From a virus, in IMG/VR virus record IMGVR_UViG_3300047409_000194, positions 1-38,443 of that record: a stretch of DNA of 38,443 nucleotides, one strand, 5' to 3'. The translations under genes were made by a program, and so were the position numbers. Positions 1-38,443 of this stretch are shown here, one piece after another; positions within the stretch are counted from its first letter, which is position 1, and each line of letters begins with the position of its first letter. The notes beneath the pieces are model-generated. The model did no database searches. It was not told the origin of the DNA and saw only the letters and a list, made by a program, of their open reading frames with translations.

Positions 1-127
1 GGTGAGGCCTGGCTGCACGCCGACGAGAGCAACAGCAAGCGCATCCAGGACGCTTTTCCCGACTACATCGCCAGGTACCGCGCGATCGGCATCAGCAACC
101 GCCGGCGCACCCTGCGCCTGACCCCCC
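1..127. repeat. Terminal direct repeat (contig circularity overlap), left copy
   Basis: Bases 1-127 are identical to 38317-38443. The repeat lies inside a gene (70 codons, 38245 through the junction to 141) that reads through in frame. A 127-base overlap equals a common assembler k-mer, so this most likely marks a closed circular or circularly permuted molecule and not a biological terminal repeat. Confidence 0.93.
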
Positions 128-141
128 CGGGTGACGCATGA
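1..141 (+). CDS. 3' part of a 70-aa early hypothetical protein (starts at 38245)
   Basis: This is the C-terminal part of the ORF that begins at 38245 and crosses the contig junction. Joined, it encodes about 70 residues starting MTHDEKLEVIRAM and ending LTPPGDA. It is hydrophilic, probably helical, with an Arg-rich C-terminal stretch (SNRRRTLRL). I do not recognise the family. The stop TGA (139-141) overlaps the next start (138) as ATGA, so the two genes are translationally coupled within the third early block. Confidence 0.7.
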   Translation, partial: GEAWLHADESNSKRIQDAFPDYIARYRAIGISNRRRTLRLTPPGDA

Positions 142-482
142 ATGATCGCGACACCGAAGTGCTCAGGCAGGTCCATATCGCCCAGGCCCAGGAGCTGCAC
201 CGCCGGGTGCATGGTCTCCAGGTGCGGCTGCGCCGGGACTGCGCCAGCCGGGTCCGCGACGAGCTGTCGTTCCGGCTCGAGATCGGCGACCTGGATATCA
301 GCCGCGACTGTTGCGACTGGCTCAACGTCGAGCATCCCGAGGCGCTGGCGCAGATCATGAACCCCGGCGAGCTGTCGCATAAAGAGGTGATCGACCGCTG
401 GCGCGCGCGCTGGATCGACGAGGTGATCGCCGGCGAGGGCTGGGGCACCATCGACATCCGTTACCACCTGGGCGTCGAGTGA
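138..482 (+). CDS. Hypothetical early protein, 114 aa
   Basis: It starts with an ATGA overlap on the preceding gene and ends with a GTGA overlap on the Rad52-like gene. The protein is charged and soluble; residues 1-50 look helical and rich in Arg, His and Gln, and there is a Cys pair (DCCDW) near residue 58. No catalytic or binding motif is evident and I do not recognise it. Its position directly ahead of the recombination genes suggests a role in early DNA metabolism, but that rests on context only. Confidence 0.7.
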   Translation: MNDRDTEVLRQVHIAQAQELHRRVHGLQVRLRRDCASRVRDELSFRLEIGDLDISRDCCDWLNVEHPEALAQIMNPGELSHKEVIDRWRARWIDEVIAGEGWGTIDIRYHLGVE

Positions 483-1426
483 CGCTGCTGTCCGACCAGG
501 AGCTCCGCCGGCGCATCGCGCTCGAGCTCGAGAAATTCAACCGCAAAGGAAAAGCCGTGAGTCAGCAACAAGCCGAAGTCGGTAAAGAGGAATACGAAAA
601 GGGCCCGATCGCCAAGGCCGCCAACCAGTTGCCCCCACCGCCCACCGGGCTGGAGCTGCTGCGCACGCCGTTCCCGCCGCACCAGATCTCCAAACTGCCG
701 AAGGGCACCAAGGCCCAGAACGAGTGCGCGTCCAACCTGAAAAAGCGCTGCGACGTTTGCGGCGGGTGGCACCACCCGGACGTGATCCACCTCGACTACG
801 TGGGCCATGCCGCATTGACGGACAGGCTGCTCGAGGCCGACCCGTCCTGGTCCTGGGATCCGCTCGCGCTGGGCGAGGATGGCCTGCCGCAGTTCGATGC
901 CCGCGGCGGTCTCTGGATCAGGCTCACCGTGTGCGGCGTCACCCGGCTGGGTTACGGCAACGCCGAGAACAAAAGCTACATGGACGTCGGCGCCCGGGAA
1001 AAGGAAGCGATCGGCGACGCGCTGAGAAATGCCGGCATGCGTTTCGGTTGCGCGCTCGAGCTCTGGCACAAGGGTCAGCTGCATCCGGATGCCGGCGACG
1101 ATAAGCCTCCGGTAAACGACACCCCGCCGGAGCGCCCCCGCGGCGACAGCGAGCCACCGAAGGGCTCGGCCCGCAACGTCACCGAGGAGGCCTTCAATGC
1201 CCTCGACGCCGGCGCCAAGGAGGTGCTCGAGCGCAAGGCCCAGGACGTCGCCGCGACCAACGCCATGCACGGCATCGTCAAGGCGGTCGACCTGTTCCAG
1301 GAGTTCAACTTCGAGACCGAGGACAAGCTCGCGATCTGGTTCCTGTTCGACAGCGAGCTGCGCAGCTCGATCAAGCGCGAGGAAATTCGCCGGCGCACGC
1401 TGGCCACAGAAAGGGATCCGGTATGA
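479..1426 (+). CDS. Rad52-like single-strand annealing protein
   Basis: This is a probable phage recombinase that anneals complementary single strands with the neighbouring SSB. Residues 145-197 (WIRLTVCGVTRLGYG, then GAREKEAIGDALRNAGMRFG) resemble the Rad52/Rad22 core strand-turn-helix, where a KEA..DALK.A...FG signature is typical. A Cys/His cluster at C91, C94, H98, H104 precedes it. The C-terminal third is charged and flexible. GTG 479 overlaps the previous stop (GTGA). An internal GTG at 557, preceded by AAAGGA with a 6-base gap, would give a 289-aa product and may be the main start. The ORF is followed by SSB with an ATGA-type overlap at 1423. Family assignment is by pattern only. Confidence 0.78.
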   Translation: MTLLSDQELRRRIALELEKFNRKGKAVSQQQAEVGKEEYEKGPIAKAANQLPPPPTGLELLRTPFPPHQISKLPKGTKAQNECASNLKKRCDVCGGWHHPDVIHLDYVGHAALTDRLLEADPSWSWDPLALGEDGLPQFDARGGLWIRLTVCGVTRLGYGNAENKSYMDVGAREKEAIGDALRNAGMRFGCALELWHKGQLHPDAGDDKPPVNDTPPERPRGDSEPPKGSARNVTEEAFNALDAGAKEVLERKAQDVAATNAMHGIVKAVDLFQEFNFETEDKLAIWFLFDSELRSSIKREEIRRRTLATERDPV

Positions 1427-1860
1427 GCGTCAACAGCTGCACTTTCATCGGCTACGCCGGGTCCGACCCGGTCGCCAAGTACCTCCCGGACGGCACCGCG
1501 GTCTGCAACTTCTCGATCGCCTGCAACGAGCAGTGGAAGGACAAGAGCGGCGCCAAGCAGGAGAAAACCGAGTGGATCCGCTTGGGTTTTTTCGGCAAGG
1601 TGGCCGAGATCGCGGTCAAGTACGTGCGCAAGGGCTCCCAGATCTACGTCCAGGGCCGGATGCAAACCCGCGACTGGGAAAAAGATGGGGTCAAGCATTA
1701 CATGACCGAAGTAAACGTGCGCGAGCTGAAGCTGCTCGAGCCGAAAGCGCGCGACGACGCGCCAGCACTCGCCACGACGCGCCACGACGCGCCAGCACTC
1801 GCCACGCCGCGGTCTGCCGCACCGAAACCAGATCCATTTGAAGACGATATCCCCTTCTAG
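1423..1860 (+). CDS. ssb: Single-stranded DNA-binding protein (SSB)
   Basis: Binds ssDNA in replication and recombination. The N-terminal ~105 residues form a typical SSB OB-fold: MSVNSCTFIGYAGSDP, then CNFSIACNEQWKD and EKTEWIRLGFFGKVAEIA, then YVRKGSQIYVQGRMQTRDWE. A short linker follows, then the acidic partner-binding tip DPFEDDIPF. At 145 aa it is slightly shorter than bacterial SSB. The linker contains a 10-residue tandem duplication (DAPALAT repeated) from a 30-bp DNA repeat. It overlaps the Rad52-like gene by ATGA, and an annealing protein with its own SSB is a common phage pairing. Confidence 0.95.
   Translation: MSVNSCTFIGYAGSDPVAKYLPDGTAVCNFSIACNEQWKDKSGAKQEKTEWIRLGFFGKVAEIAVKYVRKGSQIYVQGRMQTRDWEKDGVKHYMTEVNVRELKLLEPKARDDAPALATTRHDAPALATPRSAAPKPDPFEDDIPF
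1754..1806 (+). repeat. Tandem 30-bp-period repeat in the SSB linker
   Basis: Bases 1754-1776 and 1784-1806 are identical over 23 bp with a 30-bp period, in frame, giving two copies of a DAPALAT-centred decapeptide. This looks like a slippage duplication in the tolerant SSB linker. Confidence 0.9.
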
Positions 1861-1869
1861 GAGCATGAC

Positions 1870-2214
1870 ATGGCCTCGGATGAAGCGATCGAGCGGCGCA
1901 TGCACGAGCTGCGCGAGCTGGCGCCGCAGTACGCCAAAGCCAAAGCCCAGGTGGCGTACCTGGACGAGTTCAAAAAGAGCAAGTTGGCGATGCTCATGAA
2001 AGCGGCCGAGGCCCACGGCGCCACCAGCTCCGCCGCCCAGGAGCGCGACGCGCGCTGCCACCCGGACTATCTCGAGCTGCTGGAGGGGCTCAGGGAGGCC
2101 ATGGAACGCGCTGAGACGCTGCGCTGGGAGCTCCAGGTGACTTCCATCCGCGCTGACGTCTGGCGCACGCAGGAGGCCACCAAGCGCGCCGAAAGGAGGG
2201 GGTATGGAGCCTAA
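1870..2214 (+). CDS. Coiled-coil early protein, 114 aa
   Basis: A charged, almost fully alpha-helical protein rich in Ala, Glu, Arg and Lys. Residues 20-60 (QYAKAKAQVAYLDEFKKSK onward) and 70-110 look like coiled coil. Proteins of this look, with a KAAEAHGATSSAAQERDA-like centre, often sit beside recombination genes in temperate phages, but no function is known to me. TAGGAG lies about 8 bases before ATG 1870. The 3' end overlaps the YbcO-like gene by 11 bases. Confidence 0.75.
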   Translation: MASDEAIERRMHELRELAPQYAKAKAQVAYLDEFKKSKLAMLMKAAEAHGATSSAAQERDARCHPDYLELLEGLREAMERAETLRWELQVTSIRADVWRTQEATKRAERRGYGA

Positions 2215-2539
2215 AGACCCCGAGTACAGAAACCGCCGCCTGCTCGACCTGGCCCACCGGCTGGATGCGGTCTGCGGCAACTGCGGGCGCGAGGGACCGT
2301 GCGAGCCGGCGCACAGCAACATGGCCGTGCACGGCAAGGGCGGGGCCAGGAAGGCGCACGACTGCTTTCATGCGCACTTGTGCGCGGCCTGTCACCGCTG
2401 GCTAGACCAGGGGACCGGAAGGGATCCGACCAACATTTATACGTCCGAGCGCGCCGATCGACAGCTGATGTTCCGGCGGGCGATGGACGTAACCCTACTC
2501 CGCCTCTGGCGCGAAGGGCTGATACAGGTGAAACCATGA
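2204..2539 (+). CDS. YbcO-like (DUF1364/HNH-type) endonuclease
   Basis: Resembles the small prophage nuclease YbcO: C24-x2-C27, then H37 (EPAHSNMAVHGKGG), then H-x-H-L-C60-x2-C63-H64 (FHAHLCAACHRWLD), and a C-terminal helix ending LWREGLIQVKP that matches the YbcO-type ending WLKEGVIK. The Cys/His pattern suggests a zinc-stabilised beta-beta-alpha metal nuclease. Such enzymes often replace RusA-type resolvases in lambdoid recombination modules, which fits the Rad52-like/SSB neighbours. AGGAGGG precedes the start; the stop overlaps the next gene as ATGA. Confidence 0.8.
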   Translation: MEPKDPEYRNRRLLDLAHRLDAVCGNCGREGPCEPAHSNMAVHGKGGARKAHDCFHAHLCAACHRWLDQGTGRDPTNIYTSERADRQLMFRRAMDVTLLRLWREGLIQVKP

Positions 2540-3051
2540 CCGCAGCCCAAAGGGAAGCCTTCGACGAGTGGGTCAAGGACCGCGAAGAGCCGCAATTTAC
2601 CCGCCGCTCACTGCGCGATGCGTTCGCCGCCGGCTGCGACTATCAGCACGCGATCGACGGCCAGCTCAAGCTGCCACTCGAGCTCGGCTGCCGGCCCGAG
2701 GAGCTGTTGTGGGACAAGGTCGCGGTGGCCGACTACCTGCACTACGCCCCGCGCACGCTCGAGCGGGTCGGCAAGAAACCAGGCTTCCCGCGCCCGGCGC
2801 GGCCCGGCAAGCCGCTACTCTGGCGCGCCGGGGACATCATCGCCTGGGTCAACGCATATGCAGCCGCGGGATCGGCGCCCAACCAAACAACAGGCTCAAC
2901 AGCAGCAGCACCACAAACAGCGCCAGCAGCACCTTCGCCACCACCGCAAACGGCGCCGGCAGTGGAATTTGCCCGATCAGCCAGTACAGCAGATAGCACA
3001 CCAGGCCCAGCACGATCACCGTTACCAGCAACGACAACAGACTTTCCATGA
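2536..3051 (+). CDS. AlpA/excisionase-like HTH protein with a low-complexity tail
   Basis: The ATG overlaps the previous stop (ATGA). Residues 50-110 (ELLWDKVAVADYLHYAPRTLERVGKK, then PLLWRAGDIIAWVN) match the MerR/AlpA-like winged-helix layout, in which a tyrosine-rich recognition helix is followed by a wing reading RxxRWxxxDIxxW. It is therefore probably a small DNA-binding regulator. From about residue 112 the protein becomes a Thr/Ala/Pro/Gln-rich tail. That tail is antisense to a membrane-protein gene on the other strand (2849-3049), which explains its odd composition. The stop TGA (3049-3051) shares a base with that gene's start. Confidence 0.7.
   Translation: MTAAQREAFDEWVKDREEPQFTRRSLRDAFAAGCDYQHAIDGQLKLPLELGCRPEELLWDKVAVADYLHYAPRTLERVGKKPGFPRPARPGKPLLWRAGDIIAWVNAYAAAGSAPNQTTGSTAAAPQTAPAAPSPPPQTAPAVEFARSASTADSTPGPARSPLPATTTDFP
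2849..3049 (-). CDS. Two-span small membrane protein (holin-like)
   Basis: 66 residues with two strong hydrophobic segments, about 3-25 (LLSLLVTVIVLGLVCYLLYW) and 35-57 (VVAKVLLALFVVLLLLSLLF), separated by a GQIPLPAPF turn. Small two-span inner-membrane proteins with this turn are common in proteobacteria and their phages. A perfect AGGAGGTG sits just upstream (3059-3052). The gene lies wholly antisense within the 3' end of the HTH gene and is the last leftward gene, beyond the largest virion protein. A holin role is possible, because no other clear two-span holin is present, but it is unproven. Confidence 0.65.
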   Translation of the reverse strand: MESLLSLLVTVIVLGLVCYLLYWLIGQIPLPAPFAVVAKVLLALFVVLLLLSLLFGWAPIPRLHMR

Positions 3052-3053
3052 CA

Positions 3054-3066
3054 CCTCCTACAGGAG
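3054..3066. promoter_or_regulatory. Palindromic Shine-Dalgarno site shared by two divergent genes
   Basis: Bases 3055-3066 read CTCCTACAGGAG. On the - strand AGGAGG (3059-3054) lies 4 bases before ATG 3049; on the + strand AGGAG (3062-3066) lies 6 bases before ATG 3073. One near-palindrome thus gives both divergent genes a ribosome site. Confidence 0.75.
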
Positions 3067-3072
3067 ACTGCT

Positions 3073-3345
3073 ATGCCTAAAAAGACCCACCCCACCGACG
3101 AAGAGCGCCGCTACGCCGGCATGCTGCACACGCTCTATCAGCGCACCGCGCAGCAGAGCGGACCGCGGCCACCCGGTTACGACGTACCCCGCCTCGGCGG
3201 CCCCGTCATCGGCGACTGGCAGCCCGGTCGCAGGAAGGGCGATATCACCATCCACGATCCTCCTGCTGCTGTTGCCACAAGCCCGAAGTGTCCAGCAGAC
3301 TCGGACCAAACACCGCCGGCAGGCCCTGGTAGCCGTTCTTCTTGA
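3073..3345 (+). CDS. Hypothetical protein, 90 aa, last gene of the rightward unit
   Basis: AGGAG with a 6-base gap precedes the ATG. The first ~55 residues (MPKKTHPTDEERRYAGMLHT, then a Pro/Gly/Arg-rich stretch) look like ordinary coding sequence. The last ~30 residues are antisense to the 3' end of the large virion gene at 3245-5965 and have biased composition. The function is not recognised. The overlap means the early and late units have no spacer between them here. Confidence 0.55.
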   Translation: MPKKTHPTDEERRYAGMLHTLYQRTAQQSGPRPPGYDVPRLGGPVIGDWQPGRRKGDITIHDPPAAVATSPKCPADSDQTPPAGPGSRSS

Positions 3346-5965
3346 CGTACTCGAGCAGCTTCTGCCATCCACCCTGCTGGCCGACGATGTCGCGCAGCTT
3401 CAGTAGATCGTCCGCCGGCTGATACTGCGGGTTCTGCGCCGCGAAGGCGCGATCGGCAGCGTTGGCCGCGGCGATCTCGGCGTTGGTTCCGCCGTGCACG
3501 TCCAGCCGCGACGCCAGGTCCGGGATCGGCAACATCTGCGGGTTCTTCGACTTGCCGGTCAACACCTTGACCATCTCTTTGGTCACCACCCCGGTGCCCT
3601 GGGTGGGGTTGCCGGCCGCGTCCTTGCCCCAGGGCACCCCGACAAAGTCGCTGTTCCATGTTGCTGGGGTGTTGGTCAGCGCCTTGTAGTTGCCGAGCAC
3701 TGAATTGACCTTGTTCTGTACATCCTCGCCGGTCCAGTCCTGGTCGAAGCGGCCGACCGAGAACCGTCCATTGCGATCGTCGACCACATTCAGCCCGGTA
3801 TTGCGCAGCTCGGGGACCACCTTGCGCAACTCCTCAATATGGCCCTCCATCGCCCCCGGCGCGCCCGATACATCTGGAATGTCGAGCAGCGAGCCCTTCT
3901 GGGTTGAGATGTCAGCGCTTTTGGTGGAAGGGACCAGGAAGTGCGTGCCGCCGCCTGACTGCGCGTTCATCGCCGAGCGCAGCCACTCCACTGTGTTCAT
4001 CCCGCGCTGGGTGGTGGGGTTGATCACCCCTCCCGCCTCGATATCGGCCAGCATCCGCGTGATGCCCTGCCAGTTCTCCTGGGTCGGCAGGCCCTGCCCA
4101 GGATCCCACCAACCGCGACTGGTGGCCCTCTCGGTTGGACGCACAAACTGTTGCAGCGACTGGTAGTACGGGTCGCGCACCGCGGTTTGCTCGATCCTAG
4201 CCTTGCTATAAGCGTCGTTGAGCGCCTTGTCCTTCGACAGCCCCATGAAGTGTGGGGTGTTCTCTCCCGGGGTCACTTCCCAGTTGGCAAATGCAGTGTT
4301 GCGCATGATCGCGTCGTCGACGCCGGCGCTGGCGTCGGCCCACATTTCTTCATGGGTCAGCCGCTCCGGCACTACCGGCTTTTTCTTCAGTCCGGTCTTA
4401 TCACCAGCATTCCACCGCTCTAGGTCGGCGGTCTTGTCGGCGATCGCTTTCAGGTTCTTGGCGTTGGCCACGTCATAGGCCTGGGTCGCCCAGATCGCCG
4501 CCTGCGTCCTGGGCACATTCCAGTCCAACCCACCCGGGATGTTCTCGCCGGTTGATGCCCTACCGGCCGGGATCGTCGGTGCGTTCTGCCGCGCGCGGTC
4601 GGAGATCAGCAGGTTCTCGCCATGCAGGAACCCGTGCTCGGCATCAGAAAAGCCACGATCGAAGATGTCCCCGTTGGGCATCCGGTAGCCGTAGGCCCGA
4701 CCGTGCCGGATGTCGTTCGCGGTCTTCCAGTCGAATGGCAGCGTCGGGTCCTTGGCCATCGCATAAGGACCGATCTTCGGCCCCAGTCCGATATTGCCTG
4801 GCGTGATCTCATAGGTGCCATCCGGCAGTCTGGTGTAGGCCGGCGCGACCATGTTCATCTGGAACCCCATCCGCGCCTGGCGGTCCTGGCCGGTGAGCAT
4901 CTTGGCGTTGTGCTGCTTTAGGAATGAGTTGGTCTCGTCGATCGGTGTCGACTTGATCGAATACGGCGCGGCGCCGCGCGCAAACAGCTGCGCCATGGTC
5001 GCTTCCTTGCTGTTCGGGGCCATATTCGGCGAGTAGCCGGTCACGTCCATGATCCCGGACCGGGCGCGGTCGTACCAGTTCGCGTTTTCGAGCCCGCGCG
5101 TGAGCATGTCGTCCATGCCCATCCGCATCGATCCCAACTGCCCAGGCCAACTGACCCAGTCCGGTCCGCCGATGTACTTGCCGGTAGCGTCCTGCTTCAG
5201 GTGCGCCCCGGCGCGGGCCATCGGCATCGCGGTCGCCTCGTTGGGCACAGCGTCCCACATATTGCCGATCGTCTGCTTCGGCGGTGGCGGTGGTTTGGGT
5301 GGTTTGGGTGGTTTGCCGCTCCCGCCACCACCCTTGGCCGCCGCGGCCATCATCGTCACCCAGTCGTTCTGCCGCGGCGCTGGGAACGACGCCGGGCCGC
5401 CGGCCCCAGCCAGCGCCAGGTTATCGGGGAGGGTCATCAGATCCTTGATCCCGGCCGCCGCGCGCCCGCCCATCTGGCGCGCCTGCGGTGCGATCGTCAG
5501 CAAGCCAGCCTTGCCCAGCTGGGCCGCCTTCATGCCGGCCGGCTGCAGCACCAGGTCGGCCACTAACCCGCCGAGCTGCTCGCCGGCGTTGGGGCTGCCG
5601 GTGGCCACCCCCGAGCTGCGGTCCTGCATCCCGTACTGGGCCGGATCGCCTGGAATGGTGCCCTGCTCGACACCGCGTTGGCGTAGGTCAGCCGCGCCGC
5701 CAGGCATGTTCGCCTGCGGCAGGAAGTGCTCGAACCCTGGCGGCAGCGCCCACTTGCCGAGCTGGAACAAGGTGTCCGCCGGCAGCCCTTTACCCTTGAG
5801 CTGGAAGCCACGCTCCCAGTCCGATGGCCGTCCCAGGTCGTACTGGTTCTTGCCAATTTTCAGCATGCCAAATGGCGCGTCCTGGCCCTGCAACAGCGAG
5901 TGGGTCATGCCCTGCTTGCGTTCGGCCTCCAGCAGCCTGCGTTCCTCGTCGGTCAGCCTTGCCAT
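3245..5965 (-). CDS. Large internal virion (ejection-type) protein, 906 aa
   Basis: The largest ORF and the next-to-last late gene. The N-terminus is charged (LTDEERRLLEAERKQG); about residues 160-240 are Ala/Gly-rich with a Lys/Pro linker (KPPKPPKPPPPPK). Residues 285-470 (NWYDRARSGIMDVTGYSP, later TANDIRHGRAYGYRMPNGD and DAEHGFLHGENLL) recall a domain seen in phage polyvalent or internal proteins carried into the host; I give this only low weight. Its place after the structural genes and its size suit a DNA-ejection protein. The start is one base after the previous stop, with GGAG inside the upstream gene. I see no lysozyme motif. Confidence 0.7.
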   Translation of the reverse strand: MARLTDEERRLLEAERKQGMTHSLLQGQDAPFGMLKIGKNQYDLGRPSDWERGFQLKGKGLPADTLFQLGKWALPPGFEHFLPQANMPGGAADLRQRGVEQGTIPGDPAQYGMQDRSSGVATGSPNAGEQLGGLVADLVLQPAGMKAAQLGKAGLLTIAPQARQMGGRAAAGIKDLMTLPDNLALAGAGGPASFPAPRQNDWVTMMAAAAKGGGGSGKPPKPPKPPPPPKQTIGNMWDAVPNEATAMPMARAGAHLKQDATGKYIGGPDWVSWPGQLGSMRMGMDDMLTRGLENANWYDRARSGIMDVTGYSPNMAPNSKEATMAQLFARGAAPYSIKSTPIDETNSFLKQHNAKMLTGQDRQARMGFQMNMVAPAYTRLPDGTYEITPGNIGLGPKIGPYAMAKDPTLPFDWKTANDIRHGRAYGYRMPNGDIFDRGFSDAEHGFLHGENLLISDRARQNAPTIPAGRASTGENIPGGLDWNVPRTQAAIWATQAYDVANAKNLKAIADKTADLERWNAGDKTGLKKKPVVPERLTHEEMWADASAGVDDAIMRNTAFANWEVTPGENTPHFMGLSKDKALNDAYSKARIEQTAVRDPYYQSLQQFVRPTERATSRGWWDPGQGLPTQENWQGITRMLADIEAGGVINPTTQRGMNTVEWLRSAMNAQSGGGTHFLVPSTKSADISTQKGSLLDIPDVSGAPGAMEGHIEELRKVVPELRNTGLNVVDDRNGRFSVGRFDQDWTGEDVQNKVNSVLGNYKALTNTPATWNSDFVGVPWGKDAAGNPTQGTGVVTKEMVKVLTGKSKNPQMLPIPDLASRLDVHGGTNAEIAAANAADRAFAAQNPQYQPADDLLKLRDIVGQQGGWQKLLEYVKKNGYQGLPAVFGPSLLDTSGLWQQQQEDRGW

Positions 5966-5966
5966 G

Positions 5967-6218
5967 TCATCTCCTCGGTGCGAGCTGCTTCAGGGTCTTG
6001 CTCTGCTCTTCGATCGCCTGCTCGATACGCTCGATACGCTGGTCGCGTTGCCGCGCATCCCGACTCTGCGCGTCGCGGTGCCGCTCCTCCTCGAGCACCG
6101 ATACCCGGCTCTCGAGCTTGAAGGCGAACCAGACCACCCCGACCAGGATCACCGCCACCGCGGCGAGCGCCTCGATCATCAGCAGGTAGTTGAAGCCCGT
6201 TTTGGGCGTCTGGTCCAT
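5967..6218 (-). CDS. Small membrane protein with C-terminal coiled coil (spanin- or holin-like)
   Basis: 83 residues with one transmembrane segment at about 11-33 (LLMIEALAAVAVILVGVVWF), followed by a charged helix to residue 78 rich in Glu, Arg and Gln (LESRVSVLEEERHRDA and on). This N-in/periplasmic-coil layout is that of an i-spanin (Rz-like); it could also be a one-span holin or a T7-like membrane protein. There is no embedded or adjacent lipoprotein-box partner that I can see. It lies between two internal virion genes with close spacing. Confidence 0.7.
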   Translation of the reverse strand: MDQTPKTGFNYLLMIEALAAVAVILVGVVWFAFKLESRVSVLEEERHRDAQSRDARQRDQRIERIEQAIEEQSKTLKQLAPRR

Positions 6219-6221
6219 GCT

Positions 6222-8462
6222 TCATTGTGGCCTGATCTGTTCCACCAGGTCTTGCATCGCCTTGCGCACTTCGGGGTCCTTCTCGGTGGTTGAGGTCACC
6301 GCCAGCCGCGCCAGATGTTGTTGGATGCGCGAGTCGGGGATGGTGGTCGACTGCGCCGCCCAATTGACGAACTTCGGGTTGGTCATCAACCTGGATCCCA
6401 TGTTGGAAGCCAACACTGGCGCGACCAGCACGCTGGCGAGCGTCTTCAGCGAACCACTGAGGATCGCCCGGCCGGCGCCGGCACCCATCGCCAGCTGCGC
6501 CGCGGCACCGGAAGTCCCCGACGGGTTGGCGAACACCCCGCCCTTTTCCTTGATCATCTCCGCCGCCGCGGCGATATTGTCCAACCCCTTGCGCACCGTC
6601 TGCGCGTTGGGGTAGGCCGAGAACAGCGCGTCTTTCGCCTCCGGCTGGAGCTTGTTCCAGTTAGTCAGGAAGGTCTGCGACGAAAACTTGTCCCCCGCAG
6701 CGTTCTGGTTGCCCGGGGTGGCGCGCGACATCTCGTCGATCACCGTCGCCGCTACCTTGGCCCGTACATCCTTGGGCAACGAGGCCATGGTCTGCCGGGT
6801 GACCGAGCCGGCCTGCCTGGCGGTGCCGGCGATCTGGCCGTAGGCGGCCTCGCCCGAGCTTTGCTTGTAGATCGGGTCGAGCACGTCCTCGATGATGCGC
6901 TGGGTCTCCTTGTAGAACTTGTCCGCGCGCGCCATGCGCGGCTCGGCAAACGGTGGCGTGGTCTGCCCCAGAGACATCCGCAACAGCGCGTCGTTGTCGC
7001 GCGCGGCTTGCATCAGGTCCTGCTTGGAGCCGCCCAGGACCGCCTTCGCCGCGCCGGTGCTCTGGTCGATCAAGAGCTCGTTAGCGGCCGGATAGGCCAC
7101 CCCGCCTAGCCGCGACTTGAACGCGCGCAGCGCCGCGAACGGCACCCCGCCGGGTTGGCTGGGAGTGCCTGGGGTGCCCGGGATGGTGATCATGATCGGG
7201 TTACCCCTGGCGTCGAGAATGCCCGAGGGTACCTGCCGGGTCGGGGTGGCCGGCGTGCCCGGGATCGGCGCCGCGTCGGTCAGGTGCTGTTGGAAAACGG
7301 TGTTCAGCCGGCCGTACTCGGCATTGCGCCCTGCGGTCGACGTCGGTGCGCCAGGGATCGCCCCGGTTACTGTGTTGTACGCGCCAGTCTGGTTGGTGAT
7401 CGGGAAGCGCGAGCCGGGAATGATCGCCTGCTCGGCACGGTTGAGCATGTTTTCTTCGATGTCCTGCTGCCGTTGGCGGTAGTCTTTGATCGCCGTCTGC
7501 GCCGCCCGACCGGCGATGTCCGGCCCGCGATCGATCGCCGACAGGTCGCCGAGCAGCCCCGCCCGTTCGCCCATCGCCGCCTGGGTCTTCACCGCGTTGT
7601 CGGTCATGATCCCGGCTGAACCTGGAGTACGCGAGAACATCGACTCCAGCGCCTGCGGGAAGCGCTGACCCGAGGCCAGCCCGAGCGAAGGGTTGGTGAT
7701 CCCGGCGCCGAGCAGGGTCTGCATCCGCTCGTTCATGGTCAGCCGGCCTTCCTCGCCGCCGCGCGCCGCACCGCGGATCGACGCCGGCACCGCCCAGCCT
7801 ACGGTCTGCGGCGCAAACCCGGCCGCGACCGCCATCGCCGGGTTATCCGGGAAGCGCTCGGCGGCGTACTGTGAAGCGACACCAGAGGTGCCGGCCATGC
7901 CGACATCGCGCGCGGCGCCGAGCGCCAGGTTGGGTGCTGGCGGCGGCGTCGGTGGCACCGGCTTGTACGGCGCCTGGCCGAGCTCCGCCGCGTAGCGCCA
8001 GAGCGGGTTCCAGACCTGGCTACCGATGGTGCCTCCAGGGGTGCGGAAGCCGCCCACCGCCGAGCCGACCGCGGCGCCGGCGGCGTGTAGGTAGCGCGAG
8101 GCGGGGTCATCTGGGCGGGCGACGTCGATCGCCCCGCCCCCGCCAGCCTTACGGACCAGGTCGGCGATCCACGCGCTCGAGCCGGGGATCTGCTCGCGCG
8201 GGGTGAGCTCGGGCAGGTCGGTCCCGCCCAGCGCGCCTTTGGCCGCGCCGTAGGCGGCCTTGCCGAGGTCGATGACGTTGGCCGCGGTGTCTACCGGCAG
8301 TCCCACCAGGCCAAGCACGTTCTGGTTGACCCCCTGGAACGGCGCCAGCACGCGGTCCATCACCGTCGGCGGTGCCGGCGGCGCGACCTCCTTCTTGAGC
8401 CGCGCATAGAGGTTCATCAGCTCTTCGTTGGACAGCGCGGCAGGATCGATCTCGTCAGCCAT
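6222..8462 (-). CDS. Internal virion / DNA-ejection-type protein, 746 aa
   Basis: A long Ala/Gly-rich protein with an acidic helical start (MADEIDPAALSNEELMNLYA), a Pro-rich segment at about 165-180 (PVPPTPPPAPN), a helical middle (residues 330-400 and 470-620), and a hydrophobic stretch near 660-700 (LASVLVAPVLASNM) that could insert in a membrane. No enzyme motif is visible. Gene order and composition resemble the ejection-protein cluster of P22- and T7-like phages. The stop of the upstream gene lies 1 base before this start. Confidence 0.72.
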   Translation of the reverse strand: MADEIDPAALSNEELMNLYARLKKEVAPPAPPTVMDRVLAPFQGVNQNVLGLVGLPVDTAANVIDLGKAAYGAAKGALGGTDLPELTPREQIPGSSAWIADLVRKAGGGGAIDVARPDDPASRYLHAAGAAVGSAVGGFRTPGGTIGSQVWNPLWRYAAELGQAPYKPVPPTPPPAPNLALGAARDVGMAGTSGVASQYAAERFPDNPAMAVAAGFAPQTVGWAVPASIRGAARGGEEGRLTMNERMQTLLGAGITNPSLGLASGQRFPQALESMFSRTPGSAGIMTDNAVKTQAAMGERAGLLGDLSAIDRGPDIAGRAAQTAIKDYRQRQQDIEENMLNRAEQAIIPGSRFPITNQTGAYNTVTGAIPGAPTSTAGRNAEYGRLNTVFQQHLTDAAPIPGTPATPTRQVPSGILDARGNPIMITIPGTPGTPSQPGGVPFAALRAFKSRLGGVAYPAANELLIDQSTGAAKAVLGGSKQDLMQAARDNDALLRMSLGQTTPPFAEPRMARADKFYKETQRIIEDVLDPIYKQSSGEAAYGQIAGTARQAGSVTRQTMASLPKDVRAKVAATVIDEMSRATPGNQNAAGDKFSSQTFLTNWNKLQPEAKDALFSAYPNAQTVRKGLDNIAAAAEMIKEKGGVFANPSGTSGAAAQLAMGAGAGRAILSGSLKTLASVLVAPVLASNMGSRLMTNPKFVNWAAQSTTIPDSRIQQHLARLAVTSTTEKDPEVRKAMQDLVEQIRPQ

Positions 8463-8463
8463 C

Positions 8464-10287
8464 TCAGCCCCCCATGCCTTTGCGCCGCTTCAGGATCTCG
8501 TCCTCGGTCCTCTGGAACAGCTTGAGCGTTGCCGCCGGGTCATTCTTGCCTTCGACGGTCTTCGCCGGCGCCTCGCGGATGGCCCACTTCTTCATCGCCG
8601 GATCGTCGAACAGGCTCGGCTGCAGGTCGCGCCACTTCTCCTCCAGCGCGAACGGGTCGCCACTACGGATCGCCGCGGCATAGTTGGCGCTGTAGAACTT
8701 GCCCTTGGCGATGTCCTGGTTGTACTGCGCGCGGGCGATGTCGCGCGTGAACTGGTTGGCCTGCTCGGTATCGGTCAGCTGCGACTCGATCAGTGCCGAG
8801 CGCGCCGCGTCGCCCTCGGTCTGCACGCCCTTGTTCAGCACCATCTTGCGGTTAACCTCGGCCTGCACCTGCTTGTGAAAGATCTGCGAGTCGGTGACAA
8901 AGCTCTTCACCGCGTCCGGCGCCATACCCATCCCGGCCAGCACACTGCCGGCAGTAGCCGCGGCGGTGGTGCCCCACCCGGTGCGGATGTCTTTGTTGTC
9001 GAGCACGTCCAGCGCGGCCTTGGAGCGCACCGCCGACTGCGCCGCGACCAGCGCCGGCCGGTATTCGTTGGTAATGAAGTCGGTATTAGCCCCGACCTGC
9101 GCGCCCTTCTGGATCTCCGGCGGTGCGCTGCGGGTGACCTCGGCCACCTTCTCGGCTACCGGGCCGGCGGCGACCCCGATCCGGCTGGGCTGCTGGTCGG
9201 CGCTGCCGGGCACGTTCGGCAACGGTGGAGCTCCAGGCGCGATGTCGAGCTTGAAACGACCCCCAGGCCGGCCGGCGTTGACCCAGTCATTCCAGGCGCC
9301 ACCCACCTCAGGCGGGAGGTTGGGCGGGCCGTAGGCCGGGTTGGGCGGTCGCAGCTGAGCTGGCGCCGGCGCCTGGGGTGGGGGTGCCTGGGGTTGCGGC
9401 GGCGCCAGGAAGGGGATCGCGTTCGCGGCGCCGATCGTGCGCTGGGCCTGAGGCGAGACCAGCACCGTTTCGCCCGGTTTGTCCGGGTTGCCGGTCGGCA
9501 CTGGCACCGCCGGTTGATAGGGGTCCTCGCCGGCCTTCTTCGCCCCGGCAATTTTCTGCTCGGCGAGAACCTTGTTTTCCAGCCAGCCCGGGATGAACCG
9601 GGAGGTACCGGTGGCGTCTGTCGTCATCCCTTCGCTCTGGATCGGCGCGGTGAAGCTCGGTTGGCCGCGGACGAAACGGGTGGCGCCACCGGGTACGTTC
9701 TCGGTCTTGTAGCCGAGGAAGTCGGCGATGTTCTGGGCGGCGGCGGTGGTCTTGGGTCGGCCCAGGAACGGCAGCAGTCTCTCCGGTGGCGGGATGCTGC
9801 CGGTGAACTGCGGCGGCGGGGTCACCATCGAGCCCATGTACCCGCTCTGCGCCTCCGGCGGGATCGGCTTGCCGGTGATGGCGTTGGGTGCGTTGTCGAA
9901 CCCGCTGCGGTTGGACATCCCGAAATTCTGCTGCGGAGCGTCGGCCGGCAGGCCCGGCGCCGGCTGGAACTGCGGCGGTCCGGAGGCCTGCGGCCCCATA
10001 CCCTTGAACAGCCCGGCCATGTCGCGGTTGGCCTTGAAGTCTTCGACCGCGTTGAGCAGGCTGATCATCGCCGCGGGGTCCTTCTGCTGGCGGGTCCGCT
10101 CCGCCTGCATCGCCTCCATGCCGAGCAGACCGCCCTTGCCGAGGCCTTCCCACAAATTGCCGCGCTGGTTGTTGGCCAACAGACCCATCGCCATCGTCGC
10201 CAGCCCGGTGCGCCAGGGCTCGGACTGCGGCTTGTTGTACTGCTCGAGCGCCTTCTTGATCAGCTCGTCTACGTCCAGCTCGGCCAT
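8464..10287 (-). CDS. Internal virion protein, 607 aa
   Basis: The N-terminus is a short amphipathic helix (DVDELIKKALEQYNK), then a hydrophobic/Gly stretch at 26-60 (GLATMAMGLLANNQRGNLW). The middle (100-340) is rich in Pro, Gly, Gln and Ala and probably disordered; the C-terminal 230 residues are helical and charged (AEVNRKMVLNKGVQTEGDA, and EEKWRDLQPSLFDDPAMKKW). The function is not recognisable from motifs. Its place beside the other large Ala/Gly-rich late proteins suggests an injected virion component. Confidence 0.7.
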   Translation of the reverse strand: MAELDVDELIKKALEQYNKPQSEPWRTGLATMAMGLLANNQRGNLWEGLGKGGLLGMEAMQAERTRQQKDPAAMISLLNAVEDFKANRDMAGLFKGMGPQASGPPQFQPAPGLPADAPQQNFGMSNRSGFDNAPNAITGKPIPPEAQSGYMGSMVTPPPQFTGSIPPPERLLPFLGRPKTTAAAQNIADFLGYKTENVPGGATRFVRGQPSFTAPIQSEGMTTDATGTSRFIPGWLENKVLAEQKIAGAKKAGEDPYQPAVPVPTGNPDKPGETVLVSPQAQRTIGAANAIPFLAPPQPQAPPPQAPAPAQLRPPNPAYGPPNLPPEVGGAWNDWVNAGRPGGRFKLDIAPGAPPLPNVPGSADQQPSRIGVAAGPVAEKVAEVTRSAPPEIQKGAQVGANTDFITNEYRPALVAAQSAVRSKAALDVLDNKDIRTGWGTTAAATAGSVLAGMGMAPDAVKSFVTDSQIFHKQVQAEVNRKMVLNKGVQTEGDAARSALIESQLTDTEQANQFTRDIARAQYNQDIAKGKFYSANYAAAIRSGDPFALEEKWRDLQPSLFDDPAMKKWAIREAPAKTVEGKNDPAATLKLFQRTEDEILKRRKGMGG

Positions 10288-10296
10288 GATCGCTCC

Positions 10297-10824
10297 TTAT
10301 TGCACCGCGTCGTTGTAGTACTGCTGCATCCGCATCCCCTGGATGCCGCCCTGCGACATTGCCCCCCACGGGTTGCCGCCCTGGTTCCAGTACTGCATCG
10401 GCGGTTGCCGACCATAGCCGTAGGCGTTGCCCATACCCATGCGGCCCATGCCGTAGGGCTGGCGCGGGTTCGCTGCCCACTGCGCCTGCTGCCACGCGGC
10501 GGGCTGGTTCATGGCGGGGTTGGCGACCATGTCTTGCAATGGCGCGGGTGGGGTCGCGGTGGCGTCTGGCGGCGTGGTGTTGGCGGGCATGGCCTCGCCC
10601 AACACGCCCGTATGCCACATCGGCGGCTGCTGTCCGCCATACCCCGCCTGCTGTTGCCACTGGTTCTGGGCGTTGCGCAGCATCGGGCTGTACTGACCCC
10701 CGGCGCCCTGCCCCCACGCCGGCTGCTGGGGCATCCCGCCGCCGTACCCACCCCCGCCGTACCCGCCGCCACCATATCCGTACTGCTGACCGCCGTACCC
10801 GCCACTGCCTTGTGCTCCGCTCAT
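10297..10824 (-). CDS. Gly/Tyr/Gln/Met-rich low-complexity virion protein, 175 aa
   Basis: Almost wholly low complexity. Residues 8-30 are a GGYGGQQYGYGGGG-type repeat; the rest is rich in Gln, Asn, Pro, Met and Trp (QPPMWHTG, NPRQPYGMGRMGMG, QGGIQGMRMQQYY). The composition resembles phase-separating or prion-like domains. It lies between two virion-type genes, 9 bases downstream of the previous stop, so it is probably translated as part of the late unit. No family is recognised. Confidence 0.7.
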   Translation of the reverse strand: MSGAQGSGGYGGQQYGYGGGGYGGGGYGGGMPQQPAWGQGAGGQYSPMLRNAQNQWQQQAGYGGQQPPMWHTGVLGEAMPANTTPPDATATPPAPLQDMVANPAMNQPAAWQQAQWAANPRQPYGMGRMGMGNAYGYGRQPPMQYWNQGGNPWGAMSQGGIQGMRMQQYYNDAVQ

Positions 10825-10833
10825 GTTGCCTCC

Positions 10834-12039
10834 CTATGGGTATGCTTTCGGTGCCGGTGCAGGCGCCTGTTTCCCGTACGTCTGTTGATACCAATTGGCA
10901 TAAGCCGCCGCCGAGCTCGGGAAGTTGCCGCCGCCGAGGAAGCCCAGCAGCCCGAGCATGCTCCCCGGGTCGGTAGTGTTGGGTGCGGTATCGAGGTGAT
11001 AGCCGGCCGCCGTCCCGGCGCCGTAGCCGTTGGACGGCAGTGATACATCGCCGCCAGTCCCCGGCAGCATCTGCGGCCCGCCCTGCTGCTGCTCCCAGGC
11101 GTCGGCCTGCGGGTTGCGGTACATCCCGGCGTAGGGGTTGTTGGGCGAATAGGCCTTGGTCTGCATATTCGGGCCCGATGCCGGTGGCGTCTGCCAGGTT
11201 GGCGGACCGCCCCCACCGGTGAGGTTGATCACCCCGCCGCCATCGGGCACGTCGTAGTACGAAGGACCGCCCCCGCCCCCCGCACCAGCAGTCTGGTTCG
11301 GTGGCGGCGGGTTCTGTCCCGGCCCGGGGTTGAAGTTGTCCGGCTGGGTTCCGCCGGGAGAGGCCAGCTTCGGGATGACCGAGGGCGGTTGCCCTACCTG
11401 CTGCTGGCCAGGGTTGTAACCGCTCAGGCCGGCATAGGCGCCGATGAACGGGTTAGTGGCGTGGGTCACCTGGGGCACGTTGGAGCGCCCGTACTGGATC
11501 GCCTGGTTCAACGGATAAGGGTTGCCCATCGTGGTCCGGCTGAACGACCCTGGCACGCCGCTGGGTGGGTTGGGGTTGCCCGTCGGCTGGATACCAAACG
11601 GCTGCTGACTGGCGCCGCCGGGGAACTGGTTGGCCAGCGCCGGGTTGTTGCCGTAGTAGCTCTGCATCTTGACCGGCGCATTCAGGCGCGGCGGCAGCGT
11701 GCCTTGGAACCAACTCGGCAGGTAATTCTGCGGCTGGATGCTTCCATACAAGGCCTGGCCGACCTGCTGTCCCATGCTGGGAAACAGCCCGGTGTAGTTG
11801 CCATAGGTCTGCTTGAACTGGGGCGGCATCCAGGCATCGTCACGGCGACCGCCCTTCCACGCCTCGGGCCGGTTGGGGTCTTTGTTGGTGTCGGTGACGT
11901 TGGGCGAGTCCTGGGTGTCCAGCCGCGTGCCGGTAGCATCAACATTGACCGGACGGCCATTGGCCCCGACCACAAAGTGGCCGTTGCTGTCCATCAGGTA
12001 GTAATAGCCATTGCCTGCGTCGTAGACTGAATTAGCCAT
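10834..12039 (-). CDS. Pro/Gly/Asn-rich late protein, 401 aa
   Basis: The start is a 1-base TAATG overlap with the upstream gene. Residues 1-60 form a compact segment (NSVYDAGNGYYYLMDSNGHF) like a short beta-rich repeat; the remainder is Pro/Gly/Asn/Gln-rich (NPNPPSGVPGSF, PGPGQNPPPPN, GAGGGGGPSYYDVPDGGG) and likely disordered. I see no catalytic motif. It is likely an internal or tail-associated virion component by position. Confidence 0.68.
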   Translation of the reverse strand: MANSVYDAGNGYYYLMDSNGHFVVGANGRPVNVDATGTRLDTQDSPNVTDTNKDPNRPEAWKGGRRDDAWMPPQFKQTYGNYTGLFPSMGQQVGQALYGSIQPQNYLPSWFQGTLPPRLNAPVKMQSYYGNNPALANQFPGGASQQPFGIQPTGNPNPPSGVPGSFSRTTMGNPYPLNQAIQYGRSNVPQVTHATNPFIGAYAGLSGYNPGQQQVGQPPSVIPKLASPGGTQPDNFNPGPGQNPPPPNQTAGAGGGGGPSYYDVPDGGGVINLTGGGGPPTWQTPPASGPNMQTKAYSPNNPYAGMYRNPQADAWEQQQGGPQMLPGTGGDVSLPSNGYGAGTAAGYHLDTAPNTTDPGSMLGLLGFLGGGNFPSSAAAYANWYQQTYGKQAPAPAPKAYP

Positions 12040-12776
12040 TATGCGTACCCCATCTGTTGCATCATCAGCTTCCGGCGGCGCTGCATCTCTGCATCATCGC
12101 CCCCCGCGCCGGCAAAGATCGGCGCATACGGACTGATCTGGTGCGGCTGCTGCTGACCGAGCAGTGACACCGATGACTGCTGCTGCGGAGCTCCGCCACC
12201 CGGCTGCCGCGCCATGATCTGCTCCTGTTTCGGTGGCGCCCCCGGGTCGAGCAGGCTCTTGGCCAGCGGCGCGGCGGGACCTATTGCCTTGGCCCCCTTG
12301 GTCAGTGCCCTGCCGGCCTGCTGGGCGTAGTTCCAGTACTTGTCACCCTGGGTGACGAACTGGTTGCCGGTGGCGTCCGAGGCCAGCACACTGCTGGGAT
12401 CGGACAGCATGTTCGACGCGCCCAGGTTGCCGCCGCCGAGGTCGCCCAGCATGCTGTTGGTCATACTGCCGGTCACCGTATCCCCGGCACCATAGGGCAA
12501 TGAATTGCCCAGCAGGCCAGCCCCTTGGGTGGCCGACGGCGTCGCTATCGTACTTTCTGCCGAGCTGACCCCCATCAGCGCCTGCTGGTTGAGCGCCGCC
12601 AGCTGTGCCGCAGTCATCCCGCCGGCGCCCGCCGCCGCCGCGCTCGCGCCCGCCCCCGTGCCCAGAGCCGCAGCCGCAGTGCCCGCGCCGGCCTCGAGCC
12701 CGCCGTAGACCAGCGCGGAGTCCGCCGCCGCGTTGGCGATCCAGGCCGCTAGTGCTGCTTCTCCGATGCCGCTCAT
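12039..12776 (-). CDS. Ala/Gly-rich late protein, 245 aa
   Basis: The N-terminal ~60 residues are Ala/Gly-rich and hydrophobic (LAAWIANAAADSALVYGGLE, AGAGTAAAALGTGAGASAAA), suggesting a membrane-active segment. The C-terminus is charged and ends with DDAEMQRRRKLMMQQMGYA. Small Ala/Gly-rich proteins with Arg/Gln tails are common among podovirus internal virion proteins. Overlaps the downstream gene by one base. Confidence 0.68.
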   Translation of the reverse strand: MSGIGEAALAAWIANAAADSALVYGGLEAGAGTAAAALGTGAGASAAAAGAGGMTAAQLAALNQQALMGVSSAESTIATPSATQGAGLLGNSLPYGAGDTVTGSMTNSMLGDLGGGNLGASNMLSDPSSVLASDATGNQFVTQGDKYWNYAQQAGRALTKGAKAIGPAAPLAKSLLDPGAPPKQEQIMARQPGGGAPQQQSSVSLLGQQQPHQISPYAPIFAGAGGDDAEMQRRRKLMMQQMGYA

Positions 12777-12785
12777 GTCGTCTCC

Positions 12786-13886
12786 TTACCCAAACATGCT
12801 CGCCGCGAGCAGCCCGCCACCGATCAGCGGCCCGTACGGGCTAGCCTGGTAATTGGTCTGTCCGATCTGGGTGTTCTGGCCGTAGTTACCCGAGGCGCGG
12901 CTCAGTGCATTGCCGAAGATATCGGCCTGCTGGTATGGGTACTGCTGCCACTGGTTGTAACTGTTCAGCTGCTGGTTCAACAGGTCTTGCTGGTACTGCC
13001 GCTGCGCGTCGCCGATGCCGATCAGGTGCTGCGCGTCGGACAGATCGCTCTGGTGCCCCTGCAGCGCATTCTGATAGGCGCCCATCTGCCGGTTGCGCTC
13101 GGCGTCCCAGGCCGACGTCGCCCGGTTGAGGTCGTTGGTCTGCGACTGCATGCCACGGTTTAAGGCGTTCTCGGCGATGCCGCTGTTCCGCGCATAGTCC
13201 GCCTGGCGGGTGTCGTTGACCATCCCGATCGCCTGCTGCTCGAGCCCGGCGTTGCGCGCGGTGTCGGTGTTGTAGAGCCCCGAGCTGCGGTCCCACTGGC
13301 CGAAGTCCATCTCACTGCCCTGGCGGGCGAGGTTGAGCGCCAACGCGTTTTCATTGGCCCCGATCTGCGCCACGTGAGCCCCGCCGGCAAACGCCCCCGG
13401 CCGGTTGAAGGCGGTGTCGGTCTGCGCCGCCGTCCCCCGCTGGTAGGCGCCGACGGTGTCGTTCAGCGCGTTTTGCTTGAACTGCTGATACTCCGGACTA
13501 AAGCCCCCATACGGGTTGTATGCATCGCGGTAGGTGTTGGTCTGGATCTGCGGCGCCGCCTCGGCCAGCTGCCAGGGGTTGTACGCATTTTCGGTCTGGA
13601 TCGTCGCGTACGGGTTCTCGTAGCCACCAGAGGCAGTTATCTGGTTCATCGCCTTGGCCGCGGCCATGTCCGGCGAGTCATTGCCGGCAATGTTCGCCAT
13701 GTACTGCATGCCACCCGCCTGGGCGTCGTTGATCGGCGCGATGGTCATCCCTTCATACTGCTGGAAGGGCTGCTGGGTGACCGCCCGCATGTTGTTGACG
13801 TAGTCCGCCCAGCTCTGCGCCGCATAGTCCGGCGGCTCGAACCGCGCCACCGTCGAAGAACCGCCACCACCTGATCCGCCGCCCAT
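12786..13886 (-). CDS. Putative DNA-ejection / internal virion protein, 366 aa
   Basis: Starts with a Gly/Ser run (GGGSGGGGSST), then residues 20-330 are Gln/Asn/Ala/Tyr-rich and probably long helices (NALNDTVGAYQRGTAAQTD, ENALALNLARQGSEMDFGQW, AQRQYQQDLLNQQLNSYNQ). It ends with a hydrophobic, Gly-rich tail (GPLIGGGLLAASMFG) typical of small podovirus ejection proteins. No enzyme motif. Immediately downstream of the GNAT-like gene in the late unit. Confidence 0.7.
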   Translation of the reverse strand: MGGGSGGGGSSTVARFEPPDYAAQSWADYVNNMRAVTQQPFQQYEGMTIAPINDAQAGGMQYMANIAGNDSPDMAAAKAMNQITASGGYENPYATIQTENAYNPWQLAEAAPQIQTNTYRDAYNPYGGFSPEYQQFKQNALNDTVGAYQRGTAAQTDTAFNRPGAFAGGAHVAQIGANENALALNLARQGSEMDFGQWDRSSGLYNTDTARNAGLEQQAIGMVNDTRQADYARNSGIAENALNRGMQSQTNDLNRATSAWDAERNRQMGAYQNALQGHQSDLSDAQHLIGIGDAQRQYQQDLLNQQLNSYNQWQQYPYQQADIFGNALSRASGNYGQNTQIGQTNYQASPYGPLIGGGLLAASMFG

Positions 13887-13897
13887 GTCCTAGCTCC

Positions 13898-14338
13898 TCA
13901 TAACTGTCGTTCGTAGCACACTCTCACCGGCTTGAATTTGCCGCGCAGGAAACGCTTCCAGCCCTCGCGCCCAGACATCCGCACCGTGTTTGCACCTGCT
14001 GTCCGCGCCAGCCCGTCGATGAATTCAATGGTGCCCTCGACAAACTGTTCCACCGCAGCGAAATGGTCAAGCCCGTTGCGTGGCTCGCCAAACAGCACCC
14101 AGACGTGCAGGTAGGGTTGGTTGGTAAACGTGTCGCGCTTACTCTCGATCACCATGAACCCACGGTACTCGTCGGCGTCCCAGGCCAGGTACAGGAAGGC
14201 CATCTTGGTCCGCAGGTAGGTATAGATGTCTTCCGGTATCCAGGTCTCACTGCCGACCTGGAGGACGCGCTCCAGCCCCGCCTTGACCCTGGTCCAGCAG
14301 GCGCGAAGGTTTTCGGGGGCGATCATTTCGTATCTCAT
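13898..14338 (-). CDS. GNAT-like phage protein (T7 gp13-type), 146 aa
   Basis: Start at ATG 14338, an ATGA overlap with the upstream stop. The layout resembles phage GNAT-fold proteins found between tail and internal virion genes: a central beta-strand FLYLAWDADEYRGFMVIES, then YLHVWVLFGEP, and a C-terminal SGREGWKRFL segment typical of that group. Whether it binds acetyl-CoA is doubtful: I see no clear Q/RxxGxG/A loop. An assembly role, as for T7 gp13, is a reasonable guess. Confidence 0.62.
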   Translation of the reverse strand: MRYEMIAPENLRACWTRVKAGLERVLQVGSETWIPEDIYTYLRTKMAFLYLAWDADEYRGFMVIESKRDTFTNQPYLHVWVLFGEPRNGLDHFAAVEQFVEGTIEFIDGLARTAGANTVRMSGREGWKRFLRGKFKPVRVCYERQL

Positions 14339-16253
14339 CCGGCCGACCCGGAAGTCATGTCGCCCAGTTCGCTGGCGGTCAACTGCACGTTCCAAATTTT
14401 GACGTTGCGGAGCTGACCCCCGAGCGCCATGCTGGTCCACGGCGAGTAGCCGACGTTGATGGTCGAGCCGGTCATGGTCCCCGCGAACGCAGACGCACCC
14501 GGCGACAGACCGCCGCCGGTCGCCATCTGCTGAGCACCGCCCCAGGATGCGGCCACCTTGCGCGTCTTGGTATTGGCATCGGGCAGTCCGCTGGCGAGAC
14601 CGGCCATGTTGGTGCCGTCGTAGATGGCGATGCTGGTAGACGGCCAGGTGGTCTGGATCATCAGCGGGTACTTGTATGACTCGCCGCTGACGATCCCGCG
14701 CAGGGTGTTGGCGGTCTGCCACTTGGTGCGGATCTCGGCGTAGGCGGTGCCGACCGTCGCGACCATGTTGCCCGAGCCGGGGAAGGACAGCGTGTCGGTG
14801 CCACGGGTGGCGACGGCGTACTGGCACGGCGTGTACGGATCGCTGCCGGTGTCCATCACCGTCATCCCGTACAGATACCACGCCGCCAGGCCACTGCCGC
14901 CATAGACAGCCCCGTCCTCGGCGACGACATAGGTGGTCATCGCCGTACCCGCCGCGACGCCCGACATCGACACCCAGCAGAAATACCACCCACCAGCGTA
15001 GGGAATGATGCCGGCCCCCCTGAAGGTGCCGGTGCCGCCGTTCAGGTACGCGGCGGTGACCGCGCCGTTGCCGGTAAGGCTGTACCTCGCCAGTGCCTGG
15101 TCGGGGCCGATGATGAACTGCACCTGGATCTTGTTGCGCTGACCGGCGTGCGCGAATACTCCGAAAAACCCATTGGTGACCGCGAACGGCAGGGTGGCGC
15201 TGGTGTAAAAATAGTGCTGCGAACTGCCAGCGGTCTCAATGAAGGCGCAGCCGTAATAGTCCCCGGTCGGACCCGCGACGTTCTTGGTGGCGATGGACAT
15301 ACCCGACGGACTGACCGTGCTGAAGTCCCACTCGATGCCGTAGGCTACCGTCTGCTGCTGGTCCATCAGCAGCCCGGTCGGCCCGATGGTGTCGCAGACG
15401 ACAGCACTCGCGCCGTTGCCGACGTTGATCGGGACCGTGCCGGCGATCTCGTTGACCACGTTGCCGGTCATGGTGTTGCCCAGCTTGACCCCGTAGCAAC
15501 GCACCCCGTCGACATTGGAGTAGGCGGTGCCGCCCATGCCCAGCGTCTGGTACTCGCCGGGGTTGGTGTTCGACTGCCCGGAGATCAGTTCGAACTGCAC
15601 CCTGCCGACCATCAGATCGCCAGCCTGCGAGTTGTTGACCCCGCCGCTGTTGGTGCCATAGAGACCGATGGCGAAGGAGGGCGCGGAGGCGAAGCTGGCA
15701 GAGACCAGGAACGAATAGCGCACCGGGGCGGTGTTGTTGATGGTGAGGTTGTTGATCTGGTTGCTGAGTGCGACGACCAGCACTATCGGGTTACTCAGCG
15801 TCCACAGATCGACCGTCAGGCGATAGGCGGCGGTGGTCAGCGGTACGACGATGACCTGGTACATGCTGCACACGCCCACCGCGAGGTCGTTGCCCCGTTG
15901 CAACTGCACCCGAGTCGCCTGCGTCGAGTTGTAGTTCCAGGTGAGGACCGGTGCCGCCGAATTGAGGCCGACGTTGTACGCCGTCCACGGCGCGACGGTC
16001 AGGTTCTGCGAAGAGCCGCCGATCATGTTCTCGACCCGTCTCGCGCCGGGGAACCGGGCCTCGTTGGGCTTGCACTTACGGAGGACGCCCTCCCAGTCCT
16101 GCACCGTGCCGCCGCCGTTGGCGCAGGAAAAGGTCGGGGTGGGTGAGCCGGCTTTGGTCGGCCACAACTGGTACATCAACGGCAGGTCGAACAGCAGCGC
16201 CGCGTCCGGCGGTGGCTGCGACTGCGATCCCCAGTGCGCGACGGGAAAGGGGT

Positions 16254-16257
<4 letters not shown>
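14335..16257 (-). CDS. Receptor-binding / tail protein with lectin-like domains, 640 aa
   Basis: Start ATG 16257 forms ATGA with the collagen-like gene. The N-terminus ([11 protein letters not shown], then [12 protein letters not shown]) is like phage structural proteins that carry a carbohydrate-binding beta-sandwich. The middle is beta-rich with many Thr, Ser, Asn and Gly. The C-terminus ([20 protein letters not shown]) matches the closing strand of LamG/concanavalin-like jelly rolls. It probably binds the host surface. No hydrolase motif is evident. Located just after the fibre gene, as expected for an adhesin. Confidence 0.7.
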
Positions 16258-18595
<2,338 letters not shown>

Positions 18596-18599
<4 letters not shown>

Positions 18600-20179
18600 C
18601 GCTCACCCGCCGGGGTCAGTTTGGGCACTACGTCGAGGATCGCGGTGGGCACCCCGATCGCCGTGTTGTGGGTGTCGATCCGGAACGAGAAAAAGTTGCT
18701 GGTGCTCGACTGCACCACCTGGTTGGGGTTGCCGCCGAGGGTGTCGAAGCGGTAGCTGGCGTTCAGGTTGGCGGTGCCGGCGTATTGCCCATTGCAAGGC
18801 GTCATGCTTGTGTACCAGGTCAGTTCCATCGTCGGCGGCACCGTCACCGGGGTCGGCGGACGCTCAGACATCACCGGAGTCACCCGCGACAGCGTCTGCA
18901 GCTTATCGGGCTGGCCGACGTAGCCGGTGATCAGATAGGAGTCGCCCCACTGGTCCTTGTTGCGGTTCTTGGTCACCCCGTTGACGATATAGATGATGTC
19001 GACATTGACCGCCTCGGGGTTGGTCTGGATCTGCTCCTGGCCGTTGCTGACCCCGGTCACCTGGTTGGTCCGGAAGTGGATGGTGTTGGTGCGACAGGGG
19101 ATCGCCTGGGCGATCGGCGAGGTGTCCAGCGCACCCCACTTGTTGAGCTTGTAATTCCAGCAGAGCATCATCCGGATGCCGGACATGTAGACCAGGTCGC
19201 CGGTACGGAAGTGGCCGAGCAGCAGCGGATACTGACCGGCGTTGTTGCCGATGAACATGTAATTCGCGGCCAGGAAGCGGCGGATGCCGTCGGTGATCGA
19301 GCGCGGACGGGTGCCGTCGTAGAGGAAGATGTCCTCCGCGCCGACGAACACCAACCCCTGGTCGATGGTCACCACCGAGCGCGGCCCGATGCAGCCGATA
19401 TTGTCGGAAATGCGCTCGAAGTCCCAGACGGGCGAGTTCGGGCCGGCGCCGACGTACCTGCCGCGGTACATCGAATTCGACTTGAACACCACGATGCCGC
19501 TCTGGAATTCGCTCACCGCGGTGATCGCGCCGGGGGTGTCGACGAACTGCGCGAACGAGCACTGCGTCACCTGCGGGTTCACCCGCCAGTCGACGTGGTT
19601 GCCCACCGCCGACCAGGCCAGGATGTCGGTCGCGCCAGTGACCGTCGACCAGTTGCCGACATCGCCCAGGAATACGAAATTGTTGGCCGCGCAGCAGACG
19701 TGCGCGGCCGGTGCGGCGGTCCACGCCGGGTTGCCGAGGTCGTCGAACTTGGTGGCCCCGGTCAGGTCAAGCGAACTGCGCTTCTGGGCAGTCACCGCCT
19801 TGTTGCAGGCAATGACCACGTCGCCGTAGGCGCAGAAGTCGAAAAAGCCATAGGCGTCTTCAGGGTACTGGTACGGGAGCCCGCCCAGCGCGTAGCCGCC
19901 AGCCCGAGAGACATCGGTATAGCCGGTCCCGGTGCTGATCATGCTCAGACGCTTGTTGGTGCCGACGAACAGGTTCCCCCCCGGCTGCGAGTTCCAGCGG
20001 GTGGCGAAACAGGCGTTGGGCCAGGTCTCCCCGGCGATCAGCACATAGGTATACGGCGGCCCGAAGTCGCACTCCGAATGCACCGTGGCATAGCCACCGT
20101 GCGGTTCCGGCAGCATCTCGCTGACAAAGCTCAGGATGCCCGGCGTGCGCGGATCGAGGTCCGGCCGCCAGTCAAGCAT
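18596..20179 (-). CDS. Tail nozzle / stabilisation protein (P22 gp10-like), 527 aa
   Basis: Follows the adaptor gene with an 8-base overlap, as in P22-like neck modules. The protein is beta-rich with repeated propeller-like blades ([72 protein letters not shown]-like [13 protein letters not shown]), characteristic of podovirus nozzle proteins. It would form the tail tube beneath the adaptor ring. Assignment is from gene order and fold pattern, not from a database match. Confidence 0.75.
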
Positions 20180-20795
20180 CCCAGCTCCGTAGCCGGCCGC
20201 TCTGGGTGCTCTCCTGGGTCTGCCGCTGCATGTCCTGCAACAGGTCGTGCTCCTGTTTGTCGAGCATGCTCGCCCAGCTCATGGTATCCCCGGTGGGCAT
20301 GAATTGGCCGACCAGGAGCTTTTTGGCACGGGTGCGGATCAGCTCTTCGGCTTCTTTTGTCCACATATTTTCCACAGCCGAGCCGGTGTTCTCCGCCGGT
20401 ACCGTGAACAGGTAATACTGGGCCAGCGGGTAAGCCTTGTCGGGGCAGGGATAGAGCCGAAACGCCTTGCCGTAATTGGCGTACCACTCCGGCTCGCCGC
20501 GATCGCTGGCCTGGATGCCGAGCCCGTCGATATCCTCCGGCGCCACCAGCTCGAGCCCGGTCTCGCGGCTGTTGACCAGCATGACCAAACGGTCGAGCTT
20601 GACCAGATCGGTCGGCCAGTTATAGAGGTCGGTGCCGGCGACGGTCACCGTCATCGACTTTTTTTCATTGAACCAAAACCTGAACCGCTGATAGTGCGCG
20701 ATCGCGTCGTTGATATAGTCGTCAACCACGCTGGCAATATCATCCCGGTGAAGCTCAGAGATGATCCTTGCTTCCATCTGTGCAAAGGTCGACAT
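20172..20795 (-). CDS. Head-to-tail adaptor protein (P22 gp4-like), 207 aa
   Basis: Starts MSTFAQMEARIISELHRDD with helical bundles (VVDDYINDAIAHYQRFRFWF), the standard opening of podovirus adaptor/head-completion proteins, then a beta part (YNWPTDLVKLDRLVMLV) and a C-terminal helix (EEAEELIRTRAKKLL-like). It would dock under the portal and bind the nozzle. Lies between the decoration protein and the nozzle, as expected. Confidence 0.78.
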   Translation of the reverse strand: MSTFAQMEARIISELHRDDIASVVDDYINDAIAHYQRFRFWFNEKKSMTVTVAGTDLYNWPTDLVKLDRLVMLVNSRETGLELVAPEDIDGLGIQASDRGEPEWYANYGKAFRLYPCPDKAYPLAQYYLFTVPAENTGSAVENMWTKEAEELIRTRAKKLLVGQFMPTGDTMSWASMLDKQEHDLLQDMQRQTQESTQSGRLRSWDA

Positions 20796-20851
20796 GCGCC
20801 CTCCAAAACACCGCCAGCGCCAATGTCCCGGCGCTGACGGTCACCCGAAAA

Positions 20852-21262
20852 CTACAGGTCGTTGTTGGGCACGAAGGCGATCATGATGATCCCCGTTCCC
20901 GCCGTCGGCGCGCCGGTGATACCAGCCAGGTTGGCCTGGATCTTGGTATCGACCGTCACCACCGGGCTGATGTTGACGCCTTCGTCCAGCGGTACCTGGC
21001 CCAGCGCCGCCAGCGACAGCGCGGTGGCGAAGTTGTCCTGGCCGGGATCGGTCGAGGCGCCAATGTTGATCGCGTTGGCGGTGCCGTTGAAGATCTGCGT
21101 CACGAACACCCCCGAGGCCGAATAAACGATCAGCGACCCGGCGGGGATGGTCCCCACATCGACCACGGCACCCTTCAGCGTGTAGTCAATTCCACGGCGC
21201 AGGTAATGCACCATCTGCTGGTGAAAATTGCGCGCATTCGTTCCAACTACTCCTGTCGGCAT
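20852..21262 (-). CDS. Putative capsid decoration protein, 136 aa
   Basis: Directly downstream of the major capsid gene (11-base gap), with GGAG before ATG. Beta-rich and hydrophobic (GTIPAGSLIVYSASGVFVTQ, INIGASTDPG, GTGIIMIAFVPNNDL). Size, position and composition fit a head decoration or head-stabilising protein. No sequence signature decides this. Confidence 0.62.
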   Translation of the reverse strand: MPTGVVGTNARNFHQQMVHYLRRGIDYTLKGAVVDVGTIPAGSLIVYSASGVFVTQIFNGTANAINIGASTDPGQDNFATALSLAALGQVPLDEGVNISPVVTVDTKIQANLAGITGAPTAGTGIIMIAFVPNNDL

Positions 21263-21273
21263 GATCAGTCTCC

Positions 21274-22332
21274 TTAGTGCGCGACGGCAGTGGTCGAGAT
21301 CGTCAAAGCACCGAAGTCGACGTTGTTGAACATCACCTTTTTGAGGCCCCAGATCATCCCGGCGCTCACGCCTAAGCGGTTTTTGTAGTCAAAGAGCTCC
21401 TCTACCCATTGGATCTCCTGGCCACCGTCGCCGCCGTACGCAAAACACGCCGCCTGGGCGCCGCAAAACGCTGCCCGACGCACCGTCGGCTTGTCCACGC
21501 CGGCATTGGTGATGCCGGTAGTCACCCGCTTGTCCATATGCAAAATGCACGAGTTGTACTCGCCCAGCGCGCCGGTGTAGATCGGGTTTTTGCTCTCGTT
21601 ACCGCCCATCAGAGCTGCTTTTTGAATGTCGAGCCACTGGCCGACATTGGTATTGGTACGCAGGTCGTAGACTTGATAGGGGTGTAAGAAACAGACCCAT
21701 TTTTTCTCGCCACCGATCATCAACGGCCGGATGGTCGGGCTCAGAGTCGACGCCCGCTCGACCGCGACGTCGATCAGCTTCAGGGTGAAGATATCGCCCG
21801 CCGCGAGCGTAGTGTCGTCAGTGATCGCAGTGCCGGCCCAGATGCGCCGTGTGACATCGGGCGCGATCGCCGGCTGCAGCCCGGTGAAGCGCACGTCGGT
21901 CTGCAGGGTGTAACCGCAAACTTGGTTAAAAAATGCGGTGTCGATGCGGTCGCTCCACCAGTCCTGGAGGCCCATCTTGTTTTCATTGCGGATGCTGAAG
22001 GTGACCCTCTGCTCAGACATCTTTCCTGCCGACCGAGTCGCGTGCCGCAATTGGTCGATCAGGATCGCGTCGCTGTACGTCGTGAGCGCCTCCTCGTTGC
22101 CCTCGAGCGTCCCGTCGCCGAGCACGCCCGGCTGGGTCAGTTGCATGCGCAGCCCGAGCGTGATGCGATCGCCGGCGCCCTTGGACAGCTCGTCACGGAT
22201 CTGGATCAGGCTCGAGCTCGTAGTGCCCATGAATTTATCCGCTTTCGTCTCTTTCAAGGCGTCCACGAACAGTTTCTTAGCCCAGGCCTTTACGGTCAAC
22301 GGATCGTTGACCAGATAGCTGGTATCTGCCAT
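21274..22332 (-). CDS. Major capsid protein (N4-gp56 / DUF4043 family), 352 aa
   Basis: Forms the icosahedral shell. Features of the N4-gp56 group of HK97-fold coats: KAWAKKLFVDALKETKADKF at the N-terminus, DRITLGLRMQLTQPGVLGD with the following EGNEEALTTYSDAILIDQLR, then MSEQRVTFSIRNENKMGLQDW, and the P-domain segment KKWVCFLHPYQVYDLR. The length is normal for the family. SD-like GGAGC lies before ATG 22332. The preceding 170-base gap holds hairpins that could set expression. Confidence 0.9.
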   Translation of the reverse strand: MADTSYLVNDPLTVKAWAKKLFVDALKETKADKFMGTTSSSLIQIRDELSKGAGDRITLGLRMQLTQPGVLGDGTLEGNEEALTTYSDAILIDQLRHATRSAGKMSEQRVTFSIRNENKMGLQDWWSDRIDTAFFNQVCGYTLQTDVRFTGLQPAIAPDVTRRIWAGTAITDDTTLAAGDIFTLKLIDVAVERASTLSPTIRPLMIGGEKKWVCFLHPYQVYDLRTNTNVGQWLDIQKAALMGGNESKNPIYTGALGEYNSCILHMDKRVTTGITNAGVDKPTVRRAAFCGAQAACFAYGGDGGQEIQWVEELFDYKNRLGVSAGMIWGLKKVMFNNVDFGALTISTTAVAH

Positions 22333-22394
22333 TTCATTTGCTCCAAAGTGGTTGAGAAAAAGTTCCCATCACTCGCGCTGGATGGAAGCGATCT

Positions 22395-22449
22395 CTCACC
22401 TCTTCGTCGGTGAGCAAACGATCGGGGCTTGCGGCGCCCCAGGCCGATC
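22395..22449 (-). promoter_or_regulatory. Two hairpins in the scaffold-capsid intergenic region
   Basis: In the - strand RNA: CUCACC pairs with GGUGAG (22414-22409 with 22400-22395, 8-base loop), and GAUC..GGGGC pairs with GCCCCGAUC (22449-22436 with 22428-22420). There is no U-run directly after either, so they are more likely RNA-processing or partial-termination elements separating the scaffold and capsid messages than full terminators. The rest of the gap 22333-22504 shows no ORF. Confidence 0.45.
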
Positions 22450-22504
22450 TTCCTACTTTATTTCTAGGCGATGTCCAAAACCTCTTCGGACCCGCGCCTA
22501 TTGT

Positions 22505-23410
22505 TCAGCCGCCCATGGCGGCCTTGAAGTCCTCGTCGCTGATGCGCGCCAGCTGCATGGGCGTCATGTTGGCGATCTGGCGCACGGTCAGTTTACCGCG
22601 CGCCGAGCCGCCCCCGCTCGGCTTCGAGGCCTTGTAGCCCTGCTCGTGCATCGCTTCCTTGTCCACCGGCTGGTAGCCCATCGCTTTCGACATCTCGTAG
22701 GCCATCGCCGCCGGGTCCTGCCCGCGCTGCACCCACTGCAGAGCCAGGTTCCTGGCGTCGGTGCCGGCAATGCCGCGCGCCTCGTCGGGATCCCAGCCGG
22801 CCGCGGTGAGCTCCTTGGTGCGCCGGGTCACCGCATAGGTCAGCGCCTCCTGGTAGTCAGGATGCTCCTCGCGGAACTGCGCCTCGCTGGCAGTCACCCG
22901 GTGCACGAACTGCTGTACCGCCTGCTGCTGGTGCGCCTGTTGCGCATACTGCTGCTGTGCCGCCCACTGCGCCTGGTCGCGCTGGTACTGCTGCTGGCGC
23001 ATGGCCTGCACCTCGGCCGCGGCCTGCTCCGACTTGCGCGCGACATAGGCCAGCGGGTCGACGTTCTTGTCCGGCTCCGGCTCGGCAAACTGCGCCGCCA
23101 ACACCTGCTGCATGCGCTGTTGCGCGATCTGCCACTCCTGGTCGCGCTGGGCCTGGATCTGCATGAACTGCTGTAGCTGCGCGTCCTTGGCCCTGGCCTC
23201 CGCGTCCAACTGCCTTCGCTCCGCCCGTAAGCGGGTGACCGCCCCGATCAATACTTTCGGGTCATCATGCTGCTTTTCCCCGCTCTCGCGGTCATCTTCC
23301 TGCGTTACCACCCCCGAGGTCGCGGCCTCGGTCTTCGGTGCTTCCGGTGAAGTCGCCTTCACCTCGTCTGGGCTCGGCGGGTTGGTCGCCGCCACGGTGT
23401 CACTGAACAT
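22505..23410 (-). CDS. Scaffolding protein, 301 aa
   Basis: TAAGGAGG lies 6 bases before ATG 23410. It sits between portal and capsid genes, the usual scaffold place. The protein starts with an acidic, Pro/Ser/Glu-rich region (residues 1-50), then continues as a long charged helix (RLRAERRQLDAEARAKDAQL) and a Gln/Ala-rich stretch (residues 130-200, AQWAAQQQYAQQAHQQQ). It ends with a basic Gly/Ser and MQLARISDEDFKAAMGG tail, the sort that contacts the coat. No protease domain is visible. Confidence 0.82.
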   Translation of the reverse strand: MFSDTVAATNPPSPDEVKATSPEAPKTEAATSGVVTQEDDRESGEKQHDDPKVLIGAVTRLRAERRQLDAEARAKDAQLQQFMQIQAQRDQEWQIAQQRMQQVLAAQFAEPEPDKNVDPLAYVARKSEQAAAEVQAMRQQQYQRDQAQWAAQQQYAQQAHQQQAVQQFVHRVTASEAQFREEHPDYQEALTYAVTRRTKELTAAGWDPDEARGIAGTDARNLALQWVQRGQDPAAMAYEMSKAMGYQPVDKEAMHEQGYKASKPSGGGSARGKLTVRQIANMTPMQLARISDEDFKAAMGG

Positions 23411-23425
23411 ATTGCCTCCTTACGC

Positions 23426-25915
23426 TCACTGCACGGTCGGCGCCAGGGGCGCGGCCTGCATGCGCTGCACCTCGTGCGCCGACTTCATCATCTCCACGCC
23501 CTGTTTCTGCTGCTCGCCCTGCACTTTCAAGACCTGCAGCTCCATCGCCATGCGGTGCTCTTCCGCCTTCCACTGCGCCTGCTGCTGGGCCATCTGCAGG
23601 TCCATTTTCTTCAGCTCGAGCTCCATCTGCTTCATCTGCGCCGCGGTCTGCTGCGCCGCCTGCTCGGCTTGTAGCTCGAGCTGCTTCAATTGGATGTCGG
23701 CCTGCGCGCGCACCTCTGCGGTATGGGCCTTGGCCCCCTCGGCCTGGGCCACCGCCTGCGCCATCTGCACCTGCGGGTCGCCCTGCTGCGACTTGGCCTG
23801 CTTGGCCGCGGCAATTTGCTTCTTCCAGCTCTCCGCCAGCCCGGCCGGCAACGGCGCATAGTCGAGCGCCTCCTCGGGCACCGGACCGCCTGCTTGCATC
23901 ACCATCGGCGCGATCTTCATCAGCGCCAGGAAGGTCTTTTCCTTCATATCGCGCGCGGTCGGGGCGACGTCGACCACCACGTCGTACTCGAGCACCCCGC
24001 GCTGGAGCAGCAACGGCTCGTAGCGCTCACCGAGTGGACCGGCCACCCGCACCAGCCGCCCGTCGGCCATGTACTCGATCAGGAAATGCGCCAACAGCCG
24101 GCCCTGGGCCTTGCGGTAGTGCCTGAGCGCGTCGAACAGCGTCGCCACGTTGCCCATGCCGGCATTGGTGCGCGCCTCTTCGACTATGCCGGGCTGCATT
24201 TTATCGGCCAGCCCGACCATCTCCAGCGGCACCCCGCTGGCATCGCGAATGGAGCTCACCGAGAACGTCAGCAGCTCGTCGATCGACTTCGGGTACTGCG
24301 GGATGGGCTTGGGCTGGATCTTGGCGCCCGACAAGGCGCCGGCATTGACCAGCGTAACGCCGTCGGTTTTGGCCCAGTCCTGCTCCAGCTTGCGGATGTC
24401 GTTAACCGCGCCCTCTTCGATCAATATCCCGCCCTTGGCGTTGGTATTGATCATGTGCAGGAGCTGGCTGAGCATCTTGTTCGCATACCGCTGGGGGTCC
24501 TCCATCACCGCTACGGCGCCGTAGAAGGTGCCTTTCAGGTGATCGCGGTAGCCGGTGATCGCCTGGTAGATGAATTCGTACTGGCAGGGCGCGTCGGATA
24601 CCTCGAGCAGCTGTTTGCCGAGCAAAAAGGCCTGCTTGTACACCGCTTTCGTGCGCCGGCGGCCCTTCAGCGGCGGCAAGCCCATTTGCAGCGTGCGCTC
24701 CTGCGCCAGCTGGTAGTCCTCTTCGCTCATCTCCAGGTCGGGCGGCTTTTTCGGCCGCGGCGGGGGCGGCGGGGGCATCCCCATCGGGGGCGGGCCCATT
24801 CCCGGCGGTCCGCCGGCCGCATTCGGCGGCATTGCGGGACCCGCGCCTGGTGGCGGCATTGCGGGAGCTCCGGGAGGCATTCCAGGCGGTCCTTGTGGGT
24901 GCATCGGGGGCTGACCCATCGGCGGTGGGCGCATTCCAGGCACCGACGGTGGCATCCCTGGCGGTGGGCCCATGCCTGGTGGCGGCCCTCCCATCGGCGG
25001 GGGTGGCGGGCCCGCCGGCATGCCACCGGCTACACCCGGAGGCATAGGCGGTCTCGGCATCCCAGGCGGCCCATTCGGTGGCCCCATCCCCGGCGGCGGT
25101 CCCATCGGCGGCGGCATGCCTCCCCCAAGTTGGGGGACAGGGGGAGCCATCGGGGGAGGAGGCTGCTTCACCATCCACACCGTCACCTTCTCGCGCCAAC
25201 AATGGTGGATCACGCACCGGGTCCCGTCCGGGGCGTCGTCAGTGGCGGTCTTTTCGTACCACGGCGCGCGGCTAGCGTCGTGCGGGGTCGTGTCCGGCAG
25301 CCGCTCCTGGCCGCCAACCAGCTCCGCGTCCGGCCAGCGCCCGAGAATGGCCTCGTCGTCGAGCCAGTCGTCGCACTGCACCCATTGCATGTCACTCAAG
25401 TTGCGCTTAACCGCGGCCGGATCGTAATGGAACGCGAACGGGTCGCGCCGCGGCACTTCAACCATCCCCTCCGAGTTGGTCTCGAAGTCCATTTTGGTTT
25501 CGGTCCAGCCGTAACCACAGATCACGGTGTCCCTGAACGCGTCGCTTTCCTCGTCTTCGGCGTCGCATTGGTCCCTGGCCCATTTGGCGCCCTCGGTCAG
25601 CAGGTCGTTGACGCCCGAGTCGTCGATCGTCCTCGGCCTATACTGCACTTCCTGGCGGTTGTTGCTCTCGGATCCGCAGATGGCGTTGACCATGACCGCA
25701 ATTCTGTTGAAGCTCACGCACGGCTTGCGCATGTCCTTGTGGGCCGCCTCGTCCTCGGCCGTCCACTGCTTGCCGGCCACCATGTCGTACCAGATCTCAG
25801 CCTTCTTGCGCCACTCCGCAAGGTGCGTCTCCGAGCGCTTACGCTTCTCGAGGATGTCCTCGACCAGCTCTTCATCGCTCTTGTCGACCGGCTCAGTGGG
25901 CTGCTCTGAATACAT
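23426..25915 (-). CDS. Portal protein (P22-like) with Pro/Gly/Met-rich insertion, 829 aa
   Basis: Dodecameric portal for DNA packaging. Residues 1-250 (DILEKRKRSETHLAEWRKKA, then KPCVSFNRIAVMVNAICGSE and QYRPRTID) and 415-700 (KAVYKQAFLLGKQLLE, MEDPQRYANKMLSQLLHMIN, ALSGAKIQPKP, SSIRDASGVPLEMVGLADK) match the P22-type portal core. Residues about 690-815 form a Gln/Glu/Lys-rich coiled coil, like the P22 barrel. Between these halves, residues 252-391 are nearly all Pro, Gly, Met and Ala in PPGMGPP-like units, an unusual insertion where ordinary portals have a short loop. Confidence 0.9.
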   Translation of the reverse strand: MYSEQPTEPVDKSDEELVEDILEKRKRSETHLAEWRKKAEIWYDMVAGKQWTAEDEAAHKDMRKPCVSFNRIAVMVNAICGSESNNRQEVQYRPRTIDDSGVNDLLTEGAKWARDQCDAEDEESDAFRDTVICGYGWTETKMDFETNSEGMVEVPRRDPFAFHYDPAAVKRNLSDMQWVQCDDWLDDEAILGRWPDAELVGGQERLPDTTPHDASRAPWYEKTATDDAPDGTRCVIHHCWREKVTVWMVKQPPPPMAPPVPQLGGGMPPPMGPPPGMGPPNGPPGMPRPPMPPGVAGGMPAGPPPPPMGGPPPGMGPPPGMPPSVPGMRPPPMGQPPMHPQGPPGMPPGAPAMPPPGAGPAMPPNAAGGPPGMGPPPMGMPPPPPPRPKKPPDLEMSEEDYQLAQERTLQMGLPPLKGRRRTKAVYKQAFLLGKQLLEVSDAPCQYEFIYQAITGYRDHLKGTFYGAVAVMEDPQRYANKMLSQLLHMINTNAKGGILIEEGAVNDIRKLEQDWAKTDGVTLVNAGALSGAKIQPKPIPQYPKSIDELLTFSVSSIRDASGVPLEMVGLADKMQPGIVEEARTNAGMGNVATLFDALRHYRKAQGRLLAHFLIEYMADGRLVRVAGPLGERYEPLLLQRGVLEYDVVVDVAPTARDMKEKTFLALMKIAPMVMQAGGPVPEEALDYAPLPAGLAESWKKQIAAAKQAKSQQGDPQVQMAQAVAQAEGAKAHTAEVRAQADIQLKQLELQAEQAAQQTAAQMKQMELELKKMDLQMAQQQAQWKAEEHRMAMELQVLKVQGEQQKQGVEMMKSAHEVQRMQAAPLAPTVQ
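24742..25162 (-). repeat. Pro/Gly/Met-rich repeat insertion in the portal gene
   Basis: About 140 codons of degenerate PPGM/GPPP repeats, starting right after VTVWMVKQ and ending before PPDLEMSEEDY. The DNA is repetitive and G/C-rich, so copy number could vary and assembly could misplace units. Confidence 0.8.
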
Positions 25916-25918
25916 GGT

Positions 25919-26233
25919 CTAGCCTCGCGCTATCTCCGCTCGGGACATCTCCGACACCGTCTGGTCCGCGGCCATGCGCTCGGTCAGGGTCACCGGCGCA
26001 TCGCGCAGCGCCATCCGCCGCAGCATCTCCTCGTAGTGCAGCTCGGCCAGCGCCCACGCGCGCTGCACCGTCGCCTCGGGGTCGTTCCAGGGCACGTTCA
26101 TCATCGCGATCAGCAGCCGCTCGGAGAGCTGCGAGCAGAACTCGCGCTTGGCCCGCCGGATCGCGCGATCACTGACGCTGGTATCGATCAGGCTGGCCTC
26201 GCCATTGAACCGGTTTCTCGCCTCGCCCATCAT
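25919..26233 (-). CDS. Hypothetical late protein, 104 aa
   Basis: ATGA overlap with the upstream gene; two Met codons stand at the start (MMGEARNRFNGEAS). A helical, charged protein (DRAIRRAKREFCSQLSERLL, VQRAWALAELHYEEMLRRM). Located immediately before the portal gene, it may be a small packaging or head accessory protein, but no motif shows this. Confidence 0.62.
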   Translation of the reverse strand: MMGEARNRFNGEASLIDTSVSDRAIRRAKREFCSQLSERLLIAMMNVPWNDPEATVQRAWALAELHYEEMLRRMALRDAPVTLTERMAADQTVSEMSRAEIARG

Positions 26234-26568
26234 CTCGCCTTCGCTTTCGCCTTCTCTTCCTTCGCCGCCCGTACAGCTGCCTTCTCCGCCTCGGCGCGGT
26301 TGATCAGCAACAGGTCCAGCGCGCTGTCCAGGTCCTTGCCGTCCAACGACCAGCGCCCGTCGCGACTGGTATCACAGCGCACATAGAGCTGCTCGTTGAT
26401 CGACCCGTCGCTGTTCCTGACCTGGTCGCGCAGATACCGATACCGTTTCGAGTCCTGGTCCAGGTCCGGCCCCAGCTCGTCCCTGTCTTCCGGCTGTTCG
26501 CCCTTCGCGTACCGCCGCTCAGCGTCCTGCTCGTCCTGGATCACTTCCCGCTTGGTCGCCATGCTCAT
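26230..26568 (-). CDS. Hypothetical late protein, 112 aa
   Basis: ATGA overlaps at both ends. Strongly charged (EQDAERRYAKGEQPEDRDEL), with a central beta-like LYVRCDTSRDGRWSLDGKDLD and an Ala/Lys/Glu C-terminal helix (AEKAAVRAAKEEKAKAKAR). Unknown function; it belongs to the tiny-gene string between the alpha-CTD gene and portal. Confidence 0.65.
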   Translation of the reverse strand: MSMATKREVIQDEQDAERRYAKGEQPEDRDELGPDLDQDSKRYRYLRDQVRNSDGSINEQLYVRCDTSRDGRWSLDGKDLDSALDLLLINRAEAEKAAVRAAKEEKAKAKAR

Positions 26569-26864
26569 CTCCCGTACCTGGTTGCCCTTCGGTGCTTCAG
26601 CACCGCATCGTCCATCCTCAATGCATAGCGCCCACCACGCGGCTGGCTGTCGTCTGCATTCAGGATGTACACATACTCCTCGCGCCGCTCCTGCCCCGCC
26701 GCGTCAGTCACCTTCAGGTCCACCGTGTCCACGTTCCGCACCGCAGTGATCACCGCCGCCATCGGCACCCCTTCCGCAGGCAGCGTCATCGGTGCCCCGT
26801 CCGAGTCGTACACCGGCTGGCCGTTCGACCGGTGGAAGAATTGCAAGGGGTCGCCGACGTTCAC
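26565..26864 (-). CDS. Hypothetical late protein, 99 aa
   Basis: GTG 26864 overlaps the upstream stop (GTGA) with GGAAGAA before it; a GTG nine bases upstream (26873) is the alternative. Beta-rich (GDPLQFFHRSNGQPVYDSDG, VITAVRNVDTVDLKVTDAAG, EEYVYILN), likely a small barrel- or SH3-like fold. It resembles small phage proteins of unknown function. Ends in an ATGA overlap. Confidence 0.62.
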   Translation of the reverse strand: MNVGDPLQFFHRSNGQPVYDSDGAPMTLPAEGVPMAAVITAVRNVDTVDLKVTDAAGQERREEYVYILNADDSQPRGGRYALRMDDAVLKHRRATRYGR

Positions 26865-27061
26865 TTCTTCCACGCCTCGGCCACCGCCTGCTCCAGCACC
26901 GCGATCTTCGCCAGCGCCACGTCAGTGTCGGTACGGATCTGCTCCAGCTTCACCCCCAGCGCATCCAGGTCGCGCTGCATCGCATCGATCCGCTGCACCG
27001 TGCGCAGTAGCGCCGCATCGCGCCCCTGCGCCTCTACCTCATCCCGGTTGTCTATCGTCAT
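26861..27061 (-). CDS. Small coiled-coil protein, 66 aa
   Basis: ATG 27061 overlaps the previous stop (ATGA). Nearly all helix, with heptad-like hydrophobics (LLRTVQRIDAMQRDLDALG, VALAKIAVLEQAVAEAWKK). It may be a diverged copy of the upstream 62-aa coiled-coil gene: both are short, carry a DLDAL segment and end in KK. Confidence 0.6.
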   Translation of the reverse strand: MTIDNRDEVEAQGRDAALLRTVQRIDAMQRDLDALGVKLEQIRTDTDVALAKIAVLEQAVAEAWKK

Positions 27062-27246
27062 TTCTTTCCCACCTCTGCCGCGAAGGCATCGAACCGCTGC
27101 CGCAGCGCGTCCAAGTCGTGCCAGATCCGCGATAGCCGCGAGTCCTGCTCGATCTGCACCGACTTCATCACCACCATCTGCTGCTCCAACTCGCGCAGCC
27201 CCGGCCCCGCCGGCTGCTCTTCCACCTCTGTCCGCTTCGCTGTCAT
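27058..27246 (-). CDS. Small coiled-coil protein, 62 aa
   Basis: ATGA overlaps on both sides. A charged N-terminus (TAKRTEVEEQPAG), then a continuous helix (LRELEQQMVVMKSVQIEQDS, IWHDLDALRQRFDAFAAEVG). No recognised family; see the possible tandem duplication with the next gene. Confidence 0.62.
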   Translation of the reverse strand: MTAKRTEVEEQPAGPGLRELEQQMVVMKSVQIEQDSRLSRIWHDLDALRQRFDAFAAEVGKK

Positions 27247-27401
27247 GCCTTCTCCATCTTCCGCAACGTCTGCGCACTACGCACCCGCGCCTTGATCTCC
27301 GCCGGCTTGCCCTTCGCCATCACTACCTGCTTCTGCGCCCAGCGGTGCGGCTGATAGCCCCAATGCTCGACGTGGCAGAGCTTGCAGACCGGGGCCTTCA
27401 T
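27243..27401 (-). CDS. 52-aa basic protein with CX2CX3HX5H motif
   Basis: Fills the gap between two ATGA overlaps exactly (start 27401, stop 27243). It begins MKAPVCKLCHVEHWGYQPH, with C6, C9, H13 and H19 placed as a small zinc site, followed by a basic helix (KQVVMAKGKPAEIKARVRSA). The same Cys/His spacing occurs in the adjacent alpha-CTD-like protein, so they may share a partner or be related by duplication of the motif. Confidence 0.7.
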   Translation of the reverse strand: MKAPVCKLCHVEHWGYQPHRWAQKQVVMAKGKPAEIKARVRSAQTLRKMEKA

Positions 27402-27997
27402 ACCATCCCCACCGTCGCCACGGCCATCTGCTGCACCCGCTTCTCCAGTTCGATCACCCGCGCCAGCAACTCGGCCACCATCCCCGGATCAGTCGCCAGC
27501 ATCGTCAGCCGGCGCGACTCCTCGTCGGTATAGCGGTGCCCTGCCCCCGGCCAGTGCCGCATCCGGCACACCTCGCATAGCGGCGGCTGCTCGACCTTCG
27601 GCTCCTTCGCCAGCACCAGGCCCTCGGCCTGCAGCGCGTCTTTGATCTCGTTCAGCGCCTTGCGCCCCAGGTTGGGGGTCAGCAGCAACTTGGTCTCAGT
27701 CCATGTCACCAGGGCGGCAACCGTCGTGATCCCCTCGGACAGCAGGCAGTTCACCGTGCGCGTCTGCAAGCCAAGCTCGCGCACCGAGTCAAGCTCACCC
27801 AGCCCCGTGCGGTGCGCCATCTCAAAGCGCACCCCGTTGCTGGCCTCGAAAAACTCAGGGCTGCTATGGCCCAGCTTCCCGGCCTTGAGCGCCGCCTCAT
27901 ACTCCGCCAAGGCAGGCAGGTAGGCGGTATTGAACAGCACGCCCTCCCCGACGTCCTGGCGGACCACAATGGTCAGCGTGCGGCGCGCCCGGCTCAT
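27398..27997 (-). CDS. RNA polymerase alpha-CTD-like protein with Cys/His motif, 199 aa
   Basis: ATG 27997 forms ATGA with the terminase stop; a GTG 9 bases upstream is the alternative. Residues ~70-130 (LGLQTRTVNCLLSEGITTV, then LLLTPNLGRKALNEIKDAL) align by eye with the bacterial RNAP alpha C-terminal domain, including the equivalents of E. coli R265, N268, C269, G296, K298 and E302; S299 is Ala. These contact UP-element DNA. A CX2CX3HX5H motif follows (C141, C144, H148, H154), then a C-terminal helix (VAELLARVIELEKRV). The N-terminal 65 residues are of unknown fold. It could modulate host transcription at AT-rich promoters; that role is inferred. Confidence 0.85.
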   Translation of the reverse strand: MSRARRTLTIVVRQDVGEGVLFNTAYLPALAEYEAALKAGKLGHSSPEFFEASNGVRFEMAHRTGLGELDSVRELGLQTRTVNCLLSEGITTVAALVTWTETKLLLTPNLGRKALNEIKDALQAEGLVLAKEPKVEQPPLCEVCRMRHWPGAGHRYTDEESRRLTMLATDPGMVAELLARVIELEKRVQQMAVATVGMV

Positions 27998-29508
27998 GCC
28001 GCCCACGCACTGGTTTCGACTTCGCGCTTGTAGCGGTCCTTCACCGTCGGGCTCGAGTCCCGCGGCCAGATCAGCTCGAGCTCGGGCTCGGCGATGCGCG
28101 CCAGCGCGTCCATCATGTCATCGTGCAGGCCGACAGGAAAGCTGACGTACTCCTGCTCGATGAAGTCCTGCACCAGGTCGCGTACGACGTGCTCGTAGTC
28201 GCCATAGTTGTGCGTGATCGGCAGGTAGAAGCGGCCCTGCTCGAACAGCGGCAGCAGCCGGCGCACGCGATCGTTCTTCGGCGCCCGGCCGGCCACCGGG
28301 GTGATATCGAACCGGTAATTCTCCGCCTCCTGGCAGGCCTTGATATGGGCGATGTCGGCCATCAGCCCGTACGACTCGTAGCGGACTTCCATTGGGCGCC
28401 ACTTGCGGTGCAGGCGCATGATCGCCGCGGCGCGCTCGGTCAGGTTCAGCCGGTCTCTGATGATGTCCAGCGCGTAGTAGTTGCGATCGGCGGCCAGCCC
28501 GATGACCCAGATGCTGGTGTAGTCAGAGCTCCGGCGCTTGCTGTTCGCCGCGTCGCAGAGTAGGTACTTGTTCATCCCCTCGCCGCTGCGGTTCTCGAAG
28601 TGCTTGAGCCACTCGCGGCGGAAGGACTGGGTGGCGTCGTGGAGCGGGTCCTGCATGATCTGGCACGCGAACGTGTACGGGCCCAGGTCTTTGCGCTTCT
28701 CCTTGAGCTGCTCCACGGTCCAGATCGCCGGCACGCCGTCCAGGGTGCCGTCGTCGGTGGCCAGCCGCACGCGCTGGGTGGCGGTGCCGCGCTGCAGGAT
28801 GGTCTGGTAACTGTCCGCGGCGTGGTACCTGGTACCCACGAACCGCCGGCGGCCGTGCTCGGTGCCCAGGTTGTACGACAGCTCGAGCATCTCGGTCGTC
28901 TTCTGCATCATCTCCGGCGAGGTGACCGAGCTCTGGGTCACGACGTCGTCGTAGACCATGATCGAGTAGTGCTTGCCGGTCGGCTGCCCATCGACCAGGC
29001 CGTGCGCCTCGAGCGTGCTCTCCTTCGGGTTGCCGCGGCGCCTGAGCACCAGCCCATCGTCCTCGCTCCACTTCGGCGCCTGGCGCGCGGGGTCGTGCCA
29101 GATGATGTCCGGGAACAGACCGCGCAGGCAGGCGTTGGTCTCCAGCTCGCGCTTGAGTTGGCGTAAGAAACCCTTGGCGATCGGCCGGGTATGAGAGAAC
29201 AGCCCGACGGTGACCTCAGGATCGTTCAGGATGTCCTGCAGCGTCAGCGCCAGGGTGATGATCGAGCTCTTGTAGTGGCCTCTGCTCCAGAGGTCCAGGC
29301 GATCGTTCGGATCCGCCTGCACTTCCCGACACCGATCCAGGATCCACTGGTGCTCCGCATCCGGTCGGTTCAGTGCGTACCGTAGCAGGTAGTACAGATC
29401 GTTCAGACACAGGTATCTGATGGCCTGGGCCTGCTCTACCGAGGATAGCGCCAGCAAGGAACGCTGCAGCGTCGAATACTGCTCCAGGGTGGTTGGTAGT
29501 GGGCTCAA
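27994..29508 (-). CDS. Terminase large subunit (TerL)
   Basis: ATP-driven packaging motor and nuclease. Walker A-like SRGHYKSS at 75-82, Walker B IMVYDD at 183-188, and the RNase H-like nuclease acids D319 (LLCDAANS), E378 (RYESYG) and D463/D467 (HDDMMDA). The length of 504 aa is normal. The start is probably TTG 29508 with AAGGG about 10 bases upstream: an in-frame stop lies only 21 bases further up, and the DRCREVQADPN and NDLYYLLRYAL segments upstream of Walker A must belong to the protein. It overlaps the TerS ORF by 293 bases in another frame. Confidence 0.93.
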   Translation of the reverse strand: MSPLPTTLEQYSTLQRSLLALSSVEQAQAIRYLCLNDLYYLLRYALNRPDAEHQWILDRCREVQADPNDRLDLWSRGHYKSSIITLALTLQDILNDPEVTVGLFSHTRPIAKGFLRQLKRELETNACLRGLFPDIIWHDPARQAPKWSEDDGLVLRRRGNPKESTLEAHGLVDGQPTGKHYSIMVYDDVVTQSSVTSPEMMQKTTEMLELSYNLGTEHGRRRFVGTRYHAADSYQTILQRGTATQRVRLATDDGTLDGVPAIWTVEQLKEKRKDLGPYTFACQIMQDPLHDATQSFRREWLKHFENRSGEGMNKYLLCDAANSKRRSSDYTSIWVIGLAADRNYYALDIIRDRLNLTERAAAIMRLHRKWRPMEVRYESYGLMADIAHIKACQEAENYRFDITPVAGRAPKNDRVRRLLPLFEQGRFYLPITHNYGDYEHVVRDLVQDFIEQEYVSFPVGLHDDMMDALARIAEPELELIWPRDSSPTVKDRYKREVETSAWAA

Positions 29509-29776
29509 CAGTAGCGCCCTTGGCGATCACGTTGCCGACTTCGGCTATGAGCCGCAGGTAGCCGTGGGGGTCTTTGCGTGCCAGCTGGCGGAAGCTCTGC
29601 TTGCCGGCTTTCCTCCAGTCCGCTAGGGCGTCCTGCAGGAAGTCGTTCTCGATCAGCTGGCGGGCACCAGGGGGTCTGCCAGCTGGGTTGCCCGACTGGC
29701 CCGGTTTCCACTGCTGGGGGAGTGGAACTCTGCTGACGCTCTGTTTTTTCAGAGATGGCTGTTTCGCCGCGCTCAC
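29216..29776 (-). CDS. Terminase small subunit candidate (DUF5681-like), 186-aa ORF
   Basis: GTG start with AGGAG 10 bases upstream. The N-terminal ~95 residues carry WKPGQSGNPAGRPPGARQL, the DUF5681-type GNPAGRP signature, then ENDFLQDALADWRKAGKQSF and a helical segment to GNVIAKGAT. These fit small DNA-binding proteins found ahead of TerL. The remaining ~90 residues (from about 29508 on) overlap TerL in another frame and have the biased composition of a shadow frame. The true product may be as long as the ORF, or an ancestral stop may have been lost. Confidence 0.72.
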   Translation of the reverse strand: MSAAKQPSLKKQSVSRVPLPQQWKPGQSGNPAGRPPGARQLIENDFLQDALADWRKAGKQSFRQLARKDPHGYLRLIAEVGNVIAKGATVEPTTNHPGAVFDAAAFLAGAILGRAGPGHQIPVSERSVLPATVRTEPTGCGAPVDPGSVSGSAGGSERSPGPLEQRPLQELDHHPGADAAGHPERS

Positions 29777-29851
29777 GTTCGAGATGCTCCTGCTCGGAGG
29801 TGATCCAGAGTAGCAGGTCGACAGGGATGCAAGCTGTTGAATACATTCACG

Positions 29852-29980
29852 TTACTGCTCGAGGTTGTGGACCAGTAGGTTGGGGAATTCTGGATCCGGC
29901 TCGGGGTGGCACCAGCACTCGGCGGACAGCTCGTGCTCGCGGCCGACCAGGGGGACGACATGGACTTCCTCGGCATCCAT
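29852..29980 (-). CDS. Small Cys/His-containing protein, 42 aa
   Basis: Translates as MDAEEVHVVPLVGREHELSA followed by ECWCHPEPDPEFPNLLVHNL. It resembles a widespread class of tiny phage proteins (HVLPxxDLxxHexxxxCxCxPxxe...VVHNsxd), all of unknown function, which supports reality despite a weak ribosome site. An in-frame ATG at 30025 would add 15 residues. It is the first leftward gene after the central control region, 75 bases upstream of the TerS start. Confidence 0.65.
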   Translation of the reverse strand: MDAEEVHVVPLVGREHELSAECWCHPEPDPEFPNLLVHNLEQ

Positions 29981-30067
29981 GGCCGGATAGTGTGCGCCTA
30001 CCAGGCGCTGTGCGTCAACGCACATTGGGCACTACATCTTGCGATATTCCATTAGTGTAGATCTGTG

Positions 30068-30079
30068 TATATCGATATA
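30068..30079. promoter_or_regulatory. 12-bp perfect palindrome in the divergent control region
   Basis: TATATCGATATA reads the same on both strands. It lies upstream of early promoter P1 and inside the AT-rich spacer that must also drive late leftward transcription, so it is a candidate operator. Confidence 0.5.
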
Positions 30080-30091
30080 GCTAATGACCAG

Positions 30092-30120
30092 TAGACTGAT
30101 GTACGGTATACACCGATAAT
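30092..30120 (+). promoter_or_regulatory. Early promoter P1
   Basis: TAGACT (30092-30097), 17 bases, GATAAT (30115-30120). The -10 and the bases after it (GATAATTCAGTCATCG) match P3 closely and P2 partly. The -35 is weaker than in P2 and P3. A TGTA-N5-TACA inverted repeat (30100-30112) lies in the spacer, a possible operator. Confidence 0.75.
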
Positions 30121-30155
30121 TCAGTCATCGCATCACAACACACCGGAGAAACGAA

Positions 30156-30347
30156 ATGACCACAGTCCGCCTCACTCAAGCCCAACGCAAAGCCCGTGAC
30201 GCCTATGAATTCGCCGAGCGCCAGGAAGACCGCTACCTCGGTTCGGTATTCGTAACGCCGCAAGGCCAGCGTGACTACGAAGCAAAGACCCGCGCTGCCT
30301 ACGATGCTTGCAAGCGCCTTGGAATGAACTGGCTCCACGGCCTGTAA
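30156..30347 (+). CDS. First early gene, 63-aa charged protein
   Basis: CCGGAGAAACGAA precedes ATG, about 36 bases after P1 -10. Charged and helical (RLTQAQRKARDAYEFAERQE, RDYEAKTRAAYDACKRLG). The Arg/Lys/Glu mix suggests a soluble interactor of a host protein. Not recognised; first genes after strong early promoters often encode host-takeover functions, but nothing here shows it. Confidence 0.75.
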   Translation: MTTVRLTQAQRKARDAYEFAERQEDRYLGSVFVTPQGQRDYEAKTRAAYDACKRLGMNWLHGL

Positions 30348-30362
30348 GAACCGAGCCCATAG

Positions 30363-30380
30363 GGGGTGGCCCACCACCCC
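30363..30380 (+). terminator. Hairpin with CCCA loop (GGGGTGG/CCACCCC)
   Basis: A seven-base-pair stem, loop CCCA, located between the first and second early genes and followed by TTCTGTGCTTT. The U-run is poor, so it may be a weak terminator or a processing/stability hairpin. A sister hairpin with the same loop lies at 30976. Confidence 0.55.
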
Positions 30381-30408
30381 TTCTGTGCTTTACCCACCGG
30401 AGAACACC

Positions 30409-30627
30409 ATGCTTAAAGGCACCATCAAAGTCCGCACCGCCAGCAGCTACGGCACCCAGCGCATCTACCCGGCGTGTGGCTGCGCCCATCTGCTGGCCCA
30501 GATCGCCGGGACCAGGACGCTGACCGAGGCGGCGATCACTTCGCTGATCACCACCGGCATCACGGTCCTCCAGGACCACGGCTTCGCCACCCGCCCCATC
30601 GCTTCCACCGCTGATCTCATTTACTAA
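30409..30627 (+). CDS. Hypothetical early protein, 72 aa
   Basis: GGAGA 5 bases before ATG 30409 decides the start (an in-frame upstream codon at 30385 lacks one). MLKGTIKVRTASSYGTQRIY, then PACGCAHLLAQIAGTRTLT and ITTGITVLQDHGFATRPI. A small mixed alpha/beta protein with a CGC centre; unknown function. Confidence 0.72.
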   Translation: MLKGTIKVRTASSYGTQRIYPACGCAHLLAQIAGTRTLTEAAITSLITTGITVLQDHGFATRPIASTADLIY

Positions 30628-30640
30628 GAGGAGAACCAGA

Positions 30641-30967
30641 ATGAAATTCACCGTACTCAAAGCCACCGGTTGCGCCTGGCGCGGCCGTTACCTGAACCTC
30701 AACGGTCGGCAGATCGCCCGTATCACCGTTGACCCGACCGCCTCTCGCGGCCCGACGCTGAGCTTCGGCGGCGGTTTCGGCAACTTCGCCAACGACATCC
30801 AGGCCCCGTGGCTGCGCCGCCTGGTGTGGGCCACCCACGTCGTTGACGTGCGCTTCCGCCTGCCGCACGTCCCGTACCGCTGGGTGGCGCGGTTCCCCCG
30901 GCTGCTCCCGGCGTACCGGATCTCATCCAGCTTCTGGTACGGGCTGGATGGGCGCTACCAACGATAG
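30641..30967 (+). CDS. Basic early protein, 108 aa
   Basis: AGAGGAGAACC precedes ATG 30641. Basic and aromatic (CAWRGRYLNLNGRQIARITV, PWLRRLVWATHVVDVRFRLP, YRWVARFPRLLPAYR). Likely beta-rich; no motif recognised. It ends 8 bases before a strong hairpin. Confidence 0.7.
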   Translation: MKFTVLKATGCAWRGRYLNLNGRQIARITVDPTASRGPTLSFGGGFGNFANDIQAPWLRRLVWATHVVDVRFRLPHVPYRWVARFPRLLPAYRISSSFWYGLDGRYQR

Positions 30968-30975
30968 AACCCAGG

Positions 30976-30995
30976 AGGGAGTGGCCCACCACTCC
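30976..30995 (+). terminator. Hairpin with CCCA loop (GGGAGTGG/CCACTCCC)
   Basis: A perfect eight-base-pair stem with the same CCCA loop and sequence context (GAACC before, CTGYGCT after) as the hairpin at 30363. No U-run follows, so it is probably a processing, stabilising or pausing element more than a complete terminator. Confidence 0.55.
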
Positions 30996-31030
30996 CCCTG
31001 CGCTCTGCGCGTTCACTGAGGAGAACTGCA

Positions 31031-31255
31031 ATGTCACAAGTAATTGACCGCTTCAACGACGTCTTCAATATCCAGGTCTGCGAGAGCAAACTGTCCGACG
31101 GTAGCCCGGTGTTCGATGTACGCCTCCACGGCCGCGACGGCAACGCCGACCCGGTCGGCATCGTGATCGACTGCGTCGACTACAAGCACGCGATCAAGCT
31201 GGCCCACCAGCTGTTCGAGGCCACCAGCAGCATCAGCGTCGGCGGGGTGATCTGA
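31031..31255 (+). CDS. Hypothetical early protein, 74 aa
   Basis: GAGGAGAACTGCA precedes ATG. Alternating strand/helix (NIQVCESKLSDGSPVFDVRL, VGIVIDCVDYKHAIKLAHQL). The KHAIKLAHQLFEA helix recalls small phage proteins of unknown function. TGATG overlap with the next gene. Confidence 0.72.
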   Translation: MSQVIDRFNDVFNIQVCESKLSDGSPVFDVRLHGRDGNADPVGIVIDCVDYKHAIKLAHQLFEATSSISVGGVI

Positions 31256-31455
31256 TGGCAGCGCAACGCTACACCTTCAAGAACCAGACGTTCAAGCGTT
31301 TCTACGACAGCGAACCGAGGTCCGGCACCGTGGTTCTCGATATCGACTGGCAGGAGATCGTCGACGCGCTGGGCACCAAAGCAGCCTGGAACAAGAGCGG
31401 CAAAAGCAAGCTGGCGCTGGGCATCAAGGCCAAGTTCATCGGAGACAAGAAATGA
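31255..31455 (+). CDS. Hypothetical early protein, 66 aa
   Basis: One-base TGATG overlap at the start, ATGA at the end. Basic (YTFKNQTFKRFYDSEPRSG, KAAWNKSGKSKLALGIKAKF) with a central VVLDIDWQEIVDALG. Not recognised. Confidence 0.7.
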   Translation: MAAQRYTFKNQTFKRFYDSEPRSGTVVLDIDWQEIVDALGTKAAWNKSGKSKLALGIKAKFIGDKK

Positions 31456-31637
31456 ACAGCCATATCGTTTTCGTACACGTCCCCAAGGCCCGCATCACCG
31501 GCGCCGCGGCCTGCCCACAGTGCAACGGCAGCGGCCAGCGCTGGTTCGACGTGTTCGCTGTCCCCCGCCGGCCGCCGATCGCCACCGACGCCGTGCGCTG
31601 CTGGTCCTGCAACGGCAGCGGCCGGAGGGCGGCATGA
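31452..31637 (+). CDS. Small zinc-ribbon-like protein, 61 aa
   Basis: Two DnaJ-like half sites, CPQCNGSGQRW and CWSCNGSGRR, about 25 residues apart, give a four-Cys zinc-binding set (two CXXCXGXG motifs). The N-terminus is a short strand (MNSHIVFVHVPKARI). Such single DnaJ-type zinc fingers are frequent in phage early regions; the partner is unknown. ATGA overlaps at both ends. Confidence 0.78.
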   Translation: MNSHIVFVHVPKARITGAAACPQCNGSGQRWFDVFAVPRRPPIATDAVRCWSCNGSGRRAA

Positions 31638-31828
31638 GCAACAAGAAATACAACGTGCTGGTCGAAATTGATCGCGCCAGCCAGGAGATCAAACGAGTCG
31701 AGGCCAGGATCGCAGTCCTGCGCCATGAGATGGTCGACCAGATCAACTCACTGATCGATGACCGCAACCGGCTGCTGAAGCAACGCTCACGGTTGCGCGA
31801 CCAACTCAGAGAGCTGGAGCAGCCATGA
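31634..31828 (+). CDS. Coiled-coil protein, 64 aa
   Basis: ATG 31634 overlaps the previous stop (ATGA). A single charged coiled coil (LVEIDRASQEIKRVEARIAV, LIDDRNRLLKQRSRLRDQLR). Role unknown. Confidence 0.7.
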   Translation: MSNKKYNVLVEIDRASQEIKRVEARIAVLRHEMVDQINSLIDDRNRLLKQRSRLRDQLRELEQP

Positions 31829-32031
31829 GCCACAAATTCAGCGAGCTCAAGCTCGGCGACACCTTCGACTTCATCGGCCCGGTGCCGCGCTTCAATTCGT
31901 TCTACGAGCGCTGCACCAAGACCTCGAGCCGCGGCTATACCTGGTGGCACCCCGAGCGCAACGCGCCCGTGCCGTGCGTGGTGGGCACCATCAACTGCAA
32001 GGTTTTTCACGTCAAACGCAAGGAGGACTGA
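31825..32031 (+). CDS. Small early protein, 68 aa
   Basis: ATGA overlap. MSHKFSELKLGDTFDFIG, then SSRGYTWWHPERNAPVPCVV and KVFHVKRKED. The pattern KFSELKLGDxFDFIG ... Y..... HVKR is that of a recurrent small phage protein (beta-barrel-like) of unknown function. Confidence 0.72.
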   Translation: MSHKFSELKLGDTFDFIGPVPRFNSFYERCTKTSSRGYTWWHPERNAPVPCVVGTINCKVFHVKRKED

Positions 32032-32032
32032 G

Positions 32033-32227
32033 ATGGACTTTCTACTCGCCGAGCACGGGTCGATCTACCTGCTCACCGCACGCACCCCGGAGGCACAAGC
32101 CTGGGTCGCGTCCAACTTACCCGAGGACCGCCTGCGCTGGGCCGGCGCCACCGCGATCGGCCACCAGTACGTTTCCGACATCATCACCGGCATCGGCCAG
32201 GCCGGCTTACAAGTGGAGCTGTCATGA
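32033..32227 (+). CDS. Hypothetical early protein, 64 aa
   Basis: Ribosome site AAGGAGGA lies in the end of the previous gene. MDFLLAEHGSIYLLTARTPE, WVASNLPEDRLRWAGATAIG and ISDIITGI-like end. Compact alpha/beta; the layout fits a small family in which a short strand (IYLLTART) is followed by W..  and H.YV. Function unknown. Confidence 0.7.
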   Translation: MDFLLAEHGSIYLLTARTPEAQAWVASNLPEDRLRWAGATAIGHQYVSDIITGIGQAGLQVELS

Positions 32228-32703
32228 CTGACGAATTCAAGGCTGAATGCAATACCACCGACGCGCCGATGGTGCGCGACTGGATCCAACACCGCGGCGG
32301 GTTGGTGCTCTGGCACGCGCTCGATCTGGGCTATCGCCCGATGTATGCCATGGCGCCGCAGCTGGACGACGATGGCAGCGTGCTCGGCCCGCCCAGCTGG
32401 CGCTACGGCCGGCCAGAGCTGATCACCGACGAGGCCGCGGTCGGCGTGCGCACCGACGTGCTGTTCGCCACCGTGCCGGTCAAGCTGGTCTGGAAGGGCG
32501 CCAGCCGAATACTGTCAGAGGCCTCGATGCGCAAGGTGGACAAGACCTGCGAGCGCTGCTTCGACCAGCACGGCAATGCCCGCTACTCGCGCAAGACCGA
32601 CGACCCGCTCGAGGCCATGCTCGACCCCGAGCCGGCCATGCTCGTCACCTACTCGGACGGCATCATGCCACTCTCGGAATGGAGCAAACATGGTCCGCAC
32701 TAA
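32224..32703 (+). CDS. Hypothetical early protein with CX2CX3H, 159 aa
   Basis: ATGA overlap at the start. Mixed alpha/beta (DWIQHRGGLVLWHALDLGYR, TDVLFATVPVKLVWKGASRI) with a Cys/His element CERCFDQHGNARY near residues 118-130. This copy lacks the second His seen in other Cys/His-motif proteins of this genome. The 3' end overlaps the RHH gene by 14 bases. Confidence 0.68.
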   Translation: MTDEFKAECNTTDAPMVRDWIQHRGGLVLWHALDLGYRPMYAMAPQLDDDGSVLGPPSWRYGRPELITDEAAVGVRTDVLFATVPVKLVWKGASRILSEASMRKVDKTCERCFDQHGNARYSRKTDDPLEAMLDPEPAMLVTYSDGIMPLSEWSKHGPH

Positions 32704-32827
32704 TATCTACCTCAGCGCGCCGCAGCTGGCCGCGTTGCAGACCCTGGCCAGCACTACCGGGTTAAGCGTCGCCGAGCTTGTTCGGCGGGCGATCGATCTG
32801 TATCTGACCCCGGCCCAGGTGCACTGA
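32690..32827 (+). CDS. Ribbon-helix-helix (CopG/Arc-like) protein, 45 aa
   Basis: GGAGC precedes ATG 32690. MVRTNIYLSAPQLAALQTLA, then STTGLSVAELVRRAIDLYL: the short strand (RTNIYLS) and two helices (with TGLSVAELVRRAID) are the RHH fold, so it is a probable dimeric DNA-binding regulator. Last rightward gene of block 1; its 3' half is antisense to the end of a leftward gene. Confidence 0.85.
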   Translation: MVRTNIYLSAPQLAALQTLASTTGLSVAELVRRAIDLYLTPAQVH

Positions 32828-32963
32828 CCGGCGGGCGCAGCAGCGCCGCGAGTTGTCGCTGCTGCGTCTCGTAGGCATGGACCTGCTCGAGCATCACGCC
32901 GATCGCGGCGTGCACCCGGTCGATACCGAGGTGCCACTGGCCGCAGAGGGGACAGAGGACCAC
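32754..32963 (-). CDS. Small zinc-motif protein, 69 aa
   Basis: GTG 32963 lies one base after the stop of the collagen-like gene (TGACGTG), a coupling arrangement. It begins V-V-L-CPLCGQWHLGIDRVH, with C4, C7, H11, H18 close to the Cys/His spacing found elsewhere in the genome. The C-terminal half is Arg/Pro-rich (SAPGPGSDTDRSPAEQARRR) and antisense to the RHH gene, so the end of this gene is less certain. Confidence 0.5.
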   Translation of the reverse strand: MVLCPLCGQWHLGIDRVHAAIGVMLEQVHAYETQQRQLAALLRPPVSAPGPGSDTDRSPAEQARRRLTR

Positions 32964-32964
32964 G

Positions 32965-33711
32965 TCAATACCTGTCCGGGGTCATCACGTCAATGCGGAT
33001 GTTGGTCGGCGCACCGCCCAGCGGCCGGTCGCCATTGGTGACGATGATGTCAAGTGTGTCGTCATAGGTCATCATCACCTGCGATGGGGATCCCGGCGTA
33101 GGGGCATTGGACAGCCCGCATGACGGTGCGTTTTCAGATGCCGTAAAGCGCTGGATGCCGTTGTTGTTCAGGGTCAGGGTGCGGGTGAAGACCGCGCTGC
33201 CAGGCTCTTCAATGACGTTGATCCGCCCGAATTTGGTAGGGTCCATCGCCGACTTCCAGACCAACCGGAAACAGCAGGTCTGGAGCGGCGCCAGCTGCAC
33301 GTTCTTCAACGTCACTTGACCGCTTTCCGGCCACGGCACGATCACCGGCGGCACCGGGGTCGGATAGTCCTGCCCCTGCGGGGGCGGGGGACCGCCGTCA
33401 GTGCCGCCATCGCCACCATCGGTACCACCATCGCCCCCATCGCCACCACCTGCGGGGCCTTGTGGCCCCGGCGGTCCCTGGGGGCCTGCTGGCCCCGGCA
33501 CGCCCTGGGCACCGGCCGGCCCCGGGATCCCCTGCGGCCCTGCTGGGCCAGTAGCGCCCTGCGGCCCGGGTGGCCCTGCGGGACCGGGCGGCCCCATGAT
33601 GCCGCTCGGAGGCGGCGCATCGTCACCCCCATCGCGCACATAGAATTGACTGCACTCGATCACCTGCACCGTGTCCGACGCCGACCCGGCTGGAAAGACA
33701 TAGAGCTTCAT
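32965..33711 (-). CDS. Second collagen-like protein, 248 aa
   Basis: ATGA overlap at the start. Residues 1-37 are a short beta-rich head ([20 protein letters not shown]), 38-90 are Gly-Pro-Pro-type triplets ([14 protein letters not shown] and on), 90-110 Gly/Asp-rich, then a C-terminal beta domain ([56 protein letters not shown]). Unlike the fibre, it sits in the immunity-linked leftward island, so it could be an accessory virion fibre or a lysogenic-state surface factor; neither is shown. Confidence 0.75.
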
Positions 33712-33866
33712 CGCAGTCCCCTTCGCTTACGTTCGGTCCAGAACCGACGCATGGTCTCGCGCTTGCGCTTGTAGTCGCGCCAACTTTCCCAGGCTGCCAG
33801 CAGCACCAGATACACGCAGACCAGCACGATCATCGTAACCCAGGATAGGATGTCGCTCAGGTCCAT
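33708..33866 (-). CDS. Small single-span membrane protein, 52 aa
   Basis: ATG 33866 overlaps the nuclease stop (ATGA). Hydrophobic residues 8-27 ([19 protein letters not shown]), then a very basic tail ([20 protein letters not shown]), giving an N-out/C-in orientation by the positive-inside rule. Unknown role. Confidence 0.7.
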
Positions 33867-34174
33867 CACCGCAAGCGTCCCAGGTGCCTCTGCACCGCTG
33901 CCAGCGCCTCTTCCAGCGAGGTCACCACCGCGATCGGCCCGTTCCAGCTGTGCAGGAAGGTTTCCTGGTCTGGGGTCAGCTCGCGCCGGCTGGGCGACTT
34001 GTCGCCGTCCTTGATCTCTAGCAGTAGGTTCATGCCCCACGTCCCGCCGCGGCCCACCAGCAGGTCCGGACAACCCTGGCCGATCGGGGCCAGGCTCAAC
34101 ACCGTGCAGCCAGTCTGGCGCAACGCCGCGGCGATCGCGGCATGGTTATCGTCGACCCGCGCCGCCCTGCGCAT
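33866..34174 (-). CDS. VRR-NUC-type (PD-(D/E)XK) nuclease, 102 aa
   Basis: Residues RVDDNHAAIAAALRQTG, then GCPDLLVGRGG, then NLLLEIKDGDKS and LTPDQETFLHSW match small phage VRR-NUC/Holliday-junction-type nucleases. Catalytic PD (D37), E53 and K55 (ExK) are all present, Q70 is conserved in the family, and IAVVTSLEEALAAV is the usual ending. It may cut branched DNA. ATGA overlaps at both ends tie it to the gene before and the membrane gene after. Confidence 0.82.
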   Translation of the reverse strand: MRRAARVDDNHAAIAAALRQTGCTVLSLAPIGQGCPDLLVGRGGTWGMNLLLEIKDGDKSPSRRELTPDQETFLHSWNGPIAVVTSLEEALAAVQRHLGRLR

Positions 34175-34713
34175 CAGTGCCGCTTGAGCGGGTTGCGCTC
34201 GGCCTTCTGCAGGAACAGGTTACCAGTGCCGAGCGGCCGCTCGCCGCACTTCGCGTCGCACTTGACCTGCACCTTTTTTTTGCAGAACACCAGGATATCG
34301 GTGCCGTCGAGCTGCACGTTCTGGCGCTCGTCCTCGGTCGCGTTCAGCCAAAACGGGAAGCGCCCGATGCGCATCGTCTGCAGCACGCAGTCGACCGCCA
34401 GCGCGCCCTTCTGGGTGGTGGTCAGCTTCTTGTTGTCAAACTCGGCCCAGCGCGGCCAGGAGCCGTACGGCAGCCGGCGCATGTCGGCGATCCACTCCGG
34501 TTTGATCAGCCAACCGCAGGCGGTGCGCCCGATCACCCCCTCCTGGCCGGCGTCGACCAAGGGCGCCTCGTGCTCGTGCTCGACGATCGCCGCCAGCCCG
34601 TTCTGGGTCGGGAACACATAGATCACCTTGTTGACGACCGAGACGTGCGCGCGGATATCGCTGTGCTCGGTCTGGATCCCGTACTCGAAAAGATCAGCAG
34701 TCGTGCCGTCCAC
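34174..34713 (-). CDS. Unknown protein immediately downstream of the c4-like RNA, 179 aa
   Basis: GTG 34713 with AGGGGAG about 8 bases upstream is preferred; an upstream TTG (34749) has no ribosome site. Mixed alpha/beta: DLFEYGIQTEHSDIRAHVSV, VIYVFPTQNGLAAIVEHEHE, TACGWLIKPEWIADMRRLPY, WAEFDNKKLTTTQKGALAVD, then Cys/Lys-rich QVKCDAKCGERPLG. The KLTTTQKGALAVDCVLQ segment resembles small phage proteins of unknown role. Being the first gene after the c4-like RNA, it stands where P1/P7 encode an antirepressor, but I see no Ant (KilA-C/BRO) motif. Confidence 0.68.
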   Translation of the reverse strand: MDGTTADLFEYGIQTEHSDIRAHVSVVNKVIYVFPTQNGLAAIVEHEHEAPLVDAGQEGVIGRTACGWLIKPEWIADMRRLPYGSWPRWAEFDNKKLTTTQKGALAVDCVLQTMRIGRFPFWLNATEDERQNVQLDGTDILVFCKKKVQVKCDAKCGERPLGTGNLFLQKAERNPLKRH

Positions 34714-34985
34714 TGAGATACTCCCCTGGTTTTGATAATGATACTTCAATAGGACAAGTCATGGCCTGAATACTCCTGCCATGCGGACTACAGGCCTCTC
34801 GGCCACGCGTTCTGCTTCCAGGGGGACCGTTATGTTCCGGTGGCCTATCCCGCCTCTTACACCCTTACCCCTGTTCGTGGAGTCCCCGCGCAAGGTCTCC
34901 GCGCCGACTTGTCAGTACAGCGCACCGCTTTGCTTCCACGCCGGGACGGCATCCCGCTTGATCTCGCTTGGAGTGCGCCAATAGA
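34714..34985 (-). other. Non-coding leader between c4-like RNA and the 179-aa gene
   Basis: The interval has a hairpin GGCCTG/CAGGCC (34796-34763 in the RNA) and a GC-rich self-complementary element around CGGGAUGCCGUCCCGG. I could not find a clear second copy of the c4 target downstream of the RNA. A short reading frame ending ARRPCAGTPRTGVRV crosses it, but has no ribosome site. It is most likely regulatory leader. Confidence 0.45.
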
Positions 34986-34988
34986 AAA

Positions 34989-35080
34989 GCCCCGCTATTG
35001 GGAGAGGGACGGGTGGCATCGACGGAACACAGCAACGTCGCCGGTTTGCACCGGACCATCCCCCTGCCAATAAGCGGGGC
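34989..35080 (-). ncRNA. c4/CI-type antisense RNA candidate
   Basis: Read on the - strand, a long closing stem GCCCCGCUUAUUGG (35080-35067) pairs with CCAAUAGCGGGGC (35001-34989; one bulged base). Inside are CCGGU-loop-ACCGG (35054-35041), CGACG/CGUCG (35040-35036 with 35024-35020) and an imperfect GGGGGAUGG/CCACCC pairing. UUUUCU follows the closing stem. The fold, the interior UCGAUGCCACCC-type sequence and the position in an immunity region resemble the Rfam c4 antisense RNA (P1, P7) and P4 CI RNA. Direction is set by the U-run and the neighbouring promoter; the match is by eye. Confidence 0.72.
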
Positions 35081-35081
35081 C

Positions 35082-35105
35082 TGCTGTGTCTGCCATCGAT
35101 GCCAC
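35082..35105 (-). promoter_or_regulatory. Leader target complementary to the c4-like RNA (seqA-like)
   Basis: Two blocks, 35082-35089 and 35096-35105, are exact inverted copies of 35027-35034 and 35013-35022 inside the c4-like RNA, in the same order with spacers of 6 and 4 bases. The RNA can therefore pair with the start of its own transcript, as P4 CI RNA (seqB) pairs with seqA. Confidence 0.72.
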
Positions 35106-35116
35106 TCGACGTGGTT

Positions 35117-35147
35117 ATCGTACTCCAGCAAGCCCCCTGTCTGTCAA
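35117..35147 (-). promoter_or_regulatory. Candidate promoter for the c4-like RNA
   Basis: On the - strand TTGACA (35147-35142), 19-base spacer, TACGAT (35122-35117). The -35 is perfect, the spacer is long and the -10 is weak (4 of 6). It would start RNA near 35110, just at the seqA-like block, which fits the P4 layout. Confidence 0.5.
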
Positions 35148-35165
35148 GGAAAACTACTTGCCCAA

Positions 35166-35342
35166 CTACTTTTCCGGGAGCTGACAGGCCTGTCGTTTAC
35201 CAGACCGGGTGGAACCAGGCCTGACTTTTCCCGAATTTAAGTCCCCCGACTTCTGTTCGGAGACTTCTGTCCCGAGCCGGAGTAGCACCGGCTCTTCGCC
35301 GCGCAGCAGCAGCCACACTTCTCCATCCAGGTAGTAAACCAT
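35166..35342 (-). CDS. 58-aa protein related to the 40-aa protein upstream
   Basis: AGGAGGG lies about 7 bases before ATG 35342. It begins MVYYLDGEVWLLLRGEEPVL, which echoes MFEIEGRCYLVLGEEGYLIE of the 40-aa gene at 35461 (GE/GR, L-x-L, GEE, then Leu). The last 30 residues are Ser/Arg/Gly-rich and unlike it. The gene directly follows an intrinsic terminator whose U-run ends at its ribosome site, so expression may depend on antitermination or on a different transcript. Confidence 0.6.
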   Translation of the reverse strand: MVYYLDGEVWLLLRGEEPVLLRLGTEVSEQKSGDLNSGKVRPGSTRSGKRQACQLPEK

Positions 35343-35355
35343 GGCCCACCCTCCT

Positions 35356-35389
35356 AAAAAACAGGGGGTCTACGGGGCCGTAGACCCCC
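35356..35389 (-). terminator. Intrinsic terminator / attenuator
   Basis: On the - strand GGGGGUCUACGG pairs with CCGUAGACCCCC (35389-35378 with 35375-35364), followed by CUGUUUUUU (35364-35356). It is a strong rho-independent shape downstream of the repressor and 40-aa genes and 14 bases before the next start codon. Confidence 0.85.
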
Positions 35390-35460
35390 CCCTCAACGCC
35401 GCGGCACCCGAAAGGAACAAAGCGGTGCGCGGATCGCGGCCATGCGAGGAACCGCAATTC

Positions 35461-35583
35461 TTATCGTCCCGGCGGGTACCCGATATAGGTCAGGGTCTCG
35501 TCCGGTTCCCGGGTGAAGCGGAGCTCGATCAAGTAGCCCTCTTCGCCCAGCACTAAATAGCAACGCCCTTCGATCTCGAACAT
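35461..35583 (-). CDS. 40-aa protein co-transcribed with the repressor
   Basis: ATG 35583 is 2 bases after the repressor stop (TGAGCATG), so coupling is likely. A beta-rich, acidic peptide (MFEIEGRCYLVLGEEGYLIE then LRFTREPDETLTYIGYPPGR). Related by eye to the 58-aa protein downstream. Too short to assign; possibly an accessory factor of the repressor. Confidence 0.62.
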   Translation of the reverse strand: MFEIEGRCYLVLGEEGYLIELRFTREPDETLTYIGYPPGR

Positions 35584-35585
35584 GC

Positions 35586-35810
35586 TCACCCCTTGCGGCG
35601 CTTCCTGCGGATCCCCAGCGGCCCGAAGACATCCGGTCTGAGCTCGAGCCGGGTCACCTCGCCGCGGGTGGCGCGTTCGATCGCCACCGCGCGTTCGGGT
35701 GGCACCGGGGCGCGGCCTACCACCCACTGTGAAATAACGCCCTGGGTCACCCCCAGGCGGTCGGCCAGCTCCTGCTGGGTCGTGGTCTGCAAATAGTCTA
35801 TGAGGTTCAT
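35586..35810 (-). CDS. YdaS/Cro-like repressor, 74 aa
   Basis: ATG 35810 (MNLIDYLQ) fits the family start; an ATG 9 bases upstream is possible. The helix-turn-helix is TQQELADRLGVTQGVISQWV, followed by GRAPVPPERAVAIERATRGE and a LRPDVFG motif, typical of YdaS/Cro-type phage regulators that close with AIERAT..V...LRPD. The C-terminus is basic (RRKRRKG). It is divergent from early promoter P2, the expected place for a repressor controlling that promoter. Confidence 0.87.
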   Translation of the reverse strand: MNLIDYLQTTTQQELADRLGVTQGVISQWVVGRAPVPPERAVAIERATRGEVTRLELRPDVFGPLGIRRKRRKG

Positions 35811-35817
35811 GGCGCCC

Positions 35818-35828
35818 ATTGTCGCAAT
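35818..35828. promoter_or_regulatory. Short inverted repeat ATTG-TCG-CAAT, possible operator
   Basis: Four-base arms around TCG, between the repressor start and P2. It could be an operator half of the repressor, but it is short and occurs once; low weight. Confidence 0.3.
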
Positions 35829-35872
35829 AGCCGTGCTTATTTGCAACACCGATAAAATTAGTAAGAAAACTA

Positions 35873-35901
35873 TTGACACATACCTACGCTACTCCGATAA
35901 T
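35873..35901 (+). promoter_or_regulatory. Early promoter P2
   Basis: TTGACA (35873-35878), 17 bases, GATAAT (35896-35901), with AT-rich DNA before it (35850-35872, GATAAAATTAGTAAGAAAAC), an UP-element-like stretch. It shares CTATTGACAC, CTACGCT and GATAATTC with P3. Confidence 0.92.
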
Positions 35902-35926
35902 TCGTACATCAACCAAGGAGAACGAA

Positions 35927-36082
35927 ATGCGCGACTTCACAGCAGTACTGATCAGCCCGGTGCTTCGCTTCACCGGGTTTCGCTTCAGCAAGCAGTACCG
36001 CTGGGGCAGCAGCAAGTTTCACCGCATCGTGTTCGCCAGCGTCAACACCATCAAAGCCAACCGCCTCGCAGGAGACCTGTAA
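35927..36082 (+). CDS. 51-aa basic protein, first gene of block 2
   Basis: AAGGAGAACGAA precedes ATG 35927. Basic (VLRFTGFRFSKQYRWGSSKF, FASVNTIKANRLAGDL). Not recognised. Ends in a TAATG overlap. Confidence 0.7.
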   Translation: MRDFTAVLISPVLRFTGFRFSKQYRWGSSKFHRIVFASVNTIKANRLAGDL

Positions 36083-36261
36083 TGAAGACCTACCGCATCG
36101 ACGCCGTCCCCCAACACCTGGTCCCCGCGCTGGTCGCGGTGCTGGCCAAGGTGGCCCAGGGCTACCACCCCGACACCGCCTGCAGCCTGATCGCCAAGTC
36201 GCACCCGGTCTCGTTCCGCGCCCTCCAGGGTGCATTCACTCTCGCCAACAAGGGCAACTAA
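36082..36261 (+). CDS. 59-aa hypothetical protein
   Basis: One-base TAATG overlap with the gene before. MKTYRIDAVPQHLVPALVAV, then AKVAQGYHPDTACSLIAKS and FRALQGAFTLANKGN. Mostly helical; unknown. Confidence 0.68.
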   Translation: MKTYRIDAVPQHLVPALVAVLAKVAQGYHPDTACSLIAKSHPVSFRALQGAFTLANKGN

Positions 36262-36262
36262 G

Positions 36263-36475
36263 ATGAACCTCTGCTTCTCGCATGAAGAATGGACCCCGGA
36301 GCAACGCAATACCGCCGGTCGGCTGCTGGCACAAGCCGCCGGGGTGCTGGAGGCCGTGGGCCGCATCTACCCGCACCTGACCGTCGCCACCAACCTCGCC
36401 TCCGAGATCGACGACGCTCTGGGCCACAAGCAGTACATCGCCGCCAGGGACGCGGCGGCAAAGGCGCAAGCATGA
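36263..36475 (+). CDS. 70-aa hypothetical protein
   Basis: ATG 36263, one base after the previous stop. FSHEEWTPEQRNTAGRLLAQ, then VGRIYPHLTVATNLASEIDD. Helical; the pattern resembles small phage proteins found with the next gene. Ends in ATGA. Confidence 0.68.
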   Translation: MNLCFSHEEWTPEQRNTAGRLLAQAAGVLEAVGRIYPHLTVATNLASEIDDALGHKQYIAARDAAAKAQA

Positions 36476-36744
36476 AACCACTCGCCCGTGAGTTCGCCAG
36501 CTTCCGCAAGGCGGTCATCGACGACGACGCCAGTGACGCCCAGGTCGAGGACATGGAAGCGGCATTTTTCGCCGGGGCCATCTGCGCCCTCGGCGTGCTG
36601 GTCAAGACTCTCGTGCGCGGCGTTGACGACAGCAGCAAGGAGCAGGCCGTGCAGCGCCTGGCCGACATGGTTGCCGAGTGCCGCGCCTTCGATGCCAGCA
36701 TGAGGGCCGACGCGGCCATCATCCGCGCCAGGGACCAACAATGA
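36472..36744 (+). CDS. 90-aa helical acidic protein
   Basis: ATGA overlap. MKPLAREFASFRKAVIDDDA, then a hydrophobic AAFFAGAICALGVLVKTLV (about 28-47) and a charged C-terminal helix (KEQAVQRLADMVAECRAFDA). It may be membrane-associated. Role unknown. Confidence 0.68.
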   Translation: MKPLAREFASFRKAVIDDDASDAQVEDMEAAFFAGAICALGVLVKTLVRGVDDSSKEQAVQRLADMVAECRAFDASMRADAAIIRARDQQ

Positions 36745-36824
36745 GCGCCGCCGACCGGGCCGTGGCGCTGGTGCTGACCCTGGCCGCCTTCGTGCTGCTC
36801 GTGCTCCACCTCAGCGGACTCTAA
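36741..36824 (+). CDS. 27-aa single-span membrane microprotein
   Basis: ATGA overlap with the previous gene; TAA is 2 bases before the next start. MSAADRAVALVLTLAAFVLL then VLHLSGL: residues 7-24 are a full transmembrane helix. Its exact fit between two coupled genes argues that it is translated. Role unknown; phage microproteins of this type often modify host membrane proteins. Confidence 0.6.
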   Translation: MSAADRAVALVLTLAAFVLLVLHLSGL

Positions 36825-36826
36825 CC

Positions 36827-37039
36827 ATGAACCCTCCGCTATCCGTCCTGGATCCCAGGTTCGTCTACCGCAACTCGGACTGGACCGATGTCGGCGCCAC
36901 CTTCGCCCGGGTGCGCGAGCGGCTGCGTGCCCAGGCTGATCACGAGCAGTACATCGCCGACCTGGTCAACCGCGAGCTGGAGCTCGCCCAGGTGATCGTC
37001 GCCCATGTCAATGCACGAACTCGACAGTTGTTGCCTTGA
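36827..37039 (+). CDS. 70-aa hypothetical protein
   Basis: MNPPLSVLDPRFVYRNSDWT, then DVGATFARVRERLRAQADHE and a helical C-terminus (DLVNRELELAQVIVAHVNA). The phrase FVYRxSxxTDVxATFxRVR is characteristic of a small family common in Pseudomonas- and Burkholderia-type phages, function unknown. Confidence 0.72.
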   Translation: MNPPLSVLDPRFVYRNSDWTDVGATFARVRERLRAQADHEQYIADLVNRELELAQVIVAHVNARTRQLLP

Positions 37040-37040
37040 C

Positions 37041-37298
37041 ATGAGAACCCACTACCAGGTGCCGTGGGAGCTCGATCTCGACGTCGTGGAATTGACCCGG
37101 CTGCGCAAGCGTGCCGGCGTCAAGGTGGCGTCGGAACGCATCGTCGTCGACTTCGAGTACCCACCGATCCCCATCCGCTGCTACGACTGGTCGGCCTGCC
37201 GTTCCGGGTACGAACCGGGATGCCTCATCGGCCGGGGGCCGACCAAGGACGCCGCGATCGCCGACCTGCTCGAGCAGGAATACGACAACGGCCAATAA
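37041..37298 (+). CDS. 85-aa HicB-like hypothetical protein
   Basis: ATG 37041 lies one base after the previous stop (TGACATG); an ATG at 37005 would extend it by 12 residues without ribosome site. MRTHYQVPWELDLDVVELTR, then VVDFEYPPIPIRCYDWSACR, and a closing GPTKDAAIADLLEQE. The closing segment, strand then GxTxxxAIxDLxE, recalls HicB-like partial folds. No HicA partner is present. Confidence 0.62.
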   Translation: MRTHYQVPWELDLDVVELTRLRKRAGVKVASERIVVDFEYPPIPIRCYDWSACRSGYEPGCLIGRGPTKDAAIADLLEQEYDNGQ

Positions 37299-37316
37299 TT
37301 ATTATTAGAAAAGCTA

Positions 37317-37345
37317 TTGACACTTTTCTACGCTGCGCTGATAAT
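37317..37345 (+). promoter_or_regulatory. Early promoter P3
   Basis: TTGACA (37317-37322), 17 bases, GATAAT (37340-37345); AT-rich run upstream (37295-37316, CAATAATTATTATTAGAAAA), UP-element-like. The closest relative of P2 in the -35 half and of P1 in the downstream half. Confidence 0.93.
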
Positions 37346-37378
37346 TCAGACATCGACAACGCACCAGGAGCAACCCGA

Positions 37379-37582
37379 ATGAAAAGCTTCTACATCGTGA
37401 CCAACCCCCACCGCGACGGCGCGGGTAATTTCAAGATCGGCACCGTTCGCGAATTACCCAGCGGCAACTGGGTATGGAGTGGCCTCGGTCGTTCATCGCG
37501 GCAACTGTCGACCGAGGATGCAGCCAGGAAGGCGGCGAAACGCGCCTTCGGCAATGTGCGCTTTGAGGAGGTTTTGCAATGA
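37379..37582 (+). CDS. 67-aa hypothetical protein, first gene of block 3
   Basis: CAGGAGCAACCCGA precedes ATG 37379. MKSFYIVTNPHRDGAGNFKI, then GTVRELPSGNWVWSGLGRSS and RKAAKRAFGNVRFEEVLQ. Compact beta/alpha fold; unknown. Ends in ATGA. Confidence 0.72.
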   Translation: MKSFYIVTNPHRDGAGNFKIGTVRELPSGNWVWSGLGRSSRQLSTEDAARKAAKRAFGNVRFEEVLQ

Positions 37583-37851
37583 ACTACGAATACCAACTGT
37601 CCGCCGCCGAGGAGAACGCAGTCGACCCCGGCGTCACCGAGCAGATGAATGACCGCGCCCGTGCCGCGCTGCTCCAGCAGTGCCGCACCGACGACGGCAA
37701 CAAGATCCGCACCGGCTGGTTGGAGTTCAACGAGGAGTGCCAAGCGGTCACCGCCGAGCAGTTCGTTGACGGTCTGAAGCAGATCGGCCAGGAATGGTGG
37801 GAGGAAGCGGTCCAGGAGCAGTGGGCCGAGTTGTACGAGGCCACCGAGTGA
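37579..37851 (+). CDS. 90-aa acidic helical protein
   Basis: ATGA overlap at the start, GTGA at the end. Acidic (LSAAEENAVDPGVTEQMNDR, WWEEAVQEQWAELYEATE), consistent with a DNA-mimic or protein-binding role, but no motif decides this. Confidence 0.68.
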   Translation: MNYEYQLSAAEENAVDPGVTEQMNDRARAALLQQCRTDDGNKIRTGWLEFNEECQAVTAEQFVDGLKQIGQEWWEEAVQEQWAELYEATE

Positions 37852-38030
37852 TCACCCTGCGCGACTTCTTCGCCGCCACCGCCCTGCAAGGGGCGCTGGC
37901 AGGCGGCACCGAAGAGACCAGGTTCCACCAGGACATCATCGACGACTACGCCAACCTGGCCTACGCCTTCGCCGATGCCATGCTTTTACGCAGTCACAAC
38001 GCACCACGCCAACCCAGGGAGTCAGAATGA
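37848..38030 (+). CDS. 60-aa protein of the TLRDFFAA phage family
   Basis: GTG 37848 overlaps the previous stop (GTGA). VITLRDFFAATALQGALAGG, later NLAYAFADAMLLRS: this TLRDxFAAxALxGxLA ... AYxxADAML signature marks a very common small protein in temperate phages and prophages. The function is unknown. A start 54 bases upstream is open but lacks a ribosome site. Confidence 0.8.
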   Translation: MITLRDFFAATALQGALAGGTEETRFHQDIIDDYANLAYAFADAMLLRSHNAPRQPRESE

Positions 38031-38248
38031 AACAGTACCGCATCACCGTTACCGAGATCGGTGGCAATGACGGCAGTGTCGTCGGCAATGAGACGACCAA
38101 CACCGACATCTTCACCCAGATCGTCGGCGAGACCGAGCTCAGCCTGCGGTCGCTCATCAACGCCATCAACACCAAGCCCCGCGTCCGCACCCGCAACCGC
38201 AAGCAGACTCTGGTCGGCGCCGTAACCCGCGTCGAGGCCGCGAAATGA
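38027..38248 (+). CDS. 73-aa hypothetical protein
   Basis: ATGA overlaps at both ends. MKQYRITVTEIGGNDGSVVG, then TQIVGETELSLRSLINAINT and a basic end (RVRTRNRKQTLVGAVTRVEA). Beta-rich; no recognised family. Confidence 0.7.
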   Translation: MKQYRITVTEIGGNDGSVVGNETTNTDIFTQIVGETELSLRSLINAINTKPRVRTRNRKQTLVGAVTRVEAAK

Positions 38249-38443
38249 CCCACGACGAAAAGCTCGAGGTGATCCGCGCCATGCAAGAAACCGGAGGCAG
38301 CTTCGTACGCCTGCTGGGTGAGGCCTGGCTGCACGCCGACGAGAGCAACAGCAAGCGCATCCAGGACGCTTTTCCCGACTACATCGCCAGGTACCGCGCG
38401 ATCGGCATCAGCAACCGCCGGCGCACCCTGCGCCTGACCCCCC
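38245..38443 (+). CDS. 5' part of the 70-aa early protein that continues at base 1
   Basis: ATG 38245 overlaps the previous stop (ATGA). The frame runs to the window end and continues through the repeated 127 bases to the stop at 139-141. N-terminal half MTHDEKLEVIRAMQETGGSF is helical and acidic. Unknown function. Confidence 0.72.
   Translation, partial: MTHDEKLEVIRAMQETGGSFVRLLGEAWLHADESNSKRIQDAFPDYIARYRAIGISNRRRTLRLTP
38317..38443. repeat. Terminal direct repeat, right copy
   Basis: Identical to bases 1-127. See the left copy. Confidence 0.93.

Follow-up and report, generated by a model that had tools for sequence, protein, structure and literature searches.

A phage-encoded RNA polymerase alpha-CTD without an alpha-NTD in a terminase-portal operon

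The alpha-CTD gene and its operon

The window, that is, the whole stretch of DNA analyzed in this study, was IMG/VR record IMGVR_UViG_3300047409_000194 (38,443 nt), a virus of bacteria with a G+C content of 65%. A gene on its minus strand (27398..27997, stop codon counted in) encodes a protein of 199 aa; the ATG lies at 27997, and an alternative GTG start is located at 28006. The large terminase gene (27994..29508, minus strand; phrog_38, 7.6e-58; PF17289, 9.8e-8) is situated directly upstream, and an ORF of 52 aa (27243..27401, minus strand) carrying CX2CX3HW-x4-HR directly downstream. The terminase stop codon and the ATG of the 199-aa gene share the bases ATGA, and the TGA of this gene overlaps the following ATG in the same manner. 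Beyond it, the operon continues on the same strand throughout with six small ORFs and then the portal gene (23426..25915, minus strand; phrog_156, 5.4e-83), which ends the terminase-portal interval. The original prediction had placed the gene directly after terminase and overlapping its stop, as found here in the packaging operon. The dN/dS values of the protein against its relatives were 0.31-0.34 and those of terminase 0.05-0.12, indicating that the 199-aa gene is real and under moderate purifying selection.

Two further features of the structural genes were recorded. The portal protein has a long Pro/Gly/Met-rich low-complexity insert (approximately 24.7-25.1 kb), by which its alignment with relatives is split in two. 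A tail-fibre/collagen-like ORF is present at 32965-33711 (minus strand), on the early side of the window and remote from the other structural genes.

Domain architecture and contact surfaces

Residues 70-132 (27602..27790, minus strand) are almost certainly a true alpha-CTD of RNA polymerase. Pfam RNA_pol_A_CTD (PF03118) matched residues 71-123 (27629-27787) with an E-value of 6.9e-16 and a score of 58.2 bits (cut-off, 23.8), and a phmmer search of the PDB returned RNA polymerase alpha chains exclusively (best 3.7e-11). With three near-identical sequences as input, AlphaFold gave a mean pLDDT of 39; with a 34-row alignment, in which every row was translated from this or other viral loci, block means for residues 71-130 were 85-93. 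When the latter model was compared with the PDB using Foldseek, all 49 matches at E-values up to 1e-3 were RNA polymerase alpha or its complexes, and the E. coli alpha-CTD bound to CAP and DNA (1lb2_E; 50% identity) superposed on the model with a deviation of 0.8 A across 60 residues. The runner-up Pfam families were weak (PF14520 HHH_5, 1.1e-3; RAD51D_N, 0.043), so that RNA_pol_A_CTD led by 12 orders of magnitude. Together with the Foldseek result, these scores ruled out a chance resemblance from another helix-hairpin-helix family of the RuvA, RecR, or RAD51D type, to which we assign next to no probability. Neither alpha-NTD nor Sigma70_r4 was matched by Pfam in the 199-aa protein, and of the NCBIfam rpoA models only the C-terminal ends matched it, far under the cut-off. 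The reading of this protein as an alpha-CTD without an alpha-NTD, proposed originally from the sequence by eye, was thus upheld, and the competing family that might have overturned it did not appear.

Alignment with the E. coli alpha-CTD gave the equivalences R80=R265, N83=N268, C84=C269, G111=G296, K113=K298, A114=S299, and E117=E302, all of them as first proposed, including the replacement of S299 by Ala. The DNA-contacting 265 determinant is therefore intact in the window protein except for S299A. Changes were found on the sigma- and CRP-facing sides (D258R, E261G, E288K, and R317E). The 261 determinant, which contacts sigma region 4 through D259 and E261, reads G at 261, R at 258, and E at 259; the net charge at these three positions amounts to 0 in the window protein, compared with -3 in 17 of the 19 bacterial alpha-CTDs. 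On the 287 surface, T285 and E286 are retained, and the substitutions to K at 288 and E at 317 lie on its CRP-facing side. The domain has thus kept its DNA-binding face and altered the faces that are useful to the polymerase, and it may bind UP-element DNA.

We also determined how general this pattern is among the alpha-CTDs of other phages described below. These loci were found by search patterns containing either R265/N268/C269 or N294/G296/K298, by which raw conservation is biased; residues were therefore scored over 27 dereplicated groups, and only where the pattern did not require them. In these unbiased counts, R265 was conserved in 14/14, G296 in 12/12, K298 in 9/12, and N294 in 11/12, and E302, which is absent from both patterns, was present in all 27 groups. 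The mean charge at positions 258, 259, and 261 was -1.8 in the phage groups (n=27) versus -2.8 in bacteria. The case for a loss of the sigma determinant across the whole class was weakened by this analysis, since the effect was partial after dereplication into 27 groups and clear in the window protein.

The remaining parts of the protein fit the original description of an unassigned N-terminus and a CX2CX3HX5H motif. The N-terminal region (residues 1-68; 27794..27997, minus strand) matched no family, and AlphaFold confidence there was mostly low. The motif (C141-x2-C144-x3-H148-x5-H154; 27536..27577, minus strand) is a sequence pattern with no Pfam match and is invariant in the three relatives. 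It is repeated in the next ORF (CKLCHVEHWGYQPH), which is conserved in L002, L004, L005, and L008; a local alignment of the C-terminal regions of the two proteins scored 64, a value reached by 0 of 5000 shuffles. Four C-x2-C-x3-H-x4..6-H motifs occur in the phage, at 749-790 (plus strand) and at 32910-32954, 27345-27386, and 27536-27577 (minus strand), and the protein with the first of these resembles a phage recombination (Sak-type) protein. The motif probably forms a small zinc site that this phage has reused. The C-terminal helix (residues 171-197; 27407..27487, minus strand) was modeled by AlphaFold with a pLDDT of ~73-88. Three heptads could be read from its sequence, with V174, V181, and V188 at position a and L177, L184, and M191 at position d, and a coiled coil is possible.

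Relatives of the gene and of the domain

The whole protein was encoded on three viral contigs at 89-96% identity. When the N-terminal part or the C-terminal part alone was used as the query of the viral scan, the same three loci and no others were recovered. No relatives of the whole protein were found in a genome scan of 84,980 bacterial and archaeal species, and hence neither a prophage copy nor a host assignment could be obtained; terminase relatives in bacterial genomes came from mixed hosts and MAGs.

The sibling phage G001 (38.9 kb) encodes a terminase protein that is 100% identical in the best segment, and an unrelated gene occupies the exact slot of the alpha-CTD gene. The DNA common to the two phages is 98% identical until nine bases inside the gene and starts anew 18 bases ahead of its stop. 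The substitute is an 86-aa ORF (L005:3227-3484) that begins with MNRRGFLG; G004 carries a relative of it at the corresponding position. PF03118 had no match anywhere in G001. These results indicate that the alpha-CTD gene is a swappable accessory cassette of the terminase-portal operon. The MNRRGFLG start resembles a twin-arginine (Tat) export signal, which would be odd in a phage packaging operon. A small ORF with the same start was also observed in the alpha-CTD slot at L008:2163-2474.

Scanning viral sequences with the alpha-CTD alignment yielded 53 loci, 50 of which lay outside this clade, with products ranging from 77 to 529 aa (contig ends truncate a few). Pfam recognized the alpha-CTD in 31/31 members scanned and Sigma70 region 4 in at most 8, and alpha-NTD was absent from the families matched by several members. 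The phage alpha-CTDs without an alpha-NTD outside this clade form at least 27 distinct sequence groups. Frequent fusion partners of such domains were sigma70 region 4 and HTH domains; sigma70 region 4 and the alpha-CTD were carried in one short chain at L048, L053, L060, L063, L064, and L066, and also at L062. Within RNA polymerase, these two domains are in mutual contact. The genes neighboring the other alpha-CTD loci included RecT, Erf, exonuclease, DNA polymerase, helicase, and integrase genes, indicating that the contigs are phages or prophages. Two unusual arrangements were noted, namely adjacent genes that each encode an alpha-CTD with unlike N-termini (L034:5224-5679 and 5716-6243) and a 529-aa phage protein with the alpha-CTD in mid-chain (L065:5524-7113).

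A search in structure space brought up viral proteins already named "RNA polymerase, alpha subunit, C-terminal" from uncultured Caudovirales phages, Rhodococcus phage Finch, and Mycobacterium phage Mithril. A further protein, "RNA polymerase subunit alpha" of Bacillus phage Goe8 (QDP42789), has 210 aa; its gene lies close to the end of the genome, and the record contains it twice. Three records filed as "Bacteriophage sp." (MT835508, MT836419, and MT839982; L013-L015) proved to be bacterial ribosomal-protein/rpoA operons and were dropped as evidence, and the named Salmonella and Acinetobacter records among the database matches were annotated as rpoA. Of 369 genomes from a single bacterial class (G027-G394), roughly two dozen contained two or three PF03118 matches; orphan alpha-CTDs in prophages may account for some of the second copies and second rpoA genes for others.

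In a tree built on domains of about 60 residues, the phage domains fell beside Firmicute-type, alphaproteobacterial, and beta/gammaproteobacterial rpoA, and the alphaproteobacterial capture was starred for its support (98/86). The window domain formed a long branch, weakly placed, among beta/gammaproteobacterial rpoA. The tree suggests several separate captures from host rpoA.

Both the domain itself and alpha-CTDs without an alpha-NTD, named in some phage records, are already known, and no studies of phage-encoded alpha-CTDs were found in the searchable literature, in which few subscription papers were covered. The window protein shares the fold and the 265 determinant with bacterial RpoA (PF03118). 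Unlike RpoA, it has no alpha-NTD with which to enter the core, its 261 and 287 determinants are changed, and a foreign N-terminus, a Cys/His motif, and a helix have been added. The proteins of Finch, Mithril, the uncultured Caudovirales, and Goe8 are likewise short and contain an alpha-CTD and no alpha-NTD; however, their N-termini differ from that of the window protein, and the Goe8 protein lacks CX2CX3HX5H. The sigma70 region 4 fusions have the alpha-CTD module and the DNA determinant in common with the window protein, whereas sigma region 4 is theirs alone. The IMG/VR phage alpha-CTD genes whose neighbors were checked lie beside replication genes and outside the terminase-portal interval. 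Among the sequences examined, the combination of this N-terminus, an alpha-CTD, CX2CX3HX5H, and a coiled-coil-like helix, as well as the location in the terminase-portal slot, occurred only in this clade.

Possible functions of the alpha-CTD protein

We propose that the protein functions by DNA-binding interference with host RNA polymerase, a reading to which we give somewhat less than an even chance. According to this proposal, a phage protein without an alpha-NTD would have acquired its alpha-CTD from bacterial rpoA, and the captured domain would bind the minor groove of AT-rich, UP-element-like DNA. The protein would be produced late, together with terminase. The C-terminal helix may dimerize the protein and so provide two tethered alpha-CTDs, as in RNA polymerase. 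By binding AT-rich upstream DNA, such a dimer would compete at UP-dependent promoters with the alpha-CTDs of the host enzyme, and host transcription, perhaps together with early phage transcription, would be damped late in infection. Because the protein has no alpha-NTD and its sigma (261) and CRP (287) surfaces are changed, it should be unable to help the polymerase, and the fusions to sigma region 4 or HTH domains in its phage relatives imply that the domain is used in transcription. T4 Alt and ModA ADP-ribosylate R265 of host alpha (PMC2988021), and Rac of LUZ19 leads to cleavage at the alpha linker, which removes the alpha-CTD (PMC7552054), indicating that the alpha-CTD/UP axis is already an established phage target. 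The window protein would hit the same step, by functional analogy and not by homology; whereas the T4 and LUZ19 proteins alter or cut the host subunit, the window phage brings its own copy of the domain.

The original prediction had further suggested that the protein occupies AT-rich DNA at the early promoters P2 and P3 and thereby turns off early transcription. We take these to be the two strong early-type promoters on the plus strand at 35873..35901 and 37317..37345, both reading TTGACA-17-GATAAT. The DNA upstream of each is rich in AT, and the two 40-base stretches with the highest AT content in the window (0.75 AT) fall on these promoters, which were thereby confirmed. A purpose of the protein in occupying this DNA was not supported. 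Both promoters and their AT-rich upstream DNA are present in G001 and G003, and also in G002, where one has a single mismatch. Since G001 keeps them without an alpha-CTD gene, the promoters are independent of the gene, and the alpha-CTD of the host itself suffices to account for their UP-like DNA. Nothing specific points to repression of the two promoters by the alpha-CTD protein, which may nevertheless occur; the protein may likewise compete with the host at rRNA promoters, as was also proposed originally. Three points speak against interference in general: the putative early promoters are retained where the gene is missing, a close sibling manages without the gene, and isolated alpha-CTDs bind DNA weakly.

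A packaging-linked DNA-binding role, in which the alpha-CTD fold would serve as a generic helix-hairpin-helix DNA binder that aids terminase or portal and has no part in transcription, fits the operon setting just as well. Translational coupling to the large terminase, the location between terminase and portal, and the adjoining small ORF with the same Cys/His motif would all be accounted for in this way. However, G001 packages its DNA with a near-identical terminase and without an alpha-CTD, its slot being held by an unrelated gene; no alpha-CTD was found beside terminase in 23 terminase relatives from bacterial genomes or in L008-L012; and the alpha-CTD genes of other phages adjoin replication and recombination genes. 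We therefore regard a packaging accessory as unlikely. The exchange of the gene for an unrelated one with a Tat-like signal suggests a variable host-interaction slot, and the retention of T285 and E286 on the 287 surface would also suit a decoy that captures, in place of DNA, a protein interacting with the host alpha-CTD, for example an activator, NusA, or a defence protein by which the alpha-CTD is sensed. A decoy predicts the opposite of the observed pattern, in which the sigma (D258R, E261G) and CRP (E288K, R317E) contacts are changed but the DNA contacts are not, and we consider it quite improbable. The position of the gene in a head/packaging operon could finally reflect a regulator that is packaged in the virion or made late and acts when the next infection begins, for which T4 Alt, a head protein injected along with the DNA, provides a precedent (PMC2988021); the chance that this applies here appears slim.

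Returning to interference with host RNA polymerase, a broader proposal can be formulated, which we offer as speculative and doubtful. Multiple captures of rpoA may have given rise to a class of regulators by which the recognition of UP elements is uncoupled from the polymerase. The window protein would then be a bivalent, non-productive UP competitor, representing a route beside the ADP-ribosylation of R265 in T4 and the cleavage caused by Rac. The case is computational, and the surprise is limited by the names already present in some phage records. If UP elements are indeed bound, the phage would disarm or redirect the strongest host promoters with a spare reader of upstream DNA, while the host's own remains unmodified. 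If this is true, the 27 domain groups outside the clade would also constitute a natural set of RNA polymerase-free alpha-CTDs, which would be useful for separating the DNA-, sigma-, and activator-contact functions of the domain.
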